Virus record (IMG/VR): IMGVR_UViG_3300021963_000034
Coordinates: 62,001-126,000 of that record
Origin: a virus
Direction: 5' to 3' (one strand)
Length of the DNA: 64,000 bases
Shown here piece after piece: positions 1 through 64,000 of this stretch; the first letter of the stretch is position 1; the number at the start of each line of letters is the position of its first letter. Under the pieces are notes generated by a model. That model saw only the letters and a program-made list of their open reading frames with translations. It was not told the origin of the DNA and ran no database searches. The translations under genes and the position numbers were made by a program.

Positions 1-483
1 TGTTTTGGTGGAACTCTAGATGGTACTCCGACAGGAAGATTACTTGCGAGAATTGAAGTAGCAGATGCTAGACCAAAACCATTTGATATGGTTCATCCAT
101 CACTTGGGAAAGGTCATCGTCTTCGTTATGCTTGTATTGAGGGCCCTGAAGTTGGTGTATATTTTAGAGGTAGAGTAACGAATAAAACTGAGATTGAACT
201 TCCCTGGTATTGGAAGGACTTGGTGCATACTAGAAGTATTTCTGTTCAACTTCAACCAATAGGATCTCATCAAGATATTATTGTAAAAAGATGGGACGAT
301 CAAAAAATATATCTTCAGTCAAAGAGTGGAATTCCTATTGATTGTTTTTATCATGTCTATGCAGAAAGGAAAGATGTTAATGCACTTGTTGTTGAATATG
401 ATGGCAACGAATGGAGTGATTATCCTGATAAAGATTATAACGATCCTCAATATGCGAATAAGGTAAACACTAAGACGTTGTGA
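1..483 (+). CDS. C-terminal part of a virion/fibre-associated protein (5' end outside window)
   Basis: The reading frame is open from the first base, so only the last 160 residues are seen. It holds a compact module with the motif HPSLGKGHRLRYACIEGPE followed by YFRGRV and ELPWYW. This type of module occurs at the C-termini of marine T4-like phage structural proteins, where I believe it replaces or follows an S74-like chaperone. It probably acts in the virion, as a fibre tip or folding module. The stop TGA overlaps the GTG start of the next gene by four bases, suggesting translational coupling. Function is inferred; no catalytic motif is visible. Confidence 0.6.
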   Translation, partial: CFGGTLDGTPTGRLLARIEVADARPKPFDMVHPSLGKGHRLRYACIEGPEVGVYFRGRVTNKTEIELPWYWKDLVHTRSISVQLQPIGSHQDIIVKRWDDQKIYLQSKSGIPIDCFYHVYAERKDVNALVVEYDGNEWSDYPDKDYNDPQYANKVNTKTL

Positions 484-1046
484 AAAGATTGATTTATATT
501 GAGGAAAATTTTTTAGACGCAGTAGCGTGTAAATCGTTTATAGATTTTGCTATTGAAAATAAGGATAAAGAATTGCCATATGGTAATGAAAGTAGAGGTG
601 GAGATACTTTTATTACTAATTTAGATTGTGGTGGTAACCTTTATCAAGGAGGAGTGCCTGATTGTATAGACTTAAATGGTGTAAAAAATCCAATAATTTC
701 TTCAATTACAAAAATTTGCAAGTCTTTTGATGAAAATATTAAATTAGACTATGCGACGATCGTGAGATGGCCTGAAGGAACTTTTATGAAACCTCATTAT
801 GATAACTCCTATCAAGATAATCCTGATGTTTTTGCTGCTCTAGTGTACCTAAATGATTCTTATAGTGGTGGATATACTTGCTTTGAGGACTTTGAAGTGA
901 AACCACAATTAGGAAAACTAGTTATATTTTCCAACTCCCAATATCTTCATCATGTTACAAAAGTTGAGGACAGCGAAAGATTTGTTCTTTCCCTCTGGTA
1001 CAGTGGGTTGACACGGACCCTTGACCGTGCTATGATACATGGGTAA
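480..1046 (+). CDS. 2OG-Fe(II) oxygenase, prolyl-4-hydroxylase type
   Basis: A 188-residue protein with the double-stranded beta-helix signature of 2-oxoglutarate/Fe(II) dioxygenases: H106-x-D108 in KPHYDN, the P4H-like stretch YLNDSYSGGYTCFED (123-137), a distal histidine in LHHVTK (H157/H158), and R167 in RFVLSLWY that would bind 2-oxoglutarate. The expected reaction is hydroxylation of a protein side chain, coupled to 2-oxoglutarate decarboxylation. The start is GTG, overlapping the upstream stop as GTGA. Cyanophages commonly carry such genes beside fibre genes, so a virion protein is a plausible substrate, but the sequence does not show which. A near-consensus promoter is embedded in its last 13 codons. 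Confidence 0.85.
   Translation: MKRLIYIEENFLDAVACKSFIDFAIENKDKELPYGNESRGGDTFITNLDCGGNLYQGGVPDCIDLNGVKNPIISSITKICKSFDENIKLDYATIVRWPEGTFMKPHYDNSYQDNPDVFAALVYLNDSYSGGYTCFEDFEVKPQLGKLVIFSNSQYLHHVTKVEDSERFVLSLWYSGLTRTLDRAMIHG
1008..1036 (+). promoter_or_regulatory. sigma70-type early promoter inside the 3' end of the oxygenase gene
   Basis: TTGACA (1008-1013), a 17-base spacer and TATGAT (1031-1036) make a near-perfect host sigma70 promoter. The spacer holds a small hairpin, CACGG/CCGTG. The -10 box ends 25 bases before the ATG at 1062, the spacing seen at the other early promoters in this window. It should drive the small genes from 1062 onward. Confidence 0.8.
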
Positions 1047-1061
1047 TCAACGGACGACCGA

Positions 1062-1244
1062 ATGCAAGACGAGTACCTCTCACGCTGCGTGGTGGACCCT
1101 ATCAAGCGTACAGTGTATCTGTATTCTAACGAAGGGTCAGAGAAGCAAGTGACCTGTGATACAGTAGAAGAATTTATGAATGTGCTAGAGTTTGTTCGTT
1201 CTGCAGTGGATGAAGAGACTCTCTCATACGCAAATCCACTTTAA
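1062..1244 (+). CDS. small conserved cyanophage protein, function unknown
   Basis: A 60-residue acidic protein beginning MQDEYLSRCVVDPIKRT. The phrase RTVYLYSNEGSEKQVTCDTVEEFMNVL reads as a short beta-hairpin followed by a helix. I recall similar small proteins in cyanomyoviruses but know of no assigned function. The start is fixed by the promoter directly upstream; no strong Shine-Dalgarno sequence is seen. The promoter suggests early expression. Confidence 0.75.
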   Translation: MQDEYLSRCVVDPIKRTVYLYSNEGSEKQVTCDTVEEFMNVLEFVRSAVDEETLSYANPL

Positions 1245-1307
1245 TTTCCATTTTTGGTCCAAAAATTTTCCCGGTAAAAATTGCCCTTATTACTTTTTTG
1301 AAAAAGT

Positions 1308-1511
1308 ATGGTTTATAAAATTTCATACAAAGACCTCAAAGAGGAACCAGTCAAAACCACTCCCGAAAATGTAAAAGAGTCAAATGAAGCACTCTTTACA
1401 GCAAAGTGGAATCTCCCTAAAGCAGCAAAGCACTGTGGAATGTCACAAAAAGAAATGAAGTTGACATTCTGGGAATATATCAAGTATAATCCTAGTACTT
1501 ACCAAGCGTAA
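1308..1511 (+). CDS. small conserved cyanophage protein with helix-turn-helix-like core
   Basis: A 67-residue protein. The middle, ALFTAKWNLPKAAKHCGMSQ, reads like a helix-turn-helix (short helices around AAKHCGMSQKEMK), so DNA binding is possible but unproven. It resembles a small protein common in T4-like cyanophages. It ends eight bases before the mature 5' end of the intron-bearing tRNA-Leu, so the two may share a transcript. The upstream gap (1245-1307) is AT-rich with no obvious promoter. Confidence 0.75.
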   Translation: MVYKISYKDLKEEPVKTTPENVKESNEALFTAKWNLPKAAKHCGMSQKEMKLTFWEYIKYNPSTYQA

Positions 1512-1518
1512 GTTTTTT

Positions 1519-1800
1519 GCGAGTATGGTGGAATCGGTAGACACACCAGACTTATGAAAATTGAGCCTCATTTAGGAAACTTTATGAGTGTAATTCCTCA
1601 AATTCGGTGAAACCTGTAAAATGGCAATACCGAGCCAAGCATCGCAAGATGAAGGTGTAGAGACTAGACGGGGAACACCTAAACCAAAAGGTATGGTGAA
1701 GGTATAGTCCAGACCACAAACCGAAAGGGTAGTGAAAACTATAGTGGTACGAAAATCTGTTGGGCGTATGCCCGTGGGAGTTCAAGTCTCCCTACTCGCA
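1519..1800 (+). tRNA. trnL(UAA): tRNA-Leu (anticodon UAA) interrupted by a group I intron
   Basis: Exon 1 is 1519-1553 and exon 2 is 1752-1800. The acceptor stem GCGAGTA (1519-1525) pairs with TACTCGC (1793-1799), followed by discriminator A1800; CCA is not encoded. Once spliced, the anticodon loop is CTTAAAA, reading UUA codons. The 27-43 position of the anticodon stem is a C-U mismatch. The long variable arm GGGC-GTAT-GCCC marks a class II (Leu) tRNA, and the T arm GGGAG-TTCAAGT-CTCCC is perfect. The break lies between U34 and A35 of the anticodon, the same site as the ancient cyanobacterial and plastid tRNA-Leu intron. UUA is an AT-rich codon that an AT-rich phage would benefit from supplying. 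Confidence 0.95.
1554..1751 (+). ncRNA. self-splicing group I intron (IC3-like, no ORF) in tRNA-Leu
   Basis: The 198-nt insert has all the classic core elements. P is AATTCGGTGAAACC (1601-1614) and Q is AATACCGAGCCAAGC (1626-1640), pairing as P4 TCGGT/ACCGA. R is GAGACTAGAC and S is TATAGTCC, pairing as P7 GACTA (1662-1666)/TAGTC (1705-1709). P6 is CATC-GCAA-GATG with a GNRA loop. A P8 hairpin (CACC...GGTG) and a P9 hairpin with a GAAA loop follow. The 5' splice site follows U1553, which can form the U-G wobble in P1 with GAG of TTGAGCC. The terminal base is G1751. The start resembles the Anabaena tRNA-Leu intron (AAAATTGAGCC). No protein is encoded inside, so mobility would need help from elsewhere. 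Confidence 0.93.
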
Positions 1801-1821
1801 TTAGAGTTCATACTCTAAATA
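1801..1821 (+). promoter_or_regulatory. hairpin overlapping a late promoter box (CTAAATA)
   Basis: TTAGAGT (1801-1807), loop TCAT, ACTCTAA (1812-1818) form a hairpin immediately after the tRNA. The T4-like late box CTAAATA (1815-1821) lies in its 3' arm. A late transcript would start about six bases further on and serve the gene at 1844. The hairpin may help define the tRNA 3' end. Confidence 0.5.
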
Positions 1822-1843
1822 AACAAAAGTAAGGGACTATTCT

Positions 1844-2113
1844 ATGAAATACAGAATAGATGCCAGATATGTTTGGTATAACAAAGGATCAATGGTTGTT
1901 CTTATGTATTTCATAAACCAGATTCCTTTTACTTTTGATGAACTCCCTGACGAATCTATATTTGACTTGGAGTTAGTAGAATTAGCAGACAAAGAAAGAA
2001 GGTTTGAACCAGAAGATCTATACCAGTCTTCTTACTATCTAATGATGGAAGAATGTCATCCTTTATTATACGAACTTGATCTGGAAAATCCTGAAATGTT
2101 GCCTGTTGATTAA
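1844..2113 (+). CDS. hypothetical acidic protein
   Basis: An 89-residue protein, strongly acidic (many D and E in residues 30-89) with an aromatic N-terminus (MKYRIDARYVWYN). No known motif is recognised and no transmembrane segment is convincing. It has a late-type promoter box 23 bases before its ATG and lies between the tRNA-Leu intron and the HNH endonuclease gene. Confidence 0.65.
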   Translation: MKYRIDARYVWYNKGSMVVLMYFINQIPFTFDELPDESIFDLELVELADKERRFEPEDLYQSSYYLMMEECHPLLYELDLENPEMLPVD

Positions 2114-2114
2114 G

Positions 2115-2141
2115 TTTGTAACTATAATAAATAGTTACAAA
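2115..2141 (+). promoter_or_regulatory. perfect inverted repeat with a late promoter box inside, upstream of the HNH gene
   Basis: TTTGTAACTAT (2115-2125), loop AATAA, ATAGTTACAAA (2131-2141) form an 11-bp perfect hairpin. The late box ATAAATA (2127-2133) spans the loop and 3' arm. Transcription from it would start near 2139 and lose the hairpin, whereas read-through RNA keeps it 13 bases from the ATG at 2155. The layout matches the leaders of the other three homing endonuclease genes here. Confidence 0.7.
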
Positions 2142-2154
2142 TCATATTTAAAAT

Positions 2155-2511
2155 ATGAAAACCTGTACTAAATGTGGACTATCCAAATCACTAACAGAAT
2201 TTCACTCTGCTGGTATAATAGATGGTAAAAAATATCTTCGTGGTGAATGCAAAGTTTGTCAGAAGAAAGTTGTAAAAGCAAGGACAAAATCTATTAAAGA
2301 AGATTATGTTTCTTGGAAAAAAACTTTGAAGTGTACCAGGTGTGGGTTTTCTGATTATCGTGCCCTCCAATTTCATCATATTGATGAAAAAGAGCATACT
2401 ATTGCAAATATGTTCCGTGGTGGATTTTCTCTAGAAAGTATAAAAAAAGAAGCAAAAAAGTGTGAAGTTCTTTGCGCCAACTGCCACCAAATACACCATT
2501 CGCCCCTATAG
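2155..2511 (+). CDS. HNH homing endonuclease (freestanding)
   Basis: A 118-residue protein. An N-terminal zinc finger-like unit (C4, C7, C32, C35) precedes a second C-x2-C (C60, C63). The HNH core follows: HH at 74-75, then C107-x2-C110 with N109 and H111 in VLCANCHQIHH. The family makes site-specific DNA nicks or breaks that promote spread of its own gene or a neighbouring intron. The last ten bases of the gene lie inside the tRNA-Thr gene; the stop TAG is 2509-2511. It begins 404 bases after the tRNA-Leu intron, so it could serve that ORF-less intron in trans (inference). Confidence 0.88.
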   Translation: MKTCTKCGLSKSLTEFHSAGIIDGKKYLRGECKVCQKKVVKARTKSIKEDYVSWKKTLKCTRCGFSDYRALQFHHIDEKEHTIANMFRGGFSLESIKKEAKKCEVLCANCHQIHHSPL

Positions 2512-2574
2512 CATAACGGTTACTGCATCCGCCTTGTAAGCGGAAGATTTTCGGTTCGATTCCGAATGGGGGCT
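2502..2574 (+). tRNA. trnT(UGU): tRNA-Thr (anticodon UGU)
   Basis: The acceptor GCCCCTA (2502-2508) pairs with TGGGGGC (2567-2573) with one T-G wobble; discriminator is T2574. The anticodon stem TCCGC/GCGGA encloses loop CTTGTAA, giving anticodon TGT, which reads ACA. The T arm TTCGG-TTCGATT-CCGAA is perfect. CCA is not encoded. The 5' end overlaps the HNH coding region by ten bases, so processing of this tRNA would truncate the HNH message. Confidence 0.95.
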
Positions 2575-2592
2575 CTGAGTTCTATAACTCCA

Positions 2593-2751
2593 ATGTCACT
2601 TATTTCACAACAAGACCGCCAAATGGTCATTGAAGCACTTGAATATTATGTTCAAAAACTTAAGGAAGATAACTGCACTCCTGCCTCTATCAGTGCATTC
2701 CAAACCCTCCTTAACTGGGTCGAACTGGAGCATTTCAAGCATGAAAATTAA
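2593..2751 (+). CDS. small hypothetical protein
   Basis: A 52-residue protein starting MSLISQQDRQMVIEALEYY, largely helical. The in-frame start at 2566 would lie within tRNA-Thr, so the ATG at 2593 is preferred. Its 3' end overlaps the next gene by 11 bases, suggesting coupled translation. No function is recognised. Confidence 0.65.
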   Translation: MSLISQQDRQMVIEALEYYVQKLKEDNCTPASISAFQTLLNWVELEHFKHEN

Positions 2752-2914
2752 TCTTTGGTATTGTAAAGACATGAAACAGTGGCGTTGGGTTTTAACTGAT
2801 GATAGTAGACCTATTCTTAAACAGGAATCTGGTCAGCAACCATTTCTCCGTGATGCTATGAATGATGTGGCAAATACTGTAGAATATATGTTAGAATGCA
2901 AACAAAGTGAGTAA
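2741..2914 (+). CDS. small conserved cyanophage protein
   Basis: A 57-residue protein, MKINLWYCKDMKQWRWVLTD..., ending with a helix that includes AMNDVANTVEYMLE. I recall very similar short proteins in cyanomyoviruses, with no known role. The ATG at 2741 overlaps the end of the upstream gene; the longer frame upstream is only its shadow. A terminator follows two bases after the stop. Confidence 0.75.
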   Translation: MKINLWYCKDMKQWRWVLTDDSRPILKQESGQQPFLRDAMNDVANTVEYMLECKQSE

Positions 2915-2916
2915 TT

Positions 2917-2967
2917 GGAGGCAGCAACTAGTGTCTTGGCGGATTTAGTTGCGTAAGGCCTCCTTTT
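2917..2967 (+). terminator. rho-independent terminator with an unusual 15-base loop
   Basis: GGAGGC (2917-2922) pairs with GCCTCC (2958-2963) and GCAACTA (2924-2930) with TAGTTGC (2946-2952), followed by TTTT. The loop (2931-2945) contains GTGTCTTGGCG, the exact complement of the bases just before the next start codon. Confidence 0.8.
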
Positions 2968-3004
2968 ATAGTATAATAAATAATAATAGTCAACGCCAAG
3001 ACAC
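2931..3004 (+). promoter_or_regulatory. long-range inverted repeat flanking a late promoter, ahead of the GIY-YIG gene
   Basis: GTGTCTTGGCG (2931-2941, the terminator loop) is the perfect reverse complement of CGCCAAGACAC (2994-3004), which ends one base before the ATG at 3006. Between them lies the late box ATAAATA (2976-2982), with an expected start near 2988. Read-through RNA can pair the loop with the initiation region. Late RNA lacks the left arm and stays open. Confidence 0.75.
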
Positions 3005-3005
3005 A

Positions 3006-3572
3006 ATGAACGAATACTACACTTACGCATATTTGCGTGAAGACGGAACACCTTACTACATTGGCAAAGGTAAAGGAAGAAGAGTTTATAATAGTCACAT
3101 TAGACAAAACAAAACAAATTTAAAACCTAAAGATAGTAGTAGAATTCTTCTTTTAAAGAAAAATCTTACAGAAGAGGAAGCAAGTAAACACGAAATTTAT
3201 ATGATTTATGTGTTTGGAAGAAAAGATTTAGGAACTGGTATTCTTCGTAATATGACTAATGGTGGAGATGGAATATCTGGATATTCTCATACCGAAGAAA
3301 CTAAAAAACTTCTTTCAGAAAAAACTTCTGGAAAAAATCACACTTGGTATGGGAGGGAACATACCGAAGAATCAAAAAGGAAAATGAGAGAATCTAGTAA
3401 AAATAGAGAAAGAAAACCTCATAGTGAAGAAACAAAAAAGAAAATGAGGGAGTCTGCTAAAAAATATTGGAAAGATGTAGGTAGAAATATTAATGGGGAA
3501 AATAATCCCTTTTATGGAAAATCACACAGTGAAGAAACTAAGAAAAAAATAGGAGATAATGTTAGGAAATGA
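3006..3572 (+). CDS. GIY-YIG homing endonuclease with NUMOD3-type repeats
   Basis: A 188-residue protein. The N-terminal GIY-YIG domain appears as YYTYAYL (4-10) and PYYIGKGKGRR (16-26), with the conserved arginine pair. At least two NUMOD3-like DNA-binding motifs follow (HTWYGREHTEESKRKMRES and NNPFYGKSHSEETKKKIG). The protein stops directly after the last one, so a longer C-terminal domain may be missing. The family makes double-strand breaks in cognate phage DNA and spreads by repair. The start at 3006 is chosen because the motif begins there and the leader inverted repeat ends there; the 2949 start would lie in the terminator. Confidence 0.88.
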   Translation: MNEYYTYAYLREDGTPYYIGKGKGRRVYNSHIRQNKTNLKPKDSSRILLLKKNLTEEEASKHEIYMIYVFGRKDLGTGILRNMTNGGDGISGYSHTEETKKLLSEKTSGKNHTWYGREHTEESKRKMRESSKNRERKPHSEETKKKMRESAKKYWKDVGRNINGENNPFYGKSHSEETKKKIGDNVRK

Positions 3573-3590
3573 GTACAAATACTTAGTTTT

Positions 3591-4232
3591 ATGAAAAGTG
3601 ACTTCTATATAGAAAGAGTGACCAAAAAGGAACTTGAATCACTCCTTTTAACTTATCATTATCTTAAAGATGAGAGTAAAACATACAAGTCGGGTTTCAA
3701 CTATGGACTTTATAGAAACACTTTCACAGATGTCCTTAGAATTGGCAACTGTCTTGGTGCTTGCATTTTTACTGGTCTCCCAGTTCCAGAAATAGCAAAA
3801 GGAGCATTTGGATTAAATCGTAATGAACAACAAGGACTTTTCGAACTTTCAAGACTTTGCATCGAACCTAGTACGCAGTCACGAGAATATAACATCACTT
3901 CTTGGTTTGTGTCAAAGGCGATTAGACAACTTCGAAAAGATACTGAAGTTAAAGCAATCCTTTCTTATGCTGATTCAAATCACCATTCTGGTACAATTTA
4001 TCGCGCTTGCAACTTTAAGTATTACGGTCTCACGGATCGAAAAAAAGATTTCTATTATTCAGACGGAACTAAACACTCTCGCGGAAAAGTAAAAGGTTCT
4101 GAAGGTGAGTGGAAAGAAAGAAGTAGGAAGCACAGATACTTAATGGTATTTGATAAAAAACTTCAAAAAAGGTTGACTTGGAAAGAAGAGTCGTGGTATA
4201 ATAATCAAGACGATACTGAATCGTTACAGTGA
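3591..4232 (+). CDS. Mom-like putative DNA-modification protein (GNAT-type fold)
   Basis: A 213-residue protein with the motif set I associate with phage Mu Mom relatives: ELSRLC (85-90), NITSWFVSKA (101-110) and SYADSNHHSGTIYRACNF (125-142). In Mu, Mom modifies adenine and protects phage DNA from restriction. If the likeness holds, this protein would modify cyanophage DNA against host nucleases. The C-terminus is basic (KERSRKHRYL), fitting nucleic-acid contact. It begins 18 bases after the GIY-YIG stop and ends just before a strong terminator. Assignment is by motif memory only. Confidence 0.6.
   Translation: MKSDFYIERVTKKELESLLLTYHYLKDESKTYKSGFNYGLYRNTFTDVLRIGNCLGACIFTGLPVPEIAKGAFGLNRNEQQGLFELSRLCIEPSTQSREYNITSWFVSKAIRQLRKDTEVKAILSYADSNHHSGTIYRACNFKYYGLTDRKKDFYYSDGTKHSRGKVKGSEGEWKERSRKHRYLMVFDKKLQKRLTWKEESWYNNQDDTESLQ
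4173..4202 (+). promoter_or_regulatory. possible sigma70 promoter inside the 3' end of the Mom-like gene
   Basis: TTGACT (4173-4178), an 18-base spacer ending in an extended -10 TGG, and TATAAT (4197-4202). It points at the terminator only about 50 bases away, so its product would be an RNA of about 65 nt or an RNA that reads through into the fibre gene. It may be a chance match. Confidence 0.4.
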
Positions 4233-4250
4233 CCCAAAAAGTGTGACTTC

Positions 4251-4276
4251 AAAACCTCCTTTTGGAGGTTTTGTTG
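4251..4276 (+). terminator. rho-independent terminator
   Basis: AAAACCTCC (4251-4259), loop TTTT, GGAGGTTTT (4264-4272): a perfect 9-bp stem ending in a T-run. It separates the small-gene region from the fibre genes and is nearly symmetrical, so it could act in both directions. Confidence 0.88.
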
Positions 4277-4280
4277 TATG

Positions 4281-4287
4281 ATAAATA
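4281..4287 (+). promoter_or_regulatory. late promoter box ATAAATA
   Basis: ATAAATA lies directly after the terminator and 30 bases before the ATG of the giant fibre gene at 4318. T4-like phages use TATAAATA-type boxes read by a gp55-type sigma factor, and cyanophages use ATAAATA or CTAAATA. Confidence 0.8.
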
Positions 4288-4317
4288 ATCCATAACGGAA
4301 CTATAAGTATTAATAAG

Positions 4318-7300
4318 ATGGGTCTTTCACGTCTCGATAATTTTCTGAAATCAGTACGCGGAACGATTTTATATGTTGATCCAAATAGTATTGACTCTAC
4401 AGATAGCATTGAAAATCAGGGCAATAGTTTAACTAGACCATTTAAAACAATTCAACGCGCACTTATTGAGGCAGCAAGATTCTCATATCAAAGAGGATTG
4501 GATAATGATAGATTTGGAAAAACAACAATTCTTCTTTATCCTGGAGATCATATTGTAGATAATCGTCCTGGATGGATACCATTTGAATCTAATAATTATT
4601 TGCTTAGAAGTGGAGCAACTTCTAATGTATTTCCTCCATTCGATTTAACATCAAATTTTGATTTAACTTCTCAAGATAATCAACTTTATAAATTAAATTC
4701 AATACATGGTGGAGTTATAATCCCAAGAGGAACTTCTATTGTTGGTTTAGATCTTAGAAAAACTAGAATTAGACCACTCTATGTGCCAAATCCTGAAAAT
4801 AATAATATTGAAAGATCTGCAATTTTTAGAGTAACTGGATCTTGTTATTTTTGGCAATTTACTTTCTTAGATGCAGATCCTAATGGTGTATGTTATAAAG
4901 ATTATACTACAAATACTTTTGTTCCTAACTTTTCTCACCATAAATTGACTGCATTTGAATATGCGGATGGTGTAAATTCTGTGAACATTGCAGATGACTT
5001 TTTGATATATTCTGCTGAAAGAACTGACTTGGATATGTATTATGAAAAAGTTGGTCTTGCATATGGACAAGCATCTGGAAGAGAAGTTCAACCAGATTTC
5101 CCTGTTGCTGGAATTAATATTCAGTCAAAAGTTGATGAATATCGTATTGTAGGATCTCGTGGTGCTGAGATTGGTATTTCAAGTATTCGTGCTGGAGATG
5201 GAGTAACTGCAACCACAACTATCACTGTAGACCTACAAGAAGTTCTTCCTGGACTAGACGTAGATACTCCAATTAGAATTGAAGGTGTAGGCGTAGATGG
5301 TTATGATGGACAGTTTGTTATCAGTGAAGTCAATAGTCCAACTCAAATTTTATATAAAGTTCAAAACCCACCATTACAAGCACTTCCTTCCCTCACCAAC
5401 GCAACATTAAATATAACAATTGATACTGTTACTTCAGCATCTCCATATATTTTCAACTGTTCGCTAAGATCCGTTTATGGTATGTGTGGAATGCTTGCTG
5501 ACGGAAGCAAAGCGGATGGATTTAAGAGTATGATTGTCGCCCAGTTTACTGGTGTCGGTCTTCAAAAAGATAATAGAGCGTTTGTAAAATATAATTCTTC
5601 ATCGGGAACATATGAAGACTTCACTGCATTTGGTAACGAAAATATTCAATCTGATAGTCGAGCAGTATATAAACCTTCTTATGAAAATTTTCACATCAAA
5701 TGTCAAAATGATGCATATATCCAAGTAGTATCTGTATTTGCTATTGGATATGCTGGTCAATTTGTTGTAGATACTGGTGGAGATCAATCCATCAATAACT
5801 CAAATTCAAACTTTGGAGCAAAAGCTCTTGTAGCAAAAGGTTTTAGAAATAGTGCATTCTCCAGAGATGATGTTGGATATATTACTCACGTTATTCCTCC
5901 CAAGTTCTTAGAAACTACAGAGGTAAATGTTGAATATGATTCTATCGATGTTAGTAAGACCGTAAGTGTTGGAAATACAAGTAGATTATATCTTTATAAC
6001 CAAAATAATCAAGGCGTTTCTCCAGAAGGTGTTATAGAAGGTTATCGTTTAGGTGCCAAAATTAATGATACTCTTAATGTTTTAATTAACCAAGGAGGAA
6101 GTGCAACTGAGTATTCTTCTAAAATTGTCATGCCAAGCAGTGAAAATACTGCTTCAGAAAAGAAATTTATTGTGGGAAGAAGCACTGTAGGAATTAATAG
6201 TATTGCATCAAATACTATTACATTCACAAAGTATCATACTTTTGAAAATGGAGAAACTGTTCGTGTAATATCTAATACAGGTCAACTTCCAGATGGATTA
6301 GAACCAAATCAAACTTACTATGCAATTACTTCTGGTGTTGGTACTGATAGAATAAAACTGGCAAAAACTCTCAATGATGCAATTAGTTTAAATGCTCTTA
6401 CTATTAATAGTAAAGGTGGAGTTCTAAATGTTATCAGTAGAGTTTCTGATAAAAAACCTGGAGATTATGGACATCCTATTCAATATGACACTACAAACTC
6501 TCAGTGGTATGTAAATGTTTCTTCAGCATCAACCGAAAATACAATTTATCCTACAATTGTTGGGTTGGGAACAACTGTTCTTGGTTCTGCAACTCCTAGA
6601 ACATATATTAAGAGAAATCCTGATACAAGAAGTGTAATTGATACTGCATATAGACTCCGTTATGTAATTCCAGCAGATTCAACTCTCTCCGGTCGTATAC
6701 CAATTGAAGGATATGTAATTCAAGAATCAAATAGTTCTATTGGATCTTTAAACGCAGAAGTTGGATATCAATTCCATCCAACAGGTGCAACACTTTCTAA
6801 TTCTACTCAACTAAGAAATCCAAGAATTATTGCGAATGCAAGTTGGTCTTCTGGTACTGCAAGAATAGTAACAGAACTTCCTCACGACCTTCAGGTTGGA
6901 TCTACTGTTGAAATAGTAAACATTAAGAGTACTAATAATACTGCGGGAATCGCTAATACTGCTTACAATGGCACATTTTCCATTTCTGGAATTAGTAGTG
7001 CAAAACAATTTACTGTGAGCATTCCAAATAATCCAGGAACATTCACAAACGATACCTCAACTAGAACAACATCTCTACCATATTTTAGAAAAAAACAGTT
7101 TAAAAATACTTATATTGTCTATAAGAGTCAGGAAATCCAAAAGTACATTCCTGGTGAAAGGGATGGAATATATCATTTGATTGTTGTTAATGCATCAAAT
7201 TCGCCTTCAATATCTCCATTTGAAAACGAAAAGTTCTTACAACCAATTCAAAATCTATACCCACAAACAAATAGAGATAATCCAAACTCAGATCCAAAAG

Positions 7301-10179
7301 CATCTGTATCATTTGCTCTTCCATCCACAATTGGTCAAGTGGTCATTAATGAACCACAGAATAGCATTACTAAAGAAACTTTAGAAAAAAAATTAGTTGA
7401 TACTAGTGTTGGATTTGGTATTACAAATATTGTTTCTGTTTCTGCTGGCACTGCACATACCTTCTTTACCACAATTGATCATGGTTTAAATCAAGTTACT
7501 AAGGTCAATATTATAAATGGTGGTAGTGGATATGGTGTTGGTAGTGCAAATACTGAATACTATTATAATGCAAGATTAGTTGGTTATGCAGGTTCGACAA
7601 CCGGACAAAATGCTACTGCAAGAGTGACTGTTAGTGCTGCAGGAACTATTTCTAATGTTTTAATTATGGATGGTGGTAGTGCCTATGGGATAGGCAATAC
7701 TATGACGATTGTTGGTATTGCAACAACAACATCATTCTCTGAAGCAACTGTTCAGGTAAGTACTATTAATAGTAACATTGGAGATGTATTAAGTCTATCA
7801 GGTATTATTCTTGATGAATATGAACAATATAATAATCTCTACAAGATTACTGGAATTTCTAGTTCAAAAGAAGTTGTAGTATCATCAGCATCTACTGTTG
7901 GTTCATCTGCAATTTCTGGTATTGGAATAACTGCAGCATCCTTTGCAAATGTTACTCTAACTGGTAAATGTTTAGATGTTTCTTCTATCTCATACAATAG
8001 AATTACTGGTCTTGCGACTGTTACAACAGTTCAAGGTCATGGATTAAATATTAATAATGCAGTTAGGTTCGATGGTGCAGACAATAAGTTTTATAATGGC
8101 ATATTCTTAGTAAAAGAAGTTGTTGGTCTTTCTACTTTTATTACAAACTTTGGAATTAGCACAACAACTCAGTCAACATCTGGAACTATTTCTGTTTATC
8201 CACCTGGTTTTGTTGCTGCGGGTGGAAATGTAACAGCAGAAAATGAAAACCTTGGAGGAAGACTTTCTGCTCAATATGCAGGAATTACGACAACTATTTC
8301 TTCTGCGATTACTGATGAGAATGTAAGTACAATTAATATCTCTAATGTTGGAGATTATAATTTCCAAATAGGAGATTATCTTCAAATCGATGAAGAAATT
8401 CTAAGAATTAAGAGTACTGTCACATCCAATCCAGTTTCTGTTTTTAGAGGATTGTTAGGCACCCGCAAAACAACCCATGTCAATGGATCTGTTATCAGGA
8501 GAATCAAACCACAACCAATAGAACTTCGTAGAAATTCTTTAATTCGTGCATCTGCTCATACATTTGAGTATCTTGGTTTTGGTCCGGGTAACTATTCAAC
8601 TGCTTTCCCTGATAAGCAAGATAGATCTATTACTCCTCAGCAAGAACTATTAGCACAAGCAACTAAAAAAGATGGCGGTGTAGTTGTCTTTACTGGAATG
8701 AATGCTGATGGTAATTTTTACGTTGGTAATAAAAAAGTAAATTCAACAACTGGAGAAGAAGAAACCTTTGATACTCCTATTCCAACTGTTGTTGGCGAAG
8801 ATCCTGGAGTAGGTCTTAATTTTGGATTTAATGTTATCAATCCACTTGAAATTTCTGTAGATCGATCAATTCGTGTTAATGGTGGAGCAGATAATAATAT
8901 TATTTCTAAGTTTGATGGTCCAGTAGTCTTTAATAACAAGATCATATCTACATCAAATAAAGGAATTGAAGCAAATTCAATCTTCCTTCAAGGCAGTGAA
9001 ACGGTTTCTAGAAAATATACTGTTGGAATTTCTACACCAATTCTTGCCGGAAATCCAGGCGATGTTCAGTATAATGCAAATCCTGCAAGTGATGATTATG
9101 TTGGATGGGTATATACTAACAATAATCAATGGGAAAAATTTGGTTATATTGGAGCATTTGAAGATGCTAGAGTTGGAGTTTCTTCTGGCGGAAATTTTGT
9201 TGGAATTTCTACTTTAATTAACTTTGTTGCTGGTGTAGGTGCAACGGTTTCAACTGCTTATAGTTCTACTAGTGGAATTACTACAGTTACTTTCCAGGCA
9301 ACTCCTCTTCAAATTGGAGTTTCTACTGGTTTAGGTTTAAACAAAGTATTCTCTGGTATTGCCACAGAATTAAACTTTGTTGGTTATGGTGTATCAATTA
9401 CTGCTGTTCAAAACGCAGGAATTGCAAGTATAACTTTTGATGCTTCTGTAGGTGGATCCGGTTCTCCAGGAGCTCCATTAAATTCAATTCAGTATAATAA
9501 TAATGGATTTTTTGCAGGTAGTTCTAATTTAGTTTTTGATGGAACAAATTTAATTGTTGCAAACGCTATCGGTATTAATAATCCTCTTCCAATAGCAAAA
9601 CTTGATATTATTTCATCTACAACTGAAGCACTTCATATTAGATCAACGAGTGGTTCTGGAAACATTGTTACTGTTGATAATGTTAATACAGATACTACGC
9701 CATTCATTATTGATGTTAATGGTAATGTTGGTATTAATACTCTAACGGCAAATGCTGCCTTAGATGTTGCGGGTAATGTTGCAGTGGTTGGTTCTTTAAG
9801 ACTTTATGAAACTGATAGGACAAATTATGTTGGACTACAAGCACCAGTTTTAGGAACTAACTACACATTAACATTACCAACAACTGTTGGTGCTGCAAGC
9901 AGCATTCTTCGCACAACAGGATCGGGTGTTCTTGATTGGGTGTCTCCTTCTTCCATAGTTGCCGGTATAGTTACTAATACTGACAATCTTGCTGAGGGTT
10001 CTTCAAACCTATATTTCACGCAAGAAAGAGCGCAGGATTCAATTGCAGCAGCAATCAATGCAGGTATTCAAACTGGAATTAATGTAACTTATGATGATGC
10101 AAATAACAGAATTAATTTCAATAATACTGCATCAACTCCTTATCCATTCACAACTCGTGGATTTAGTATTCCTATCTGA
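4318..10179 (+). CDS. giant virion structural / fibre protein (1953 residues)
   Basis: The N-terminus, with LYVDPNSIDSTDSIENQGNS and SLTRPFKTIQRALIEAARF, resembles the start of pectin-lyase-like beta-helix proteins. The rest is thread-like: glycine-, serine- and threonine-rich beta segments, repeated 'GIST'/'VGVS' phrases and fibre-trunk modules. The end (residues about 1800-1953) has features typical of marine phage fibres, such as LPTTVGAASSILRTTGSG and NLYFTQERAQDSI. It is expected in the virion as a baseplate-linked fibre or sheath of the tail apparatus. Its stop codon abuts, with no gap, the stop of the minus-strand gene. Late expression is indicated by the ATAAATA box upstream. Confidence 0.85.
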   Translation: MGLSRLDNFLKSVRGTILYVDPNSIDSTDSIENQGNSLTRPFKTIQRALIEAARFSYQRGLDNDRFGKTTILLYPGDHIVDNRPGWIPFESNNYLLRSGATSNVFPPFDLTSNFDLTSQDNQLYKLNSIHGGVIIPRGTSIVGLDLRKTRIRPLYVPNPENNNIERSAIFRVTGSCYFWQFTFLDADPNGVCYKDYTTNTFVPNFSHHKLTAFEYADGVNSVNIADDFLIYSAERTDLDMYYEKVGLAYGQASGREVQPDFPVAGINIQSKVDEYRIVGSRGAEIGISSIRAGDGVTATTTITVDLQEVLPGLDVDTPIRIEGVGVDGYDGQFVISEVNSPTQILYKVQNPPLQALPSLTNATLNITIDTVTSASPYIFNCSLRSVYGMCGMLADGSKADGFKSMIVAQFTGVGLQKDNRAFVKYNSSSGTYEDFTAFGNENIQSDSRAVYKPSYENFHIKCQNDAYIQVVSVFAIGYAGQFVVDTGGDQSINNSNSNFGAKALVAKGFRNSAFSRDDVGYITHVIPPKFLETTEVNVEYDSIDVSKTVSVGNTSRLYLYNQNNQGVSPEGVIEGYRLGAKINDTLNVLINQGGSATEYSSKIVMPSSENTASEKKFIVGRSTVGINSIASNTITFTKYHTFENGETVRVISNTGQLPDGLEPNQTYYAITSGVGTDRIKLAKTLNDAISLNALTINSKGGVLNVISRVSDKKPGDYGHPIQYDTTNSQWYVNVSSASTENTIYPTIVGLGTTVLGSATPRTYIKRNPDTRSVIDTAYRLRYVIPADSTLSGRIPIEGYVIQESNSSIGSLNAEVGYQFHPTGATLSNSTQLRNPRIIANASWSSGTARIVTELPHDLQVGSTVEIVNIKSTNNTAGIANTAYNGTFSISGISSAKQFTVSIPNNPGTFTNDTSTRTTSLPYFRKKQFKNTYIVYKSQEIQKYIPGERDGIYHLIVVNASNSPSISPFENEKFLQPIQNLYPQTNRDNPNSDPKASVSFALPSTIGQVVINEPQNSITKETLEKKLVDTSVGFGITNIVSVSAGTAHTFFTTIDHGLNQVTKVNIINGGSGYGVGSANTEYYYNARLVGYAGSTTGQNATARVTVSAAGTISNVLIMDGGSAYGIGNTMTIVGIATTTSFSEATVQVSTINSNIGDVLSLSGIILDEYEQYNNLYKITGISSSKEVVVSSASTVGSSAISGIGITAASFANVTLTGKCLDVSSISYNRITGLATVTTVQGHGLNINNAVRFDGADNKFYNGIFLVKEVVGLSTFITNFGISTTTQSTSGTISVYPPGFVAAGGNVTAENENLGGRLSAQYAGITTTISSAITDENVSTINISNVGDYNFQIGDYLQIDEEILRIKSTVTSNPVSVFRGLLGTRKTTHVNGSVIRRIKPQPIELRRNSLIRASAHTFEYLGFGPGNYSTAFPDKQDRSITPQQELLAQATKKDGGVVVFTGMNADGNFYVGNKKVNSTTGEEETFDTPIPTVVGEDPGVGLNFGFNVINPLEISVDRSIRVNGGADNNIISKFDGPVVFNNKIISTSNKGIEANSIFLQGSETVSRKYTVGISTPILAGNPGDVQYNANPASDDYVGWVYTNNNQWEKFGYIGAFEDARVGVSSGGNFVGISTLINFVAGVGATVSTAYSSTSGITTVTFQATPLQIGVSTGLGLNKVFSGIATELNFVGYGVSITAVQNAGIASITFDASVGGSGSPGAPLNSIQYNNNGFFAGSSNLVFDGTNLIVANAIGINNPLPIAKLDIISSTTEALHIRSTSGSGNIVTVDNVNTDTTPFIIDVNGNVGINTLTANAALDVAGNVAVVGSLRLYETDRTNYVGLQAPVLGTNYTLTLPTTVGAASSILRTTGSGVLDWVSPSSIVAGIVTNTDNLAEGSSNLYFTQERAQDSIAAAINAGIQTGINVTYDDANNRINFNNTASTPYPFTTRGFSIPI

Positions 10180-10509
10180 TTATCCTGCTTCCGGAATAAC
10201 TACTATATTATAAGCAGTAACATTTGTAGCGGAGAACGTTTGCCCTGCCGATATCATAATTTCTGTCGGCAGTGCTGCAGATGTGCCTGTTGTGGCAGAC
10301 GTTGTTGCATTATTTCCGTTAGTGGATGATGCACTTACATAAGCAATATTTCTTCCAATTGCAGTTATGCCAAGCGCACTTACAATAACTGACGCCCAAC
10401 TCATAGAGATATTAGTACCACTCATGTAGTTAATAATAACTCTTACGTTTTGTCCTGTGTTATTCGTATAACTTACATTACTTGAACCGCTTAATACTTG
10501 CGCTGCCAT
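10180..10509 (-). CDS. small fibre-like structural protein, the only minus-strand gene
   Basis: A 109-residue protein starting MAAQVLSGSSNVSYTNNTGQ, rich in S, T, N, A and beta-prone, with no charged patches. It reads like a short fibre or tip protein; I recall similar proteins in cyanophages. It runs against its neighbours: its stop TAA (10180-10182) directly follows the stop TGA of the giant fibre gene. It has its own late box (CTAAATA) on the minus strand upstream. Inverted orientation inside a late operon is typical of switchable or recently inserted fibre tips, but no invertase sites are seen. Confidence 0.75.
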   Translation of the reverse strand: MAAQVLSGSSNVSYTNNTGQNVRVIINYMSGTNISMSWASVIVSALGITAIGRNIAYVSASSTNGNNATTSATTGTSAALPTEIMISAGQTFSATNVTAYNIVVIPEAG

Positions 10510-10531
10510 ATTCCCAAAAAATACTTTTAGT

Positions 10532-10538
10532 TATTTAG
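10532..10538 (-). promoter_or_regulatory. late promoter box CTAAATA, minus strand
   Basis: TATTTAG on the plus strand reads CTAAATA on the minus strand, 23 bases upstream of the minus-strand ATG (10509). It is back to back with the plus-strand late box at 10543. Confidence 0.7.
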
Positions 10539-10542
10539 TTTT

Positions 10543-10550
10543 TATAAATA
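10543..10550 (+). promoter_or_regulatory. late promoter box TATAAATA
   Basis: A perfect T4-type late box 28 bases before the TTG start of the 1617-residue fibre gene. Together with the minus-strand box it forms a divergent late promoter pair in a 69-base gap. Confidence 0.85.
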
Positions 10551-10578
10551 ACTAGAAATAACAAGGGGAGAGTGAACC

Positions 10579-13500
10579 TTGGCTATAAATAAGAATTTTG
10601 TAGTAAAGCACGGGTTAGAAGTAAATACTAATCTTATTCTCGCTAAAGCAGAGACTGGTAGAATTGGTATTGGAACCACAAATCCGTCTTCAAGGTTTAA
10701 CGTATATAATACATCCGAGTCTAAAGTAGTAGTTGAAAGTTTAGAGCAAGAAGCTTCGATTGTAATTGATTCTGGAATTACTTCAACCTCTTATATTGAG
10801 TTCAAGCAAGATGGAACTCTAAAGAGTAATATAACATTCGATTCTGCAAATTCTGATTCTTTAGAAATAAATTCTAGAACAAATAAAAATGTCGTAATCG
10901 CAAGTGGTGGAGGTGAGGTCGGTATTGGGACCACTAATCCATCAGCATTATTTCAAGTAGGTCCTGGACCCTCTTCAGTTGTAATTACGAATTCGAGCGG
11001 TATTGGTTCTGTTGGTATTGGTACAGTAACACCAACGTCTAACTTGCATGTAGTTGGAACTACTTTATTAATTGGCGATACAATCCAAACTTCAGGATCT
11101 GTTGGAATTTCAACTAGAAATCCAATTCAGAGATTTCAAATTGGAACCAGAAATGACTTTGTTCCTGCAGTTTCTGTTGCAGGTTCTATCGGTATTTCGA
11201 CTGATATTATCACTGGTATTGATACCTCAGGTATATTTGTTGGATATGAACTTGTAGGAATAACCACGATCGTTTCTGTTGGAACGACAGTAACTTCTAT
11301 AGGTTCTGGAACTGTAGGTATTGGAACCACAACTTTAAATACTACATCTTCTTTAAGTGGTGTATCATTTACATTTGGATTTAGAGACGACAGTAAAGTA
11401 TTCGTAGTCACTTCTGATGCTAAGACTGGTATTGGGACCACAAATCCAACATCAAAACTTCATGTTGTAGGAGATACTTTAGTAACTGGAGTATCTACAT
11501 TTGTAGGATTTTCAACCTTTAATAATGATGTATATGTCGCAGGATTATCAACTTTTGCAAGCAATGTACATCTTCTTGATAATAAAAAGTTATATCTTGG
11601 TGATGGTAATGATTTAGAAATTTATCATAGTGGAACTGATAGTTATATTAAAGATGCTGGAACTGGAAATTTAATTATTAATTCAAATAATGTTCAAATT
11701 AAAAATGCTGCTGACAATGAAACTCTTGCCTCCTTCATTGAGAATGGTCAAGTAGAACTTTATTATGATAATTCTAAGAAGTTTGAAACAATTGGTACTG
11801 GTATAACAATAACTGGAGACACTTTTACAAATCAACTAAGTGTTTCTGGGGTATCTACATTTGTTAATGGAACAGTATTCATTGGATCTGGTACTACCAC
11901 TGGCACCGAATTACAAACGCTTCAAGTAACAGGTGGTGTATATGTTTCTGAAAATATCGGTATTGGAACAACCAGGCCAACATCAAAACTTCAGGTCGTA
12001 GGTACTTCTTTAGTAACTGGTATTGCAACTTTCAAAGATAGAGTTATTTTTGATAGTAAAAATTCAATACAAATTCCTGCAGGAACAACTGCAGAAAGAG
12101 ATTCTGTAGGAACTGCAGTAACTGGTCAAATTAGATACAATACTGAATACTCAACTTTTGAAGGATTTGGACCTGGTGGATCTTGGGGATCCTTGGGTGG
12201 TGTAAGAGACGTTGACGGAAACACTTACATTGTCCCAGAAACAGCACCTGGAGCAAACGAAAATACCTTATTCTTTGTTACTGACGGTACTGAAAAAGTT
12301 CAGATAAATCCAGTTGGTAATGTTGGTATTGCTACAACAAATCCAACATCAAAACTTCATGTCGTTGGCAATACCTTAATAACTGGAGTATCTACATTCA
12401 ATGATAACGTTGTAATTGCAGGAGAACTAAGAGGACCTGCAAACTTTATTATTGATCCAGCAGCAGTTGGTGATAACACAGGTGCTGTAAGAATTAGAGG
12501 TGATTTATATGTAGATGGTACTCAATTCCAAGTTAATTCTTCCACGATTGAATTAGCTGATCTAAGAGTTGGTATTGCCACAACAGTAGGAACTAATTTA
12601 TTACTGGATGGTGGTGGTATTGGTATTGGTTCTACTAATATTCTAAAATCATTTACTTACAATTATTCAAGTGATGCTTTAAAATCAAGTGAGAATTTAG
12701 ATTTAGCATCTGGAAAAGTATACAAAATTGATGGTACTGAATTACTATCATCTAATCAAGTAACTGTTCCAAATGCAAATATTTCGGGAGTTTCTACTCT
12801 TTCGAATACTGTAGTTGGTGGTGCCACAACTCAGTTAGTTGTAAATGGTGATACTAGAATTACTGGTATCTTAACAATAGGATCATCGAGTGTCACATTA
12901 AATGGTACAACTAATGCAATTAATGTTGGAACAGGTCTTACTTTGACTAGCAATGGTATCAACGCTACAGGCATTGTAACTGCATCTACTTTCTACGGTA
13001 CTGGTGGATTTTTAACTCTAGGTGCTCCCGATGATGGTGCATTGACTAGTTCGGGAGCACTCAATACTCTTTCAAGTAGTTCAAAAATAGTTAATAGTAT
13101 TGATGATTTGAATGAGCTAGCATTTAATATTATCAGAAACACTGCTGTAACCAATGTCGATTTTTCATCAAATAGTGTTGCCGGAGGATCTCCTCTTTCT
13201 ATTACACTTTCAGTTACCAGTTCTGGAAATGCTAACCGTTATGATGTTGATTGGGGAGATGGAACAACAACATCTGACTATAGTTCGGCATCTATTCCTC
13301 ACACATATACTCAACCAGCAGGTGGGCAGTTCTCAATATCACTGGTTGCCAAGAATAATACTGGAGTAGGTGCAGGTAGTAGTTATTCTACGTCTAAGAG
13401 TAGTTATATTACAGTATATACTCCAAACCCAACAGTTTCCTTTGATCTATACAGAACATCTACTGGAGGTTCTGTACTTTCAGGAAATGATCTATATGTA

Positions 13501-15432
13501 ATTGAAGGTCAATCTTTATACTTAGATAATAACACTTCAAATACAAATGGAGCAACCGTTAATTATACAATGAACTGGGGTGATGGATCAACGAATGATT
13601 CTATTGCAAATAATACTGCTGCTGGCGGCGCAGATGTTTCTGCTTCAAGACTACAACATACTTGGTCGGATGGAACAAATAGTTCTACAAGTAGAGATAC
13701 ACTTACTTTAACCTTAAATGCACATAATACTGCAGACCCTGCTGTTATTCCTGCTAACGGAACTGCATTATTAAAAGTTTATGATGATGCTCCCACTGCA
13801 CCTGATGGATTAAGTAGTAAAACATTATCAAATGTTACCAGCACTGGAACAAGTCCAAGACTTGTTTCTGGATTTACTGATAATACTGGAGGTACTACAT
13901 TATCTGCTGGCAATGATGTCAATCGTATAACTGGAGGAACTGCCGAAGCTACAGCAACTGCTTCATTTGCTTATAATGCAAACAGTGGAACTCTTACAGC
14001 ACAGGTGAACGGGTCCTCTGATGGTTCTAGAGTATTGACTAGTGGAGATGATTCTGGAACTTATACAAGTCTAGTAATCACTGAAGAAAGTGATTATCAG
14101 TTATTGAATTCTTCTGGTTCAACTACTACCTTTGCAGCAAGTATCTATTATCCTGGACTGTATAAAGGATTTAAGGCAAAAGTTTCAAAAGCAGTTTCTG
14201 CACTAAATGTTGGTGTGAATAGTATGAGACTGCTTCATAGTGTTACTGGTAACACAAACGCAGTGCAGTTTGTTAAGGATGATGTAACTTCTACACCTGT
14301 TGTAAGTATTTCAACTGCAACACTTACAGAAAACGTTGCTGGTACTTATCGCTATGTTTCTGGTATTCCTTATTACAACAGTGGTTCTCCATCTCTTACT
14401 TTATCTGGACTGACTGTTACAAACCTTACAGGACAAACATATACTAACCAATCCGATATTGTTGAAGTTGATACTGGTACAAACCAAGAGGGAACTTCCA
14501 GTGCAGCTACAACAGATAGTGATTATACATATTCTCAAATTAACGGTCCTTCAAGTATGTTAAGTGGTGGGATACCCATTGCTAACGTTGGTGTTTCTTC
14601 TCCTTACGCTACCGGAAGTCTGACTGTTCCAATCACATCCTCAAGTGTAAGAACTGTCGATCGAGTAAGAGTACGTGCTAAGAATGTAAATGGAACTAGT
14701 AGCTATACAAGTGATATTTCTACTAATATTCAAGTTCATACTGCAGCGCAGAGTGGAATTAGTGAAATTTCAATAGCAGTTCCTTCTGGACTTGGTGATG
14801 GAACTTATACTGATAATGGAAAGAGAATTTATGATTTTGGCCCTGGAGTTACTACAACAACTCCTTCTTATAATGGAGCAACTAATTTCTATACTAACAA
14901 TCCATATTCTGAATCATCTTCTCCAGCAGGAATTACTACAACAGCAGAAGCAGTTGTTAGATTGGGTGCTATCACTCACAATCAAGTGAATTATTCTGCT
15001 GGATATCTTCCAGTCGGTCCAGATTTTTCATCTGGAAGAAGTGGAACTCAGTATTTTACTTTTGCATTTAGAAGAAGAGTTGTTGCTAACTTTGATATTA
15101 ACATTACAAGTTCAACTGGTGTTGCTGGTGTTTGGATTGCTGCTCCAGGAACAAGCATAGATACTACAAGTGGATTAAATGGTTGGTTAAGAGCAGATAC
15201 TGCTTATGGAGGTTCTGGAGTTCCTGGTAGTGGGCCGGGTGGAAATGGTTCTGATGGATGTGCTTTCACTAATGGAGATAGAATTCTTACATCAACATCT
15301 TTAAGTGGTGGTTATACTATGACATTAGGTAGCGAAAACATGAGTAATGCTACTGGTAATGTTGTTCTTATAAGAATTGCTTTGAACTCAGGGCAATCCG
15401 TAACAAGTCTTAGTATAGGAGTTGCAGCGTAA
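10579..15432 (+). CDS. giant fibre protein with PKD-type domains (1617 residues, TTG start)
   Basis: The start is TTG (TTG GCT ATA AAT), preceded by the Shine-Dalgarno AAGGGGAG; no ATG fits better. Residues 1-850 carry repeated modules of the form [16 protein letters not shown] followed by 'TGVSTF', a beta-rich fibre trunk. From about residue 855 two PKD-like domains appear (DVDWGDGTTTSDYSS; YTMNWGDGSTND). A long beta-rich C-terminal region follows, closing with TLGSENMSNATGN. The C-terminal 800 residues are a close paralogue of the protein at 31184-34012. It is expected in tail fibres, where PKD domains often mediate adhesion. It ends just before the next gene, which starts two bases later. 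Confidence 0.87.
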   Translation: MAINKNFVVKHGLEVNTNLILAKAETGRIGIGTTNPSSRFNVYNTSESKVVVESLEQEASIVIDSGITSTSYIEFKQDGTLKSNITFDSANSDSLEINSRTNKNVVIASGGGEVGIGTTNPSALFQVGPGPSSVVITNSSGIGSVGIGTVTPTSNLHVVGTTLLIGDTIQTSGSVGISTRNPIQRFQIGTRNDFVPAVSVAGSIGISTDIITGIDTSGIFVGYELVGITTIVSVGTTVTSIGSGTVGIGTTTLNTTSSLSGVSFTFGFRDDSKVFVVTSDAKTGIGTTNPTSKLHVVGDTLVTGVSTFVGFSTFNNDVYVAGLSTFASNVHLLDNKKLYLGDGNDLEIYHSGTDSYIKDAGTGNLIINSNNVQIKNAADNETLASFIENGQVELYYDNSKKFETIGTGITITGDTFTNQLSVSGVSTFVNGTVFIGSGTTTGTELQTLQVTGGVYVSENIGIGTTRPTSKLQVVGTSLVTGIATFKDRVIFDSKNSIQIPAGTTAERDSVGTAVTGQIRYNTEYSTFEGFGPGGSWGSLGGVRDVDGNTYIVPETAPGANENTLFFVTDGTEKVQINPVGNVGIATTNPTSKLHVVGNTLITGVSTFNDNVVIAGELRGPANFIIDPAAVGDNTGAVRIRGDLYVDGTQFQVNSSTIELADLRVGIATTVGTNLLLDGGGIGIGSTNILKSFTYNYSSDALKSSENLDLASGKVYKIDGTELLSSNQVTVPNANISGVSTLSNTVVGGATTQLVVNGDTRITGILTIGSSSVTLNGTTNAINVGTGLTLTSNGINATGIVTASTFYGTGGFLTLGAPDDGALTSSGALNTLSSSSKIVNSIDDLNELAFNIIRNTAVTNVDFSSNSVAGGSPLSITLSVTSSGNANRYDVDWGDGTTTSDYSSASIPHTYTQPAGGQFSISLVAKNNTGVGAGSSYSTSKSSYITVYTPNPTVSFDLYRTSTGGSVLSGNDLYVIEGQSLYLDNNTSNTNGATVNYTMNWGDGSTNDSIANNTAAGGADVSASRLQHTWSDGTNSSTSRDTLTLTLNAHNTADPAVIPANGTALLKVYDDAPTAPDGLSSKTLSNVTSTGTSPRLVSGFTDNTGGTTLSAGNDVNRITGGTAEATATASFAYNANSGTLTAQVNGSSDGSRVLTSGDDSGTYTSLVITEESDYQLLNSSGSTTTFAASIYYPGLYKGFKAKVSKAVSALNVGVNSMRLLHSVTGNTNAVQFVKDDVTSTPVVSISTATLTENVAGTYRYVSGIPYYNSGSPSLTLSGLTVTNLTGQTYTNQSDIVEVDTGTNQEGTSSAATTDSDYTYSQINGPSSMLSGGIPIANVGVSSPYATGSLTVPITSSSVRTVDRVRVRAKNVNGTSSYTSDISTNIQVHTAAQSGISEISIAVPSGLGDGTYTDNGKRIYDFGPGVTTTTPSYNGATNFYTNNPYSESSSPAGITTTAEAVVRLGAITHNQVNYSAGYLPVGPDFSSGRSGTQYFTFAFRRRVVANFDINITSSTGVAGVWIAAPGTSIDTTSGLNGWLRADTAYGGSGVPGSGPGGNGSDGCAFTNGDRILTSTSLSGGYTMTLGSENMSNATGNVVLIRIALNSGQSVTSLSIGVAA

Positions 15433-15433
15433 A

Positions 15434-18106
15434 ATGGCTATTTCAAACGATCAGAAGATAGACTATCTCTGGAAAAAAATTGGTTATGGTAGAGCGAAGA
15501 CTGATACTGCAGCGATTAAGGATGCAGTAAACGAATCAATCTCAAGTGCTTTATTGTTGAGAGGTGATAACGTCTGGGCTCAATCAAATTTAATACCAAC
15601 GACTATTCCCGGTAGCAGTACATCAGTAGTTACTTTATATCCAACATCACTACCCGTCGAATGTACTGCAGATACTACTTCTTCCACAAATAGAACTTGG
15701 AAAACAAACATTACCGATTGGATTCCGCCAGAAATTGGTTCTACTTATCTTGTGAAGGTATACGTTCATACATCAGGCAATGCTGCAACTGCTGCTGCAT
15801 CTGGAACTCAATTAGTCGCTGCGGGTTCTGGTAATAATGATGAGTGGTTCTTCGACTATCAATCAGGAACTTTAAACTTTATTGGAACAAACCTTCCAAG
15901 TGGAGTTAATTTTACTGGCAAGAGTGTTTATATTAGTGGTGCAGTTTATAGTGGAATTAAAGGAGTTCCTGCTGTAGGTTCTGCAAATACCTTTACAAAT
16001 TTAGACTTAACCGGAAACTTAAATGTATCTGGAGTTTCCACATTTGCAGGTGGTATTCGAGGTATTGGCATTCAGTCCGGAAGTGTCAATATAGCAACAG
16101 GGATTATTACTGCGTTAAATTTTGTTGGTTCTGGTAATTCCATTTCATATAATGCAGGAACTAAAGTTGTTGATATTAGTATTGGTGGAGGAAATTGGGA
16201 GTATGAAAATCCAACAAATACCTATCAAAGTGATATTTACCGCTTGAATGGAAATGTTGGCATAGGAACCATAGACCCAACATCAAAACTTGATGTTCGC
16301 GGAAATGTCAATGTTTCTGGAATTGTTACCGCTACTGTTTTTGTTGGTGATGGTTCTGGACTGACTGGCATTACTGCATCTGGATCAGGTATTGTTATTA
16401 AAGATTCTGGATCTCTTGTAGGCACTGCAGGCACAATAGATTTTGGCGATAATTTAACAGTTTCTACAATATCTGCTGGAGTAGTTACTGTCACTTCTTC
16501 TGGCGGTGGAGGATCTTCCCAATGGGAGACAACTGCAGCAGGTATTCATACATTATCTAACGTCGGCATAGGAACCACAAATCCAACAGCAAAACTTCAG
16601 GTTAATGGAAATATAAATTTAAATTATGGAAGCTCAACTACAGCGTCATCTATAACTTGGTCCACCAGTGGCACTGCAAATGTTCTTTTAAAAACTTTTG
16701 GAACATCTAACTCTAATACTTCTATGGTATGGAATAGTGGAAATCTTATTTCCAATCCAACATCTACAAATAGTGTATATATTGGTGCATGGGCATCACC
16801 TAATGCATCAGGAACAAGTAATGTTAGCATTGGATCAGGTTGTGGATACTTACTATCAACTGGGGCTAGCAATGTATTTGTTGGTCAGGGTGCAGCATAT
16901 TTTACAACTGGTTCTAATAATACATTTCTCGGTAGTCAATCTGGAGGTGTAGTTACTAGTGGAAGTAATAATACAATATTAGGTGGGTTTAATGGTAATT
17001 CAGGTGGTTTAGATATAAGAACATCTAATAATAATGTTGTAATTGCTGATGGTAGTGGTAATATAAGATTATATGCAAACTCAACTGGAAATATTGGTAT
17101 AGGAACCACAAATCCAACATCAACCTTTACTGTTGTAGGAAACGCTTTAATATCTGGAGTAACAACTTCCGGTGGATATAACGCAACCACAGGAAATGAT
17201 TATAAAATCAATGAAACTTCAGTTCTTAATGCAACAACTCTAGGTTCTGGAGTTGTTAACTCTTCTCTAACTTCTGTTGGAACTCTAACTTCTCTAAATG
17301 TATCTGGAACAACAACAGCAAATTCTTTTGTAAAGACTGGTGGAACTTCAAATCAATTCTTAAAGGCAGATGGTTCAATTGATACTAATACTTATCTAAC
17401 TTCAGCACTACAAAATGTTGTTGAAGATACTACACCACAACTTGGTGGAAATTTAGACCTTAATAGTAAAAATATTACCGGTACTGGTGATGTTAATATT
17501 ACTGGTGTCGTTACTGCTACTTCATTCTCTGGTTCTGGTGCAAATTTAACTTCTCTAGATGCTTCTAATATTTCTTCGGGAATAGTATCAACTGCTAGAC
17601 TGGCATCAGGAACCGCAGATTCAACGACATATTTAAGAGGAGACCAAACTTGGGCAAGTATTAGTGGCGGTGGTGCAACTCTAAGTAATGACACCACAAC
17701 AGACGCATCTTATTATCCAACATTTTCCAGTGCAACTTCCGGAACATATTCAACTGCTTATGTGTCTGATACGAAATGTACTTTCAATCCATCAACAGGC
17801 ACATTATCAGCGACTCAATTTACATCACTATCGGATAAAACTCAAAAGACCAATATTAGACTCATAGATAATTCAATTGAACTTGTGAAACAACTTGAAG
17901 GAGTTCGTTATGATTGGATAAATAATCAAAAACCTTCAATTGGTGTGATTGCACAAGATATTGAAAAAGTACTTCCAGAAGTAGTTGAAACAAATAGTAA
18001 TGGTTTGAAATCAGTCTCTTATGGAAATATAGTTGGTGTATTAATTGAAGCAATTAAAGAACAACAAATTCGCATTGAAGAGTTGGAGAAAAAGTTAAAT
18101 GCCTAA
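15434..18106 (+). CDS. fibre protein with C-terminal S74 intramolecular chaperone (890 residues)
   Basis: The ATG at 15434 is chosen over an upstream in-frame start because the paralogue at 34029 begins the same way (MAI...[17 protein letters not shown]). Residues 1-180 match that paralogue. The middle holds '[14 protein letters not shown]' trunk modules and a YadA-like stretch (residues about 470-560, with [19 protein letters not shown]). The last 100 residues are a peptidase S74 domain: [11 protein letters not shown] with the Ser and Lys expected of the self-cleaving dyad, then [17 protein letters not shown] and a coiled coil. Such domains trimerise beta-helical fibres and then release themselves. 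The 3' end overlaps the propeller gene by eight bases. Confidence 0.88.
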
Positions 18107-19307
18107 TCAATTTAATTCGCCAGAAGGAGATTTAGAGAATTATTTTGTGAGTGAATATTGGTTAATTGACCAGTGGGTTGGTGATACCTTATGGAATTGG
18201 GGTCGTAATACTCAAGGACAAATAGGAGACAATACAGCAACCCAAAGAAACACTCCAGTCACAACACTTGCTGGTGGCGCAAATTGGAAACAAGTTAGTA
18301 CTGGAAGTAATGGTAGTCATACAGTAGCAATAAAAACGGATGGAACTCTATGGAATTGGGGTAATAATTTTAGTGGAGGACTGGGAGTCAATTCACCATC
18401 CAATAGATCCACTCCAGTCACAACATTCGCAGGAGGAACCAACTGGAAACAAGTTGCTAGTGGAGGAGGCCATACAGTAGCAATCAAAACTGATGGAACC
18501 CTATGGACTTGGGGTTCTAATTCTTCTGGACAATTAGGAACCAATGGACCAACAGGTTTGGGAGTAGCAAAAAGCACTCCAGTCACCACATTCGCAGGAG
18601 GAACTAACTGGAAACAAGTAAGTGCAGGAAATCTACATACATTAGCAATCAAAACTGATGGAACCTTATGGACTTGGGGTGATAATTATTATGGACAACT
18701 AGGAGACAATACAACAACCAATAGATGCACTCCAGTCACCACATTCGCAGGAGGAACCAATTGGAAACAAGTTGCTGGTGGAAGAGATCATACAGCAGCA
18801 ATCAAAACCGATGGAACCTTATGGACTTGTGGTCGTAATGCTTATGGAGGTTTAGGAGACAATACAACAACCAATAGATCCACTCCAGTCACCACATTCG
18901 CAGGAGGAACCAATTGGAAACAAGTTGCTGGTGGAGGTTCTTATACAGCAGCAATCAAAACTGATGGAACCTTATGGACTTGGGGTCTTACTTCTGCTGG
19001 TCAACTAGGAATCAATAGATCAGGTTTTGGAATAGCAATAACCACTCCAGTCACAACATTCGCTGGAGGAACCAACTGGAAACAAGTTGCTGGTGGAAAC
19101 GGTCATATAGCAGCAATCAAGACTGATGGAACCTTATGGACTTGGGGAAGTAATTTTGCTGGACAACTAGGAAACAATACAACAACCACTAGTTCCACTC
19201 CAGTTACAACATTCGCAGGAGGAACCAACTGGAAACAAGTTTCTGGTGGATATGGACATACAGTAGCAGTCACATCAGGAACAGATCCTACCTTCTTTAT
19301 TTCATAA
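18099..19307 (+). CDS. RCC1-type seven-bladed beta-propeller protein, copy 1
   Basis: 402 residues. A 30-residue head ([20 protein letters not shown]) is followed by exactly seven repeats of about 50 residues, each of the form [48 protein letters not shown]1 repeats fold into a seven-bladed propeller. The conserved framework alternates with hypervariable loops after WG and after KQV, the pattern of a binding surface. The first blade carries TLAGG where later blades carry TFAGG, as in both other copies. It is likely an adhesin or decoration protein on the fibre; no catalytic residues are seen. It overlaps the S74 fibre gene, suggesting coupled synthesis. Confidence 0.88.
18575..18679 (+). repeat. 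105-base segment identical to 25757-25861 (propeller copy 3)
   Basis: The stretch spanning the end of blade 3's framework and its variable loop ([12 protein letters not shown]) is identical base for base in propeller copies 1 and 3, 7.2 kb apart. Flanking loop sequence differs at once on both sides, as expected of recombination or gene conversion. Confidence 0.9.
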
Positions 19308-19310
19308 ATA
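19304..19310 (+). promoter_or_regulatory. late promoter box ATAAATA
   Basis: The box overlaps the stop codon of propeller copy 1 and lies 14 bases before the ATG at 19325, with the same spacing logic as other late genes in the window. Confidence 0.7.
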
Positions 19311-19324
19311 TTTAAAAAAGACAT

Positions 19325-19969
19325 ATGTACGCACTCGTTAATGGTCAAGAATTAAGATTAGGACCAATTGCATTCAACTATAGAATGATTAATGATGAAC
19401 TAGAAGAACTTGAAGTTGATTTTAGAGTAAAATCTTCTGATTATCAATCAGTTCCTATTTCGGTTACTGATGATATTAAAATTCTTCCTGCGAGATATGA
19501 TAATCCAGAGTATGACCCAAGATTTGAAGGTCTTTCAAATGTATCTCACGAAATCACTGAAACTGAAGTAATTTTTAGACACGATAAGGGTTTTAAATCA
19601 CTTCAACAAATTAAGGATGAATATAAGGCAGCAGTAAAACCAGAAAGACAAAGAAAAGAAAACACTACAATTTCTCTAACTGTAAAAGATACTGAAATTA
19701 CAGTATCAACAAGTAGAGAAAGTAGAATTGAATTGATGTCTAAACTTCTTGGTAATGAAGGTCCTTATAATTTCAAGTTTGCGAATGGTGTATGGGTAGA
19801 AGTGACTAAAGTAGATCTTCAAACTATTATTGCTGCAATTGATGTAAAAGTTCAAGAAGCATATGATTGGGAACTTGCAAAACTTCAAGAAATTGATGCT
19901 TGTGAAACAAAAGAAGCAGTTTATGAAGTTGAAATTACTCCACCTCCAGCAGAAAATCCTGTAGTCTGA
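19325..19969 (+). CDS. DUF4376-like / fibre-accessory protein
   Basis: A 214-residue protein. The N-terminal half is beta-rich ([19 protein letters not shown]). The C-terminal region (residues about 150-200: [20 protein letters not shown] then a helix ending [19 protein letters not shown]) resembles DUF4376-type domains of phage tail-associated proteins. It lies between two propeller genes, so it may be a chaperone or connector for them (inference). Its stop overlaps the next gene's start region, TGATATG, without a gap that would hold a promoter. Confidence 0.6.
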
Positions 19970-19970
19970 T

Positions 19971-21185
19971 ATGCCAAATCCAACCACTAATTTTAAAGAT
20001 GATTATGGTACTGATTTAGGTAATAAATTAATTACCAAAGAATATTTGATGACTGTTTATCCGCAGATTGGTAATCAATTAATCACTCCGGAATTGTGGG
20101 TTTGGGGGCTTAATTCTTATGGACAACTAGGAGACAATACAACATCCAATAGACGCACTCCAGTCACAACACTGGCAGGAGGGTCCAACTGGAAACAAGT
20201 TTCTGGTGGTGGTAATTATATAGCAGCAATCAAAACCGATGGAACTCTATGGACTTGGGGTCGTAATAATCAAGGACAACTAGGAGACAATACAACAACC
20301 AATAGATCCACTCCAGTCACCACATTCGCTGGAGGATCCAATTGGAAACAAGTTGGTGGTGGAAGTTTTCATACAACAGCAATCAAAACCGATGGAACCC
20401 TATGGACTTGGGGTTTTAATTATTATGGACAACTAGGAGACAATACAACAACCAATAGATCCACTCCAGTCACCACATTCGCGGGAGGATCCAATTGGAA
20501 ACAAGTTTCTGGTTCTTTTCAAGGTAATATTACAGCAGCAATCAAAACTGATGGAACTCTATGGACTTGGGGTCGTAATAATCAAGGACAACTAGGAGAC
20601 AATACAACAACCAATAGATCCACTCCAGTCACCACATTCGCTGGAGGATCCAATTGGAAACAAGTTTCTTGTGGAGGTTATTTCATATCAGCAATCAAAA
20701 CAGATGGAACCCTATGGACTTGGGGTTTTAATTCTTCTGGACAACTAGGAGACAATACAACAACCACTAGATCCACTCCAGTCACAACATTCGCTGGAGG
20801 ATCCAATTGGAAACAAGTTTCTGGTGCATCTAGTCATACAGCAGCAATCAAAACTGATGGAACTCTATGGATTTGGGGTGCTGGTACTACTGGACGACTA
20901 GGAAACAATACAACAACCACTAGTTCCACTCCAGTTACAACATTCGCAGGAGGAACCAACTGGAAACAAGTTTTTGCTGGAGTAAATAATACAGTAGCAA
21001 TCAAAACAGATGGAACCTTATGGACTTGGGGTTCTAATTCTTATGGACAAGTAGGAACCAATAATACAACCACTAGTTCCATTCCAGTCACAACATTCGC
21101 AGGAGGAACCAACTGGAAACAAGTTGCTGGTGGTGGTAATCATATAACAGCAATCAAAACCTCTGACGATTTACAAGGAATCTAA
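19971..21185 (+). CDS. RCC1-type seven-bladed beta-propeller protein, copy 2
   Basis: 404 residues with seven RCC1-type repeats. The 40-residue head (with [17 protein letters not shown]) shares a D-L-x-N...EYL pattern with copy 1 ([13 protein letters not shown]), probably a common docking peptide. Copy 2 is more uniform than the others: blades 2 and 4 share a frame of over 30 residues beginning [16 protein letters not shown], and their DNA is identical over about 115 bases. The framework variant here is FAGGSNW in blades 2-5 and FAGGTNW in blades 6-7, so the gene looks like two fused ancestries. It is likely a fibre-linked adhesin. Confidence 0.88.
20958..21017 (+). repeat. 60-base segment identical to 25635-25694 (propeller copy 3)
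   Basis: Codes for [20 protein letters not shown] in blade 6 of copy 2 and blade 1 of copy 3. The variable loop FAGVNN occurs nowhere else in the window, so this is a shared loop cassette rather than framework similarity. Confidence 0.9.
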
Positions 21186-21188
21186 ATA
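21182..21188 (+). promoter_or_regulatory. late promoter box CTAAATA
   Basis: Overlaps the stop codon of propeller copy 2 and lies 21 bases before the ATG at 21210. It probably starts the transcript of the transferase genes that follow. Confidence 0.65.
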
Positions 21189-21209
21189 CTTTCAAATACA
21201 ATATTCTAT

Positions 21210-22559
21210 ATGAATCCACTTGAATTGGTTGCAAAGACCTTATATTCATTCAAAGAACAGCAACTAACTTTTGAATTACTTGATGCCTTTGGAAAACAAG
21301 CACAAGTATTTTCACAGTATGATGAAATTGCAAAGATATTTTTTGAACTTAAAAACTTCTCCAAAGCAATTGAATATGGAGAAAAATCTCTTAAACTAGC
21401 ACAAACAAAAGAGGAAAAATATACCACCTCTATGAATTTGATTAATGCTTATAATCAATCAAATCATCCAGAGAAGTCTATTACTCAAATTGAAAAGTGC
21501 AAAAAGATTAATCCGCAAGATACTGAACTTCTTCTGGAAGAAACCTTTGCATATTCTGCACTCAATCAAAAAGAGAAATCAGAAAAACTTCTCTTCAATC
21601 TTCTTCAAAGAAAACTACCAGAAGAGATTGAACGAAAAGCATATCATAATCTATCCGGACATTATTTCCGTAAGGATGATATTCATACAGGACTTCAACA
21701 CTTTCTCAAAGCAGGAGAAGTAGAAGCATATAAAAATCAAAAGCATCCTGATTTTGAGAAGTGGGATGGAACAATTACACCAGGAAGAACTGTAATTATT
21801 GATAATCAATGTGGTGCTGGTGATGAAGTCATTCATATTCGGTTTATGAAACACCTCAAAGACTTGGGAATGAAACCAATTTGGAGTTCTACTCGTAGAG
21901 AACTTGTAGAACTCTTCAAACATAATGGTTATGATGCCGTTTGTATTTGGGACAAACCAGAGTTTCCAAAAGATGCCTGTTGGGTTTATGGTCTTGCACT
22001 TCCTTATTATCTCAATCTCGAATTGAAAGATATTGGAAGAGAACCATATCTCCAAACACTCCCAGAGTATGATAAGAAGTGGGAATGGATGAAAGAAGAT
22101 ACTGGACATAAAGTTGGTATATTCTGGGCATCCAGTTCTGGTTTTGAACAGAACTCTTTCCGTTCGGTGGAACTCAAAGATTATATGAGTGTTCTTGGAA
22201 ACAAAGGATATTCTCTGTATTCACTTCAAACTCATACTGATAACAAAGATGCAAATGATTATCCAGAAATCAAACAATCACTATCAGTTCCTAATAGAGA
22301 GTTTGCTGATACATTCTCAATCATTAAGAACCTGGATTTGGTGGTGACTTCTTGTAGTTTTGTCGCTCACGTTGCAGCATCATTAGGTAAAGAAGTTTGT
22401 GTCTTTGTTCCAATTATGGAATATTATGTTTGGACTTCTTCTACTGGAAAGTGTATGTGGTATGGAGATAACGTTCATCTCTTCCGCCAAAAGAAACCAA
22501 GAACTTGGGATGCACCCATCAAAGAGTTTTGGGAGTTTATGAATGATAGAAGAGTATAA
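21210..22559 (+). CDS. TPR-repeat protein with GT9-like glycosyltransferase domain
   Basis: 449 residues. Residues 1-185 are helical repeats of the TPR kind (AIEYGEKSLKLA; SITQIEKCKKINPQD). Residues about 190-449 look like a GT-B glycosyltransferase related to heptosyltransferases: DNQCGAGDEVIHIRF at the start of the fold and LDLVVTSCSFVAHVAASLG in the donor-binding half. The expected role is sugar transfer to protein or glycan; TPR-GT fusions often glycosylate proteins. The next gene starts inside its last codons (17-base overlap). Substrate unknown. Confidence 0.7.
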   Translation: MNPLELVAKTLYSFKEQQLTFELLDAFGKQAQVFSQYDEIAKIFFELKNFSKAIEYGEKSLKLAQTKEEKYTTSMNLINAYNQSNHPEKSITQIEKCKKINPQDTELLLEETFAYSALNQKEKSEKLLFNLLQRKLPEEIERKAYHNLSGHYFRKDDIHTGLQHFLKAGEVEAYKNQKHPDFEKWDGTITPGRTVIIDNQCGAGDEVIHIRFMKHLKDLGMKPIWSSTRRELVELFKHNGYDAVCIWDKPEFPKDACWVYGLALPYYLNLELKDIGREPYLQTLPEYDKKWEWMKEDTGHKVGIFWASSSGFEQNSFRSVELKDYMSVLGNKGYSLYSLQTHTDNKDANDYPEIKQSLSVPNREFADTFSIIKNLDLVVTSCSFVAHVAASLGKEVCVFVPIMEYYVWTSSTGKCMWYGDNVHLFRQKKPRTWDAPIKEFWEFMNDRRV

Positions 22560-23001
22560 TTTATCCTTTCTCAACCTCAATTCCATCAAGAACAAACTAC
22601 TACAAATACAAACTGCTTCTCACGGACTTGTAACAAAAGGTGTTTCCACCTATAATCACGGAATGCCTACTTTGATGTATCCAGAACTGACTGGATTAAA
22701 AAATATTTTCAAACAATATGTTAGAATATATTGTAGAAAGTATGAGATTCCACCTTTAAAGTTTATCAATAGTTGGTTTAATATTTCACAACCAGGAAAT
22801 AAACTCAAAGCACATAAGCACGAAGAAAGTGTTGTGAGTGGAGCATTTTATATTTCTGGTGCAACTCCACTTATCTTTCCAGATACATCAATCAAACCAT
22901 ATCCTGGTTTGTTAGTCATCTTTTCAAGTGATTTAGTTCATTACACAGAAGAAGAAACAGAAGAAAGAATTATTATTAGTTTTAATACAGACTACCTATG
23001 A
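22543..23001 (+). CDS. 2OG-Fe(II) oxygenase (PF13759-like)
   Basis: A 152-residue cupin-like protein. Candidate metal and cosubstrate residues are the HKH triad start (H91, H93) in KAHKHEESVVSGAFYIS, H133 in FSSDLVHYTEEE, and R142 in ERIIISFNTD. The PYPGLLVIF strand before the second histidine is typical of the family. The expected reaction is hydroxylation of a protein or small molecule. It is embedded in the glycosyltransferase run, overlapping both neighbours, so it probably acts in the same modification pathway. Confidence 0.78.
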   Translation: MIEEYNLSFLNLNSIKNKLLQIQTASHGLVTKGVSTYNHGMPTLMYPELTGLKNIFKQYVRIYCRKYEIPPLKFINSWFNISQPGNKLKAHKHEESVVSGAFYISGATPLIFPDTSIKPYPGLLVIFSSDLVHYTEEETEERIIISFNTDYL

Positions 23002-23681
23002 GATTTCATACTTTTTATACCAAAAATCTTTCAGAACAACTGATAGAAGACCATAAGAAAGTCTGTAATCATATTGGCATTGATGTGACTTATCATATTC
23101 AAGATGCAATAGATGATTATGATACTCTTTATACCGCTCACGGAAAGTTTATGACTTCTGTAATGGAGCAGGAAGAGGTTGCTTGTTTTCTTGATATTGA
23201 TTGTCTTCCGCATAATAAAGAACTTCTGGAAAGAGCATACAACTGGGCAATAGAAAATAAATCTTTTGTCGGAAATGCTCAAAACATTTCTCATACGCAA
23301 ATGAGAAATCATATCTATGCTGCTGCTTCTTGTTTAATTGTAACGAAAGATGCCTGGAATACTTTGGGTAATCCAGACTTTTCCTGGTTTATGCAGAATG
23401 AAGTTCAAATAGATACTGCACAACTTCTCACATTAAGAGCAGACCAAATTGGAATGCCCTATCAATTAATGTATCCTGTTGGTTATGATGGTCCAGAAGA
23501 ATATAAACTTTCTGGATATGGAATATATGGAACAGGAACTTTATACCCAGCAACTTGGCATTATTTTAGAATCAGTAAGTTCAAGGATCAAATACCAGAC
23601 CTTTGGACAACTCGTGTAAATAATATATTAGAAGGTCAAAAGATTATTCCAAATTATTCATCGTGTTTTTATGAACTATAA
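22998..23681 (+). CDS. GT-A type glycosyltransferase-like protein
   Basis: 227 residues with a metal-binding D-x-D motif in VACFLDIDCLP (D66, D68) after a Rossmann-like first half. The C-terminal half has aromatic patches (YPATWHYFRIS). These are features of nucleotide-sugar glycosyltransferases with a GT-A fold. It overlaps the upstream oxygenase by four bases (ATGA) and the next gene by 11. Donor and acceptor are unknown. Confidence 0.62.
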   Translation: MRFHTFYTKNLSEQLIEDHKKVCNHIGIDVTYHIQDAIDDYDTLYTAHGKFMTSVMEQEEVACFLDIDCLPHNKELLERAYNWAIENKSFVGNAQNISHTQMRNHIYAAASCLIVTKDAWNTLGNPDFSWFMQNEVQIDTAQLLTLRADQIGMPYQLMYPVGYDGPEEYKLSGYGIYGTGTLYPATWHYFRISKFKDQIPDLWTTRVNNILEGQKIIPNYSSCFYEL

Positions 23682-24438
23682 GTTTTTGTTTTTAGTTGGG
23701 TCTGCAATTAATCATTTTAAAGAGGATGATTTGAGTGCTTTTAAAGCAGAAGAAAGATTTCAACAGACATTAGATACTATTCAGTCAATTAAGAATAAAG
23801 TTCCAGATGCTTATATTTTAATCTACGAAGGCTCTGAAACTCCTATCAAAGATGAGTATAAAGATATTCTGAGACAGAAATCTGATTTGTTTATTCAGTG
23901 TGGTAGTGACCCTTATATGAAATCTTTGTATGAGAACATTCACAAAGACCCACCAAAGTTCACATTTGTAAAATCTATGCTTGAGTGTAGATGTTTACAG
24001 ATTGTTCTGAATCATATGAGACAGCACAATATCTTTAATGATGTCACAAGAGTGTTTAAGTTGACTGGTCGGTATACTCTTAATGATAACTTTGACATCA
24101 ATGACTACAAGAGTAAATTCTTAATCAATAAGTATGTGATGAAATATTATGACTACAAAGAAAGATTTGAGGAGATGGATGATATCTATGTTTCTCTCTT
24201 TGGATGTAAAGGAACAACCGTAACTGGATTGTGGTCCTTTGACCGATTCTTATTCAATGATATTTTTAATGTTCTTCAGAAGAGTTTTGAATATATGGAA
24301 AGAGCAATTCAGTTAACTTGTGGTATGGACATTGAACATTCTTTCTATCACTTTATCAAGAGAGATGATATCATAAATGTTCCTATTCTTGGTGTTGATG
24401 TAGTTAAAGGTATGGATGGAGACAGATTTTCATTATGA
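23671..24438 (+). CDS. putative glycosyltransferase-like protein
   Basis: 255 residues. LFLVGSAINHF near the N-terminus and RVFKLTGRYTLNDNF in the middle resemble a family of proteins found in sugar-decoration clusters and annotated as glycosyltransferase-like. No classical D-x-D was found. The tail (GVDVVKGMDGDRFSL) ends directly at the next gene with a four-base overlap. Its neighbourhood supports a role in glycan building. Confidence 0.5.
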   Translation: MNYKFLFLVGSAINHFKEDDLSAFKAEERFQQTLDTIQSIKNKVPDAYILIYEGSETPIKDEYKDILRQKSDLFIQCGSDPYMKSLYENIHKDPPKFTFVKSMLECRCLQIVLNHMRQHNIFNDVTRVFKLTGRYTLNDNFDINDYKSKFLINKYVMKYYDYKERFEEMDDIYVSLFGCKGTTVTGLWSFDRFLFNDIFNVLQKSFEYMERAIQLTCGMDIEHSFYHFIKRDDIINVPILGVDVVKGMDGDRFSL

Positions 24439-25091
24439 AACTCGCAATCTTTTATCATACTTTTCAAAATGAAATATCTGCTTTCATTTATCAACAACAA
24501 ATCAATCGTCTTTATGTGACTGGATTAATGAATGCTGTTGATTATATGCATATTGGTGTAAATGGAAATAACGAGTTATTCAATGTTCCATCTAAAGCAA
24601 AAGTTGTATACAATCAAAATCAAAAAGAAGAAACAGAAACATTGATTGCATTAAAAGATTTTGCATACGAAAATCCAGATTATAAAATTTTATATTTTCA
24701 CACTAAAGGTGCAAGTAAGGGAACTTTGATTGCAAATGCTTGGAGATTGATGATGGAGTATTTTGTAATTGATAAGTGGAAAGAGTGTGTGGAAATGTTG
24801 GATGAATATGATTGTGTTGGTTCAAATCTAAATCCCGTGGGAGAAACTTTATGGAGTGATGGCACAACAACTATACCAGTAGAAGGAACTTATAATTTTA
24901 CTGGAAATTTCTGGTGGGCAACTGCGAAACACATTCAATCATTAGATCATAAATTTTTGACAAGTGATTATCGTATAGATAGAGAACTATGGATTGGAAG
25001 TAATCCAAACTCAAATCCCGGAACCATTTATCAACCGGGAGTATATGAGTCCTATGAACATTTCTACATGGAGGAAGATTATGTTTCGTAA
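24435..25091 (+). CDS. putative glycosyltransferase (rhamnan-synthesis-like family)
   Basis: 218 residues with KILYFHTKGAS (85-94), NAWRLMMEYFVIDKW (101-115), YDCVGSNLNP (125-134) and FTGNFWWATAKHIQSL (155-170). This phrase set is familiar from glycosyltransferase-like proteins of capsule and O-antigen loci. Sugar transfer is therefore likely, with unknown specificity. The YkgJ-like gene starts inside its last four codons. Confidence 0.6.
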   Translation: MKLAIFYHTFQNEISAFIYQQQINRLYVTGLMNAVDYMHIGVNGNNELFNVPSKAKVVYNQNQKEETETLIALKDFAYENPDYKILYFHTKGASKGTLIANAWRLMMEYFVIDKWKECVEMLDEYDCVGSNLNPVGETLWSDGTTTIPVEGTYNFTGNFWWATAKHIQSLDHKFLTSDYRIDRELWIGSNPNSNPGTIYQPGVYESYEHFYMEEDYVS

Positions 25092-25452
25092 TTGTGGAGA
25101 ATGTACTGCTTGTTGCACTTGGTTACAAGGTTCTGCTTATGGATATGAGTTTGGTGGTGGAAAGTCTTGTAAGTTTTTATGTGAGACTGGGTGTAGTGTT
25201 CATAAGGCAAGACCAAAATTATGTGAGGGATATTTTTGTGCTTGGGCTCAAGAACTCATAACAGAAGAAATGAGACCTGATAAATGTGGTGTTCTTGTTT
25301 CTGTTGAAAATAATGAGAACGGACAATATCTCAAATTGGTTTCTACTCAAGAAGAAATAAATAAAGATATATTAGAATATTTTAGAAATTGGAGTAGTAT
25401 AATGAATACTCCTGTGATTTATTCAAACAATAATTCCTGGGAAGTCCTCTAA
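25081..25452 (+). CDS. YkgJ-like cysteine-cluster (Fe/Zn-binding) protein
   Basis: 123 residues with a dense N-terminal cysteine array: C5, C8, C11, C12, C30, C34, C38, C48 and C53, within CGECTACC, GKSCKFLCETGCSVH and KLCEGYFCAW. This is the YkgJ/FliB-type zinc or iron-sulfur cluster signature. Some relatives act with protein-modifying enzymes such as lysine methylation of flagellin, but none is firmly assigned. The ATG at 25081 is chosen because the cysteine motif starts there and the longer frame is a shadow of the upstream gene. The stop shares a base with the next start (TAATG). Confidence 0.75.
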   Translation: MFRNCGECTACCTWLQGSAYGYEFGGGKSCKFLCETGCSVHKARPKLCEGYFCAWAQELITEEMRPDKCGVLVSVENNENGQYLKLVSTQEEINKDILEYFRNWSSIMNTPVIYSNNNSWEVL

Positions 25453-26627
25453 TGCCTACTTTTTACAATTACACAGAGAATGGTGCAGTATATTCTTTTG
25501 ATGATGTCTTTGTTCCTGCTGATGCTTTTAGGCAGGGGAACTTATGGACTTGGGGTAATAATTCTTCTGGACGACTAGGAGACAATACAGCACCCAATAG
25601 ATCCACTCCAGTCACAACACTTGCTGGCGGAGCAAACTGGAAACAAGTTTTTGCTGGAGTAAATAATACAGTAGCAATCAAAACAGATGGAACCCTATGG
25701 ACTTGGGGTTATAATATTGGTGGACAACTAGGAGACAATACAACAACTGATAGATCCACTCCAGTCACCACATTCGCAGGAGGAACTAACTGGAAACAAG
25801 TAAGTGCAGGAAATCTACATACATTAGCAATCAAAACTGATGGAACCTTATGGACTTGGGGGAGTAATGCTTATGGACAACTAGGAGACAATACATCAAC
25901 CAATAGATCCACTCCAGTCACTACATTCGCAGGAGGAACCAACTGGAAACAAGTTGCTTGTGGTCAAATTCATACAGCAGCAATTAAAACCGATGGAACC
26001 TTATGGACTTGGGGTCGTAATCTTAGTGGGCAAGTAGGAGACAATACAACAACCAGTAGATTCACTCCAGTCACCACATTCGCAGGAGGAACTAACTGGA
26101 AACAAGTAAGTGCAGGAAGTCTACATACATTAGCAATCAAAACTGATGGAACCTTATGGACTTGGGGTCGTAATAATAGTGGACAACTAGGAGACAATGC
26201 AGCAACTGATAGATCCACTCCAGTAACAACATTCGCTGGAGGAAATAATTGGAAACAAGTTGCTTTTAGTGCTAATGGATATCATACTGCAGCAATTAAA
26301 ACCGATGGAACCTTATGGACTTGGGGTCGTAATCTTAGTGGACAACTAGGAGACAATGCAGCAACTGATAGATCCACTCCAGTAACAACATTCGCAGGAG
26401 GAACTAACTGGAAACAAGTTGCTAGTGCTGGCAATTATACAGCAGCAGTCAAAACTGATGGAACCTTATGGACTTGGGGTCGTAATAGTAGTGGACAACT
26501 AGGAGACAATACAACAACCAATAGATCCACTCCAGTAACAACATTCGCAGGAGGAAATAATTGGAAACAAGTTGCTAGTGGATATTCTCATACAGCAGCA
26601 ACAACCTACATAGATGATTATCAGTAA
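25452..26627 (+). CDS. RCC1-type seven-bladed beta-propeller protein, copy 3
   Basis: 391 residues, seven RCC1-type repeats after a distinct 30-residue head (MPTFYNYTENGAVYSFDDVF) that lacks the D-L-x-N pattern of copies 1 and 2. It carries loop cassettes identical in DNA to copies 1 (blade 2) and 2 (blade 1), so it looks assembled by recombination. Blades 5 and 6 share a second framework variant, GDNAATDRS. Overlap with the upstream YkgJ-like gene (TAATG) suggests the two are translated together. It is probably a fibre-linked adhesin or decoration protein. Confidence 0.87.
   Translation: MPTFYNYTENGAVYSFDDVFVPADAFRQGNLWTWGNNSSGRLGDNTAPNRSTPVTTLAGGANWKQVFAGVNNTVAIKTDGTLWTWGYNIGGQLGDNTTTDRSTPVTTFAGGTNWKQVSAGNLHTLAIKTDGTLWTWGSNAYGQLGDNTSTNRSTPVTTFAGGTNWKQVACGQIHTAAIKTDGTLWTWGRNLSGQVGDNTTTSRFTPVTTFAGGTNWKQVSAGSLHTLAIKTDGTLWTWGRNNSGQLGDNAATDRSTPVTTFAGGNNWKQVAFSANGYHTAAIKTDGTLWTWGRNLSGQLGDNAATDRSTPVTTFAGGTNWKQVASAGNYTAAVKTDGTLWTWGRNSSGQLGDNTTTNRSTPVTTFAGGNNWKQVASGYSHTAATTYIDDYQ
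25757..25861 (+). repeat. 105-base segment identical to 18575-18679 (propeller copy 1)
   Basis: Partner of the segment in propeller copy 1; identity ends abruptly on both sides. Confidence 0.9.
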
Positions 26628-26644
26628 AACATTATTTCTTAATT

Positions 26645-27427
26645 ATGAAAACATTATTTTTCCTTTCTGGTCTTCCAAGATCAGGTTCTACTTTACTTGG
26701 ATCAATTCTTTCACAACATCCAAAACTCCAAGCAACTCCAACATCACCACTTGCCGATTTGCTCTGTTGGATTGATGAGGGTTTTTCAAAGATAGACTTA
26801 CAATATACTTACGATAAACAACAGATACAATACAATACATATAATTCAATACTTGAAAACTTCTACAATCACATAGAGAAACCTTGCATTCTTGATAAGC
26901 ATCGTGGTTGGTGTAAGAATGTATCTTCTATTGAAAAGTTTCTCAAACAGAAACCAAAAATCATTGCAACAAACAGAAGAATAAGTGAAGTTCTTGCTTC
27001 TTATATTCTACTCATTCAAAGAAATAATGAAGCAGATAATTTTGTAGATGCACATTTGAGAAGAGAGGGAAAGCTCATTACCACAGATAATCGTATTGAG
27101 TGTTTATGGAAGAATTATGTTTGCGATCCTTATGAGAGTTTGGTTTATGGTTTGACTAATTATAGGGACAATATTCATCTTGTAGATTATAATAATCTTA
27201 CACAAGACCCAGAACAAGAACTTAAAAAGATTTATGAGTTTCTAGAAATAGAAAATCATTCACACGATTTTTCTAATATCTTTAATACTTGTGCCGAAGA
27301 AAAGGACCACGAATGGGGTATTGATAATCTTCATCAAATTCGCACCAAACTTCAAAGAACTTCACCACCACCAGAAGAAGTGATTGGTGAAGAAAATGTA
27401 AAACTTTATGATAAATTTAATCTATGA
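26645..27427 (+). CDS. sulfotransferase
   Basis: 260 residues. The N-terminal phosphosulfate loop LSGLPRSGSTLLGSIL (7-22) and the later 3'-phosphate contact IIATNRRISEVLASYILL are hallmarks of PAPS-dependent sulfotransferases. It would transfer sulfate from PAPS to a hydroxyl of a sugar or tyrosine. In a cluster of glycosyltransferases the likely product is a sulfated glycan, on either the virion or the host surface (inference). It overlaps the next gene by four bases. Confidence 0.82.
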   Translation: MKTLFFLSGLPRSGSTLLGSILSQHPKLQATPTSPLADLLCWIDEGFSKIDLQYTYDKQQIQYNTYNSILENFYNHIEKPCILDKHRGWCKNVSSIEKFLKQKPKIIATNRRISEVLASYILLIQRNNEADNFVDAHLRREGKLITTDNRIECLWKNYVCDPYESLVYGLTNYRDNIHLVDYNNLTQDPEQELKKIYEFLEIENHSHDFSNIFNTCAEEKDHEWGIDNLHQIRTKLQRTSPPPEEVIGEENVKLYDKFNL

Positions 27428-28110
27428 TTGAAGTATTTTTAAGACACTGCTACACATCCAAAGTAAATCTTTCGGGAGCAAATCGTCCAGAGTGGTGGGA
27501 TAAAGAAAAGGTATTTCAAAATTTCAAGAATACCCTCAATCCAGAAACCACTAACTATACAATCATCTTTGATGAGTGTTATGGAAAGCAGAAAGATACA
27601 TTTCTCAAAAATGAGAATGCAGTAACTATTAATTGTGGTAAAGAAAGTGAAAGTTTCTGTAAGACACTGGACCACATTCTTTCACAAGACTTTGATGATG
27701 ATACAATCATTTATTTCCTTGAAGATGATTATGTACATCGTCCAAACTGGGATAGAGCCCTCATAGATGGATTTACTCTACCTGTTCAGTATGTAACCTT
27801 ATATGATCACGGAGATAAGTATCAGGAGATGTATAAGGACTTTATGACGAAAGTTCTTGCAACAAAATATTCTCACTGGATGCCAACTCCATCAACTACA
27901 AATACCTTTGCAATGAAGTTCAAGACACTCAAAGAAGATAAAGAAGTTCATAAACACTTCTCAACTGGTTTTGAACCTTCCGCAGATCACGGTAAATTTT
28001 TAGAACTACATAAGAGAGGAAGAAATTTAATTTCAAGTATTCCTGGTTATTCTACACACGCACATAAAGACTTTTTATCACCTTGTATTGATTGGAGCAC
28101 ATATCTATGA
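27424..28110 (+). CDS. GT-A type glycosyltransferase-like protein
   Basis: 228 residues with IIYFLEDDYVHRPNW (96-109) as the metal-binding acidic motif, an early HCYTSKVNLSG stretch and a C-terminal acceptor-like region containing GFEPSADHGKF. The domain plan resembles small viral GT-A enzymes. It overlaps the sulfotransferase and the next GT2 gene, so these three form one translational unit. Confidence 0.62.
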   Translation: MIEVFLRHCYTSKVNLSGANRPEWWDKEKVFQNFKNTLNPETTNYTIIFDECYGKQKDTFLKNENAVTINCGKESESFCKTLDHILSQDFDDDTIIYFLEDDYVHRPNWDRALIDGFTLPVQYVTLYDHGDKYQEMYKDFMTKVLATKYSHWMPTPSTTNTFAMKFKTLKEDKEVHKHFSTGFEPSADHGKFLELHKRGRNLISSIPGYSTHAHKDFLSPCIDWSTYL

Positions 28111-29072
28111 GAGTAACACTATATGCTATTGCAAAGAACGAAGAAAAGAATATTAAAAAATTTCTTAAAAACTCAAAGAAGTTTGACGATGTAGTTGTAG
28201 TTGATACTGGAAGCACAGACAACACCGTTCAACTACTCAAAGATGCTGGCATTAAAGTCTATGAGCATCCACAAACAAGAGAAGAGTTTGATTTTTCAGT
28301 AGCACGAAATCAGGCACTTTCTTATGTAGAAACTGATTGGGCTTTTGCACTTGACTTTAATGAAGATGTAGATGAGTTTTATCCAGAAGGATTTGGTGTA
28401 ATTGCGGATGAGTTCACTACTTTTAATCATTTGAGATTTGATGATAATGGAAAGGATGAACCAGTCCAATCAAATGAGGTTCACACAAGGTTTCATAGGA
28501 CAAAGAATTATACTTGGATCAATGCAGTTCACGAAGTTCCAAACTTTGTTCCAACAGAAGAATATTTAAATCCATCAAGTGTAGATACAACGATTAAGAT
28601 TACTAAAAAAATTCATAAGACCATAGACAAAGAACTTTTTTACTTCTCAATTTGTGAAAGAGAACACAAGAAAGATCCATCCAACTGGTATTGGATTTGG
28701 TTTATTTTCAATCATTATTTTAATGTGAATAATACAGAGAAAGCACTTGAATATGGTCAAGAATTTTTGAATGTTTCTAAACCATATTTTGATAGTTTTA
28801 GAATCATTGCTTTTATTCGTTGCAGTCAAATTCTACTTTCTATCGGAGATACTCAAAGAGGAATGAATTATGCTTTCCATGCATTGAGTGAAGCAATGAA
28901 TATGGGAGGACATCATTTAACCCAAGCCTTTAGTTATTTCTTTGAACTTTCTAAAATGATGAATAATTCAGATTTAATTGTTTTTGCAACTGCATTCAAT
29001 CCAGAAACTTTAACATCTGAAGAAAGAATAAAAGCAATTAAAAATTTATATAATAATATTGAAAGGGATTGA
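28107..29072 (+). CDS. GT2 family glycosyltransferase with helical C-terminal repeats
   Basis: 321 residues. Classic GT2 opening: AIAKNEEKNIKKFL (7-20), VVVVDTGSTDNT (29-40) and FALDFNEDVDEF (about 83-94) as the D-x-D region. Relatives (WaaE/KdtX-like) transfer sugars onto lipopolysaccharide cores. Residues about 200-321 are TPR-like helices. The ATG at 28107 overlaps the upstream stop as ATGA; the start at 28092 would add five residues from the other frame. Acceptor unknown. Confidence 0.8.
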   Translation: MRVTLYAIAKNEEKNIKKFLKNSKKFDDVVVVDTGSTDNTVQLLKDAGIKVYEHPQTREEFDFSVARNQALSYVETDWAFALDFNEDVDEFYPEGFGVIADEFTTFNHLRFDDNGKDEPVQSNEVHTRFHRTKNYTWINAVHEVPNFVPTEEYLNPSSVDTTIKITKKIHKTIDKELFYFSICEREHKKDPSNWYWIWFIFNHYFNVNNTEKALEYGQEFLNVSKPYFDSFRIIAFIRCSQILLSIGDTQRGMNYAFHALSEAMNMGGHHLTQAFSYFFELSKMMNNSDLIVFATAFNPETLTSEERIKAIKNLYNNIERD

Positions 29073-29074
29073 AT

Positions 29075-29944
29075 ATGAAATCAATATGTTTTTTCACAAA
29101 TGGTCATAATGGAGATATTGTTCACAGCAAATCTTTCATTCAAGAAATAACAAAACAACTTGATATACCTTGTCTCTATCATCATCATAATAATTTTAAA
29201 GTTAGTCAAGATCTTTTAGCGATTTCAACACAAATTGCTCCAAATAATTATTATGATAAGTTCATAGAAACTCCAAGTATTTTTTTCGTTAACACTTGGT
29301 TATGGCCATATCTGCTTGATAAATCTTTTGAAGATGTAAATCTCGAAACCAACTATGCGATTTATAAAAATATTTGTGAGGTTATAAATTCTAAGTTTAA
29401 TACAAATATAAAATTAAAAGAAATTGAAAATTACTTTCCTTTTATAAATTTTGATTTAGTTCAAAGAGAAAATATAAATGACTATGTTTTAAATAATAAA
29501 AATAAGAAAGTTTTATTGTGTAATGGTCCTTGTTTATCTGGACAATCTTCTTATAATGAAGATATGTCATCTATTATTGAAAATCTATCTCTGGAATATA
29601 AAAATATTACATTTATAGCAACTCAAAAATTTAATACTACCACAAATAATATTCATTTTACTGATGATATTATTAAAATAAAAGGGTGTGACTTGAATGA
29701 AATTGGATATCTATCTACTTTTTGTAGTTTGATTGTTGGTAAAAATTCAGGACCATTTTGTTATTCTACAACCAAAGATAATTATAATGATCCCGATAAA
29801 ATTTTTTATGCATTTGGGCAAAGGAAGGGTGATTGTTTTCATGGAAATATCAAAATAAAAGCAAAATTTTATTTTGATGGAGCATCTAATGATGTTATGT
29901 TGTATAATTCTATAAATTCTATTATCGAAAAAAATTTAATATGA
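29075..29944 (+). CDS. putative GT-B / GT9-like glycosyltransferase
   Basis: 289 residues, starting MKSICFFTNGHNGDIVHSK, which matches the phosphate-contacting opening of GT9-like enzymes (GxxGDxV). A late segment, CSLIVGKNSGPFCYSTT, resembles the donor-binding turn. Base composition is more AT-rich than its neighbours (many AAT and TTT codons), suggesting a separate origin. ATG 29075 is preferred over the TTG six bases earlier. It overlaps the next gene by four bases. Confidence 0.55.
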   Translation: MKSICFFTNGHNGDIVHSKSFIQEITKQLDIPCLYHHHNNFKVSQDLLAISTQIAPNNYYDKFIETPSIFFVNTWLWPYLLDKSFEDVNLETNYAIYKNICEVINSKFNTNIKLKEIENYFPFINFDLVQRENINDYVLNNKNKKVLLCNGPCLSGQSSYNEDMSSIIENLSLEYKNITFIATQKFNTTTNNIHFTDDIIKIKGCDLNEIGYLSTFCSLIVGKNSGPFCYSTTKDNYNDPDKIFYAFGQRKGDCFHGNIKIKAKFYFDGASNDVMLYNSINSIIEKNLI

Positions 29945-30300
29945 AAATTTCAATCCCAGTATCAGTAGGTGAACTGTTTGATAAGATTTCTATTTTAGAA
30001 ATCAAAGCATTTCTCACAGACGATGAATATGTTCATAAGGAACTTGAAGACCTAAATCAAATCAAAATATTGGCAAGCACTCAATATACTTTGGAGTACG
30101 AAGTTCAATTGAAAAAGGTCAACGAAAAATTATGGAAGATTGAGGACAAACTCAGAAAACTGGAAAAAGAACAACGGTTTGATGATGAATTTATAGAACT
30201 TGCTCGTAGTGTTTATATTACAAATGATGAGCGGGCAAGGATTAAATCAAAAATTAATGAAATAACTAACTCACCTTATAGAGAAATTAAATTGTATTGA
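29941..30300 (+). CDS. DUF6165-like helical protein
   Basis: 119 residues beginning MKISIPVSVGELFDKISILE, the signature I associate with DUF6165 proteins that sit in sugar-modification clusters. The rest is a long amphipathic helix pair (KKVNEKLWKIEDKLRKLE). No enzymatic residues are seen. It is probably an accessory protein for the adjacent transferases. Confidence 0.65.
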   Translation: MKISIPVSVGELFDKISILEIKAFLTDDEYVHKELEDLNQIKILASTQYTLEYEVQLKKVNEKLWKIEDKLRKLEKEQRFDDEFIELARSVYITNDERARIKSKINEITNSPYREIKLY

Positions 30301-30302
30301 TT

Positions 30303-30470
30303 ATGAAACGTGCTCTTATTACTGGTGGTGCTGGATTTATTGCACATCACTTAAATGGTGACAAAATGAAGCAACTGGGTTGGGTTCCTGCAAAATCTGT
30401 AAGAGAACGCATCACCAAAGTCGTAAAGTGGACTCTTGAAAATGAAAGGTGGATTACAAACTTAAGTTAA
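30303..30470 (+). pseudogene. internally deleted NAD-dependent sugar epimerase/dehydratase
   Basis: A 55-residue frame joins two ends of a short-chain dehydrogenase-type sugar epimerase. Residues 1-17, MKRALITGGAGFIAHHL, are the NAD-binding Rossmann opening (GxxGxxA). Residues 18-55 (KMKQLGWVPAKSVRERITK, then KWTLENERW) are the typical C-terminus. The roughly 250-270 central residues, including the catalytic Y-x3-K, are gone, so it cannot be active. The deletion is in frame, so a short peptide could still be made. It ends the transferase run, just before a late promoter. Confidence 0.82.
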
Positions 30471-30473
30471 AAG

Positions 30474-30480
30474 ATAAATA
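30474..30480 (+). promoter_or_regulatory. late promoter box ATAAATA
   Basis: Lies 20 bases before the ATG at 30501 and begins the second structural block. Confidence 0.8.
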
Positions 30481-30500
30481 CTTAAAAATACCCAAGAAAA

Positions 30501-30836
30501 ATGGCAGTTGCTGAGATTACAAATATAGTCATTGAGAAGGGAACTCACTTTGAGGCAACTTTTAATCTTTTTGATCCTGACCAATCTGCTTCAGTTTTAA
30601 CTGGACTCACAACAACTTATGCATCTATTCGTAAACACGTAACATCCACTTCTTATGAAGAATTTGCAAAAACAATTACTTCTGGTAATGGAACCATAAA
30701 ATTAACATTAACACCAGAACAAACTGCTAACCTGAGTCAGGGAAGAAATTATTTTGATGTTGTGCTTACTTTGAATGGAAAGAGAATTAAAGTTATAAAA
30801 GGTACTGCCATGGTAGAGGAGAGTGTATCAGTATGA
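30501..30836 (+). CDS. small virion structural protein
   Basis: 111 residues, beta-rich: MAVAEITNIVIEKGTHFEAT and a final TLNGKRIKVIKGTAMVEE. It resembles small baseplate or fibre-head proteins (BppU-like N-terminal folds) of marine phages. It overlaps the next gene by four bases (ATGA), so the two are coupled. Late expression is indicated by the upstream box. Confidence 0.6.
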   Translation: MAVAEITNIVIEKGTHFEATFNLFDPDQSASVLTGLTTTYASIRKHVTSTSYEEFAKTITSGNGTIKLTLTPEQTANLSQGRNYFDVVLTLNGKRIKVIKGTAMVEESVSV

Positions 30837-31138
30837 CTTATAACGTCAAGTTATCTCAACAAAATTACAAAGTAAGTCTTTCATCTAAGATAGAGATCAT
30901 GCCACAAAATTTAAACGAATTAACCGATGTAGAAATTAGTGGTAATAAAGATAAGTATGTTCTAATGTATGATGCTGCTTCTGGTAAGTGGAAGGATGTA
31001 AATCCAGATGAGGTCTTTAATGCAGCAGCATCTACAGAAACAACACAACCAGGTTTTGTTGGTTATGCAACTGCCTTCCTAGATCGTGTAGATGTTGACC
31101 TAGATAATAAAATTAATCTTGATGGTGGAACATTTTAA
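30833..31138 (+). CDS. small virion structural protein
   Basis: 101 residues, MTYNVKLSQQNYKVSLSSK at the start, and NLNELTDVEISGNKDKYVL, a phrase common in phage fibre heads ('L-DV--GN...L-YD--G-W'). The short size suggests an adaptor between baseplate and fibre. It is translationally coupled to the gene before it. Confidence 0.65.
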   Translation: MTYNVKLSQQNYKVSLSSKIEIMPQNLNELTDVEISGNKDKYVLMYDAASGKWKDVNPDEVFNAAASTETTQPGFVGYATAFLDRVDVDLDNKINLDGGTF

Positions 31139-31143
31139 GTATT

Positions 31144-31150
31144 CTAAATA
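31144..31150 (+). promoter_or_regulatory. late promoter box CTAAATA
   Basis: CTAAATA is 33 bases before the ATG at 31184. The CTAAATA form is the variant described in some cyanophages. Confidence 0.7.
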
Positions 31151-31183
31151 ATATTAATTAGGAAACTGCATAAAGGTATTCGG

Positions 31184-34012
31184 ATGGCTTCACCAATCTT
31201 ACAGTTTAAGCGTGGTAATATTGGGGCAGCGGCAACTATTCCTGCTCTTCGTCCAGGTGAACCTGCATTAACACTTGACAAATATGATTTATTCGTAGGA
31301 CTTAATACTTCTGTTCAAGGAAATAAATTCTTCGGTTCTCATCGTTATTGGGGAAGAGAAGATTCAAGCACTTCCCTCCGTTTAAATCTTGTCGATAAAG
31401 ACGGAACAAATCACATTTCTTTCAAAGCACCAAATACACTTTCTGGAATTACAACTTATACATTTCCAGAAAATCCTCTTGGTTCATATTTTTTAAAAAC
31501 AAATCCAAACGGCGAACTTAGTTGGTCTAATCAATTTCCAAGCGTATCTGTATCTGGAGTTGTAACAGCATCAAACTATTATGGCGAAGGTGGTGCATTA
31601 ACTCTAGGAACTCCAACTGATTCGAGTATTACTAATAGTGGAGCACTTAATACATTCACTACATCAACAAAAATAGTTGATAGTATTGATGACTTGAATG
31701 AACTTGCGTTCAATATTATAAAAAATACTGCAGTTACAAATGTAGATTTTTCTGCTAATACTGTCGCAGGAGGTTCTCCACTGGCAGTTACATTAACTGT
31801 TACTAGTTCTGGAAATCCTAATCGCTATGATGTTGATTGGGGAGATGGAACTACAACTTCAGACTATAATTCTTCTTCTATTCCACATACATATAGCAAT
31901 TCCAGTGGTGGATTATATTCAATTACACTGACTGCAAAAAATAACACAGGTGTAGGCGCAGGAAGTTCATTTACAACCTCCAAGTCCGACTACATTACTT
32001 TATATACACCAAATCCTGTAGTTGGATTTTCGTTGTATAGAAATTCTAGTGGTGGAAGTGCTCTCTCAGGAAATGACCTATATGTGGTTGAGGGGCAATC
32101 TTTATACTTAGATAACAATACAACAAATACAAACGGCGCAACTGTCAACTATACGATGAGTTGGGGCGATGGATCATCAAATGATTCAATTGCAAATGAT
32201 TCCGCTTCTGGTGGTGCGGGAGCGGGAGCAGCAAGACTTCAGCATACTTGGAGTCAAGGAACAAATAGTTCAACTACTACAGATACACTTACACTAACTC
32301 TAAACGCACATAATACTGCAAATCCAGGTGTTATTCCTGCTACAGGTACAGTAGCACTCAAAGTTTATGATGATGCTCCAGCAGCACCTAATGGATTAAG
32401 CAGCAAAACTCTACCAAATGTTACTAGCGTAGGTACAAGTCCAAAACTTGCTTATGGGTTTACCGATAATACTGGTGGTGCAGTTTTAAGTGCAGGAAAT
32501 GATGTCAATCGTGTAACAAGTGGAAGTGCAGAAGCAGGTCCAATTAGTACATTTGCTTATAATGCAAATAGTGGAACTCTTACTGCAAATGTAAATGGTT
32601 CTTCAGATGGTTCAACAACATTAACAAGTGGCGATGATTCTGGAACTTATACAAGTCTGGTAATTACATCTGAAAGCGATTATCAGTTACTAGATTCAAC
32701 AGGAGCAACAACTACCTTTGCTGCAAGTACCTACTATCCCGGATTATACAAAGGATTTAAAGCAAAAGTTTCTAAGTTGGTTTCAAATCTGAATACTGGT
32801 TTAAACAGTATGCAGTTACTTCATAGTGTTACTGGTAACACTAACACTGTAGAATTTGTTAAAGATGATATAACAGCAACACCTACGGTTAGTGTTGCTA
32901 GTGCTACTTTATCCGAAAACGTTGCTGGTACTTATCGTTATATTTCAGGTGTTCCATATTATAATACAGGATCTCCAAGTTTAACACTCTCTGGAGTAAC
33001 AGTTACAAATCTAGTTGGGCAAACTTATACCAATCAGTTAAATATTGTAGAAGTTGATAGTGGTACAAATCAAGAAGGAACTTCTAGTGCTGGCACAACT
33101 GATAGTGATTACACCTACTCGCAGATAAATGGTTCTTCGAGTATGCTGACTGGTGGAATTCCAAATGCAAATACTGGAACTTCATCTGCATATACATTAG
33201 GTAACTTAACTGTTCCTATCACATCTTCAAGTGTGAGAACAATTGACAGAGTGAAAGTTCGTGCTAGAAATGTAAACGGAATTAGTGGATATGCCAGCGA
33301 TGTTGCTACTAATATTCAAGTTCACACTGCAGCACAGAGTGGAATTAGTGAAATTGCAATTTCCGTTTCTAGTAGTCTAGGTAATGGAACTTATACTGAC
33401 AACGGTAAGAGAATTTATGATTTTGGACCTGGAATTACTACGGATACTCCGTCATATAATAGTTCAACTAATTTCTATACCAATAACCCATACTCTGAAG
33501 GTTCTGCACCTACAGGAATTACTACAACTAGAGAAGCAGTTGTAAGACTTGGAAATATTACTCACAACCAGGTAAATTATTCAACTGGATATCTACCCAT
33601 TGGTCCAAATTTTTCATCTAACAGAAGTGGAACCCAATATTTTACTTTTGCATTTAGAAGACAAGCAGTTGCTAACATTAATGTTAATATTACATCTTCT
33701 GGTATTACTGGACTTTGGATTGCTGCACCTGGTACAAGTATAGATAGTACTAGCACTCTTAATGGTTGGTTAAGAGCGGATACGGTTTATGCAGGTTCGG
33801 GTGTACCTGGCGCAAATACTGGAGCAGGTGGTAATGGTAGTAATGGTTGTGCGGATACCCCTGGTGATGTTATATCTTCTGGAACCTCTTTGAGTGGAAG
33901 TTATACTTTAACCCTTGGTAGTGAAAACTTAAGTAATGCTACTGGTAATGTTCTTTTAGTCAGAATCGCACTCGCTTCTGGTCAATCAGTAACAAGCCTT
34001 AGCATAACATAA
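31184..34012 (+). CDS. fibre protein with PKD-type domains (942 residues), paralogue of 10579-15432
   Basis: The N-terminus (MASPILQFKRGNIGAAATIP...) is a fibre head different from that of its paralogue. Residues about 145-942 closely match the C-terminal 800 residues of the 1617-residue protein: the same two PKD-like domains (NRYDVDWGDGTTTSDYNSS; YTMSWGDGSSND) and the same ending, TLGSENLSNATGN. It lacks the '[12 protein letters not shown]' trunk. It is probably an alternative or shorter tail fibre, with PKD domains in adhesion. The next gene follows after a GGAG ribosome-binding site, repeating the gene order of the first block. Confidence 0.85.
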   Translation: MASPILQFKRGNIGAAATIPALRPGEPALTLDKYDLFVGLNTSVQGNKFFGSHRYWGREDSSTSLRLNLVDKDGTNHISFKAPNTLSGITTYTFPENPLGSYFLKTNPNGELSWSNQFPSVSVSGVVTASNYYGEGGALTLGTPTDSSITNSGALNTFTTSTKIVDSIDDLNELAFNIIKNTAVTNVDFSANTVAGGSPLAVTLTVTSSGNPNRYDVDWGDGTTTSDYNSSSIPHTYSNSSGGLYSITLTAKNNTGVGAGSSFTTSKSDYITLYTPNPVVGFSLYRNSSGGSALSGNDLYVVEGQSLYLDNNTTNTNGATVNYTMSWGDGSSNDSIANDSASGGAGAGAARLQHTWSQGTNSSTTTDTLTLTLNAHNTANPGVIPATGTVALKVYDDAPAAPNGLSSKTLPNVTSVGTSPKLAYGFTDNTGGAVLSAGNDVNRVTSGSAEAGPISTFAYNANSGTLTANVNGSSDGSTTLTSGDDSGTYTSLVITSESDYQLLDSTGATTTFAASTYYPGLYKGFKAKVSKLVSNLNTGLNSMQLLHSVTGNTNTVEFVKDDITATPTVSVASATLSENVAGTYRYISGVPYYNTGSPSLTLSGVTVTNLVGQTYTNQLNIVEVDSGTNQEGTSSAGTTDSDYTYSQINGSSSMLTGGIPNANTGTSSAYTLGNLTVPITSSSVRTIDRVKVRARNVNGISGYASDVATNIQVHTAAQSGISEIAISVSSSLGNGTYTDNGKRIYDFGPGITTDTPSYNSSTNFYTNNPYSEGSAPTGITTTREAVVRLGNITHNQVNYSTGYLPIGPNFSSNRSGTQYFTFAFRRQAVANINVNITSSGITGLWIAAPGTSIDSTSTLNGWLRADTVYAGSGVPGANTGAGGNGSNGCADTPGDVISSGTSLSGSYTLTLGSENLSNATGNVLLVRIALASGQSVTSLSIT

Positions 34013-34028
34013 GGAGAATTTAGACAAA

Positions 34029-37000
34029 ATGGCAATCACAGACACTCAAAAGGTTGATTATCTCTGGAAGAAAATTGGTTATGGTAGGGCAAAAACTGAT
34101 ACCGGCACCCTAAAACCAGCAACTAACGAATCCATAGCGAGTCCACTACTTCTCCGTGGAGATAAAATTTGGGCTCAATCGGATTTAGTGCCTGGAGTAA
34201 TTCCGGGAAGTACTTCTGGAGTTGTTACAGTATATCCTACAACAAATCCAGTAGAATGTACTGTAGATATTACTTCATCCGTTAATAGAACCTGGAAAAC
34301 AAATATTACGGATTGGATTCCACCAGAAATTGGTTCTACTTACTTAGTAAAAGTATATTTACACACTCCAGGTAATGCTGCAACTGCTGCTTCTAGTGGA
34401 ACTCAAATATATGGCGCAGGCTCTGGAAATGATGATGAATGGTTCTTTGATTATCAGTCAGGAACACTAAACTTTATCGGCGCAAACTTACCAAGTGGAA
34501 TTTCTGGTAAGAGTGTCTATGTTAGTGGTGCAGTTTATACTGGTATTTTAGGTGTTTCTGTTCCCGGTTCTCAAGCATCATTTACGGATTTATTTGTAAC
34601 TGGGATCTCAACACTTACTGGATTACTTGATGCTAATGGTGGCGCAGAGATTAAAAATATAAGAATTGGCGTATCTACAAATAATGAAATTGATACTTCT
34701 GTCGGAAATCTGATATTAGATTCTGCCACAGGATTTACTGCAATTGATGATGCATTAAATGTATCAGGAATCTCCACATTTGTTGGAGTTGGTACATTCT
34801 TAAGTGACCTTTATGTTGGAGGAAACTTCGGAGTACAAGGTTACAGTGAATTTGTTGGTGTTGTAACCTTTAAGAGTGGATTAATTAATCTTGGAGATGA
34901 CACTGGAGATAATATTAATGTTGGTGGTGAGTTTACTTCAGGGTTATATCCAAATGCATCAAATACTTATGATTTAGGTGATGGTACAAGGCAGTGGAGA
35001 CATACAAGTTTTGCTGGTATAGGTACATTTGATGGTGGAATAGACGCAAGTAATATAAGAATTGGCGCTGATGATACAAATAAGATTACAACCTCATCAG
35101 GAAATCTTATTCTTGACCCTGCAGGTAGCGTAATTATTCAAGATAATACTATCATTCAGAATGATTTAACGGTAAATGGTAATGTAACTATTGGCGGAAC
35201 TACCGTTACATTGTTGGGACAAGATGTTTATATTGAAAACAAAGATATTGTTCTCGGATATACAACTTCAATCACACCATCCGATACCACAGCAAATCAT
35301 GCTGGTGTATCTATTGCATCAACAGTAGGAACTCCACTTGCTTCATTTGCTGCTTCTGGAATCAACACACTTCCAGATACTTATAAGCAAATGATGTGGT
35401 TCAAGAGTGGAACTCTTGGATTCTCAACTGATGCATTTGCCTTTAACTATGGTGTTGCGATTGGCACCACTCAAATGGCAAATGGTGTCCGTCTTGCTGT
35501 TGGTTCAGGTGTTACCGTAAGTGATACTTCAGTAAGTGCAACAACTTTCTATGGTTCTTTAGTTGGTAACGTATCCTCTGCAGACCAGATTAAGACTATT
35601 ACTGCATCAAATAATAATGCAAATTATTATTTGACATTCGTAGATGCAAATAATGGTTCTGCAACAAATGAATCAATTTATACTGATGATGCAATTTATT
35701 ATAATCCAAACACCAATAAACTCACTACACAACATGCTGAGTTCACTGGTAATGTATTGGTAAGTGGAATTACTACCCTTGCAGGAAATATAAACTTAGG
35801 TGATGCTGGAGGAGATGTAATAACTGTTGTTGGAGTTACAACATTTACAACATCCAATGTTTATATTAATAATCAACTCAATGTTGGCACCATCCAAATG
35901 GGTGGAAGTGCCACAATTACTGGAGATGATGTATCTGCAAGACATTTAAATCTTTCAGGTATTACTACGGTTGCTGGTTTAATTGATGGTAATGGTGGCG
36001 CAAATATTTCTGGTGGAGAAGCAATACTTTCATCTGCAACAGTTTCGGATTTAACTTCTGGAAGAGTTATTCTTGCAGGAACTTCTGGATCACTTGAAGA
36101 TAGTTCAAATCTCACCTTCAGTTCAGGTGGTTTAATCGTTGGTTCTGGTGGAATTAATGTAACAGGAGTTTCAACATTCTCCACTGATTTAGTTGTTGGT
36201 GGTGATATTCGTCTTAATGGAAATGATATTAAAGCAAGTGACGGAAGTACAAATATTACATTAACTTCCAATACATTAACTACATTTGCTGGTGATATTA
36301 AAGTTACTGGTATTGCAACAATTGGAACTGGAGTTGGTGTTACTCAATTCTCATCTGCAGTTGGTTCTGGAACTTCAACTTCATCAGTTCCCACATCATC
36401 TGCAATCATTGATTATGTTGATGCAGAAATTGGAGCAATTAATCTAACTCTTGGACTAAATGCTGATAGTGGTGGTCCAAGCACACTCAATACATCACAA
36501 ACTTTAGTTATCAGTGGAACTGCTAATGAAGTTGAAACCTCAGTATCTTCACAAACAATTACTGTTGGTCTTCCCAACGCAGTTGTTGTTGGAACTTCTT
36601 TAAGTGCTCCAACTATAAAAACTACCACTATTCAGTCGTCTAATACAGGTGCAACTGCAATTACCATTGCTGCGAATGATGTTACGATTGCCGATGACTT
36701 AACAGTTCAGGGTAACTTATATGTAAATGGAAGTACAACCCAAGTTAATACTGCTTCCCTTACTGTAGAAGATCGTACCATTCAACTTGGTATTGTTGAT
36801 GGTGCAGCACCATCAACTGCAACAACTTGGGACCTTGGAGTTCTCTTCAACTATTATACTGATAGCGCAAAGCAATCTGCAGTTGTATGGGAACACGGAG
36901 ACGGAAGATTTAAGTTTGGTTCTGTAATCAGTGATGGTGGTGGAACTGGAGTTAATAATCCACAAATCACAGTTTCTACTTTTGCTCCTATTGAAATCGG

Positions 37001-37103
37001 TTCACTTTGGGTAAATGATTGTGCTGGACAATCTCAAGTTATTTCTTGTACTGGTTCCACAAGATACTTAGAGAACATTACTATTGATGCTGGTGTCTTT
37101 TAA
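34029..37103 (+). CDS. structural / fibre protein (1024 residues), paralogue of 15434-18106
   Basis: Residues 1-180 (with [49 protein letters not shown]) match the S74 fibre at 15434. The centre holds fibre-trunk modules (LNVSGISTFVGVGTF, ATNHAGVSIASTVGTPL). It lacks the S74 domain and ends with ISCTGSTRYLENITI. In the duplicated layout, the S74 function may have moved to the collagen-like fibre that follows. Virion location is inferred from its repeats and late context. Confidence 0.83.
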   Translation: MAITDTQKVDYLWKKIGYGRAKTDTGTLKPATNESIASPLLLRGDKIWAQSDLVPGVIPGSTSGVVTVYPTTNPVECTVDITSSVNRTWKTNITDWIPPEIGSTYLVKVYLHTPGNAATAASSGTQIYGAGSGNDDEWFFDYQSGTLNFIGANLPSGISGKSVYVSGAVYTGILGVSVPGSQASFTDLFVTGISTLTGLLDANGGAEIKNIRIGVSTNNEIDTSVGNLILDSATGFTAIDDALNVSGISTFVGVGTFLSDLYVGGNFGVQGYSEFVGVVTFKSGLINLGDDTGDNINVGGEFTSGLYPNASNTYDLGDGTRQWRHTSFAGIGTFDGGIDASNIRIGADDTNKITTSSGNLILDPAGSVIIQDNTIIQNDLTVNGNVTIGGTTVTLLGQDVYIENKDIVLGYTTSITPSDTTANHAGVSIASTVGTPLASFAASGINTLPDTYKQMMWFKSGTLGFSTDAFAFNYGVAIGTTQMANGVRLAVGSGVTVSDTSVSATTFYGSLVGNVSSADQIKTITASNNNANYYLTFVDANNGSATNESIYTDDAIYYNPNTNKLTTQHAEFTGNVLVSGITTLAGNINLGDAGGDVITVVGVTTFTTSNVYINNQLNVGTIQMGGSATITGDDVSARHLNLSGITTVAGLIDGNGGANISGGEAILSSATVSDLTSGRVILAGTSGSLEDSSNLTFSSGGLIVGSGGINVTGVSTFSTDLVVGGDIRLNGNDIKASDGSTNITLTSNTLTTFAGDIKVTGIATIGTGVGVTQFSSAVGSGTSTSSVPTSSAIIDYVDAEIGAINLTLGLNADSGGPSTLNTSQTLVISGTANEVETSVSSQTITVGLPNAVVVGTSLSAPTIKTTTIQSSNTGATAITIAANDVTIADDLTVQGNLYVNGSTTQVNTASLTVEDRTIQLGIVDGAAPSTATTWDLGVLFNYYTDSAKQSAVVWEHGDGRFKFGSVISDGGGTGVNNPQITVSTFAPIEIGSLWVNDCAGQSQVISCTGSTRYLENITIDAGVF

Positions 37104-37121
37104 AGAATAATTTTATAATTC

Positions 37122-37155
37122 ATAAATACACCCAGGAAACTGGGTGTATTTTTTT
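37122..37155 (+). terminator. strong terminator with a late promoter box in its 5' arm
   Basis: AATACACCCAG (37125-37135), loop GAAA, CTGGGTGTATT (37140-37150) and a seven-base T-run. The late box ATAAATA (37122-37128) overlaps the 5' arm. RNA started there (near 37134) would lack the arm, so the box can launch the next gene while the hairpin stops RNA from upstream. The hairpin ends at the ATG at 37156. Confidence 0.88.
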
Positions 37156-37344
37156 ATGTCTGAAGATGACTTAAAAGCAGTACTTGCAAAATATCAACAA
37201 AAGGCATTTGATTTGTTTAATCGAAATATTGTATTGGAAACTCAAGTAGAAACACTTACAGCAACTGTTAATGCTTTAAGTATTGAATTAGAAAAATTAA
37301 GAAAACCAAAAAGAAGTTCAAAAGTAGAGGCAGATTTTTCATAA
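37156..37344 (+). CDS. small coiled-coil protein
   Basis: 62 residues: MSEDDLKAVLAKYQQKAFDL then a heptad-rich helix (LETQVETLTATVNALSIELEKLRK) and a basic tail. Such proteins are common in cyanophages between fibre genes; the role could be assembly or trimerisation. A GTG at 37144 in the terminator is in frame, but the ATG right after the T-run is preferred. Confidence 0.75.
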   Translation: MSEDDLKAVLAKYQQKAFDLFNRNIVLETQVETLTATVNALSIELEKLRKPKRSSKVEADFS

Positions 37345-37372
37345 ATACCTAAGATTCTTATATAAGAATCTT
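37341..37372 (+). promoter_or_regulatory. late promoter box followed by a 22-base perfect palindrome
   Basis: ATAAATA (37341-37347) overlaps the stop of the small coiled-coil gene. AAGATTCTTAT/ATAAGAATCTT (37351-37372) is perfectly self-complementary. RNA from this box would begin near the palindrome, giving a hairpin at its 5' end that may stabilise the fibre message. Confidence 0.6.
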
Positions 37373-37398
37373 TAAGGTCCCTACCAGTATGCGAATAA

Positions 37399-40300
37399 AT
37401 GGCTGATCCTATCATAAAAGTTAAAAGGTCTACAGTTCAGGGTAAAACACCCACGATTGAACAGTTAGGTCTTGGAGAAATAGCCATTAACCATTATGAT
37501 GCAAAACTGTTTATTCGCCAAGATACTTTAGGTGTAGGAATAGGAACCACTGTAGTTCAAATTGGAGTTCAAGGACTACAGGGTATTCAAGGTACTACTG
37601 GACCTCAAGGAACTACAGGATCTCAGGGTATTACTGGAACTCAAGGATCTACAGGTATTCAAGGTGCTACTGGGGCTCAGGGCACTATAGGATCTCAAGG
37701 CACTACAGGAACTCAAGGGTCTACAGGTACTCAAGGGACAACTGGTTCTCAGGGCACTACTGGTTCACAAGGAACCACTGGAACTCAAGGAACCACCGGA
37801 ACTCAAGGAACTACTGGAACTCAAGGAACTACAGGAAGTCAAGGTGCCACAGGAGCACAAGGGACATCAGCAGCAACTTCTATTACAAACAATACCGACA
37901 ATTATGTAGTTACTGCAACAGGAAATGGTTCAACGCCATTTAATGGAGAAGCAAACTTTACATTTGATGGAACAACGGTAAAAGCACCGATTTTAGAATC
38001 AACTCAATCTTCTGGTGATGAGGGTGGAGAACTTAAATTAAATAAGGCATCTACTAACACCACATTAAATACTGGAATTACCCTTGATGTTTATCAAAAT
38101 AAACTTAGATTATTTGAAACTGGAGGAACTAATAGAGGTGGTTATTGGGATATAGCATCATTAGGTGCTGGTGTTGCAACTAATCTTTTAGCAGGAGGTG
38201 CTCAAGGTGCTACTGGTTCACAAGGAACCATAGGATCTCAGGGCACTACCGGAACTCAAGGATCTACAGGTACTCAAGGTGCTATTGGTTCGCAAGGAAC
38301 TACAGGTGCTCAAGGCGCTACAGGTTCTCAAGGAACCACAGGATCTCAGGGCACTACTGGATCACAAGGATCTACAGGTGCTCAAGGCGCTACTGGATCA
38401 CAAGGAACTACAGGATCTCAGGGCACTACCGGAACTCAAGGATCTACAGGTACTCAAGGATCTACAGGTGCTCAAGGCGCTACTGGATCACAAGGAACTA
38501 CAGGATCTCAGGGCACTACCGGAACTCAAGGAACTACTGGAGCACAAGGTACTGAAGGATCTCAAGGTATTCAAGGCACTACCGGCCCAGTAGCAGGTTC
38601 TGCAAATCAAGTTGTTTATAAAGATGGGTCAAATAATCCAACAGGTTCTACCAATCTGACTTTTAACGGAACAGAATTAGTTACTCATACATTAACTGTT
38701 CTCAACAATACGGATATCAATGGAAATTTAAATGTTGATGGAACAATTACTATTGGTGGAACATCAGCACAACTCAACACTCAACAACTTACAGTAGTTG
38801 ATGCTGACATTGTTCTTGGTATTGGTACTTCATTCTCACCAAGCGATGCAACAGCGAGTCATGGTGGCATTGCAATTGCATCCACAGAAGGAACTCCACT
38901 TGTAAGTCTTGCTATTGGTGGAGAAACCAACCCAGACACATATAAGAAAATTATGTGGTTTAGGGGTGGCGATATTGGTGCCGGATATACTGATGCTTGG
39001 TTAAGTAACTATGCAATTGGCATTGGTTCAACACAATTGCCAAATGGTGTAAGACTTGCTGCTGGTGGAATGCAAGTAACCGACACAACTTTAAGTATTC
39101 CACAACTAAATGTAACAAATTCATCTACTTTCCAAGGAAATGTATTTTTTGGTGATAATGATAGGGCATATTTTGGTGACAGTTCCGATCTTGCTATTTT
39201 CCACAATCCAGTCAGCGGTAATAGTGTAATTTCTGCACTTAATGATGGAATACTAAGCATTAACGCCATAACACATACATTCAGGAGTCAGACTGGATCC
39301 GAAACTAAAGCAGTATTTTATTCTGATAGTTCAGTAGATCTTTACTATGATAATGTAAAAAGATTTGCAACGGCTGGAACTGGTGCAACTGTCTTTGGTA
39401 CTTTGCATTCTCAGCAACTAAATTTATCTGGAGTTTCCACTTTTAGTGGAACTTTAGAACTTAATGCCGGATTAAGAGATATCTATAATAATGTAGGTGT
39501 TGCTGGTTCTATTCTAGTTTCTACTGGTGTTGGAGTGAGTTGGACTACTCCATTTGCTGCAGGTATTCAGGGACTTCAAGGAACCACTGGAACTCAAGGT
39601 GCTACAGGAACTCAAGGAACCACAGGTACTCAAGGTACAACAGGAACTCAAGGAACCACAGGTACTCAAGGTGCTACAGGTGCTCAAGGCACTACAGGAT
39701 CTCAAGGTACGGAAGGAACTCAAGGAACCACAGGTACTCAAGGTGCTACAGGTACTCAAGGTACAACAGGAACTCAAGGAACCACAGGTACTCAAGGTGC
39801 TACAGGTACTCAAGGTACAACAGGAACTCAAGGAACCACAGGTACTCAAGGAACCACAGGTACTCAAGGTGCTACAGGATCTCAGGGTACTACTGGAACT
39901 CAAGGAACCACAGGTACTCAAGGTGCTACAGGATCTCAGGGTACTACTGGAACTCAGGGTACTACTGGAACTCAAGGTGCTACAGGTTCTCAAGGAACCA
40001 CAGGGGCAGGAACTCAAGGAACTACAGGAACTCAAGGAACTACAGGAACTCAAGGAACTGCAGGAACTCAAGGAACTTCAGGTGTTAATTATGACAAGTC
40101 AATTGCGTCATATACCGCAACATCTGGACAGACTAATTTTTCAGTAACTTATACGGTTGGATTTATTGACGTATTTTTAAATGGTGTCAGACTTTCAGAA
40201 TCGGAATACACTGCATCAAATGGAACTTCTGTGGTATTGGCAGTAGGTGCAGTATTAGGTGATGTTATTGATATTATTTCATACAATGGTGGAACCTTAG

Positions 40301-41721
40301 GTGCTCAAGGTACTCAGGGCGTCCAAGGTGCTGCAGGATCAGGTGCTCAAGGAACAACAGGAAGTGGTGGAAGCGGTGGTGCTCCATATGCATTTAGTTC
40401 AACAACTACTGATGCGGATCCCGGAAATGGAATTTTAAGGTATGATAGTGGAACAATTGGGTCTGTCAGTTTTATATACATTGATAATAATGACAGCAAC
40501 TCAAATGTTCAGACAACTTGGTATGATACTTGGGATGATTCAACATCTTCATCCCAAAAAGGTTACTTAATTGTACAAGGAGCAACTTCAGGAAGCACTC
40601 TTATTAATATCTGGAGTATTACAGGTTCAGTCATTGCAGCATCTGGATACTATAAAATTCCAGTATCGCATATATCAGGTTCTTTACCTTCAAATGGTGC
40701 ATCTGTAGCAGTTCAATTCTCAAGAACTGGTAATCAAGGAGTACAGGGAACCACAGGAACGCAAGGCACCACTGGAGCACAAGGAACTACAGGTGCTCAA
40801 GGCACCACTGGAGCACAAGGAACTGCAGGTGCTCAAGGCACTACTGGAACACAAGGAACCACAGGTACTCAAGGTACTACTGGAGCGCAAGTAACTGCTA
40901 AAACATATACAATCACTGTTCCATCAGGGACAGGCGGAGGTTTTTATATTGATAGTGTACAAAAGGATACAATCTATCTAATTCGCGGACAGAAGTATAT
41001 TTTCGACCAGTCTGCTGCTAGCAACTCAGGACATCCAATTCTTTTAGCAACAACGGTTGATGGAACATCTTATAGCACTGGATGGTCTTACTCGGGAACT
41101 GCTGGTTCAAATGGATTAGGGACATTTACTGTTCCATATGATGCACCAAATACACTTTATTATAAGTGCCAAAACCATAGCGGAATGGGTGGAACGATTA
41201 TAATTAAAGATTTAACTGCAAATTCTCTTCAAGGTATTCAGGGTGCATCAGGAAGTTCTGGTAGTTCATCCATCACCAATGATACTACTACAAATAGCAC
41301 AAGATATCCACTATTTTCCGATGTTTCCACAGGAACACCTACAGCAACTTATGCTTCAAGTACTAAATTAAACTTCAATCCGTCCACAGGAACATTATCA
41401 GCAACCGTATTTACTTCACTATCTGATAGAACACAAAAAACTGATATTCAATTAATTGAAAACGCACTTGATTTGGTATCACAAATGGAAGGTGTAAGGT
41501 ATAAGTGGAAGGATAATCACAATCAACCATCAATTGGTGTGATTGCACAAGATATTGAAAAAGTAATTCCAGAAGTCGTTGTTGAAAATGAAAATGGTCT
41601 TAAGTCAGTTTCTTATGGGAATATTGTTGGAGTTTTGATTGAAGCAATTAAAGAGCAGCAGAAGTCGATTAAAAATTTACAAGAAAAAATTAATTATCTT
41701 GAAGATAATCTAAATACTTAA
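37399..41721 (+). CDS. collagen-like tail fibre with cupredoxin-like module and S74 domain (1440 residues)
   Basis: Order: fibre head (1-60); collagen-like Gly-X-Y runs at about 61-155, 267-398, 722-894 and 1113-1164, mostly GTTGTQ and GATGSQ and nearly proline-free; beta-rich trunk between them; a cupredoxin-like module (about 1169-1272) with possible copper ligands in GHPILL and YYKCQNHSGMGG; and a C-terminal S74 self-cleaving chaperone (about 1340-1440: [31 protein letters not shown]). It should form a trimeric, flexible virion fibre. Threonine in nearly every triplet offers many possible O-glycosylation sites, relevant to the transferases at 21-30 kb. The S74 end is almost the same as that of the protein at 15434. 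Confidence 0.87.
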   Translation: MADPIIKVKRSTVQGKTPTIEQLGLGEIAINHYDAKLFIRQDTLGVGIGTTVVQIGVQGLQGIQGTTGPQGTTGSQGITGTQGSTGIQGATGAQGTIGSQGTTGTQGSTGTQGTTGSQGTTGSQGTTGTQGTTGTQGTTGTQGTTGSQGATGAQGTSAATSITNNTDNYVVTATGNGSTPFNGEANFTFDGTTVKAPILESTQSSGDEGGELKLNKASTNTTLNTGITLDVYQNKLRLFETGGTNRGGYWDIASLGAGVATNLLAGGAQGATGSQGTIGSQGTTGTQGSTGTQGAIGSQGTTGAQGATGSQGTTGSQGTTGSQGSTGAQGATGSQGTTGSQGTTGTQGSTGTQGSTGAQGATGSQGTTGSQGTTGTQGTTGAQGTEGSQGIQGTTGPVAGSANQVVYKDGSNNPTGSTNLTFNGTELVTHTLTVLNNTDINGNLNVDGTITIGGTSAQLNTQQLTVVDADIVLGIGTSFSPSDATASHGGIAIASTEGTPLVSLAIGGETNPDTYKKIMWFRGGDIGAGYTDAWLSNYAIGIGSTQLPNGVRLAAGGMQVTDTTLSIPQLNVTNSSTFQGNVFFGDNDRAYFGDSSDLAIFHNPVSGNSVISALNDGILSINAITHTFRSQTGSETKAVFYSDSSVDLYYDNVKRFATAGTGATVFGTLHSQQLNLSGVSTFSGTLELNAGLRDIYNNVGVAGSILVSTGVGVSWTTPFAAGIQGLQGTTGTQGATGTQGTTGTQGTTGTQGTTGTQGATGAQGTTGSQGTEGTQGTTGTQGATGTQGTTGTQGTTGTQGATGTQGTTGTQGTTGTQGTTGTQGATGSQGTTGTQGTTGTQGATGSQGTTGTQGTTGTQGATGSQGTTGAGTQGTTGTQGTTGTQGTAGTQGTSGVNYDKSIASYTATSGQTNFSVTYTVGFIDVFLNGVRLSESEYTASNGTSVVLAVGAVLGDVIDIISYNGGTLGAQGTQGVQGAAGSGAQGTTGSGGSGGAPYAFSSTTTDADPGNGILRYDSGTIGSVSFIYIDNNDSNSNVQTTWYDTWDDSTSSSQKGYLIVQGATSGSTLINIWSITGSVIAASGYYKIPVSHISGSLPSNGASVAVQFSRTGNQGVQGTTGTQGTTGAQGTTGAQGTTGAQGTAGAQGTTGTQGTTGTQGTTGAQVTAKTYTITVPSGTGGGFYIDSVQKDTIYLIRGQKYIFDQSAASNSGHPILLATTVDGTSYSTGWSYSGTAGSNGLGTFTVPYDAPNTLYYKCQNHSGMGGTIIIKDLTANSLQGIQGASGSSGSSSITNDTTTNSTRYPLFSDVSTGTPTATYASSTKLNFNPSTGTLSATVFTSLSDRTQKTDIQLIENALDLVSQMEGVRYKWKDNHNQPSIGVIAQDIEKVIPEVVVENENGLKSVSYGNIVGVLIEAIKEQQKSIKNLQEKINYLEDNLNT
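37579..37863 (+). repeat. collagen-like repeat tract 1
   Basis: Nine-base units, mostly GGAACTACAGGAACTCAA variants coding GTTGTQ. Synonymous differences are scattered among otherwise identical units, a sign of past slippage or recombination. Confidence 0.85.
38199..38592 (+). repeat. collagen-like repeat tract 2
   Basis: Same kind of units; includes a higher-order repeat of about 63 bases (GSTGAQGATGSQGTTGSQ block repeated), showing tandem duplication of several triplets at once. Confidence 0.85.
39562..40083 (+). repeat. collagen-like repeat tract 3, the longest
   Basis: About 57 Gly-X-Y triplets in near-identical DNA. Because the unit is 9 bases, long open frames appear in other frames and strands; these are artefacts of the repeat. 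Confidence 0.85.
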
Positions 41722-41735
41722 AACTATAGAAAATA

Positions 41736-42182
41736 ATGGGAAAGTCAAGACAAACATCTAGTTTAGTTTCCAACGAACATATTTCTATAGATATAGTTAA
41801 TAGTAGAGTTGGCATAGGAACCACAAATCCAACATCTAAGTTGACAGTTATTGGTGATACTAGAATAACTGGAATATTAACTGTAGGGTCAAGTTCGATT
41901 ACGCTTGATGGGAATAATAATCAAGTTAATGTAGGAACTGGTATTACTTTACACCATACAAATGGTATTCAGGTAGGTTCTAGTAGAATACATTCAACCG
42001 GAATTGAATCTCAAAATTTGATCATTAATGGTGAAACATTATCTGGTGCTGGTGTTACTTATATTACTGCCGGAAGTGGTATTTCTATCGACCAATCTAC
42101 AGGAAATGTTACAATAACTGCTGCTGGTGGTGGCGGCATTTCAGAATCACAAGCAATTGCATATGCAATTGCACTTGGTTAG
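41736..42182 (+). CDS. small fibre-trunk-like structural protein
   Basis: 148 residues made almost only of one fibre module: [38 protein letters not shown], and a glycine-rich end (TITAAGGGGISESQAI). It resembles a single detached trunk unit of the larger fibres and may be a tip or a remnant of a larger gene. It starts 14 bases after the collagen-like fibre, with no late box between them. Confidence 0.65.
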   Translation: MGKSRQTSSLVSNEHISIDIVNSRVGIGTTNPTSKLTVIGDTRITGILTVGSSSITLDGNNNQVNVGTGITLHHTNGIQVGSSRIHSTGIESQNLIINGETLSGAGVTYITAGSGISIDQSTGNVTITAAGGGGISESQAIAYAIALG

Positions 42183-42199
42183 TTTATTCTAATCAAAAC

Positions 42200-42207
42200 T
42201 ATAAATA
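42200..42207 (+). promoter_or_regulatory. late promoter box TATAAATA
   Basis: TATAAATACTAAAAAGAT precedes the giant gene at 42233. The box at 47868 is followed by the same ACTAAAAAGAT, so the conserved element may extend beyond the box. Confidence 0.85.
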
Positions 42208-42232
42208 CTAAAAAGATAAGAACTATAAAATA

Positions 42233-45200
42233 ATGGCAAAGAAGCTTGTTTATAATTATACATTTAATCCAGGTGCTTCTGGTGTTGGTAATATTGTAAT
42301 TGAAGGAAATTATCCTGAGAGAACATTCCTTGTAATTACAAACACTACCGATAATATTATTATTTACAACTTTGCAGCTGCTGGATATGGTGGAACAACT
42401 ACCTACAGTACTGTTACAGACCATACGACATTATATTTTGATTATAATACTTCTGCAATGGATTCTACGGACTCCCTGCAAATTTTCTTAGATGTTCAAG
42501 AAGACAGAATAGATTTCTCAGAAACTTATATAGACCCGGTAAGCAAACTTAGAGTTTCTGAACCACAGAACCTCATTGATACTGACTTTGAATATGGATT
42601 ACAACCCACAAAGTGGGAAACTGTTGAGTTAGTAAATAATATTCCATCTTTTTATGCCAATAGCGCGGACTATACGATTGCAAATATTGTAAAAGTAGAA
42701 ACTGTTGCAGGATCAGAGAACGTAACAGTAACTACTGGAGATGCTCATAATTTAGTTGTTGGTGCTCCAATTGATGTTCAGGGTGTATCATCAAGAACTG
42801 CCGAAGGTAAGTTTTTGATTACTGCTGTCCCTACGACAACCACTTTTGTTTACAAGTCTAAGGGAATACAGGCATCCACTGGTGTAATTAATGGTGCTTA
42901 TACCACTATTACTCCTGGTCAGTTTTATGCTGGGTCGGAAATTAATATTGACGAATCAAAAGGTGTTGCGACTGATGGATTAACAAATTCATCACTTTCA
43001 ATAGAGACTGCATATTCACACGGATTTGATCCTGGAACAAGTGTTTATATCACAAATACTCTTGGTAGAGAAAGATATAATCTAACAGTTGGATTAGGAT
43101 CTACTGCACCTGATGGTAGACCTTATGTGGATTATGATGAAACACTTCCAATTAATTTATCTATAGATCCAAGTTTAACAGAAACAAAGGAGATGACCGG
43201 AACTTATGCATTTAAGTTCTCATCATCTGCGGTTAATACAACTGATAATACCATCACCTGGACAAATCACCAACTTCAAGCAGGTGATGTTCTTCTTTAT
43301 GTTCCACCATCAGGCGATACTCATATTGGAGGTCTACAAAGATTCCAGATTTATTATGTGAAGTCTGCACCAACTGCAAATACAATTACTTTATGCGAAA
43401 CGACAAATGGAGATTATACTAATAATGCTACTATTGACATAACATCACAAGGAACTTCTAATTATGGAAGACATCAATTAATTCTTGGTTATGAAATTAG
43501 TTATGCAACAAAGAATGCTAATAATTATGAGTCATTTTTTTATACAAGAAGATGGTGGAATGGATCTGGTTCTGGAAGAGATTTATACACTTATGAATTA
43601 GATCCAGTAAGTGGTAGATATGGATATCACGGTCTTGGAAAAGCATATCCTTCAAGAATAATCACTGCCCAAAAAAGCGGTGGAACTACTATAAGTAATA
43701 CTATTCACGCTGCTCCAACATATTCAACTCGTGATAATGCAAACTTCACTTTTGGAAAATCTGGAACAACTCCTGATGGATATGATTTCATAGAAGATTT
43801 TCAAAGATTTGAAACTTATTATTATCAAAATAATTATTATAATTATTGGTATTTCTATAATCCGGGATATTTTGTTGCTCCATATGTGAATGGATTTGAT
43901 TATAGCAATTCTGCATCACAAACTTATACTGCGGGTACTACCTTCATTTTCTTATTGAAAAAAGATACCGAATCTGATAGTTTTTACATTTCTAATCACG
44001 GATTAGCAAACAATTCATTAGCAACTTTAACAACTAGTAGTGGAAGTTCTCCATCATATAGAACTGAAACTGGTACATTTTATGGTACAACTCCAACAAC
44101 AGCAACTTTGGCAGGAGTATCGACATCAACTATTAGCGTATTAAATTCAAACAGAATTAGATTTGCTGGAACTTCTAGATTAGATTCTGCAGCAGGTTCT
44201 TATACTTTGACCGGAAGTTTAAATAATCCAACCGCAAATAGTATTTACTTAGGTGTTAATAATTTCACTAATAATCAAACTGTTTTTATATCTGCTGGTT
44301 CTGGCGGTGGATTACCAACCACTACAAGTGGAGTTGCTCAACCAAGTTTAAGCACTATTGATGTGGTTTATAATTCCGTTAAAACTGCACTGAATAGTAT
44401 TAAAACTACAATGGGTGCCGATACTTGGGATATGATTTTAACTGGAAGTAATCATCAAAATCCAATAACGCCAAATTACAATATAGTCAGTAATGGTATT
44501 CAATATTTTAACTATCAAAGAAGTTCTTTATATTTGACTAGGTATTCTCCTTCGACTGGATATAATTCTACTACTTTAAATTTACCAATAAGTGGTTTTG
44601 CAAATGGTCAATCATATGATTTTGCAACTGGTAGTGCAATTGCCGGACGTGGATATAATATGATTGCAACTCCTTTTGTTTCAAATACCACAGTACCATA
44701 TTTGATTGATTTGTTTCAAATTCCTTATGAAGCAGGAGTTCAATTTAGTGAGTTATATTATAATAATTGGTTTATATACAATTATGCATTATCTGGAACC
44801 CAAGATAATAGAAATGATTCTTATACAAATTGGATTTCTTTATCAAATGGTTGGAGATATCATTATGACACCAATTATATTGCACCACAGAGTCTTAATG
44901 GTTTTCATGGTCATATTTGTATGGTTGTCATTATTGATAACTCTAATTGGTCTGGATATTATTCCACGCCAAGTCCCAACATCTACTTCCCAGGAGGTCA
45001 ATATATGGCTCCATATACTTTTGGGTATATGGGACAAAGATATGTTGCCAATGTTATTATTCCAGTAAAAGCGGGAACTACTACAACCAAATATGGTGCT
45101 TCTGGTTCTACATTAACCAATGCACAAATCGCGTCTAACATTGCAACAGAAATTTCAAATGCTCTTGTAAATCCTTCTTTCTCTGGACAAACAAACCAAC

Positions 45201-47857
45201 AAGCAAAAGTTGATGTTGTTAATGGAAATAGAATTAGATTAAAATCTTCTACAAATACCGTATATGATTTTACAGGATTTGGAACTGCACCAATAAGTTT
45301 AGAGACCGATGAAATTATCGGTGCATTAGATGGGTATTATAATGTAACTTCAACGACACCAACCACTGCAAATATTCTCTTGAATAGAGAAGTTCCTAAG
45401 AGAGTTCTTGGTCTTACAAGTTCTAATTTTACTTCTGTTGGTGGTGTTGTTTATATCAATTACTCCGGACATAAACTTAAATTAACACAACAAGTTGTAT
45501 TTAATCAAACTACCTCACAAAATACTATTTCCGGATTAACAAGTGGAACAACATATTATGCTGTTCCTGCAGGACCAAGTTATTTTTCTCTTGCATCAAC
45601 TAAGCAGGATGCGGCAGGTGGAAATGTTATTAGTATTGGAACTACAACGACAGGAACCTTTAATTTTACAGTTCCTTCAGTTTCTGGAATTGCATCTGGA
45701 CCAGGAACAGTTGGTATCACATCTGATCTTAGAACTATTACTGGAACTGGAACTTTATTCAAGAGATTTTTCAAGTCCGGTGATACAATCCAAATAGAAG
45801 ATACTACAACCACACCATCTTCTTATAAAAATCTTATAGTTTCTTCTGTCATTGATGACACTATTATTACAGTGCAAGATACTCCTGGTATTACACTTGC
45901 TTCTACGCCACATTTTATTAGTACTAAAGTTAATGTAAGACCTGATGGAACAAACTTACATCGTCCTTTTGATGGTGGTGTTGAAATTACGGCAGGTACT
46001 TCGCCAAATAGTGTTATTACTAGACAAACTCGTAAGTATTTCCGTTATCAGTCTGGTAAAGGTATTCAGTGTTCTCTTGCAATTAACTTTAACCCATCAA
46101 GAGTTGCAACTTCTGCTGTTGGCGTGGGTACAACTGCAACTATCACAACAAAATATCCTCACGGACTATCCACTAGTAATAGAGTGACTATTAAGGGATC
46201 TACTGATACCGCTTATAATGGAACATTCAATATTATTTCTAGCACTCCTTTTACATTCAAATATAATATGTTATCAACTCCCGCATCATCGGTTGCTGAT
46301 GGTATTATTGAATATAATATTGACAGTTGGGCAAATAGTGTTATTCGTGCTGGATTATTTGACTATCAGAATGGTTTCTTCTTTGAGTTTGATGGATCTA
46401 CTTTATATGCAGTAAGGAGATCTTCTGTTCAACAATTACCAGGAACAGCATCAGTTCAAAAAGGTTCTAATATTGTTTATGGTACGGACACAAACTTTGA
46501 TGGTCAACTTTCGGTTGGAGGATATGTTGTTATTCGTGGTGGGTCTTATAAGATAACCAGACTGGTAAGTAATAGTGAAATGCACATTCAACCAGCATAT
46601 AGAGGTTTGAGTGCAAGCGATATCATTATCACCAAAACTATTGATACAAGAGTTCCACAAACACAGTGGAATATTGATAAGGCAGATGGAACCGGACCAT
46701 CAGGATTTGTTCTGGACAAAACTAAAATTCAGATGGCATATCTTGACTATTCTTGGTACGGTGCTGGTAAGATCCGTTTTGGATTTAAGGATACTTATGG
46801 TCATGTTAAGTATATGCACGAGTTTAGACACAATAACCGTCTAGAAGAAGCATATATGAGATCTGGTAATATTCCTGGTCGTTATGAGATTGAAAACATT
46901 GGAACACCAACTTATATTCCATCACTATTCCACTGGGGAACCTCTGTTATTATGGATGGTAGATTTGACGATGATAAAGCATATCTCTTTACTGCATCTT
47001 CAAATTCTTTGATCTTCACGAACGGTGCATCAGTTACTGCAACCACAAATGCAAGTTCTGCTTTAACCAGTCAATACAACTTTCAATTTAGAAATTATGA
47101 TTGGTATGTGAGACTTGCTTTCCCTATTGCTGATGCTGCTAAGTTTAGTACGGGAACTAAACTTTATGCAACAGGATCTTTAAATGGTCAAGAAGTTGCA
47201 TATACCCAATATTCTGGATCCACTTTTTATGTGTTTATCTTTATCCAAAGATCTTCCTCTGCACCAGCGGTTTATCCAACTGTAAATACTTCAACTGTTG
47301 TTAATATTGGTGCTCCTTCAACTGGCGGAACAGTGGTTGATCTTACAAAGGATATTCCTCTAATTAGTATTCGTCTTGCACCTTCTGTTGATAATAACCT
47401 TACTGGTGCTGTTGGACAAAGGGAGATTATTAACCGAATGCAGTTGCAGTTGAAGTCACTGGGTATGACACTTTCTCACGATTGTGAAGTTGATCTTATT
47501 CTGAATGGATCTATTAGTAACTTAGATTTTACTTCGGTAAACAATCCTTCGCTTTCTCAACTTATTAAACACAGTACAGGTGATAAAGTTATTGGTGGAA
47601 CCACTATTTTCTCTCTGAGAGCTTCTGGTGGTTCTGCGGGTATTAGCACTTCATCAAAGAGATTATCTAATACTACGGACTTTGATCTTTCCCAGATTAC
47701 TGACTTGGGCAATTGTATACTTGGTGGTGATGGTGTATATCCAAATGGACCCGACCTTCTTACTATTGCAATTAAACCAGTTGATACCTCGGAAATTAAC
47801 GCAACTTCACCGCTTACAGTTTCTTCTAGAATTACCTGGACAGAATCTCAGGCATAA
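42233..47857 (+). CDS. giant virion structural / fibre protein (1874 residues)
   Basis: MAKKLVYNYTFNPGASGVGN at the start, then SKLRVSEPQNLIDTDFEYGL and LQPTKWETVELVNNIPSF, phrases typical of a large conserved cyanomyovirus structural protein. The remainder is beta-rich with Y-, N- and S-rich stretches (for example YYYQNNYYNYWYFYN at about 530-545). No catalytic motif is seen. It is probably a baseplate wedge or fibre protein. Late expression is indicated by the perfect upstream box. Confidence 0.82.
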   Translation: MAKKLVYNYTFNPGASGVGNIVIEGNYPERTFLVITNTTDNIIIYNFAAAGYGGTTTYSTVTDHTTLYFDYNTSAMDSTDSLQIFLDVQEDRIDFSETYIDPVSKLRVSEPQNLIDTDFEYGLQPTKWETVELVNNIPSFYANSADYTIANIVKVETVAGSENVTVTTGDAHNLVVGAPIDVQGVSSRTAEGKFLITAVPTTTTFVYKSKGIQASTGVINGAYTTITPGQFYAGSEINIDESKGVATDGLTNSSLSIETAYSHGFDPGTSVYITNTLGRERYNLTVGLGSTAPDGRPYVDYDETLPINLSIDPSLTETKEMTGTYAFKFSSSAVNTTDNTITWTNHQLQAGDVLLYVPPSGDTHIGGLQRFQIYYVKSAPTANTITLCETTNGDYTNNATIDITSQGTSNYGRHQLILGYEISYATKNANNYESFFYTRRWWNGSGSGRDLYTYELDPVSGRYGYHGLGKAYPSRIITAQKSGGTTISNTIHAAPTYSTRDNANFTFGKSGTTPDGYDFIEDFQRFETYYYQNNYYNYWYFYNPGYFVAPYVNGFDYSNSASQTYTAGTTFIFLLKKDTESDSFYISNHGLANNSLATLTTSSGSSPSYRTETGTFYGTTPTTATLAGVSTSTISVLNSNRIRFAGTSRLDSAAGSYTLTGSLNNPTANSIYLGVNNFTNNQTVFISAGSGGGLPTTTSGVAQPSLSTIDVVYNSVKTALNSIKTTMGADTWDMILTGSNHQNPITPNYNIVSNGIQYFNYQRSSLYLTRYSPSTGYNSTTLNLPISGFANGQSYDFATGSAIAGRGYNMIATPFVSNTTVPYLIDLFQIPYEAGVQFSELYYNNWFIYNYALSGTQDNRNDSYTNWISLSNGWRYHYDTNYIAPQSLNGFHGHICMVVIIDNSNWSGYYSTPSPNIYFPGGQYMAPYTFGYMGQRYVANVIIPVKAGTTTTKYGASGSTLTNAQIASNIATEISNALVNPSFSGQTNQQAKVDVVNGNRIRLKSSTNTVYDFTGFGTAPISLETDEIIGALDGYYNVTSTTPTTANILLNREVPKRVLGLTSSNFTSVGGVVYINYSGHKLKLTQQVVFNQTTSQNTISGLTSGTTYYAVPAGPSYFSLASTKQDAAGGNVISIGTTTTGTFNFTVPSVSGIASGPGTVGITSDLRTITGTGTLFKRFFKSGDTIQIEDTTTTPSSYKNLIVSSVIDDTIITVQDTPGITLASTPHFISTKVNVRPDGTNLHRPFDGGVEITAGTSPNSVITRQTRKYFRYQSGKGIQCSLAINFNPSRVATSAVGVGTTATITTKYPHGLSTSNRVTIKGSTDTAYNGTFNIISSTPFTFKYNMLSTPASSVADGIIEYNIDSWANSVIRAGLFDYQNGFFFEFDGSTLYAVRRSSVQQLPGTASVQKGSNIVYGTDTNFDGQLSVGGYVVIRGGSYKITRLVSNSEMHIQPAYRGLSASDIIITKTIDTRVPQTQWNIDKADGTGPSGFVLDKTKIQMAYLDYSWYGAGKIRFGFKDTYGHVKYMHEFRHNNRLEEAYMRSGNIPGRYEIENIGTPTYIPSLFHWGTSVIMDGRFDDDKAYLFTASSNSLIFTNGASVTATTNASSALTSQYNFQFRNYDWYVRLAFPIADAAKFSTGTKLYATGSLNGQEVAYTQYSGSTFYVFIFIQRSSSAPAVYPTVNTSTVVNIGAPSTGGTVVDLTKDIPLISIRLAPSVDNNLTGAVGQREIINRMQLQLKSLGMTLSHDCEVDLILNGSISNLDFTSVNNPSLSQLIKHSTGDKVIGGTTIFSLRASGGSAGISTSSKRLSNTTDFDLSQITDLGNCILGGDGVYPNGPDLLTIAIKPVDTSEINATSPLTVSSRITWTESQA

Positions 47858-47867
47858 TAAAGGCAAA

Positions 47868-47874
47868 ATAAATA
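47868..47874 (+). promoter_or_regulatory. late promoter box ATAAATA
   Basis: 31 bases before the ATG at 47906, sharing extended downstream bases with the box at 42200. It indicates that the two modification genes that follow are late genes. Confidence 0.8.
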
Positions 47875-47905
47875 CTAAAAAGATTAGTGTGATTTGATTA
47901 ATTAA

Positions 47906-48880
47906 ATGAACTTTGTAAAACTTGCCCTTGAAAATGGTGGGAAAGTAAAACCATTACTTATAAACCCACAAGATTTATCGGGACCATCTCTCACAAACCC
48001 ATCAGTCCTTGTAGTAAACGGCAAGATAATAGTAAATATCAGAAATGTCAACTATACGCTTTATCATGCAGAATTGAATAGATTTGAACATCTTTGGGGT
48101 CCATTGTCATATATTCATCCAGAGAATGATATGCACTTAAGGACCACAAATTATATTGCGGAACTTGATGAAAATTTAGAGGTAGTTTATTCTACTAAAA
48201 TAGATACCTCCAAATTTGATACATATAAACCACAATGGGAATTTGTTGGTTTAGAAGACTGCAGATTAATTAACTGGGATGATCGTATTTACATTTGCGG
48301 AGTAAGGAGAGATTTAGATACAAAAGGAACTGGAAGGATGGAACTTTCGGAACTTGAATTTACAGATTCAGAAGTCAAAGAAGTATCTAGATACCGTATT
48401 CCAGGACCACCACCAGATAATGAATACTGTATGAAAAATTGCACTCCTATCGAGGGCAAACCATTCCATCTAATGAAATGGACAAATCCAACATGTTTAA
48501 TGAAGTTTGATCCTAATGGTGGAGAAACTAAAGTTTTTGAGACTAATTCAAAAACTGAAGGAATGAATGATATGAGGGGCGGATCTCAAGTTATTAAATG
48601 GAAAAATGGATATCTAACATTAATTCACGAGACTGAATTATATAATAGTGAGCAAGGAAGAAAAAACGCAACATATCGTCACCGATTTGTTTACTGGGAT
48701 AAAGACTTTAAAAATCAAAAGTTTTCAAAGTTATTTTCATTTTTGAATATGAAAATAGAATTCTGTTGTGGTCTTGCAGCATATCAAGATGATTTTTTAA
48801 TTACCTTTGGAGCACAAGATAACGCCGCATATATTTTAAAAGTTTCTCAATCTTTGGTGGAGGATTTTATCAATGAATGA
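47906..48880 (+). CDS. GH130-like five-bladed propeller, putative glycoside-active protein
   Basis: 324 residues. GLEDCRLINWDDRIYICG (about 115-132) is close to the EDPR motif of GH130 mannoside phosphorylases. Later blades show MRGGSQVIKWKNGYLTLIHE and CCGLAAYQDDFLITFGAQD, the pattern of propeller glycosidases. It might cleave, transfer or bind mannose-type glycans. Key catalytic residues cannot be verified by eye. It overlaps the next gene by eight bases, so it may act with it. Confidence 0.55.
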   Translation: MNFVKLALENGGKVKPLLINPQDLSGPSLTNPSVLVVNGKIIVNIRNVNYTLYHAELNRFEHLWGPLSYIHPENDMHLRTTNYIAELDENLEVVYSTKIDTSKFDTYKPQWEFVGLEDCRLINWDDRIYICGVRRDLDTKGTGRMELSELEFTDSEVKEVSRYRIPGPPPDNEYCMKNCTPIEGKPFHLMKWTNPTCLMKFDPNGGETKVFETNSKTEGMNDMRGGSQVIKWKNGYLTLIHETELYNSEQGRKNATYRHRFVYWDKDFKNQKFSKLFSFLNMKIEFCCGLAAYQDDFLITFGAQDNAAYILKVSQSLVEDFINE

Positions 48881-50714
48881 ACTACTTGAATTTAGTTTAG
48901 ATACCGAGAACGCAGAAAAAAATTATATTCTTGCTAAGTGGTATGAAAACGAAGGTCATACTGCTCCTGCTCATACTTATTATTTGAGGGCAGCAGAAAG
49001 AGCAGAAAATGATAATCTTGCATATCAAGCACTCATAAGAGCATCATTCTGTTATAAATCACAGGGTTCAAGAGATGGTACAGAAAAAGTTCTTCTTGAG
49101 AACGCACTCAATCTTCTTCCACAAAGACCAGAAGCATATTATTTTCTTTCTTTGTTATATGAAAGAAAACAAGAATGGCAAAATTCTTACACATATGCAA
49201 ATCTAGGTCTTCAACAAACTATAGACGATGTACTAGATCTTCCAGAGTTCAAAGGAAAATATCTACTCATCTTCCAGAAAGCAGTTTCTGCTTGGTGGTG
49301 GGGAAGAGGAATGGAATCCAGAAAACTTTTTCATTCTTTAGTTGACGATTATTGGAATGAAATGGATGAAACTCACAAAAGATCAGTAGAAGATAATATA
49401 ACTCGTCTTGGTTCAGGTCCAGAATCTCAAGCATTTCATACTTACACAAAAGAAGATTACTCAAAACTAAGATTTAAGTTTGATAACTCATCCATCATTG
49501 AGAGAAACTATTCTCAAGTTTATCAAGATATGTTTATTCTTTCAATGCTCAATGGAAAAAAGAATGGAACATTCCTTGAGATTGGTGGTGCCGATCCATT
49601 TAAGGGTAATAATACTGCTCTACTTGAAAAGACTTTTGGTTGGACTGGTGTTTCTATTGAGTATGATGAAAAATTTATAAACAACTATAGAAATAATAGA
49701 ACTGCAAAACTACTTCATGATAATGCACTGACAATTAATTATGAAAAACTACTAGAAGAAAACTTTGAAGGAAATATTATTGATTATCTGCAGTTAGATA
49801 TCGAACCAGCAAAAAATACTTATGAGTGTATGTTGAGAGTTCCTTTTGACAAATACAAATTTGCAGTGATTACTTATGAACATGATTATTATGTAGATGT
49901 CACAAGATCTTTTCGAGAAAAATCAAGAGAATTTCTAACAAGTAAAGGTTATATTTTAGTGGCGAATGATTTGTCACCAGATGGAAAGTCTAATTTTGAA
50001 GATTGGTGGGTACATCCAGATCTAGTTGATGAAAATATTATCAATAAGATGAAATCAATTATTGAAGGGACTCATCATGCAAAAGAATATATTTTAAGTT
50101 CATCGGGAGAAGAACCAGATTTTTTTAAATTAAGTGTAAACTCCAAACCAACTTCTTGGATTGTAGATAATTTTTACGAAAATCCCAATCAAGTTAGAGA
50201 GTTTGCACTTAACCAAGATTATGTTGAAGGTGGATTTGGTAGAGGATTTATTGGTAGGCGCACAGAACAGCAATTTTTATTTCCAGGTCTCAAAGAAAGA
50301 TTTGAAGAGATTATGGGAAGAAAAATTATTAAGTGGGAAGACTATGGAATGAATGGTCGTTTTCAAATTGCTTGGTCTGGCGAACCATTAGTATATCACT
50401 GCGATAGTCAAAAATGGGGAGGGATGATATATCTTACTCCAGATGCTCCGTATGAATGTGGGACTACACTATATGCCCACAAGCAAACAAGAGCAAGAAC
50501 TTATTTTGATGAAGGATGGGATGCTTCTTGGAAAGATGTTCCTGGAGATTGTCACTTAGATGGAACACCATTTGAACCAGTTGATGTTCTTGGAAATGTT
50601 TATAACCGTTTAGTTATTTTTGACGCAAGCGCAATTCATTCAGCATCGAAATATTTTGGAACTGTCAAAGAAAATGCAAGATTTTGGCAAATGTTCTTTT
50701 TTGACACTGAGTAG
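48873..50714 (+). CDS. three-domain protein: TPR, FkbM-like methyltransferase, DUF6445/2OG-oxygenase-like
   Basis: 613 residues. About 1-200: TPR-like helices. About 210-395: FkbM-type SAM methyltransferase (YSQVYQDMFILSML, GTFLEIGGADPFKGNNTALL, IDYLQLDIE). About 425-610: a DUF6445-like domain resembling 2OG oxygenases (LVYHCDSQKWGGMIYLTPDA with H-x-D near 507-509, and a distal histidine in FDASAIHSASKYFG). Two modifying activities on one chain suggest sequential methylation and hydroxylation of a sugar or protein. It is followed by a 13-bp terminator hairpin, so it closes the late block. Confidence 0.72.
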   Translation: MNELLEFSLDTENAEKNYILAKWYENEGHTAPAHTYYLRAAERAENDNLAYQALIRASFCYKSQGSRDGTEKVLLENALNLLPQRPEAYYFLSLLYERKQEWQNSYTYANLGLQQTIDDVLDLPEFKGKYLLIFQKAVSAWWWGRGMESRKLFHSLVDDYWNEMDETHKRSVEDNITRLGSGPESQAFHTYTKEDYSKLRFKFDNSSIIERNYSQVYQDMFILSMLNGKKNGTFLEIGGADPFKGNNTALLEKTFGWTGVSIEYDEKFINNYRNNRTAKLLHDNALTINYEKLLEENFEGNIIDYLQLDIEPAKNTYECMLRVPFDKYKFAVITYEHDYYVDVTRSFREKSREFLTSKGYILVANDLSPDGKSNFEDWWVHPDLVDENIINKMKSIIEGTHHAKEYILSSSGEEPDFFKLSVNSKPTSWIVDNFYENPNQVREFALNQDYVEGGFGRGFIGRRTEQQFLFPGLKERFEEIMGRKIIKWEDYGMNGRFQIAWSGEPLVYHCDSQKWGGMIYLTPDAPYECGTTLYAHKQTRARTYFDEGWDASWKDVPGDCHLDGTPFEPVDVLGNVYNRLVIFDASAIHSASKYFGTVKENARFWQMFFFDTE

Positions 50715-50733
50715 ACACTTCAGAAACTGTCCT

Positions 50734-50769
50734 AAGACCCTCCAGAATCGCTCTGGAGGGTCTTATAGT
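50734..50769 (+). terminator. 13-bp terminator hairpin with an overlapping -10-like box
   Basis: AAGACCCTCCAGA (50734-50746), loop ATCGC, TCTGGAGGGTCTT (50752-50764). It ends the late block. TATAGT (50764-50769) overlaps its last base, and the following TATAGTATGCACATAC resembles the promoter region at 54169. No good -35 is seen. Confidence 0.8.
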
Positions 50770-50871
50770 ATGCACATACCGCTCAAGACTAATGAGGTAT
50801 TCCAATTTAGACCGACTTATTTTTGTTGGTTCTTTTTTATGGTTTATTCACTGGATTACAAAAGTATCTGA
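50770..50871 (+). CDS. possible tiny hydrophobic peptide
   Basis: A 33-residue frame starting in the hairpin's tail, with an aromatic hydrophobic core (TYFCWFFFMVYSL). It could be a membrane peptide, but there is no ribosome-binding site and it may simply be leader sequence for the peptidase gene. Confidence 0.2.
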   Translation: MHIPLKTNEVFQFRPTYFCWFFFMVYSLDYKSI

Positions 50872-50895
50872 GGTAACACTAAACGCACTATTCTG

Positions 50896-51351
50896 ATGTT
50901 TACATTATACACCAGTGGTTACAACTATAGCAAGCGTCGTTGTACTGATGCTACAAATTGGTTCATTCAAAAGTATCTTCCACGACACAAAATTGAAATC
51001 ACTGTAAATCATCGTGGTCTCGCAAGAGAAGGAGTTTATGGTTGGTGTAGTGTGGTTGATTGTAACTATCGCCCTCGTGAGTTTGAGATTGAACTACATA
51101 ATCAAATGAACTCCGATCTTTATCTCCAGACCCTCTTCCACGAACTCTATCACGTTTATCAACACGTTATGGGTAATCTGAAGGATAAGCACGGCAAACG
51201 TCTCTGGAAGGGCATAGACCATACGGAGACGGACTATTCTGAACAACCTTGGGAAGTAGAAGCACATCAAGTTGAAGAACAACTCTACAATGAATACCTA
51301 GGACTGAATGACTTTGTATATTCTTTCCCTAACCGCTTGACACAACCCTGA
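50896..51351 (+). CDS. zinc metallopeptidase, SprT/gluzincin-like
   Basis: 151 residues with HELYH (82-86) as the HExxH zinc site and a downstream PWEVEAH (118-124) offering the third ligand. The N-terminal half is a mixed alpha-beta domain (RHKIEITVNHRG). Similar small metallopeptidases occur in the early regions of cyanophages. They may process host or phage proteins; the target is unknown. Its last codons contain the strong promoter for the next genes. Confidence 0.78.
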   Translation: MFTLYTSGYNYSKRRCTDATNWFIQKYLPRHKIEITVNHRGLAREGVYGWCSVVDCNYRPREFEIELHNQMNSDLYLQTLFHELYHVYQHVMGNLKDKHGKRLWKGIDHTETDYSEQPWEVEAHQVEEQLYNEYLGLNDFVYSFPNRLTQP

Positions 51352-51365
51352 AAACTCTGTACAAT
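51337..51365 (+). promoter_or_regulatory. strong sigma70-type promoter
   Basis: TTGACA (51337-51342), 17-base spacer, TACAAT (51360-51365). It begins inside the metallopeptidase gene. The -10 is 24 bases from the ATG at 51390, and the leader has TGGAGG as ribosome-binding site. Confidence 0.85.
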
Positions 51366-51389
51366 GACCTTTGTGGAGGTTGAAAACCT

Positions 51390-51608
51390 ATGAACTCTAT
51401 GAAAACATCGAAAACTAAAAAACAATTTGTGAATGTGACTCCATTGAGTTCTAAAGCAAAGAATCGTTTTATAAATCAAATGGATTCTCTACATGCTATG
51501 GAAGTAGAGCAGGAAACTGATACTCAACTTTTTGTTGTTTCTATCAATCGTCGCTACTGCTTTTGGATTCCAAAAGTTGGTAATGAACATTGGGATATTG
51601 TAAAATGA
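51390..51608 (+). CDS. small basic hypothetical protein
   Basis: 72 residues with a lysine-rich N-terminus (MNSMKTSKTKKQFVNV) and beta-like C-terminus (LFVVSINRRYCFWIPK). No family is recognised. The TGGAGG sequence upstream and the promoter fix the start. It overlaps the RlpA-like gene (AATGA), opening an envelope-related operon. Confidence 0.7.
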   Translation: MNSMKTSKTKKQFVNVTPLSSKAKNRFINQMDSLHAMEVEQETDTQLFVVSINRRYCFWIPKVGNEHWDIVK

Positions 51609-51916
51609 TTGGATTGATTGCTGGTCTTACATGTGGAATCAGCACTTTTTATGGTGTTGGTGATGGTTTTCATGGTCAACGTACTGCTAATGGAGAACGT
51701 TTTGATGCTTATCGTTGGACTGCTGCTCACCCTTACCTTCCCATGGGAAGTAAAATTAGAGTCACAAACCAAGATAACGGAAAACAAGTCATTGTTCGTG
51801 TAAATGATCGTGGACCTTATTCTCATGCTGACTTAGATCTATCTTATGCTGCTTTTGCTCATATTGAATCTGTAAAAAAAGGAAACGCTGTCGTTTGTTG
51901 GAGGGTTGTTGGATGA
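51605..51916 (+). CDS. RlpA-like double-psi beta-barrel protein
   Basis: 103 residues. STFYGVGDGFHGQRTANGE (13-31) and VRVNDRGPYSHADLDLS (64-80) are the two halves of the RlpA/expansin-like barrel, including the aspartate used for peptidoglycan cleavage or binding. A short hydrophobic N-terminus (MIGLIAGLTCGIS) may target the membrane or be part of the fold; the lipobox is not canonical. It probably acts on peptidoglycan. ATG 51605 overlaps the previous stop, and the gene overlaps the next by four bases. Confidence 0.82.
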   Translation: MIGLIAGLTCGISTFYGVGDGFHGQRTANGERFDAYRWTAAHPYLPMGSKIRVTNQDNGKQVIVRVNDRGPYSHADLDLSYAAFAHIESVKKGNAVVCWRVVG

Positions 51917-52287
51917 AAAAACTGATTATTCTTGCTACACTTATTTTCTCTTCTCCCGTATTTGCGCAGGAAACATATCGTCCATTTCGATATGAAACTC
52001 CATGTATGATTGAACAAGGTATTCAAACCTACCCCGATGTATGTGTTGTGATTGAAACCCGTGAAAAGGGTGGAGCACTTCGAACTCGCAACATTTATTC
52101 TAATAAACATAGTCTGACTATCAAAGGACGATTTGATAAAGAAAAAGGATACCTGACATGGGATTCTTATAATAAATTTGAATACAAGTGGGACTATAAA
52201 GTTGGTGGTTCTGGTGGTGTTGATGGTCTTGGTGCATGGACTTATGTAATGCCTGGATTCCTTGTTCAAAATGTAAGTTGGGATTAA
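51913..52287 (+). CDS. secreted/periplasmic protein with signal peptide
   Basis: 124 residues. MKKLIILATLIFSSPVFAQE is a textbook Sec signal, with cleavage expected after VFA. The mature part is polar and beta-rich (FDKEKGYLTWDSYNKFEYKW) and contains a glycine run (VGGSGGVDGLG). No family is recognised. Its pairing with the RlpA-like protein suggests an envelope role, for example in superinfection exclusion (inference). Confidence 0.75.
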   Translation: MKKLIILATLIFSSPVFAQETYRPFRYETPCMIEQGIQTYPDVCVVIETREKGGALRTRNIYSNKHSLTIKGRFDKEKGYLTWDSYNKFEYKWDYKVGGSGGVDGLGAWTYVMPGFLVQNVSWD

Positions 52288-52294
52288 TTTTTAT

Positions 52295-52684
52295 ATGAAA
52301 ACTGTGTTTAAAAATAAACTATACAAAAACTCCGCTATTGAAATCCGAAGATCTGATAAAGATGAAGGAGGGTGGGGAGTTTTTGCTCGCAGAAACATTA
52401 AAAAACATTCTATTTTGGAGCAATCTCCTGTGATTGTTGTTGACATTGAAAGAATATCTCAAATCTCACAATGTTACAAATATTCCTATGGATTTGATCA
52501 AGAAAATGTAATGATTGGAATGGGATTTGCTGGATTTTATAATCATTCTCCTAATCCAAATGCAGAATGGAGAGATGATCGTGTTAATATGATCATGGAA
52601 CATTATGCTTGCAGAGATATTCTCGCTGGAGAAGAAATTTGTATTAACTATGGTGAAGAGAACGTTGACTTTGAGGTTAAATAG
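52295..52684 (+). CDS. SET-domain protein (putative lysine methyltransferase)
   Basis: 129 residues with SET hallmarks: GGWGVFARRNIKKHSI (25-40), the SAM/active-site motif FYNHSPNPNAEWR (81-93, NHSxxPN) and GEEICINYGEEN (112-123). A stand-alone SET of this size would methylate lysine in a protein. In a phage the target could be a host transcription or ribosomal protein. The post-SET zinc cysteines are absent. It starts seven bases after the secreted protein gene. Confidence 0.83.
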   Translation: MKTVFKNKLYKNSAIEIRRSDKDEGGWGVFARRNIKKHSILEQSPVIVVDIERISQISQCYKYSYGFDQENVMIGMGFAGFYNHSPNPNAEWRDDRVNMIMEHYACRDILAGEEICINYGEENVDFEVK

Positions 52685-52705
52685 TAAATAGAATAGGAGA
52701 AAACT

Positions 52706-52870
52706 ATGGTTGTTCTATTTGCATCAACCATTATTTCTTGTAGTGATGCATTGACACTTATCAATCGTCTCACCAGAGTTGTGGGATTAACTGAAGTTCA
52801 AAGAACTGAAATAGTACAAGAAATCCGCAAAGTTGTTCCTTCCTGTCCCGTTAAAGTGGTGAAAAAATGA
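52706..52870 (+). CDS. small hypothetical protein
   Basis: 54 residues, MVVLFASTIISCSDALTLIN, with a hydrophobic opening that may be a short signal or membrane anchor and a helical remainder (TEVQRTEIVQEIRKVV). AGGAGA lies eight bases upstream as a ribosome-binding site. It overlaps the next gene by four bases (ATGA). Confidence 0.65.
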   Translation: MVVLFASTIISCSDALTLINRLTRVVGLTEVQRTEIVQEIRKVVPSCPVKVVKK

Positions 52871-53040
52871 ACGAAGAATCTCAAGTTGAAAAGTGGAATC
52901 GCGGATTGACCCTTTTTGAAGAAAGTGTTCTCAAACCAGATCCTGAACTTCGTAACTGTGCTCATAACCAAAAGTGCTATAATGAGCTTATGGCAGTTCG
53001 TGAGCAGGTCCTACAATATATCAAGACTCTAAGACAATGA
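52867..53040 (+). CDS. small hypothetical helical protein
   Basis: 57 residues, acidic and helical (NEESQVEKWNRGLTLFEE; VREQVLQYIKTLRQ), with two cysteines in the middle (NCAHNQKCYN). No family is recognised. It overlaps both neighbours by four bases, so it belongs to one translational chain. Confidence 0.65.
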   Translation: MNEESQVEKWNRGLTLFEESVLKPDPELRNCAHNQKCYNELMAVREQVLQYIKTLRQ

Positions 53041-53276
53041 GTTCTACATACATATACTTTATTATTTTCTTTTGTATTGCTTACTTGATCATTACTGATC
53101 AATCAGTAGCAAGAGGATTTTATATGCTAACTCAACTTGCAAGAGTACAATACGAAAAGACAAAGTGGTGGATTCTACATAATCCAGCAAATCCGATTGT
53201 AAAGTATTTGATGTGGAGACGCTCAAATCAACTTGCAAAGGAGTTGATGAAAGAGTTAGAATCAAGAAATAAATAA
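53037..53276 (+). CDS. small membrane protein
   Basis: 79 residues with one N-terminal membrane segment (residues about 4-20, TYIYFIIFFCIAYLIIT), then a basic cytoplasmic tail (VKYLMWRRSNQLAKELMKE). Topology predicts the N-terminus outside and the tail inside. No function is recognised. Confidence 0.68.
   Translation: MSSTYIYFIIFFCIAYLIITDQSVARGFYMLTQLARVQYEKTKWWILHNPANPIVKYLMWRRSNQLAKELMKELESRNK
53270..53276 (+). promoter_or_regulatory. late promoter box ATAAATA in the early-type block
   Basis: Overlaps the stop codon of the membrane protein gene, 20 bases before the ATG at 53297. It suggests that the 53297 gene is also expressed late. Confidence 0.6.
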
Positions 53277-53296
53277 TCATTATCTGAATAATACAT

Positions 53297-53614
53297 ATGC
53301 TCTCCACGCAGTATCGGTTGAGATTAGAAGAGATTTGCAATAAAATTGTAAGTGGCGAATCAGTAGAACTATCAGAAATGATATGGGCAGAAAAACTTGC
53401 AAAGGCAAATCGTTCTGCTGCAACAATGCTGAGACAAGCAAGACGCCGTGCTGCAAATCCAGAAATGACCGAAGACAGTTTGGATGGATTCTTAAATGCT
53501 TTAGATTTAGGTGATCCAGACCCATCAAATCATCGTAGTAGATTTGCGGGCGCTGATGATATTATTGATTTCTTTACTGGAGACAAACCTGAAGATTGGA
53601 AACAAAGAGACTGA
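53297..53614 (+). CDS. conserved cyanophage protein, function unknown
   Basis: 105 residues: a basic helical middle (AKANRSAATMLRQARRRAAN) and an acidic tail (ADDIIDFFTGDKPEDW). I recall this charge-split protein as widely conserved in T4-like cyanophages. Nucleic-acid contact is possible. Its stop shares one base with the next start (TGATG). Confidence 0.72.
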   Translation: MLSTQYRLRLEEICNKIVSGESVELSEMIWAEKLAKANRSAATMLRQARRRAANPEMTEDSLDGFLNALDLGDPDPSNHRSRFAGADDIIDFFTGDKPEDWKQRD

Positions 53615-53835
53615 TGAAATACTTATTTTTGCTTTTGCCATTTGCAACTCTTCCCGCAAGTGCTATTACTTGGAAAGAGTTTTGGGAACCTTTTGAACCA
53701 AGAGTTTATTATAGAGAACCAATCTGCACTGAGGTTGTTTATCGTGAAGAATATGTACCAGGAAATAGGTGGAGACCTGGATATGTAAGGTACTGGCAAG
53801 AAAGAGTAAGAGTTCCCTGTTCAATCTATAATTAA
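53614..53835 (+). CDS. secreted aromatic-rich small protein
   Basis: 73 residues. MKYLFLLLPFATLPASA is a signal peptide with cleavage after ASA. The mature 56 residues are unusually rich in W, Y, R and P (WKEFWEPFEPRVYYREP; RWRPGYVRYWQERV) and contain a pair of cysteines. It may be an envelope-acting peptide. No family is recognised. Confidence 0.68.
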   Translation: MKYLFLLLPFATLPASAITWKEFWEPFEPRVYYREPICTEVVYREEYVPGNRWRPGYVRYWQERVRVPCSIYN

Positions 53836-53900
53836 GTTGTATTAAGCAATCCACATAAACCTCCTAGATAGTGGTAGAATAGTAAGGTCATAAAAATGAA

Positions 53901-53939
53901 CTGAAAACTCTTTATTATGATATTCTTTGTGCGTGGAGG
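53901..53939 (+). promoter_or_regulatory. promoter-leader resembling the one at 51349-51380
   Basis: CTGAAAACTCT (53901-53911), TATGAT (53916-53921) and CTTTGTG then TGGAGGT recur in the same order as in the leader of the gene at 51390 (CTGAAAACTCT, TACAAT, CTTTGTGGAGGT). The -10 is 23 bases from the ATG at 53945. No good -35 is present. Confidence 0.6.
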
Positions 53940-53944
53940 TCATT

Positions 53945-54118
53945 ATGCACAATTTAATTTCTTACAATCAACTTGCTGGGTGGAAAAAAATAGGGAATAC
54001 GTTAGATGAGTTTATAGACCAGCACGAAATTATGAATTCCTACTTTGAATGTCTGACTGAATGTGATGAGGATACACAGAGTTGTAGAAAAATATGTAGA
54101 AAACTTTTGACTACATAG
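53945..54118 (+). CDS. small hypothetical cysteine-containing protein
   Basis: 57 residues, MHNLISYNQLAGWKKIGNTL, ending with a C-x3-C...C-x3-C pattern (YFECLTECDEDTQSCRKICR) that looks like a helical hairpin joined by metal or disulfides. TGGAGG seven bases upstream supports the start at 53945 over an upstream GTG. Confidence 0.68.
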   Translation: MHNLISYNQLAGWKKIGNTLDEFIDQHEIMNSYFECLTECDEDTQSCRKICRKLLTT

Positions 54119-54142
54119 ACTAGTTGAAAATCTGTCCACCTG

Positions 54143-54174
54143 CCCTTGACTTTCGCGGTCAAGGGTTTTATAGT
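54143..54174 (+). promoter_or_regulatory. terminator hairpin overlaid on a sigma70-type promoter
   Basis: CCCTTGAC (54143-54150) pairs with GTCAAGGG (54158-54165), followed by TTTT. The same bases supply the -35 TTGACT (54146-54151), and TATAGT (54169-54174) lies 17 bases on. The -10 is 23 bases from the ATG at 54198. Confidence 0.82.
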
Positions 54175-54197
54175 ATGTACATACAAATCCAAAAGCA

Positions 54198-54752
54198 ATG
54201 ACCTACACTGCAAAACTCAAAGTTTCTTTTGATACTGAATGGACTCCAAGTTATTCGTCTGGAATTTATGACGATGAAACTCTTCCTGAGGAGCATTATA
54301 CCTTTGAGATTCCTTGCGAAGACATTAACACCATTCAACTCTTCCGTTTCTTTGGAACTGTTGCCCGCACGATGGGACATAATGAAATTGGTATTATGAA
54401 AGGTGCTTGTTCACTTGCATTTAATGATATGCGAAGTGAAGAAGATATGCGTAAGATTTCGGAAGAGTTTGAACTGATGATGGCAGAGGATTATTCTAAA
54501 GAACTCCGTAGGTTGGAAGATGAGATTTATGATCTGAAAGCAAAACTGTCACGCTGTCAGCAACCTGATAATCCTCAATATACTGAAGAAGAAATGGATG
54601 CGATGACCTATCAAGAATGGAATGGTCTAACTCCTGGTTCTCCTGAAGCAGTTGAGAAGGGTTGTAAGTGTCCTGTAATGGATAATGAAGAAATGCCCGA
54701 AGAGAGGAAATGGGTAAATGCTGATTGTCCTATTCACGGTAAAGCAAAATGA
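54198..54752 (+). CDS. hypothetical protein with coiled coil and C-terminal metal-site-like motif
   Basis: 184 residues. The beta-rich N-terminal half (TAKLKVSFDTEWTPSYSS) is followed by a coiled coil (about 99-118, KELRRLEDEIYDLKAKLSRC) and then C156, C158, C177 and H180, a possible zinc site (CKCP...DCPIHG). The family is unknown. It is first in a run of genes joined by four-base overlaps and led by the promoter at 54146. Confidence 0.72.
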   Translation: MTYTAKLKVSFDTEWTPSYSSGIYDDETLPEEHYTFEIPCEDINTIQLFRFFGTVARTMGHNEIGIMKGACSLAFNDMRSEEDMRKISEEFELMMAEDYSKELRRLEDEIYDLKAKLSRCQQPDNPQYTEEEMDAMTYQEWNGLTPGSPEAVEKGCKCPVMDNEEMPEERKWVNADCPIHGKAK

Positions 54753-54943
54753 CTGAACGAGCACAAGAGTTTATGAACGCAGTATGGGAGCACCGAAACA
54801 ATGGTGCTGATACTGAAGAAAAGTTAGTTGCTGCTATTCTTTGTCTTGCTGCAGAAAAAGTGCAGTTCTTTACGGCTCAAGATGGCAGAATTGTTTTGGA
54901 TAAAAATGATATGTTGCAACTTGCAGAGGAACTTAATCAATGA
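54749..54943 (+). CDS. small hypothetical protein
   Basis: 64 residues, helical and acidic: MTERAQEFMNAVWEHRNNGA, LVAAILCLAAEKVQF. It overlaps both neighbours by four bases (ATGA), typical of tight phage early operons. No function is recognised. Confidence 0.68.
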   Translation: MTERAQEFMNAVWEHRNNGADTEEKLVAAILCLAAEKVQFFTAQDGRIVLDKNDMLQLAEELNQ

Positions 54944-55209
54944 ACCTGATTAATTTTAAGCATCGTGAAGACTTTGGACATGAGTGGTATGTCCAAGTTC
55001 TCACTGTGAAGGATTGGACTTTGCTTCAAGCATCCGTAAGTTGGAATGATTATCCTGGTTGGCCTTATATTCAAATCAAATCAGGTACTGGTTCCACATT
55101 GAGTATTATGTTCTGGGCATATAAGTTTGGTTTTGATATTGGTATTATTGAACGCACTTGGAGGTGGGATAGGTGTGATGACTGGCAAGAAACTGGAGAT
55201 GGAGTATGA
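54940..55209 (+). CDS. small hypothetical aromatic-rich protein
   Basis: 89 residues with many tryptophans (HEWYVQVLTVKDWTLLQ; RTWRWDRCDDWQ), beta-prone. No family is recognised. Four-base overlaps on both sides. Confidence 0.68.
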   Translation: MNLINFKHREDFGHEWYVQVLTVKDWTLLQASVSWNDYPGWPYIQIKSGTGSTLSIMFWAYKFGFDIGIIERTWRWDRCDDWQETGDGV

Positions 55210-55394
55210 GTGTGGAAAAAGTAAAGTTTGTAAGTATCACCAGAACTATTGATGACCGCAAAGGTATTCATTATCTTGATGCTATTGATGAGAATGGACA
55301 TCACTGGGTAGCAGAAATGGATAATAAACAAGAGAAATGGTTAGTGTATACTAAACTGTGGACTAGAGACCCCCAACATCCTTATGACTTATGA
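55206..55394 (+). CDS. small hypothetical protein
   Basis: 62 residues, beta-rich: VEKVKFVSITRTIDDRKGI, HHWVAEMDNKQEKWLVYTK. It reads as a small SH3-like or OB-like barrel, but no family is recognised. Four-base overlaps with both neighbours. Confidence 0.67.
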   Translation: MSVEKVKFVSITRTIDDRKGIHYLDAIDENGHHWVAEMDNKQEKWLVYTKLWTRDPQHPYDL

Positions 55395-55609
55395 AAAACT
55401 ACCGCATCAAAAAAGTAACAGACGGACACTCAACCAGATATTACCCACAGCACAAAAGATTTGGATTGTTTTGGTGTAATCTATTTGTAGACGAATATAG
55501 GGATGGTGATTATTCTACATTTGAAGAAGCACAGTGGCACCTTTGTAACTATTTGAGAGAACCTGTGATAGAATATTTGTCCTTTGATTGTGATTGTGGA
55601 GAAAACTGA
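55391..55609 (+). CDS. small hypothetical protein
   Basis: 72 residues: basic start (MKNYRIKKVTDGHSTRYYPQ), then an acidic end with a C-x-C (FDCDCGEN). The frame FEEAQWHLCNYL is a short helix. No family is recognised. Its stop shares a base with the next start (TGATG). Confidence 0.66.
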   Translation: MKNYRIKKVTDGHSTRYYPQHKRFGLFWCNLFVDEYRDGDYSTFEEAQWHLCNYLREPVIEYLSFDCDCGEN

Positions 55610-55710
55610 TGACTGAATGTGTGTCTGACCCTACAACTTGGATTGATGTTGCCCAACTTGCAGTTTTTATGGTTCCTGTTTCTATTTTTCTTTGGAGAGT
55701 ATCACAATAA
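55609..55710 (+). CDS. tiny single-pass membrane peptide
   Basis: 33 residues: a polar head (MTECVSDPTTWIDV) and one membrane segment (LAVFMVPVSIFLW) ending WRVSQ. One-base overlaps with both neighbours (TGATG before, TAATG after) support it as a real gene. Small phage membrane peptides can inhibit host machinery, but nothing specific is shown. Confidence 0.6.
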   Translation: MTECVSDPTTWIDVAQLAVFMVPVSIFLWRVSQ

Positions 55711-55925
55711 TGACCGACCTTAAACTCTGTAAGGATTGTAAGCACTACAAGAAAGATTGGAATGCTCGTTTTACTGGATTTGGAGATACTCTTGATACTT
55801 GCCATAATCCAGTATTGAGTGAAAATCTGGTGACTGGAAAAGTCAAAGGTGGTCGTTTTTGTGATATGATGAGAAAGGAATGGGGTAAATGTGGTCCTGA
55901 TGGTAAGTATTGGGAGGCACGATAA
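55710..55925 (+). CDS. small zinc-ribbon-like protein
   Basis: 71 residues with C7-x2-C10, C31, C51 and C61: LCKDCKHYKKDW, TCHNPVLS, RFCDMMRKEWGKCGPDGKYW. Proteins with this layout are common in phage early regions and may bind zinc. ATG 55710 overlaps the previous stop by one base and is preferred over an upstream start. Confidence 0.72.
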   Translation: MTDLKLCKDCKHYKKDWNARFTGFGDTLDTCHNPVLSENLVTGKVKGGRFCDMMRKEWGKCGPDGKYWEAR

Positions 55926-56119
55926 TGTATAATGACGACGATAGCACACCATCATTTTTTATTCTTATTGCTATCACTGCTATATTCTTTGTGGGTTATG
56001 GTATTGGATTTACTATGGGAGAACAATTCTCACAACAAGAAACAATCAATTTTTGTGTAGAAAAACCTGCTGATTGTAAAACCAAGTATGATTATTTCAA
56101 ACTGGAGGCACGGAAATGA
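55925..56119 (+). CDS. small membrane protein, paralogous in its tail to 62016-62192
   Basis: 64 residues with one membrane segment (FFILIAITAIFFVGYGIGF), then a tail INFCVEKPADCKTKYDYFKL. The tail matches IVFCVENPTKCKTEYLKL of the gene at 62016, so the two are paralogues at their C-termini. The cysteine pair may form a disulfide or bind a metal. Confidence 0.68.
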   Translation: MYNDDDSTPSFFILIAITAIFFVGYGIGFTMGEQFSQQETINFCVEKPADCKTKYDYFKLEARK

Positions 56120-56283
56120 GTTCTTATATTTCGTGTTATAATCAGGAAACAAGAGAACTGGAACACTACAAGGTTTCTTATGATGTTTCTGTGTATATCC
56201 AACAACTGGAAAATGAAATCAAGTATGGTTCTGGTGGTGTGAAACGACTTTATCCTTTTAGATTTGGAGATGCACGGAAATAA
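56116..56283 (+). CDS. small hypothetical protein
   Basis: 55 residues: MSSYISCYNQETRELEHYKV, a short helix (VSVYIQQLENEIKYG) and a basic end (GVKRLYPFRFGDARK). Its four-base overlap with the previous gene and one-base overlap with the next (TAATG) argue that it is translated. Confidence 0.63.
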   Translation: MSSYISCYNQETRELEHYKVSYDVSVYIQQLENEIKYGSGGVKRLYPFRFGDARK

Positions 56284-56486
56284 TGAAAGTTTATGATTAC
56301 CGAATTGTAGAAGACCTTAATTTAAAAACTTTGAAACCTTATTTTTACATTCAATCTTATAGTATTAAGGACCAAAAGTATTTCCTTTATTCAGATGCTA
56401 CATTCCAAACACTTCAAGAAGCACAAGAAGCAATACGACTACTGAGAAAATACAACGAACCTGTGTATCATTATGTTGAGGATTGA
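56283..56486 (+). CDS. small hypothetical protein
   Basis: 67 residues, tyrosine-rich (MKVYDYRIVEDLNLKTLKPY; IQSYSIKDQKYFLYSD), ending with a helix (TLQEAQEAIRLLRKY). No family is recognised. Starts with a one-base overlap. Confidence 0.65.
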   Translation: MKVYDYRIVEDLNLKTLKPYFYIQSYSIKDQKYFLYSDATFQTLQEAQEAIRLLRKYNEPVYHYVED

Positions 56487-56487
56487 A

Positions 56488-56661
56488 ATGATTGAAACTA
56501 AACCAATTACGAACAGAAGACCAACAAAAGAAGATGCTAATGGATTTGGGTTAGTTCAGTATTATCGTAATGATTTTGGTGTGTGGGGATATGATTACTG
56601 GTATAATGTAAAAACGGATGGTTGGGCACACACATCAAATTGGAGACCTCAAAATGATTGA
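56488..56661 (+). CDS. small hypothetical protein
   Basis: 57 residues: MIETKPITNRRPTKEDANGF then aromatic beta-like sequence (YYRNDFGVWGYDYWYNV). The ATG at 56488 directly follows the previous stop; an earlier in-frame ATG at 56473 would overlap by 14 bases and cannot be excluded. It overlaps the next gene by eight bases. Confidence 0.63.
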   Translation: MIETKPITNRRPTKEDANGFGLVQYYRNDFGVWGYDYWYNVKTDGWAHTSNWRPQND

Positions 56662-56830
56662 AATTGAAAAGCAGTATAAACTCACACTCACAGAAGACCA
56701 AGCACGACAACTTTATGAACTTTTACGAACTGAAAAAGATTGTGGTGGATTGGGAAGTGATGGAAGATTGTCTGATTTGAGAACAATACATAATGAACTG
56801 AGAGTACTCTTTGATAATGGAATACGATGA
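56654..56830 (+). CDS. small hypothetical helical protein
   Basis: 58 residues: IEIEKQYKLTLTEDQARQLY, mostly helix, with a glycine break (CGGLGSDGRLSDL). The pattern LTEDQARQLYELL resembles small regulators, but nothing is specific. Overlaps eight bases before and four after. Confidence 0.63.
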   Translation: MIEIEKQYKLTLTEDQARQLYELLRTEKDCGGLGSDGRLSDLRTIHNELRVLFDNGIR

Positions 56831-57384
56831 TTGAACCACAAGGAACGCTAAAAATAGGACCATCAGGGTATAAACTGGACCCAAAGAAACTTGCGAAAGC
56901 ACCTCAACACATTACTCCTTATTTGTTTCTTGGTGCATTTTATTACACCGAAGATTATGAGTATTTTGATAAAATCAAACCATACTTGGATATTCCAGAG
57001 AAACCTAAAACTTTGGATGAAATCAAACAAGAGTTTGATGAGAAGATTGATAAACTGATTGAGACAACAAAGTGGAATTTTGCCGTATCCAAAGAGAGAT
57101 CTGAATATCATTACGACAAAAAGTTTAGTAGGATTATTCAGGACTTTGAGTATGCAAAAGAGAATGGAAACTTTCCACTCAAACTAAAACTTACTTATGG
57201 AACTGGATTGAGTGCTGGTTCTTATGTAGAAAACTCTTTTGTAATCAAACAGGGAAATACTCATAAAGGTTATTATACGATTGGAAACCAACGATATTTC
57301 AGGTATTATATGAATGATAAACCGAATGTGATTGTTCGTTTCTTTATGAAAACTTGTCTTGGTTTTGTGTGGGTTGATGAATGA
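56827..57384 (+). CDS. hypothetical protein
   Basis: 185 residues, basic overall: QGTLKIGPSGYKLDPKKLAK at the start, a helical middle (LDEIKQEFDEKIDKLIETTK) and a beta-rich end (YFRYYMNDKPNVIVRF). No family is recognised. It is one of the larger proteins in this run and is linked to both neighbours by four-base overlaps. Confidence 0.65.
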   Translation: MIEPQGTLKIGPSGYKLDPKKLAKAPQHITPYLFLGAFYYTEDYEYFDKIKPYLDIPEKPKTLDEIKQEFDEKIDKLIETTKWNFAVSKERSEYHYDKKFSRIIQDFEYAKENGNFPLKLKLTYGTGLSAGSYVENSFVIKQGNTHKGYYTIGNQRYFRYYMNDKPNVIVRFFMKTCLGFVWVDE

Positions 57385-57611
57385 TGAAACTCACTAAACT
57401 AATTTTTGATTACTGGAAAATCTGGATGAGAGTTCCAGTAGAAACTAATATCTTTGGTTCTTATGATGAAGGACTTGGATTTTATGATTGGTATTGTATG
57501 ACCTTCTGGTATGCTCTCAATCACGATTGGTATAAGATGAATAATAAAATGTATGCTTATACTGGTTGTGAAGACCCTTATGTAGAACCCAGAGATTTTG
57601 AGGACACTTGA
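57381..57611 (+). CDS. small hypothetical aromatic-rich protein
   Basis: 76 residues with W- and Y-rich sequence (FDYWKIWMRVPVETNIFG; FYDWYCMTFWYALNHDWY). It may be amphipathic or membrane-associated. The start is ATGATG; either ATG could be used. It ends the 54.2-57.6 kb operon, just before a terminator/promoter element. Confidence 0.65.
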   Translation: MMKLTKLIFDYWKIWMRVPVETNIFGSYDEGLGFYDWYCMTFWYALNHDWYKMNNKMYAYTGCEDPYVEPRDFEDT

Positions 57612-57619
57612 AGAACTGG

Positions 57620-57659
57620 CACACTCCTCCTTGTGGTGGGGTGTGTTTGGTTGTATAAT
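57620..57659 (+). promoter_or_regulatory. terminator hairpin overlaid on a sigma70-type promoter
   Basis: CACACTCCTCC (57620-57630) pairs with GGTGGGGTGTG (57635-57645) with one wobble and one mismatch, then TTT. TTGTGG (57631-57636) in the loop and TATAAT (57654-57659) form a promoter with 17-base spacing. The -10 is 21 bases from the ATG at 57681. Confidence 0.78.
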
Positions 57660-57680
57660 AATCTTGTAAGCAACCAACCG

Positions 57681-57899
57681 ATGAATTACAAACTAATTCT
57701 TCACAGAGCAAAAATCGTTGTCTATGTGAGCATTACTCTTGTTCTACTCGCAATTGACTCAGTTTGGAAGGGTATTCGTTGGTTCTTTGAGTATCAAGTT
57801 TATGCCTTCACAGGTCTGTTTTATGAACCTTATCAGAACACAAGGTATTATTGTCGCAAGTATCTGAACCCTAAAACTTTGAAGTGGAATGACCGATGA
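57681..57899 (+). CDS. small membrane protein
   Basis: 72 residues: a basic N-terminus (MNYKLILHRAK) and one membrane segment (VVYVSITLVLLAIDSVW), then a Y- and R-rich tail (YRCRKYL-like, YYCRKYLNPKTLKW). ATG 57681 fits the promoter spacing; the longer frame upstream runs through the hairpin and is rejected. It overlaps the next gene by four bases. Confidence 0.67.
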   Translation: MNYKLILHRAKIVVYVSITLVLLAIDSVWKGIRWFFEYQVYAFTGLFYEPYQNTRYYCRKYLNPKTLKWNDR

Positions 57900-58081
57900 C
57901 CTACACAATCACAAAGCAAATTACAATTCACAACGACAAGGATGGTTGGGAATTTGTCTTCACAACTGATGAATATGGAACTGTAGGTGTTCAGGGCACT
58001 AATGGACCAACATTTCAAACCACACACATTCCCAAAGATTGTATTCCATACTTTATTCATGCTCTGGAGCAACTGAAATGA
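57896..58081 (+). CDS. small hypothetical protein
   Basis: 61 residues, beta-rich: MTYTITKQITIHNDKDGWEF, then FTTDEYGTVGVQG and a short helix (YFIHALEQLK). No family is recognised. Four-base overlaps on both sides. Confidence 0.66.
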   Translation: MTYTITKQITIHNDKDGWEFVFTTDEYGTVGVQGTNGPTFQTTHIPKDCIPYFIHALEQLK

Positions 58082-58287
58082 CTAACAAGGAACAACTACA
58101 TCAAAATTTCCTAAAAGATTTCAAAGAACTTCTGGAGAAGTATGACGCAATCTTTCAAGTTTCTGATATTATTGATGGTTGTGTTCCCAGTATTGTCTTT
58201 CCTTCTTATTATGATTATGAGAATGATAGATTAGCAAGAGAATACAGCATTCTTGAAATTCCTAATTACATCAATTCACACCGATGA
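58078..58287 (+). CDS. small hypothetical protein
   Basis: 69 residues: MTNKEQLHQNFLKDFKELLE, an acidic helical start, then a mixed end (VPSIVFPSYYDYENDRLARE). ATG 58078 overlaps the previous stop (ATGA). Unrecognised. Confidence 0.65.
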   Translation: MTNKEQLHQNFLKDFKELLEKYDAIFQVSDIIDGCVPSIVFPSYYDYENDRLAREYSILEIPNYINSHR

Positions 58288-58613
58288 TTACCGCAACCGA
58301 ACTGCTAGAGTTTCTCACCAAAGCACAGAAAGTTTCTCCTTGTGGAGCAACCTTTCGTCAAATAGATGGAGGTTATTACATCACTCTCTATTGTGATTGG
58401 TATGATGATGGTATATATCACAAACAAAGTGTTTTTATTGATAACAAAGGTAATTCCACTTGGGATACTGGGGATTATGATTTTGGGACGATGAGTGGTA
58501 TTTTAGATGAGATGGTTGAGAGAGAAAAACAGAAAGAAATCAAAGAACAAAAACGACAAGAACTGATTGCTCGTTTGACTGATGAAGAAAAGGATTTGTT
58601 AGGTGTAAAATGA
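58284..58613 (+). CDS. hypothetical protein
   Basis: 109 residues: helical start (ITATELLEFLTKAQKVS), a beta-sheet middle (YYITLYCDWYDDGIYHKQ), and a charged C-terminal helix (MVEREKQKEIKEQKRQELIA). No family is recognised. Linked by four-base overlaps. Confidence 0.66.
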   Translation: MITATELLEFLTKAQKVSPCGATFRQIDGGYYITLYCDWYDDGIYHKQSVFIDNKGNSTWDTGDYDFGTMSGILDEMVEREKQKEIKEQKRQELIARLTDEEKDLLGVK

Positions 58614-58783
58614 CTAAAATCAAATCTAAATTCAAAGAAAATCCATTTCATATTGTAAGTAAAGAGCATTTGGTTGAAGTGTGGTTAGGAGAACCTAATG
58701 ATGCTGAGAGTGATTACATTCTCTCTATTGATAAATTTTGGTTGCCTGAATTGATTACCAAACTTAAAGAAGTAAGATTATGA
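58610..58783 (+). CDS. small hypothetical protein
   Basis: 57 residues: a basic start (MTKIKSKFKENPFHIVSK), then VEVWLGEPNDAESDY and a helix (PELITKLKEVRL). The four-base overlaps with both neighbours support it. No function is recognised. Confidence 0.64.
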   Translation: MTKIKSKFKENPFHIVSKEHLVEVWLGEPNDAESDYILSIDKFWLPELITKLKEVRL

Positions 58784-59082
58784 CTGACCGAATTCAAGTA
58801 AAAGAAACCAAAAGAGTTTATTGGGAATTTGAAGGTTCCCTTGAAGATATTATTTCCAAACTTCAATCTGCATTAGATGAAGGTTGGGAAGGTATTGATA
58901 TGGAATACGAACAATATGACGGTTATCAAGAGTATTATCTCTACAAGCATCGTCCCGAAACCGACAAAGAGTATGCGAAACGAATGAAAGAACGGGAAAA
59001 GAAAAAAGCAGCAGAACTCAAAGCAAAAGAACGCAGACGCAAAGAGTATGAGAAACTGAAAAAGGAGTTTGGGGACACTTGA
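58780..59082 (+). CDS. hypothetical protein with charged C-terminal helix
   Basis: 100 residues. The N-terminal half (VYWEFEGSLEDIISKLQSAL, 14-33) looks like a small beta-alpha domain; the last 40 residues are a lysine/glutamate helix (KEREKKKAAELKAKERRR) that could be a coiled coil or bind nucleic acid. It ends the 57.7-59.1 kb operon. Confidence 0.66.
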   Translation: MTDRIQVKETKRVYWEFEGSLEDIISKLQSALDEGWEGIDMEYEQYDGYQEYYLYKHRPETDKEYAKRMKEREKKKAAELKAKERRRKEYEKLKKEFGDT

Positions 59083-59094
59083 TGAACTGGCACA

Positions 59095-59130
59095 CAGAGG
59101 GTTCCACCACCCTCTGTTTCGTTGTATAAT
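59095..59130 (+). promoter_or_regulatory. terminator hairpin overlaid on a promoter
   Basis: CAGAGGGT (59095-59102), loop TCCACC, ACCCTCTG (59109-59116), then TTT. TATAAT (59125-59130) follows; the -35 (TTCCAC, 59102-59107, 17-base spacing) is weak. The -10 is 29 bases from the ATG at 59160. Confidence 0.72.
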
Positions 59131-59159
59131 AACCTCATACACAACAGAGGTTCTTCCAA

Positions 59160-59378
59160 ATGGGTCTTGATATGTTCCTTTATGCTGACCTTTCTCCACA
59201 AGCACAAGTAATTGTAGATGCTTATGAGAACACTACTGATAAGTATAAAGCACTTGCTGATGTTCTTCGTGCTCTTGCAAAACAAAGCACTTTTGCCGAC
59301 ACTAGAGTTGGTGTAACGGAAAAGGTGGTTCTTGTTGATGACATTCTCAAAATCGCAACTGAACTGGAGCAAATCTGA
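59160..59378 (+). CDS. small hypothetical protein
   Basis: 72 residues, helical: MGLDMFLYADLSPQAQVIVD, ending in a short amphipathic helix (VLVDDILKIATELEQI). No family is recognised. Its stop shares one base with the next start (TGATGG). Confidence 0.66.
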   Translation: MGLDMFLYADLSPQAQVIVDAYENTTDKYKALADVLRALAKQSTFADTRVGVTEKVVLVDDILKIATELEQI

Positions 59379-59641
59379 TGGACTACGAAACTGAAATCAT
59401 AGATGGACGCAAAGCAGTTGTCCGTCATTTCTTCAAGGCACACGAAATCCAAGTTGGTTCTCGTTGGGCACGAGCAGATGGTTCCAAAGGTTATGTGACT
59501 GTTGAAGGTTTCAATACTTATGGATCTACAAACCCTTGGATTGAAGTTGTGTATTCTTGGGAACTAAATGGAGAGAAATTTATTCACGAAAAGGATGTTT
59601 TTATCTTTCAGTCAAAGTATTGTTTGATTGTGGAGGACTGA
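59378..59641 (+). CDS. hypothetical protein
   Basis: 87 residues, beta-rich: VRHFFKAHEIQVGSRWARAD, then VTVEGFNTYGSTNPWIEVVY and FIHEKDVFIFQSKYCLIV. The shape suggests an SH3-like or Tudor-like fold (small barrel). Unrecognised. Shares one base with each neighbour. Confidence 0.67.
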   Translation: MDYETEIIDGRKAVVRHFFKAHEIQVGSRWARADGSKGYVTVEGFNTYGSTNPWIEVVYSWELNGEKFIHEKDVFIFQSKYCLIVED

Positions 59642-59847
59642 TGCCTGACGACCATTATCAATCAGAAAAACTGATTACTAAATCACTTCTATCATACAAA
59701 GGTCTTATTCCATCAATCAATTTCAACGAGGATGAATACTCTCTCTATCTCCAATATGCTTCTGTTGTTGAGTTAGAGAGGGATGTTATATGTGAGGCAA
59801 CTTATGTGGAGATTATGAAAACTCTTATTTACGAGAAAGTGAAATGA
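59641..59847 (+). CDS. small hypothetical protein
   Basis: 68 residues: MPDDHYQSEKLITKSLLSYK and an acidic helix (YLQYASVVELERDVICEATY). ATG 59641 is chosen because the earlier start would fall inside the previous gene. Overlaps the next gene by four bases. Confidence 0.63.
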   Translation: MPDDHYQSEKLITKSLLSYKGLIPSINFNEDEYSLYLQYASVVELERDVICEATYVEIMKTLIYEKVK

Positions 59848-60065
59848 CTGACGAACAAATCCTAAAACTTGCTGAAACCTGTGAGTTTGACAGACACCAC
59901 AGCAAAATAACACTTACAACTTACTGGGAATGTGATGAAATAGACCTCTTGAAGTTTGCCCAAGAAATTCGTAAGAAAACGATTGATGAAATCCTCACTA
60001 CATTAGAAGAAGTTCCTAATCCAGAAGCAAACCGAACAGCAATCAATCGTATTAGGAGTATTTGA
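59844..60065 (+). CDS. small hypothetical helical protein
   Basis: 73 residues: MTDEQILKLAETCEFDRHHS and a helical C-terminus (IRKKTIDEILTTLEEVPNPE). Several neighbours begin with the same MTDEQ/MTD phrase (60065, 60288), a hint of shared origin. Unrecognised. Confidence 0.65.
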   Translation: MTDEQILKLAETCEFDRHHSKITLTTYWECDEIDLLKFAQEIRKKTIDEILTTLEEVPNPEANRTAINRIRSI

Positions 60066-60295
60066 TGATGACTGACGAACAAAAACTCACACTTCTTCTC
60101 AAAGTTCTCAAAGAATACGCAGAGAAGGAACACTGCTACAATAGGTATGGTGATGATTTCAATCCAAATGATTATACTAGTGGTGATGTTGCCTTTGAGG
60201 TAGGTGCTGATTATGGTGAGATTACCTTTGCCCGCACACTTTTAGAACAGATTGGTGTAGAATTTGAACATCCTGTGATGAAAGAAAATGACTGA
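60065..60295 (+). CDS. small hypothetical protein
   Basis: 76 residues starting MMTDEQKLTLLLKVLKEYAE, mainly helical, with acidic loops (DDFNPNDYTSGDVAFE). An ATG three bases on is equally possible. Its start resembles that of the gene before it, suggesting duplication. Confidence 0.64.
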   Translation: MMTDEQKLTLLLKVLKEYAEKEHCYNRYGDDFNPNDYTSGDVAFEVGADYGEITFARTLLEQIGVEFEHPVMKEND

Positions 60296-61124
60296 CCTTA
60301 AATTCACATCACCAAGTGGAGAAACTACCCTAAAAGTTGAAGATACTGGTAGAATAGGAACAGTAGCACCTAAAACACAACTACACATTAAAATGGATGA
60401 ACCTGTGAAATACGAAACTCCTATGACTGCGATTGAAGATATTGAGGCACAAATCAAAGTGCTTCAAAGTAAGTTGGAATTTTATAAGGAGTTGGAACGA
60501 ACAAAAACTCCTTGCGAAGAAGCATATAAAAGAGTTTATGGTAATTATCCTACGACTCATATTACTGATGGATGTTGGGACAGTCCAACTTGGATGCACT
60601 TTGTGAATGGATATAAGTCCGCACAAAAGGATTATAAGGTGGGAGAGTTTCAAGAAACTGTACAAGAACGAGGAGAACGACTTCATAAGGATGTGGAAAG
60701 AACTGTTCGTGAGAGTGTGAAATGGTGTGAAGAGCATCCAGATACAGACCCATTAGATTGGTTGAAACCACAGACACCAGAGCAAACCGAACAATCACTC
60801 AAAGAGGCATTTAGAGAGGCACAACAAACGGAAAAGTGGAAAGAACTTCAAAGAAAGATTGATGAAGAAGATAATGATAAGAACTTCAAGAACTCTCTTG
60901 ACCTTATCAAAGAATGGGGTGAGAAGAATAAACCACCCACTCTAAAAGAACTCTTGTGGGAATGGTGGGAAGACATCTTTACTGTGGATGCTGATTTAGA
61001 TGCTGATGCTTCTATTGATGTTCTTGTAGATATTATTGATAAAAAGTTTATTCCACCTTCAAGTGAAAAGAATGGGTATGAATGGGAAAAGTGCTTGAAA
61101 ATTATGAGGGATAAATTGAGGTAG
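60288..61124 (+). CDS. hypothetical protein, largest of the small-gene block
   Basis: 278 residues. A beta-like head (LKFTSPSGETTLKVEDTG), then long charged helices (AIEDIEAQIKVLQSKLEFYK; REAQQTEKWKELQRKIDEED). The central PTWMHFVNGYKSAQKDYK is tryptophan-rich. No family is recognised; the coiled-coil character suggests an oligomer. A late promoter box starts immediately after its stop. Confidence 0.67.
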   Translation: MTDLKFTSPSGETTLKVEDTGRIGTVAPKTQLHIKMDEPVKYETPMTAIEDIEAQIKVLQSKLEFYKELERTKTPCEEAYKRVYGNYPTTHITDGCWDSPTWMHFVNGYKSAQKDYKVGEFQETVQERGERLHKDVERTVRESVKWCEEHPDTDPLDWLKPQTPEQTEQSLKEAFREAQQTEKWKELQRKIDEEDNDKNFKNSLDLIKEWGEKNKPPTLKELLWEWWEDIFTVDADLDADASIDVLVDIIDKKFIPPSSEKNGYEWEKCLKIMRDKLR

Positions 61125-61132
61125 TATAAATA
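61125..61132 (+). promoter_or_regulatory. late promoter box TATAAATA (upstream of the inverted repeat)
   Basis: Directly abuts the stop codon of the 278-residue gene, 14 bases before the left arm of the inverted repeat at 61146. RNA from here would contain both arms, unlike RNA from the inner box at 61197. Confidence 0.7.
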
Positions 61133-61145
61133 CAAATGTCTATAG

Positions 61146-61216
61146 AACCCGCAATCTCTACAGATAAGATTAGGTGCTTTAGGGCACCTTTTCTATTATA
61201 AATAGAAGTGCGGGTT
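61146..61216 (+). promoter_or_regulatory. inverted repeat, terminator and inner late promoter ahead of an HNH endonuclease gene
   Basis: AACCCGCA (61146-61153) and TGCGGGTT (61209-61216) are exact complements. Between them lie a terminator, AGGTGC (61172-61177)/GCACCT (61184-61189) followed by TTTT, and the late box TATAAATA (61197-61204). Late RNA from the inner box would start about at the right arm and lack the left one. Confidence 0.78.
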
Positions 61217-61229
61217 TAATAGAATAGAA

Positions 61230-61934
61230 ATGAACTATCTAAAGGTTTATTGTAATCTTATCAGGAAAGCAGAGAACAGAACTCCTCCTGAAGGTTATAC
61301 AGAAAATCACCATACATTTCCAAAAAGTATTTTTGGAAAGAATAATAGAATTGTCGTGCTTACTGGAAGAGAACATTACATAGCACACGCATTACTTGAA
61401 AAAGCATTTATAAAGAGATATGGATTGAATAATATAAAAACGCAAAAAATGATAAAAGCATTTTGGTGTATGAATAATCAAAAGACAAAAAATACATATT
61501 TGAATTCTCATTTATATGAAAGTTCAAGAATAAGATTTATTGAAAATATAAAAGGAGAAAATCACTACTGGTATGGAAAAAAACATTCCCAAAAAACAAG
61601 AGAAAGAATGAAAGAAGCACAAAAAGGTGAAAATCATCCAATGTATGGTAAAACTCATACTGAAGAGACAAGAGAAAAAATGAGTAAATCTCATTTAGGA
61701 AAACCATCATCAAAGGGAATGTTGGGTAAAAAACAAACTGAAGAAGCAAAACAAAAAATAAGAGAAAGTAAAGAAGTCAAATCTTTTTCAGTAATAAGTC
61801 CTACTGGTGAAATAATTCATTCTAAAAATACTAAACAATTTTGTAGAGATAATAATTTAGATAAAGGGCACTTTTCTCAAGTTTTGAACGGAAAACGACC
61901 AATTCATAAAGGATTTCGTCTCTATACTGGATAA
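61230..61934 (+). CDS. HNH homing endonuclease with NUMOD3-type repeats
   Basis: 234 residues. The N-terminal domain YTENHHTFPKSIFGKNNR (23-40) with H49 and H53 in REHYIAHALL is an HNH variant widespread in cyanophages. Three NUMOD3-like DNA-binding units follow (ENHYWYGKKHSQKTRERMKE, ENHPMYGKTHTEETREKMS, and SKGMLGKKQTEEAKQKIRES), with a C-terminal helix-turn-helix-like end (TKQFCRDNNLDKGHFSQVLN). It probably recognises a long site and spreads by homing. It interrupts the early gene run, and its leader has the hairpin/late-promoter layout. Confidence 0.85.
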   Translation: MNYLKVYCNLIRKAENRTPPEGYTENHHTFPKSIFGKNNRIVVLTGREHYIAHALLEKAFIKRYGLNNIKTQKMIKAFWCMNNQKTKNTYLNSHLYESSRIRFIENIKGENHYWYGKKHSQKTRERMKEAQKGENHPMYGKTHTEETREKMSKSHLGKPSSKGMLGKKQTEEAKQKIRESKEVKSFSVISPTGEIIHSKNTKQFCRDNNLDKGHFSQVLNGKRPIHKGFRLYTG

Positions 61935-61955
61935 GGACACTTGAAGAACCGTCAC

Positions 61956-61992
61956 AGAGGCACTTGAAAACGGGTGCTCTTTCTGGTATGAT
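61956..61992 (+). promoter_or_regulatory. terminator hairpin overlaid on a sigma70-type promoter
   Basis: AGAG-CAC (61956-61963, one bulge) pairs with GTGCTCT (61974-61980), then TTT. TTGAAA (61964-61969) in the loop and TATGAT (61987-61992) with an extended -10 TGG form a promoter with 17-base spacing. The -10 is 23 bases from the ATG at 62016. Confidence 0.78.
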
Positions 61993-62015
61993 ACTCTTAT
62001 ACACAAAGACATCTC

Positions 62016-62192
62016 ATGTCCGAAAACCTTTTAGTGTTTTGTTTTGGTTGTTTGCTTACCTCAAATGGGTTATTATTAATGTCATCAGACCATTGTAAAA
62101 AAGAGAAAATCAAACAAGAACGAAATGATGCTATTGTTTTTTGTGTAGAAAATCCAACCAAGTGTAAGACCGAATACCTGAAATTACGATAA
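62016..62192 (+). CDS. small cysteine-rich protein, paralogous in its tail to 55925-56119
   Basis: 58 residues: a hydrophobic opening (NLLVFCFGCLLTSNGLLLM) that may be a membrane or signal segment, then IVFCVENPTKCKTEYLKL, matching the tail of the protein at 55925. It is the first gene after the promoter at 61964. Its stop overlaps the next start by one base. Confidence 0.64.
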   Translation: MSENLLVFCFGCLLTSNGLLLMSSDHCKKEKIKQERNDAIVFCVENPTKCKTEYLKLR

Positions 62193-62386
62193 TGCCATTC
62201 TTTCCAGATTGCTATGATGAGTGGGGTCTTTATAAGATTACTTATGATGGAGACCACAAACTATATGAAATGCTATTTGAGGGCACAGAAGAAGAGTGCC
62301 GTCAATATGCTTATGACAACTACACAGATAAAGAACAGGGTGATATGTGTTTGATGGACTGGGAAGCAAGGGAGTGGAGTGTATGA
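62192..62386 (+). CDS. small acidic hypothetical protein
   Basis: 64 residues: MPFFPDCYDEWGLYKITYDG, acidic, with three cysteines (C7, and C-x-rich EECRQYAYD, DMCLMDW). Could be a small alpha-beta domain. No family is recognised. Four-base overlap with the next gene. Confidence 0.65.
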   Translation: MPFFPDCYDEWGLYKITYDGDHKLYEMLFEGTEEECRQYAYDNYTDKEQGDMCLMDWEAREWSV

Positions 62387-62571
62387 CTGACCGAAACTTC
62401 AAGAAAGAACTGAATTACTATGTCTATAATGACCCAGAGTATAGTGAAGATATTGAAACAATTGATTATGATTGTCTGATTGGTATTATCACCGAGTTGT
62501 GTGATAGAATTGAAAAACTTGAGGACAAAGTAGATGAACTTAACCCTAACCCGAGATGGAGTTTGGATTGA
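62383..62571 (+). CDS. small acidic coiled-coil protein
   Basis: 62 residues: MTDRNFKKELNYYVYNDPEY and a C-terminal heptad helix (ELCDRIEKLEDKVDELNPN). The ATG at 62383 overlaps the upstream stop (ATGA). Likely oligomeric; function unknown. Confidence 0.64.
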   Translation: MTDRNFKKELNYYVYNDPEYSEDIETIDYDCLIGIITELCDRIEKLEDKVDELNPNPRWSLD

Positions 62572-63305
62572 TGACTGAACACAATCTGCCAGACAAGGAT
62601 GATGCTCCTTGGTTAAATACACAATACGATGGTTTTATGACTCACGAGGAAATGTTGGAACTTGCTGCACAACGAGAAGCAGATAATAAAGCATTAGAAG
62701 CATTAGACAAACTCTATGATGAGAATGGTGATGCTCTTCAACAACTTGCTGCGATTGAAAGAGAGGAACTACTTGAAAAAATGAATTCACAAGCAATTCA
62801 AACTGCTATTGCTGGTATTGATAAGTATTCCGATGCTCTCAAAGAACTTCGTAAGATTGAACATGAAGAACTGATTGAAGAACTGCAAGCAAAGAAGAAA
62901 GAAAACTTTCAACTAGTTGCTGATGCTTGTATGAAAGAATATGAGCAAAAGTATCATCGTGATGTATTCCCAGTAGATGAATATTGGGTGTATATGGTTG
63001 CTGAATACTTTGGCACTGGTGAAGGTCAAACTGTGTGTATTATGATGACACAGGCAGTTCCTAGTCATGCGGAAGATTTTGAAACCTCTAACAATAGGTA
63101 TGTTCCTTGTACAACCAAAGAATATCGTGCAGTGCGTGAGTTTCATGAACAATTTGGTACTTGGTATCTTCATGGTCTCAGATTTCTCACTAAAGAAGAT
63201 TTCTTTAGTGAATATTCATACTACATTCCTCCAGCAATGATGAAACTTCTCAATAGGAGTTGCTTCAAAGACTTCTACACCCGTGTTCATTACAATTTCT
63301 CATAA
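62571..63305 (+). CDS. hypothetical protein with long N-terminal helix
   Basis: 244 residues. Residues 30-110 are charged helices (EEMLELAAQREADNKALEAL; LKELRKIEHEELIEELQAK). The C-terminal half is mixed (FPVDEYWVYMVAEYFGTGEG; YLHGLRFLTKEDFFSEYSYY). No family is recognised. The start at 62571 shares one base with the previous stop (GATTGATGACT). Confidence 0.67.
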   Translation: MTEHNLPDKDDAPWLNTQYDGFMTHEEMLELAAQREADNKALEALDKLYDENGDALQQLAAIEREELLEKMNSQAIQTAIAGIDKYSDALKELRKIEHEELIEELQAKKKENFQLVADACMKEYEQKYHRDVFPVDEYWVYMVAEYFGTGEGQTVCIMMTQAVPSHAEDFETSNNRYVPCTTKEYRAVREFHEQFGTWYLHGLRFLTKEDFFSEYSYYIPPAMMKLLNRSCFKDFYTRVHYNFS

Positions 63306-63454
63306 TGGATTTCACAAAACGCCAACTGGTTCTATTGACAACGGCACTTACTCTGTTCTATGATGAGATTGCAAAGACCGCAAAACCAGAGTTCAAAGCA
63401 GAAGTAATGGAACTTGCACAGATGGTTCAGGATGCTTATGAGAACGCAGAATGA
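63305..63454 (+). CDS. small helical protein
   Basis: 49 residues: MDFTKRQLVLLTTALTLFYD then a helix (EFKAEVMELAQMVQDAYENA). The one-base overlap (TAATGG) and the four-base overlap with the next gene support it. The longer in-frame upstream extension overlaps the previous gene and is rejected. Confidence 0.62.
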   Translation: MDFTKRQLVLLTTALTLFYDEIAKTAKPEFKAEVMELAQMVQDAYENAE

Positions 63455-63636
63455 GTAGATTTCAAGAAAATCCAGACGAAATTGTACTTCAAGACATTCA
63501 AATGTTTCATCTTGAAAGTATGAATGAACGCACCTTATGGGTTGGTGTGTATACTGAAGACGATAAAATCTATCACTTGAATATTTCTGCGGATGGTGAT
63601 AAACTGAGGTACTATTGGAGTGATGAGACGCCATGA
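63451..63636 (+). CDS. small hypothetical protein
   Basis: 61 residues, beta-like with acidic charge (IVLQDIQMFHLESMNERTLW; VYTEDDKIYHLNISADGDKL). No family is recognised. Four-base overlaps with both neighbours. Confidence 0.65.
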   Translation: MSRFQENPDEIVLQDIQMFHLESMNERTLWVGVYTEDDKIYHLNISADGDKLRYYWSDETP

Positions 63637-63857
63637 GGTTTGAAAATCCAACAAAATGGGAAATCTTCCTTGATGGTTTCCATAACTTCTGGAACTGCCT
63701 GGATTGTTATAATGATGGTGATACTTGGGGATACGATGAGTTCTGGGAAGGATTAAATCTTGGGTTTTATATGATGGAAATTTATGACTATGATGACCCA
63801 TTTAATCCATCTGTTTTGAGTAAGCAAAGGAAAAGGTTGTATGGAATTTATGAATAA
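63633..63857 (+). CDS. small aromatic-acidic protein
   Basis: 74 residues, rich in W, F, Y, D and N (WEIFLDGFHNFWNCLDCYND; WGYDEFWEGLNLGFYMM), ending basic (KQRKRLYGIYE). Resembles in flavour the aromatic small proteins at 57381 and 54940. No family is recognised. Its stop overlaps a late promoter box. Confidence 0.65.
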   Translation: MRFENPTKWEIFLDGFHNFWNCLDCYNDGDTWGYDEFWEGLNLGFYMMEIYDYDDPFNPSVLSKQRKRLYGIYE

Positions 63858-63860
63858 ATA
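63854..63860 (+). promoter_or_regulatory. late promoter box ATAAATA (upstream of the inverted repeat)
   Basis: Overlaps the stop codon at 63855-63857, eight bases before the left arm of the next inverted repeat. It has the same outer-box position as the box at 61125. Confidence 0.6.
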
Positions 63861-63867
63861 GTCGTAC

Positions 63868-63949
63868 CTAATTTGGTGGTTCTTTTTAGGTTGGGATAAA
63901 GCACCTTCGGGTGCTTTTCCTGTATAAATACTAATAACCACCAAATTAG
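63868..63949 (+). promoter_or_regulatory. 14-bp inverted repeat, terminator and inner late promoter ahead of a GIY-YIG gene
   Basis: CTAATTTGGTGGTT (63868-63881) and AACCACCAAATTAG (63936-63949) are exact complements, ending nine bases before the ATG at 63959. Between them are a terminator, AAAGCACC (63898-63905)/GGTGCTTT (63910-63917) with a TTCG loop, and the late box TATAAATA (63923-63930), whose start site would fall at the first base of the right arm. Confidence 0.82.
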
Positions 63950-63958
63950 AGTAGATCT

Positions 63959-64000
63959 ATGAAAGACCCTAACAGGTTTTATACTTACGCATACCTGCGA
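63959..64000 (+). CDS. GIY-YIG homing endonuclease, N-terminal fragment (runs off window)
   Basis: Only 14 residues are visible: MKDPNRFYTYAYLR. The phrase YTYAYLR is the same as in the GIY-YIG protein at 3006 (YYTYAYLRED), and the leader has the same inverted-repeat/terminator/late-promoter architecture, so this is very likely a second gene of that family. Confidence 0.75.
   Translation, partial: MKDPNRFYTYAYLR

Follow-up and report, generated by a model that had tools for sequence, protein, structure and literature searches.

A group I intron in the tRNA-Leu(UAA) gene of a phage and its HNH-associated phage relatives

Known introns and the phage locus

The textbook example of an intron of ancient origin, passed down together with cyanobacteria and chloroplasts, is that of tRNA-Leu(UAA). 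A gamma-proteobacterial case was reportedly described by Vepritskiy et al. in 2002, and Zeng, Bonocora and Shub are said to have found, in 2009, a cyanophage psbA intron accompanied by the free-standing endonuclease F-CphI. Introns with a core related to the one analysed here also lie in phage protein genes (the capsid gene of pelagiphage HTVC120P, polA of crAss-like phages, Vibrio phage VEN, and the terminase gene of Staphylococcus phage CF5), but these are inserted in coding genes and give lower model scores. According to a 2014 review, all phage introns then known were in protein genes despite the many tRNA genes of phages (PMC3984707), and the genome paper of Agrobacterium phage Atu_ph07 does not mention a tRNA-Leu(UAA) intron (PMC6102473). 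Searches of the openly licensed literature yielded no earlier description of group I introns in tRNA genes of phages. Intron class and insertion site are known already; what is new is the population in phages and its link to endonucleases.

The stretch of DNA analysed (the window) comprises 64,000 nt, positions 62,001-126,000 of the 153,555-base IMG/VR record IMGVR_UViG_3300021963_000034. It was assigned to a cyanophage because of its tail-fibre genes and its 85% identity to Synechococcus phage S-SRM01 over 3.6 kb; the virus is probably a T4-like phage with Synechococcus as host. We consider it likely, with a probability of roughly 0.87, that a phage tRNA-Leu(UAA) gene in the window is interrupted by a catalytic group I intron, and that this intron belongs to a homing, HNH-linked phage lineage which has also moved by cassette exchange. 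The strong host-type promoter directly upstream would drive transcription of a precursor, which would fold into helices P1-P9 and excise the intron by two guanosine-started transesterifications, and joining of the exons would yield a UUA-reading tRNA. The window copy would be one member of a large phage-borne lineage that homes among phages at one site, often with an HNH gene inside the intron or beside the tRNA, and that may additionally spread when entire tRNA cassettes are exchanged.

The split tRNA-Leu(UAA) gene and its intron

The first-pass annotation had placed a phage-borne tRNA-Leu(UAA) gene, split in the anticodon by a group I intron, at positions 1519-1800 of the window, and these coordinates proved exact: a group I intron of 198 nt separates U34 from A35. 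The exons, when joined in silico, were recognised by ARAGORN as an 86-nt tRNA-Leu(taa) with a normal fold. With the unspliced gene, plain ARAGORN gave no tRNA call, and with introns allowed it miscalled the gene as tRNA-Tyr(ata). Genes split in this way are overlooked or misnamed by standard annotation. The features of the locus are as follows.

1461..1490, + strand: sigma-70 promoter TTGACA-18-TATAAT, a perfect 12/12 match, 28 nt 5' of the tRNA and within the preceding ORF
1519..1553, + strand: 5' exon of tRNA-Leu(UAA), ending CCAGACTT through U34, aligned with intronless S-CAM4, DSL-LC02 and contig L083
1551..1565, + strand: P1, exon CUU(A) pairing with intron UGAG, with U.G at the 5' splice site
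1554..1751, + strand: group I intron, 198 nt, starting ATGAAAATTGAG and ending GTGGTACG, with the terminal G at 1751
1567..1588, + strand: P2 with a GAAA tetraloop, two outer pairs lost in most relatives
1594-1599/1670-1675 (span 1594..1675), + strand: P3, enclosing P4-P6; in 6/6 pairs both sides have changed, with 98.9% pairing
1603-1608/1629-1634, + strand: P4, from fold and covariation
1613-1614/1623-1624, + strand: P5, from fold and covariation
1635-1636/1654-1655, + strand: P6, from fold and covariation
1640-1643/1648-1651, + strand: P6a, from fold and covariation
1662-1666/1705-1709, + strand: P7, the guanosine-binding helix, forming a pseudoknot with P3; 100% pairing over the 45 sequences and compensatory changes
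1676-1679/1695-1698, + strand: P8, inside P7, from fold and covariation
1713-1717/1744-1748, + strand: P9.0, with P9 within 1713..1748, from fold and covariation
1729-1733/1738-1742, + strand: P9a with a GAAA tetraloop, from fold and covariation
1752..1800, + strand: 3' exon of tRNA-Leu(UAA), AAAATCTG...CTCGCA, from A35 to the discriminator A73, with no CCA encoded
1844..2113, + strand: conserved cyanophage ORF of 89 aa (phrog_4134, function unknown), the syntenic anchor 3' of the tRNA

A covariance-model search, which had been proposed earlier as a check, matched RF00028 (group I intron) to positions 1544-1733 over the full model length, with 62.9 bits against a curated gathering cut-off of 50 and an E value of 1.3e-13; by this score the intron is a member of group I. 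Our own intron model, R1, scored the window at 240 bits, the window being among the 45 sequences from which R1 was built. The conserved elements listed in the first-pass annotation, the terminal G and the U before the 5' splice site among them, were confirmed. A P1-P9 fold was drawn by hand, with the P7 pseudoknot, and has zero mismatches in the window. It was then tested on 45 aligned introns of phage, cyanobacterial and proteobacterial origin. In this alignment 92.0% of the cells were paired compared with 72.7% in shuffles, a figure which is somewhat favoured by drawing the fold on one of the aligned sequences, though not to this degree. Both sides had changed in 41 of the 55 pairs, and the covariation score was 0.519, compared with 0.171 after shuffling and at most 0.107 when the partners were slid. 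The U.G pair at the 5' splice site was invariant (45/45), and G1751 is the intron-terminal G. The P8 and P9 extensions are partly unconserved, like the two outer pairs of P2, so these details apply only to the window and close relatives.

Introns of subgroup IC3 are inserted in the anticodon loop and have a compact P1-P9 structure without P5abc or P7.1/7.2, with GNRA loops L2 and L9. The window intron has these properties, with GAAA in L2 and L9a, which places it in IC3 on features only. No ORF was found inside the 198 nt, and the window copy therefore encodes no endonuclease of its own. From its structure the intron is predicted to be catalytic and self-splicing.

Decay of the intron in a tRNA gene that is no longer functional was considered as well, since the anticodon stem of the window tRNA has one C-U mismatch at position 27-43. 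The same mismatch is, however, shared with intronless cyanophage tRNA-Leu genes, the conserved helices of the window copy have no unpaired base, near-identical intron copies occur in other contigs (98% to L092), and the promoter is perfect; loss of function is very improbable. The promoter was assessed in a set of 80 viral contigs sharing the neighbouring 89-aa ORF, in 77 of which the tRNA could be read. With the best match within 75 nt 5' of the tRNA as the measure, 12/12 was reached at 42 of these 77 syntenic tRNA loci compared with 8 of 2000 random windows. TTA is the top leucine codon in the long ORFs of the window (34% of leucine codons), and a UUA-reading phage tRNA would plausibly be helpful for this reason. 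Use of the spliced tRNA by the phage is therefore plausible. An inverted repeat, TTAGAGTtcatACTCTAA, abuts the 3' end of the tRNA at 1801-1818; it has no T-run and could form a trailer hairpin.

Occurrence among phages, empty sites and HNH proteins

The viral occurrences were tallied by pooling the syntenic set and three phage-collection records with the results of two exact-pattern IMG/VR scans. Interrupted tRNA-Leu(UAA) genes were found at no fewer than 103 viral loci, with at least 78 distinct introns, all at the same insertion position; at least 17 of these distinct introns are 400 nt or longer. Among the carriers are cyanophages, huge phages that have not been cultured (LR756511 and LR756501, of 595 and 735 kb) and Atu_ph07, which is in culture. 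None of the cultured cyanophages of the phage collection has a tRNA-Leu(UAA) intron. The intron of Atu_ph07 (278 nt, unannotated) shares tRNA, site and lineage with that of the window, but this is a jumbo phage of an alphaproteobacterium and its intron has a longer P8 region. The window's own intron recurs in independent contigs (L011, L018, L036, L060 and others), which excludes an assembly artefact. Phages are a large home of the tRNA-Leu(UAA) intron, one apparently unreported in the literature.

One phage contig, L241, has three interrupted tRNA genes; its region 1163-5744 holds 20 predicted tRNA genes, at least three of them split by introns of the window lineage, and a fourth intron-like match. 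One split tRNA was also seen in Gordonia phage Daredevil, and a Microcoleus phage record lists a tRNA-Arg of 286 nt, noted from the annotated length alone. Matches in Streptomyces phages were rejected, as they cover the 3' half of the tRNA only and lie in genes annotated as intact tRNA-Leu(tag). The pattern GACTTAAAATTGAGCC, searched in genomes and viral contigs, gave 90 and 8 matches in unrelated bacteria, about the chance expectation for a 16-mer, and was discarded.

Empty sites were found in cultured Synechococcus phages: S-CAM4, SynMITS9220M01 and DSL-LC02 have uninterrupted tRNA-Leu(UAA) genes with the junction CCAGACTT|AAAATCTGT, followed 3' in S-CAM4 and SynMITS9220M01 by tRNA-Thr(UGT), as in the window. 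Among the 77 readable syntenic loci the intron was present in 12 and missing in 65, and a 78th contig ends inside the intron. When the intron state was placed on the tree of the neighbouring gene, 10 changes were required, at least 6 of them forced by supported branches.

Such a patchy distribution could be produced without any intron homing if whole tRNA cassettes were swapped between cyanophages by ordinary recombination and the intron were a passenger. Contigs L036 and L042 have near-identical flanks and entirely different tRNA genes, so replacement of the whole cassette does occur, and some of the presence and absence is due to this and not to intron gain. In contrast, the flank and the 5' exon of L076 match those of L083, and a clean intron insertion sets the two apart. 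Two unrelated tRNA backbones carry the intron, the short one being split by a like intron at the equivalent anticodon-loop position in L013 and L051; the site is common to very different phages, and a dedicated HNH family exists. As the whole explanation, passive exchange deserves weight but is unlikely, and we favour homing with cassette exchange in addition. It was also observed that 30 of the 65 intronless syntenic loci (L015, L021, L039, L042 and L088 among them) have a 74-77-nt tRNA whose anticodon is UAA but which, unlike a normal class II tRNA-Leu, has a short variable loop.

The HNH proteins were found in two arrangements. Several of the long phage introns encode HNH proteins (Pfam HNH), and free-standing proteins of the family, 40-67% identical to the reference, lie directly 3' of cyanophage tRNA-Leu(UAA) genes, both intronless (L012, L038, L049, L081) and interrupted (L062, L076). 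A protein-based scan was made with no tRNA criterion and the 80 closest members were retained. According to ARAGORN and the intron model combined, 41 of these best 80 members lie in or adjoin like introns and 33 adjoin an intact tRNA-Leu(UAA), giving 74/80, a count whose nearest hits are biased toward this association because the query was taken from tRNA-Leu neighbours. The association with tRNA-Leu(UAA) also holds for members at about 50% identity. The family has the signature of a homing endonuclease for the anticodon loop, which would cut there whether borne by the intron or supplied from next door. The arrangement in L062 and L076, an ORF-less intron with an adjoining free-standing HNH gene, resembles that of psbA and F-CphI; here the target differs, being a tRNA anticodon loop, and the window copy lacks such a neighbour. 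Indeed, no member of the dedicated family was detected in the 153-kb contig of the window, which is possibly incomplete and was searched without a positive control. For this reason the window intron may be settled or reliant on coinfecting phages. Taken together, dozens of phage lineages with the intron at one bond, intronless alleles and the HNH family form an apparently active mobile pool.

Other ORFs near the tRNA were also inspected. A small HNH-like ORF at 2155-2511, with a sub-threshold Pfam HNH match and its 3' end within the tRNA-Thr gene at 2502, was rejected as a partner of the intron, as it is also found next to tRNA-Leu genes that lack an intron and is missing next to most of the introns. 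A NUMOD3-repeat ORF resembling GIY-YIG homing endonucleases (2949-3572), directly 3' of the tRNA cluster, does not track intron presence. It is followed at 3591-4232 by a Mom-family DNA modification protein (Pfam PF25680, E 2.9e-23).

Relation to cyanobacterial and proteobacterial introns

RF00028 matched in 85 of 292 cyanobacterial genomes, and the 54 cyanobacterial loci checked were all tRNA-Leu(UAA) genes with an insertion bond identical to that of the window. Among Pseudomonadota, 15 of 399 genomes were above the RF00028 cut-off, and Pseudomonadota and Bacteroidota also have tRNA-Leu(UAA) introns at the U34/A35 site. The cyanobacterial intron is like that of the window in gene, anticodon, bond, P1 (CUU/GAG with U.G) and P1-P9 layout; it differs in P7 and P9.0, in its 3' end (GAGAATG versus GTGGTACG) and in forming a separate clade. 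The proteobacterial introns (L485, L488-L506, L532) have the same site and the same 3' end, GTGGTANG, but they are chromosomal (one is on a plasmid), GC-rich and in their own clade, and their P1/P2 start is GAGTGC, compared with GAGCCT in the window.

The window intron was closest to other phage introns (65-97% identity), with 65-74% identity to proteobacterial and 54-66% to cyanobacterial ones. A proteobacterial-only model scored it at 178.9 bits and a cyanobacterial-only model at 139.8 bits (E 2e-40), compared with 235-248 bits for the latter on true cyanobacterial introns. A second tree was calculated with 11 long-branched rows left out and with no plastid sequences. In this tree the cyanobacterial introns form one clade (100/99) with the window outside it, and the proteobacterial tRNA introns form another (99/88), with two other proteobacterial rows near the cyanobacteria. 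The phage introns are a paraphyletic backbone between the two cellular clades. Nesting of the window clade in the cyanobacterial clade was rejected (p-AU 0.00011), whereas grouping with cyanobacteria (p-AU 0.25) or with proteobacteria (p-AU 0.58) was allowed by the AU test, as was phage monophyly (p-AU 0.52, and 0.67 with three rows removed). The backbone is weak, as in two cases a constrained search arrived at a better tree than the unconstrained one. We do not claim that the phage introns are ancestral, because the AU tests allow alternatives and the search missed better trees.

These results bear on a recent capture of the intron from the tRNA-Leu gene of the cyanobacterial host. The insertion site is shared, the first ~40 nt are similar and the host is probably Synechococcus, given the match to S-SRM01; however, the identity to cyanobacterial introns is low, the cyanobacterial clade is closed, and the 3' third (P7-P9.0, with GTGGTACG) is of the phage and proteobacterial kind. 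Rejection of the nesting argues against recent capture, which is largely refuted and scarcely credible. The term 'cyanobacterial-type' used in the first-pass annotation thus holds for the insertion site and not for the body of the intron, and the likeness of the early bases, which is real in the P1/P2 start (AAAATTGAGCC...AGTG), is confined to the first quarter. The proposal that phage copies are vehicles of horizontal transfer gained support for movement among phages, while transfer between phage and cell is unsupported in either direction.

Phage, cyanobacterial and proteobacterial introns might also have arrived independently at one site from different group I introns. The weak backbone would allow this, as would the p-AU for phage monophyly, and relatives of these introns interrupt protein genes as well as other tRNAs. 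Against it, all of them can be aligned over their full length and have helices in common, and the cross-scoring is strong, even that of the cyanobacterial-only model on the window; convergence appears distinctly improbable. A further reading, suggested by the paraphyletic phage backbone, is that phages are the main reservoir of the tRNA-Leu(UAA) intron, its mobility maintained by an HNH family specific to the anticodon loop, and that the cyanobacterial and plastid copies on one side and the proteobacterial copies on the other are two separate settlements out of the phage pool, not vertical relics alone. Given that phage monophyly is allowed as well, this is put forward tentatively and is rather doubtful. 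With the phage population at hand, a phage origin of the cellular copies becomes testable.

Plasmids carry such introns too. A conjugative Bradyrhizobium plasmid (L532) bears an interrupted tRNA-Leu(UAA) gene. A related intron sequence (145 bits) was noticed near aac(3)-IId on an E. coli IncB/O/K/Z conjugative plasmid (L533, 809-1061), and the window intron as query matched over 1200 plasmid records at 60-80% identity.

Follow-up and report, generated by a model that had tools for sequence, protein, structure and literature searches.

The window, a 64,000-nucleotide stretch of viral DNA, corresponds to positions 62001-126000 of IMG/VR record IMGVR_UViG_3300021963_000034 (153,555 bp). As judged from its sequence, the source virus is a T4-like cyanophage; its tail-fibre and tRNA region resembles that of Synechococcus phages, and the record contains NATAAATA, which is given as the cyanophage late promoter in the available part of PMC2984593. 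The window carries four endonuclease genes on the same strand:

2155..2511, plus strand: H1, HNH endonuclease gene, 118 aa (PHROG HNH endonuclease, 112 bits)
3006..3572, plus strand: H2, NUMOD3 endonuclease gene, 188 aa (Pfam NUMOD3, 82.7 bits)
61230..61934, plus strand: H3, NUMOD3 endonuclease gene, 234 aa (Pfam NUMOD3, 79.8 bits)
63959..64000, plus strand: start of H4, endonuclease gene, 239 aa (L015:460-1179), continuing beyond the window end

Nuclease or DNA-binding motifs were recognised as NUMOD3 matches above cut-off in H2 and H3, through PHROGs in H1, and through its 58% identity to H2 in H4. H2 additionally matches the PHROG homing endonuclease family (69.5 bits), and both H2 and H4 are GIY-YIG-like by eye. 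The Pfam HNH match of H1 (17.9 bits) and the TIGR01453 match of H3 (48.5 bits) stay under their cut-offs of 21.4 and 56.05, respectively, and the Pfam GIY-YIG model has no match anywhere in the record.

An inverted repeat spanning the late box ATAAATA had been noted ahead of all four genes in the initial annotation, and we found it at each of them, with perfect arms of 11, 11, 8 and 14 bp (sites 1-4). Arms of at least 11 bp occur at 4/41 ATAAATA sites of the 153,555-bp record compared with 12/1500 random positions, the four record sites being three of the four leaders and one position within coding sequence. The 8-bp repeat at 61146 is unremarkable when taken alone, as 209/1500 random positions reach 8 bp, and it is established through the comparison with its relatives described below. 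Two further NUMOD3 endonuclease genes of the record (34742, plus strand; 48973, minus strand) have repeats of just 7 bp. In T4, five bases separate TATAAATA from the late start (+1), and this spacing was used to predict the late start positions at sites 1-4. The leaders fall into three classes, namely A (sites 3 and 4), B (site 2) and C (site 1), with the following features:

2115..2125, plus strand: site 1 (class C, T4-type hairpin), left arm of the perfect 11-bp inverted repeat
2127..2133, plus strand: site 1, late box ATAAATA, overlapping the right arm
2131..2141, plus strand: site 1, right arm, containing the predicted late start 2139
2917..2963, plus strand: site 2 (class B), terminator hairpin with TTTT behind it; its apical part holds the left arm
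2931..2941, plus strand: site 2, left arm GTGTCTTGGCG of the perfect 11-bp repeat
2976..2982, plus strand: site 2, late box ATAAATA, predicted +1 at 2988
2994..3004, plus strand: site 2, right arm CGCCAAGACAC, 1 nt ahead of the ATG at 3006
61126..61132, plus strand: site 3 (class A), upstream late box, predicted +1 at 61138, with T at -1 and G at +1
61138..61196, plus strand: site 3, predicted antisense RNA of ~59 nt (covariance model, folding)
61146..61153, plus strand: site 3, left arm AACCCGCA of the perfect 8-bp repeat
61172..61189, plus strand: site 3, intrinsic terminator stem-loop (folding)
61198..61204, plus strand: site 3, main late box, predicted +1 at 61210
61209..61216, plus strand: site 3, right arm TGCGGGTT of the perfect 8-bp repeat
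63854..63860, plus strand: site 4 (class A), upstream late box, predicted +1 at 63866
63866..63922, plus strand: site 4, predicted antisense RNA of ~57 nt (covariance model, folding)
63868..63881, plus strand: site 4, left arm CTAATTTGGTGGTT of the perfect 14-bp repeat
63898..63917, plus strand: site 4, intrinsic terminator stem-loop (folding)
63924..63930, plus strand: site 4, main late box, predicted +1 at 63936
63936..63949, plus strand: site 4, right arm AACCACCAAATTAG of the perfect 14-bp repeat

Arms, terminators and boxes all lie on the endonuclease strand. Class A leaders (sites 3 and 4, many relatives) show the following order: a late promoter, a small hairpin whose loop carries the left arm, an intrinsic terminator, another late promoter, the right arm, ~10 nt and the ATG, with the right arm sitting at the predicted 5' end of the late mRNA. 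The class B signature was matched 32 times in the fetched loci and the window's record, and no upstream late box was seen in this class, including site 2. The distance between right arm and AUG is 13, 1, 13 and 9 nt at sites 1-4, and no clear Shine-Dalgarno sequence was seen by eye in these four leaders. By T4 spacing, the late start lies downstream of the 5' arm at all four sites; it had been placed after or within the right arm, which agrees with site 1, where it falls inside the arm, and disagrees with sites 2-4, where it falls at or before the arm (at site 2, 2988 is upstream of the right arm). Late RNA retains the right arm at sites 2-4, minus one base at site 3.

Four scans of viral contigs yielded at least 291 loci with relatives and at least 323 N-terminal endonuclease matches. 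Among the matches listed, at least 270 have ATAAATA within 75 nt. The distinct leaders number 174, 140 of them with a late box within 80 nt. Arms of at least 10 bp were found in 78/140 of these boxed distinct leaders, compared with 1.9 expected when halves are swapped between leaders. At the 383 promoter sites of the fetched loci that have an ORF, arms of at least 8 bp are present at 118/177 endonuclease promoters versus 4/206 others, a comparison that is partly circular as the query set took in families first found behind such leaders; 59/177 endonuclease promoters are without 8-bp arms. In a gene-blind scan of 676 distinct ATAAATA sites from the fetched loci and the record, arms of at least 9 bp arranged in the geometry of these leaders were detected at 110 sites versus 6 in the swap null. 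An ORF follows at 108 of these sites; 98 of the ORFs are homologous to H1-H4, and 8 of the remaining 10 resemble homing endonucleases by eye. Where identified, the gene products are NUMOD3, GIY-YIG-like or HNH nucleases and not small hydrophobic toxins. The initial proposal of a shared regulatory cassette for selfish endonuclease genes is supported. Chance repeats were excluded by the swap nulls. Separately, a gene that reads as a C39-type peptidase by eye (record position 23672) carries a 9-bp repeat around a terminator and a late box, and a strictly endonuclease-only claim would consequently be too strong.

The cassette had further been suggested to work like T4 leader hairpins, with read-through RNA that can fold and late RNA that cannot. 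Late leaders of the four sites indeed hardly fold (0.0 to -2.1 kcal/mol), and those of 79 class A units, with a median length of 24 nt, have a median MFE of 0.0 kcal/mol. Read-through RNA forms the arm helix at sites 1, 3 and 4, with -12.1 kcal/mol at site 1 compared with -0.7 kcal/mol for the late RNA. At site 2, the arms stay unpaired in the MFE structure of read-through RNA because the terminator hairpin wins. Site 1 is like the T4-type hairpins of I-TevI, I-TevII, I-TevIII, T4 segB and Aeh1 mobE, whose late RNA lacks the 5' arm while early read-through RNA can fold, and whose regulated genes are homing endonucleases (available part of PMC2988022); the site 1 arms vary little among the closest relatives, so that covariation tells little there. 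The T4 parallel is looser at sites 2-4, where a terminator contains the left arm or separates the two arms and the right arm stays in late RNA; sites 3 and 4 moreover have an additional late box and a hairpin that exposes the left arm.

A rival explanation works purely in cis. In it, the arms form a hairpin that hides the start region in read-through RNA, RNA from the late promoter between the arms escapes, and the terminator is a second layer of insulation, with no separate RNA. This mode of action is known for the five genes named above (PMC2988022, same part), site 1 is of this type, and S-SRM01, an annotated phage isolated from a Singapore reservoir, has such hairpins at endonuclease VII-type genes as well. 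Arms are paired in the MFE structure of the long RNA in 79/79 class A units, which were picked for arms, and in 8/10 distinct class B variants. We consider the cis-only explanation possible, albeit rather doubtful, since a terminator between the arms should remove most of the read-through RNA on which it depends and since the arms at site 2 of the window are missing from the MFE structure.

Because a terminator separates the arms at sites 3 and 4 and encloses the left arm at site 2, most upstream RNA should end before the right arm; together with the retained right arm and the second late box, this points to a separate small RNA. When a promoter, an antisense loop and a terminator stand before the promoter of the matching transcript, a tandem antisense RNA gene is the simplest explanation. 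We therefore lean, with modest confidence, towards reading the upstream half of class A as a putative gene for a ~58-nt antisense RNA in tandem with the endonuclease gene, which would block translation in trans and, on read-through RNA, also in cis.

The two predicted promoters of class A were compared across units. TAAATA is found within 35 nt before the left arm in 87/92 class A units, most often beginning at -16 from the arm, compared with 1 and 2 of 92 in the two preceding blocks. It is preceded by A in 56 and by C in 32 of 88 cases, the 32/88 boxes reading CTAAATA being one base off NATAAATA. As A or C stands before the box in 88/88 while the bases farther 5' are mixed, the conserved unit seems to begin at the box. 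At the predicted +1 of the upstream box, a purine is present in 85/88 and T at -1 in 74/88; the main box behaves likewise (T at -1 in 86/93, purine at +1 in 92/93), whereas native late boxes have a purine at +1 in 184/219 and T at -1 in just 81/219. By these base preferences, the upstream box of class A is promoter-like and has a start-site-like base, a feature for which the cis-only explanation has no need. Taken alone, a short consensus pattern for the upstream promoter proved too weak (20 matches versus 16.3 expected).

Units are present or absent at homologous sites, a trait of homing genes, and 32 distinct insertion sites could be paired with a presumed empty homologue. TAAATA occurs in 30 of the occupied and in 12 of the empty sites; some of the latter 12 have a native box at the same place, and at least one of them is not a true empty site (pair L238/L032). 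Sequence comparison of these sites indicates that the upstream box often arrives with the cassette. Its interpretation as a mere native relic was rejected, with 20/32 empty sites lacking TAAATA and 12 having one. The upstream box often coincides with the stop codon of the upstream gene (29/59 units with a nearby stop), and native boxes on a stop codon are also common (54/255).

A covariance model, R1, was built from 49 upstream halves, with the window's two included and none from S-SRM01 or B23, and was applied with E-value limits of 1 (window, record, S-SRM01), 0.01 (IMG/VR records) and 0.1 (B23, named cyanophages). In the window and the rest of the record it recovers exactly two units, both part of the model:

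61126-61193, plus strand: R1 match at site 3
63854-63920, plus strand: R1 match at site 4

Elsewhere, R1 found six class A units in S-SRM01, 53 units in 23 IMG/VR records, 60 in 40 more and three in B23, and, under stricter filters, no match in nine other named cyanophages including S-PM2, Syn9 and P-SSM2. In total, 124 units in 75 records were obtained, of which 120 precede an endonuclease gene or remnant, 3 an ORF without a recognised family, and 1 stands alone; this apparent link to endonucleases is raised by the choice of IMG/VR records from those yielding endonuclease relatives, some of them near-duplicates and some with units in the model. Behind the units lie 109 intact ORFs, 80 of which are homologous to H1-H4 at 1e-5, while 24 were assigned by motif to three GIY-YIG-like families. 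Among the remaining five, L315, L322 and L362 match a nuclease family, and the ORFs of L342 and L431 gave no nuclease family match. Decayed endonuclease genes follow intact cassettes at L327, L415 and L438, the ORF at L401 (box CTAAATA) reads like H3 by eye, and that at L427, with a GTG start, was not identified. The family with the motif YKITF..V.YYYYG is unnamed by Pfam, PHROGs and NCBIfam; its AlphaFold model is poor (mean pLDDT 44.8), its best Foldseek rows include the GIY-YIG domains of I-TevI and UvrC with no significant E-value, and a PDB sequence search yielded nothing relevant. The predicted class A small RNAs have a median length of 58 nt. Known Rfam families were excluded as an explanation, since hits above the gathering score in the window are tRNA and a group I intron alone and 12 relative loci have none. 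In a Klebsiella phage, a relative of H3 overlaps the gene ahead of it, which leaves no room for this leader.

The arms vary from unit to unit yet remain complementary, with 129 distinct arm pairs across all sequences examined. At isolated interior mismatches in distinct contexts we counted 21 G-U, 3 A-C and 17 other combinations (binomial p 1.4e-4, the contexts being not fully independent), and this preference for G-U over A-C implies that the arms pair as RNA of the plus strand. An earlier, smaller count had given 6 GU, 0 AC and 30 other, and a GU test on the arm flanks was confounded by their conservation. A DNA palindrome is ruled out by the G-U excess over A-C, which DNA pairing does not predict. 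The same excess bears on a broader DNA-level reading, in which the arms would mark an insertion or serve as an operator for the endonuclease, in the manner of I-TevI, which represses its own late promoter. I-TevI does bind an operator over its own late promoter, similar sites overlap the I-TevII and I-TevIII promoters (PMC2988022, available part), and units come and go at homologous sites; however, arm sequences change freely while complementarity persists, and the identical arm CTAATTTGGTGGTT precedes different endonuclease families (H2-, H3- and H4-type genes), so that we regard a DNA-level element as barely credible.

Covariation was assessed on alignment A1, whose 79 class A units were picked for arms of at least 9 bp, with arm pairing therefore built in. 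The covariation score of the whole structure is 0.396 versus 0.154 in shuffles and 0.070-0.129 when slid. Under this selection, pairing reaches 87% in the arm helix, where 9/10 pairs have changes on both sides. The small hairpin that surrounds the left arm reaches 75%, and its stem, which was not selected for, has both-side changes at 5/6 pairs. The terminator is 80.6% paired, and on alignment A2 all of its 7 predicted pairs have both-side changes. Of five measures taken, two do not stand out, namely the number of pairs with both-side changes (19 versus 16.3 in shuffles, reached by 42/500) and that of further pair types (51 versus 50.2, reached by 228/500). RNAalifold on the upstream half predicts the terminator and nothing else, which means that the arm-bearing hairpin is weak. 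As the arms of the 79 units were preselected, the fair tests are the swap nulls and the upstream-half hits outside the alignment. Among the latter, arms of at least 8 bp are present in 73/83 (swap null 21/676) and in 53/60 of those whose sequence is, in addition, more than 6 of 60 bases away from each aligned unit. A hairpin of at least 5 Watson-Crick pairs around the left arm was found in 63/88 versus 27 in the swap null.

The unit that stands alone, L356, consists of promoter, hairpin and terminator followed by an unrelated gene, with no main box, right arm or endonuclease; the predicted pairing of its loop has -23.2 kcal/mol with the leader of S-SRM01 gp297 and -19.4 kcal/mol with the leader of an endonuclease gene in the record of L356 itself. 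It is the sole orphan among 124 units and may be a deletion remnant. The absence of any right arm from this unit speaks against the cis-only explanation, which also has no need of the covarying hairpin around the left arm. Terminator, upstream box, loop hairpin and orphan weigh against a T4-type cis hairpin as the sole function, although such a hairpin is possible as a sole or additional one.

Under the tandem antisense RNA reading, the upstream late promoter, [A/C]TAAATA, would drive a ~58-nt RNA that opens with a small hairpin, the left arm forming its loop, and ends at the intrinsic terminator. Transcription from the second late promoter would yield an endonuclease mRNA that begins with the right arm (10-14 nt), after which come ~10 nt and the AUG. 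Pairing of the left-arm loop with the right arm of the mRNA would block ribosome entry, and the same pairing would silence in cis any RNA that reads through the terminator, so that endonuclease output would be low, self-limited and late in infection. Cognate RNA-RNA duplexes have a median of -23.1 kcal/mol versus -10.6 kcal/mol for non-cognate ones; cross-pairing within a genome is not avoided (10 strong pairs versus 7.0 expected). As both class A promoters are late, timing alone does not explain the small RNA. In class B (site 2), the arm would sit in the terminator loop and depend on upstream transcripts ending at the terminator, whereas class C (site 1) would be a plain T4-type hairpin. We infer from these arrangements that such an RNA is transcribed, works in trans and lowers endonuclease expression. 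Pairing might instead activate or stabilise the endonuclease mRNA by protecting its 5' end, given that the predicted mRNA 5' end lies within the duplex and that, in class A, ~10 nt before the AUG stay free. We judge activation very unlikely, as the class B right arm ends within 2 nt of the AUG in 8/10 variants and should block initiation, and as antisense RNAs that cover a start region usually repress.

All 97 ATAAATA sites of S-SRM01 were scanned, and arms of at least 8 bp were found ahead of gp030, gp066, gp075, gp091, gp114, gp152, gp207 (via two overlapping boxes) and gp297, with one extra site within a coding gene. Besides its six class A units, S-SRM01, which infects Synechococcus sp. 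KCZYC6, has a single class B unit. The units of these two classes are followed by ORFs that match H2, H3, H4 or the L315, L326 and L329 families; gp066 is the L315 protein itself, with endonuclease VII and HNH matches, and gp091 and gp152 are annotated as hypothetical. Endonuclease genes are mentioned in the S-SRM01 paper, while the terms 'promoter' and 'small RNA' are absent from the main text in the part available (PMC8557907). These comparisons suggest corrections to current annotation, as the annotated starts of S-SRM01 gp075 and gp297 fall inside the predicted RNA gene, and as S-SRM01 gp114 and B23 gp45, both named 'translation initiation factor 2', are endonuclease relatives.

In type I toxin-antitoxin loci, CopA/CopT and RNA I/RNA II, a small structured antisense RNA is encoded beside the gene whose leader it matches. 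The cassette, as predicted, resembles these systems in placing an antisense loop RNA beside its target gene. It differs in that RNA and target are in tandem on the same strand, the target is an endonuclease and not a small membrane toxin, and repression is here proposed from sequence. Within cyanophages, CfrI of S-PM2 is likewise an RNA linked to a homing endonuclease gene, being ~225 nt and antisense to that gene and to psbA (PMC2984593, PMC12197685, available parts); unlike CfrI, the cassette has its elements on the endonuclease strand, and S-PM2 has no match to R1. According to the accessible part of a 2010 review, no small trans-acting RNA from T4 had been functionally characterised (PMC3014915). 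The cassette is not described in the available portions of PMC2988022, PMC3014915, PMC12197685, PMC2984593, PMC5780444, PMC3037559, PMC8557907 and PMC13096335, and we found no earlier report of it in the open-access literature as far as its texts were accessible.

A more far-reaching interpretation, which we offer tentatively and consider unlikely as a whole, is that a modular silencer travels with several selfish nuclease families: its loop would diversify like the incompatibility determinants of plasmids and limit homing by its own endonuclease, and solo copies such as L356 would silence matching endonucleases of co-infecting phages, amounting to an RNA-based inter-phage immunity.

The homing endonucleases of T4 are textbook selfish genes that are tamed by a promoter and a hairpin. 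The recurrent cyanophage cassette described here appears to join an antisense RNA gene to an endonuclease gene, with a loop that varies widely while complementarity is kept. If this proves true, it would provide a natural set of more than 100 matched RNA pairs (129 distinct), suggest how phages tolerate many endonuclease genes, and make RNA-mediated conflict between phages testable.

Upstream of the endonuclease genes H1 (an HNH gene) and H2 (a NUMOD3 gene), the window carries a tRNA-Leu gene that was judged by eye to be interrupted by a group I intron, and the gene immediately 3' of H2 gave a match of 83 bits to the Pfam family Mom (Mom protein family).

1521-1800: tRNA-Leu(UAA) gene, by eye with group I intron
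1544-1733: Rfam Intron_gpI match, 62.9 bits
2155-2511, + strand: HNH endonuclease gene H1
3006-3572, + strand: NUMOD3 endonuclease gene H2
3591-4232: gene with Mom match

ARAGORN predicted tRNA-Leu(taa) without interruption in the related contigs L257, L258, L017, L038 and L039, and the tRNA-Leu of S-SM2 is annotated with a length of 84 nt.

Outside the window, at 23602-23672 of the same record, a terminator and a late box are enclosed by a 9-bp repeat, an arrangement that resembles the regulatory cassette, in which a predicted antisense small RNA gene precedes the endonuclease; the gene behind this repeat is a non-endonuclease gene, by eye a C39-type peptidase. A different leader type was observed at other relatives of H1 (L262-L264, L266, L268-L270, L280 and L281), where a TTGGGAA..TTCCCAA hairpin adjoining the ATG is predicted to open the late RNA itself.

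In cyanophage S-SRM01 (NC_070963), T4-type hairpins surround the late box at 126123-126200 and 142230-142306, ahead of genes annotated as endonuclease VII; one has a 20-bp stem that includes the start codon, and the second repeat was identified by eye. The annotated starts of S-SRM01 gp075 and gp297 lie within the predicted small RNA; S-SRM01 gp114 and B23 gp45 are endonuclease relatives, although annotated as translation initiation factor 2. At L327, L415 and L438, the regulatory cassettes are intact and the endonuclease genes downstream of them have decayed.

Follow-up and report, generated by a model that had tools for sequence, protein, structure and literature searches.

The window analyzed here is a stretch of 64,000 nucleotides from a virus record of 153,555 bases. 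By DNA comparison, most relatives of this record are Synechococcus phages, and S-SRM01 ranks first among them. The record (G000) may be a fragment; no homolog of the late sigma factor gp55 was found in it, while the same query retrieves gp55 from five of five named cyanophages. Early in the window, a small gene and a Mom-like DNA modification gene are separated by an inserted unit that consists of an RNA module and a homing endonuclease gene. Among the best 80 relatives of the small gene, the Mom-like gene comes directly next in 37 (GTGAGTAA and then AAATACTTAG), and in three, as in the window, hairpin, promoter, and a GIY-YIG gene lie between; 39 have another arrangement and one is cut. Judged by this comparison, module and gene insert together, as one travelling unit. 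The locus comprises the following features:

2741–2914, + strand: small upstream gene (57 amino acids), whose TAA is the left insertion edge (comparison of relatives)
2915–3576, + strand: inserted unit of RNA module and GIY-YIG gene, edges within a few bases (comparison of relatives)
2917–2963, + strand: class I hairpin with stems 2917–2922/2958–2963 and 2924–2930/2946–2952 and the bulge GTAAG at 2953–2957 (fold, covariation)
2931–2941, + strand: antisense arm A, within 2931–2945 between the inner stem strands (sequence, covariation)
2964–2967, + strand: T run after the hairpin, a putative terminator tail (sequence; not called by the terminator scan)
2975–2982, + strand: late-type promoter AATAAATA between the arms (sequence)
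2994–3004, + strand: arm A′, close to where the late mRNA is expected to begin (sequence, covariation)
3006–3572, + strand: GIY-YIG/NUMOD3 homing endonuclease gene (188 amino acids; Pfam, PHROG)

The ORF at 3006–3572 matches Pfam NUMOD3 (1.6e-23) and the homing endonuclease family PHROG 314 (5.6e-19); the Pfam GIY-YIG model was not among its matches. Directly behind the inserted unit follows the Mom-like gene (3591–4232; Pfam Mom 2.9e-23, PHROG 1384). A weak HNH-like ORF at 2155–2511 (Pfam match below the cut-off) ends inside a tRNA-Thr gene (2502–2575).

Arm A, GTGTCTTGGCG, is the perfect reverse complement of arm A′, and a single base separates the end of A′ at 3004 from the ATG at 3006. The first-pass annotation had described an 11-base loop antisense of the start region, ending one base before the GIY-YIG start codon, and this description is exact and correctly placed. 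The two arms are the sole 100% complementary inverted pair among the pairs listed for 2401–3700. They reach a duplex score of 11, compared with a maximum of 9 (in 4/221) for swapped arm regions of 45 late-promoter genes from the virus record. This match is not due to chance. For the bare A–A′ duplex, −19.0 kcal/mol is predicted.

The hairpin itself had been annotated as a terminator with a 15-base loop. Fifteen bases do lie between the inner strands (2931–2945), but in the predicted fold weak pairs close part of this stretch and leave four bases open. Stem and TTTT are those of an intrinsic terminator, with TTTTAT immediately 3′ of the outer stem, but the 5-base bulge and the 15 bases between the inner strands are not. 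A terminator scan that accepts loops of 3–8 bases does not call the hairpin, so that termination at this site is putative. As an element beyond the first-pass annotation, a promoter, AATAAATA, lies between the arms and fits the late promoter motif NATAAATA reported for cyanophage S-PM2 (PMC2984593). With the promoter in this position, late mRNA would be without the antisense loop and arm A. Its start presumably lies near 2988, following the T4 spacing rule.

A second, shorter complementarity exists between TGCGTAAG (2950–2957), which belongs to the hairpin and holds the bulge GTAAG, and CTTACGCA (3022–3029) in the first codons of the endonuclease gene. It may merely reflect a conserved protein motif; the bulge GTAAG is invariant in 19/19 aligned class I modules.

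Further copies of the module and the genes behind them

Beyond what had first been annotated, the module occurs before several endonuclease families and is present in two more copies in the window. In an unselected scan of the late-promoter genes of the window's virus, three of 45 sites carry a module (at 2931, 61139, and 63868), all before genes that are homing endonucleases by profile, and one additional match of score 8 has no module. The second and third copies are composed as follows:

61125–61132, + strand: P1 of the second module, TATAAATA, directly after the stop of ORF 60288–61124 (sequence)
61139–61153, + strand: arm A of the second module (arm scan)
61172–61192, + strand: terminator-like hairpin AGGTGC...GCACCT with T run (sequence)
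61197–61204, + strand: late promoter P2 of the second module, TATAAATA (sequence)
61209–61223, + strand: arm A′ of the second module (arm scan)
61230–61934, + strand: homing endonuclease behind the second module (PHROG 655, 3.2e-37; NUMOD3, 1.4e-22; HNH-like by eye)
63853–63860, + strand: P1 of the third module, AATAAATA, which shares bases with the stop codon of the preceding gene (sequence)
63868–63881, + strand: arm A of the third module, 14 nt, in a hairpin at 63867–63890 (arm scan)
63898–63918, + strand: terminator-like hairpin with T run (sequence)
63923–63930, + strand: late promoter P2 of the third module, TATAAATA (sequence)
63936–63949, + strand: arm A′ of the third module, 14 nt (arm scan)
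63959–64000, + strand: start of a second GIY-YIG endonuclease gene, which continues beyond the window end (profile)

The corresponding scan of S-SRM01 revealed seven modules at 96 sites. Six of them precede genes that either match an endonuclease profile or belong to the same GIY-YIG family as the window's gene, and the seventh fronts a gene of no named family (L487:16459–17139). Further matches in S-SRM01 without the module layout have scores of 10 (one), 9 (four), and 8 (three), and swapped controls reach at least 9 in 8/474. Among named phages, the module is found in S-SRM01, Sf-CH5, and B23 and, by eye, in S-B05 and RB11-B. The S-SRM01 match of score 10, at L491:7326–7374, is a 10-nt inverted repeat with TAAATA between its arms. 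It spans the ATG of a gene resembling endonuclease VII (Pfam 1.2e-14) and, lacking the module, has the appearance of a simple hairpin that covers the start in the manner of T4.

The module has two architectures. In class I, the terminator-like hairpin that contains arm A has the GTAAG bulge. The end of A′ falls, in 27/28, within a span from 1 nt inside the ATG to 3 nt upstream of it, and inspection of the upstream regions revealed no clear SD. In class II, arm A occupies a small hairpin; an ordinary terminator-like hairpin, distinct from the first, comes next, and then TATAAATA and A′. Here A′ begins 4–5 nt after TAAATA in 54/64, where the late mRNA is expected to start, and ends 5–16 nt 5′ of the ATG in 64/64, and may therefore leave the start codon uncovered. 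A T run follows the hairpin in 188/192 class II modules but in only 51/69 of class I (absent in 18), which further qualifies the annotation of the class I hairpin as a terminator.

The class II modules, whose hairpin is preceded by a late promoter and followed by a terminator, are another addition to the first-pass annotation. The upstream promoter, P1, is represented by a TAAATA box 6–13 nt 5′ of arm A in 63/64 (shuffled: 2.0), and by the full motif NATAAATA in 45/64. Sequence searches for the terminator-plus-promoter arrangement, which covered loci L167–L422 and left out L423–L462, gave 129 distinct sites among the matches listed, 10 short and 59 duplicate sites having been dropped; 124 have arms, and 123 of these 124 have P1. 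A score of at least 10 is reached by 99/129 real sites and by 70/1269 swapped ones among the matches listed, although some loci in the swapped controls have arms in common through descent. Of the five arm-less sites among these matches, three precede endonuclease-group ORFs and two another gene, which we take to resemble a baseplate hub. In L251, L260, L328, and L406 (class II), the arms are kept (scores 8–12) with no ORF of at least 40 amino acids behind them, and these are perhaps decayed endonuclease genes.

By sequence, class II thus has the own promoter and terminator of a free-standing antisense small RNA gene, from which a separate antisense RNA of ~55 nt is predicted; in the third module this RNA would extend roughly from 63866 to 63918. 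At the site of the third module, P1 is present in the window and in 3/3 module-carrying relatives, and TAAATA in 0/77 module-less ones (best 80 relatives; module absence judged by eye from 75 bases each, with one of the 77 cut), which suggests that P1 belongs to the module and comes with it. Before the class I hairpin of the window, inspection revealed no clear P1 or TAAATA box, so that the transcript of the upstream gene would here carry arm A at its 3′ end. For class I in general, a P1-like TAAATA ending 4–8 nt before the hairpin was detected without mismatch in 12/68 and with at most one mismatch in 36/68, where shuffling leads one to expect about 0.4 and 6 cases, respectively (0.086 and 1.199 per distance).

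The predicted unpaired fraction of A in the antisense RNA has a mean of 0.46 in class I, for which the stretch used ended inside the outer stem, and of 0.56 in class II, and is at least 0.6 in 6/69 and 67/192 modules, respectively. With only about half of A unpaired, display of the arm in an open loop is not clearly predicted. A′ is mostly unpaired in the predicted leader (means of 0.71 and 0.77).

The module-bearing ORFs form 24 N-terminal groups, some of which are chance matches before structural genes. By profile they include GIY-YIG, HNH, and further homing endonucleases as well as endonuclease VII; for some groups, no named match was obtained. Most of those tried in PHROGs are HNH, homing endonuclease, or endonuclease VII proteins. 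The top PHROG matches of the S-SRM01 class I protein (L002) and of L190 are of unknown function, with weak endonuclease matches lower down; L231 and L487:16459–17139 had no PHROG match, and all families matched by L266 and L182 are of unknown function. In Pfam, five other module-bearing ORFs and the S-SRM01 GIY-YIG protein had no match above the cut-off. Profile comparison with the window's GIY-YIG alignment detected no similarity for the L487 family (8 aligned) and no clear similarity for the L266 family, one member of which (L485:18053–18700) matches PHROG 314. L182:1445–2080 and L190:5310–5723, two module-bearing ORFs without a Pfam family, both fall into PHROG 5018 (unknown function), and by motif we assume a resemblance to PD-(D/E)XK nucleases. 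In L060, Rfam identifies a group I intron and an abiF RNA (3883–4144) ~1–1.5 kb downstream of the module-bearing GIY-YIG gene. Of 93 A′ cores, 25 occur with at least two ORF groups, which suggests that the RNA part is exchanged between genes.

Covariation of the arms

From 172 listed matches to the GIY-YIG protein, 134 distinct upstream regions were retained after removal of duplicates, short upstream regions, and startless cases. The duplex score is at least 10 in 75/134, compared with 30/1328 swapped controls (which again include loci sharing arms by descent), 3/134 reversed controls, and 8/134 direct-repeat controls. Arms with a score of at least 8 and TAAATA between A and A′ are present in 92/134 regions; the score is below 8 in 39/134. 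The arms are spaced 42–64 nt apart. In S-SRM01, Sf-CH5, and B23, arm and pre-start sequence differ from those of the window, yet match each other. The first-pass annotation had made its case depend in part on conservation of the pairing in related phages, where it is indeed kept through compensatory change. Of the double lock proposed there, the pairing half is conserved; the termination half is less so, and the late promoter between the arms had been overlooked. Two class I copies, L056 and L061, have hardly any sequence between hairpin and late promoter and no T run, and the pairing is kept there without an evident terminator. The GIY-YIG relatives in ACG-2014f, S-N03, and RN05-S lie at most 22 nt from the preceding gene or overlap it.

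Class I hairpins were also collected by stem sequence alone. Of 66 found, 65 were usable (the short locus L171 being left out) and 41 distinct; A′ has a score of at least 9 in 65/65, and the gene behind belongs to the window's GIY-YIG family in 50, the remaining 15 having other ORFs or none of size. In an alignment of 19 non-redundant class I modules, both sides have changed in 14/21 pairs. Double-changed cells number 61 (20.2 after shuffling), and the covariation score is 0.437 (0.162 after shuffling), values to be read in the light that the 19 rows were picked for arms of at least 9, so that the A–A′ helix is partly selected, and that two rows misaligned in the arms (L136 and L171) are retained. 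Once the partner is slid by 1–3 columns, the covariation score is 0.097 or less. A MAFFT alignment of 26 class II modules brought the arms out of register and was left out of the pair counts. A–A′ is a pseudoknot-type helix with A in a separate hairpin, and not one continuous local stem-loop of the T4 type; single-RNA folding cannot display such loop pairing.

The imperfections of the arms are informative about the molecule that pairs. In 62 distinct arm pairs, the internal non-Watson–Crick pairs are 15 G·U, no A·C, one T·T, and one T·C. A larger and noisier pool of 144 distinct pairs, derived from 299 modules that include some chance matches at score 9–10 before structural genes, contains 26 G·U, 2 A·C, and 15 others, against a swapped baseline that is itself uneven (165 to 89). 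Selection for symmetry in DNA or copying from a template predicts equal numbers of G·U and A·C. The G·U excess therefore fits plus-strand RNA, and points to A and A′ co-varying in this form.

If the arm had been copied by template switching at a quasi-palindrome, the match would result from mutation and not from selection, and no RNA function would be required. The short distance between the arms (42–64 nt) and their very good match are compatible with this origin, but it predicts G·U and A·C alike where 15, 0, and 2 others are observed; moreover, the arms keep their position relative to the hairpin and the promoter, and other late-promoter genes of the window's virus and of S-SRM01 have few, mostly weak matches. 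We consider such an origin highly improbable. A role at the DNA level, with the inverted arms serving as operator of the endonuclease or as ends of an invertible segment, could be envisaged because the arms flank a promoter and because I-TevI represses itself by binding an operator that overlaps its late promoter (PMC2988022). However, the arms differ among related endonucleases and some are common to unrelated ones, which is the opposite of a protein site, and the mismatch asymmetry is a feature of plus-strand RNA, so that a DNA-level role is scarcely to be expected.

A putative antisense switch and its closest known counterparts

The sequences point to an antisense switch, an as yet undescribed type of RNA switch, that would keep phage endonuclease genes quiet. 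It is rather probable, in our view, that it constitutes a mobile module of the homing endonucleases of T4-like cyanophages, which represses translation in cis on read-through and in trans on late mRNA. The upstream RNA that carries A would end at or after the hairpin. On read-through, A would clamp A′ in cis and block translation; late mRNA, starting after A, would be translatable like that of T4 I-TevI. On the ended RNA, A could act in trans on the late endonuclease mRNA, pairing with its 5′ end and dampening its translation, and in class II, A would be located on the dedicated RNA of ~55 nt transcribed from its own late promoter P1. Such repression might serve to restrict an enzyme that cuts genomes to small amounts and to late stages. 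Repression probably employs both routes, with the trans step less certain than the cis step. Points that weigh against this reading are the class II duplex ending short of the ATG, the arm A left only about half open in the predicted folds, the relatives with duplex scores below 8, the class I modules lacking a T run, the window hairpin missed by the terminator scan, and the gp55 homolog not found in the virus record.

For the cis step there is a precedent. In T4 I-TevI, an RNA structure over the ribosome site prevents translation of early and middle transcripts, and a late promoter frees the late mRNA (PMC2988022); layouts similar to I-TevI are described for segB and Aeh1 mobE (PMC2988022, PMC3014915). 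By the logic of these genes, a clamp on read-through RNA is plausible (PMC2988022). The pairing could even act solely in read-through transcripts, with the late mRNA free and no separate antisense RNA, and would then be a variant of the I-TevI/segB/mobE hairpin whose 5′ strand was moved into a hairpin of its own. The window copy without a clear P1 and the late promoter between the arms, which is the T4 layout (PMC2988022), are in line with this simpler scheme. So is the absence of any sign of selection against cross-pairing within one genome: arms are cross-compatible in 11/154 pairs against a permuted mean of 6.6, some pairs being counted twice owing to overlapping TAAATA boxes, and since such arms are not avoided within genomes, they lend no support to trans action. 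However, arm A of class II is bracketed by P1 and a terminator-like element (63/64 and 123/124, the latter among the matches listed), P1 travels with the module, a late promoter making just locked read-through RNA has no evident use, and a terminator between the arms opposes read-through. Restriction to cis thus appears doubtful to us, and we favor repression by both routes.

Pairing might also have the reverse effect if the antisense segment shielded the 5′ end of the mRNA or opened its start. Class II A′ starts at the expected late mRNA 5′ end (54/64), as would suit a shield, and leader structures improve initiation in T4 genes 25 and 38 (PMC3014915). The class I duplex, however, ends at or near the ATG in 27/28 and should block 30S binding, and most of A′ is predicted to be open in the leader anyway (0.71 and 0.77), which renders a helping role very unlikely. 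If repression in cis and trans is extended further, the module might represent a mobile family of trans-acting antisense RNAs with ever-changing arms, passed among different homing endonucleases. Its tandem late promoters would yield a small hairpin RNA and, immediately downstream, an endonuclease mRNA beginning with the complement of the antisense segment. The RNA would then act on a selfish gene in the manner of a type I antitoxin, and a resident copy could silence a same-armed incomer during co-infection; we advance this extension tentatively.

Homing endonucleases are selfish genes, for which cutting at the wrong time should be avoided. In the accessible parts of reviews, few cases of control of free-standing homing endonucleases are known, and these are of the T4 type. 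The RNA module is compact and repeatable, and its 62 distinct natural arm pairs make the rule that a segment pairs with the start and a late promoter escapes directly testable; they might also provide ready-made RNA switches for cyanobacteria. If the proposed switch exists, a same-strand tandem antisense layout would be added to phage regulation, and a regulatory RNA would move inside a selfish element across several endonuclease families.

As far as the accessible parts of the sources cited here extend, the T4 hairpin is the described control that comes nearest to the module, and among antisense RNAs the nearest precedents are C4, sar, and CfrI. C4 is encoded upstream of its target on the same strand and has segments complementary to the leader. 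This antisense RNA of phages P1 and P7 lowers the expression of genes of its own operon, and in this respect resembles the module (PMC8198154). Unlike C4, the module has late-type promoters for both RNAs and endonuclease targets, and Rfam 15 gave no RNA-family match, C4 included, at the modules searched (window 2000–4500; L002, L005, L018, L030, and L060). In type I toxin–antitoxin systems such as IstR-1/tisB, a small RNA gene lies beside its target and is complementary to the target leader; the present module differs by its same-strand tandem layout, late phage promoters, and endonuclease target. The sar RNA of phage P22 is encoded on the strand opposite to its target, at a single locus and not in a mobile module. 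Like the predicted class II RNA, it is a small phage RNA (68/69 nt) pairing with its target, the ant mRNA, and it inhibits the synthesis of the antirepressor (PMC12197685). In contrast, the elements described here are on the same strand as their target and form a mobile module. CfrI of cyanophage S-PM2, with ~225 nt, is antisense to an endonuclease gene and psbA (PMC2984593, PMC12197685). It is thus also a cyanophage antisense RNA tied to a homing endonuclease gene, but the present element is on the same strand as the gene and its complement is short.

No description of such a module was found in the open-access literature, subscription papers being mostly outside this scope. With T4 I-TevI, I-TevII, I-TevIII, segB, and Aeh1 mobE, and also T4 e and soc, the module shares an upstream RNA strand, which here may cover the translation start, and with those of these leaders that sequester the ribosome binding site of an endonuclease it shares a homing endonuclease gene and a late promoter that lets late mRNA escape (PMC2988022, PMC3014915), this promoter being located between the pairing strands (92/134; AATAAATA in the window). 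Unlike in the T4 leaders, the 5′ strand resides in its own hairpin, with a terminator-like element between it and the start and, in class II, a promoter of its own; moreover, endonucleases of different families are served by one module.
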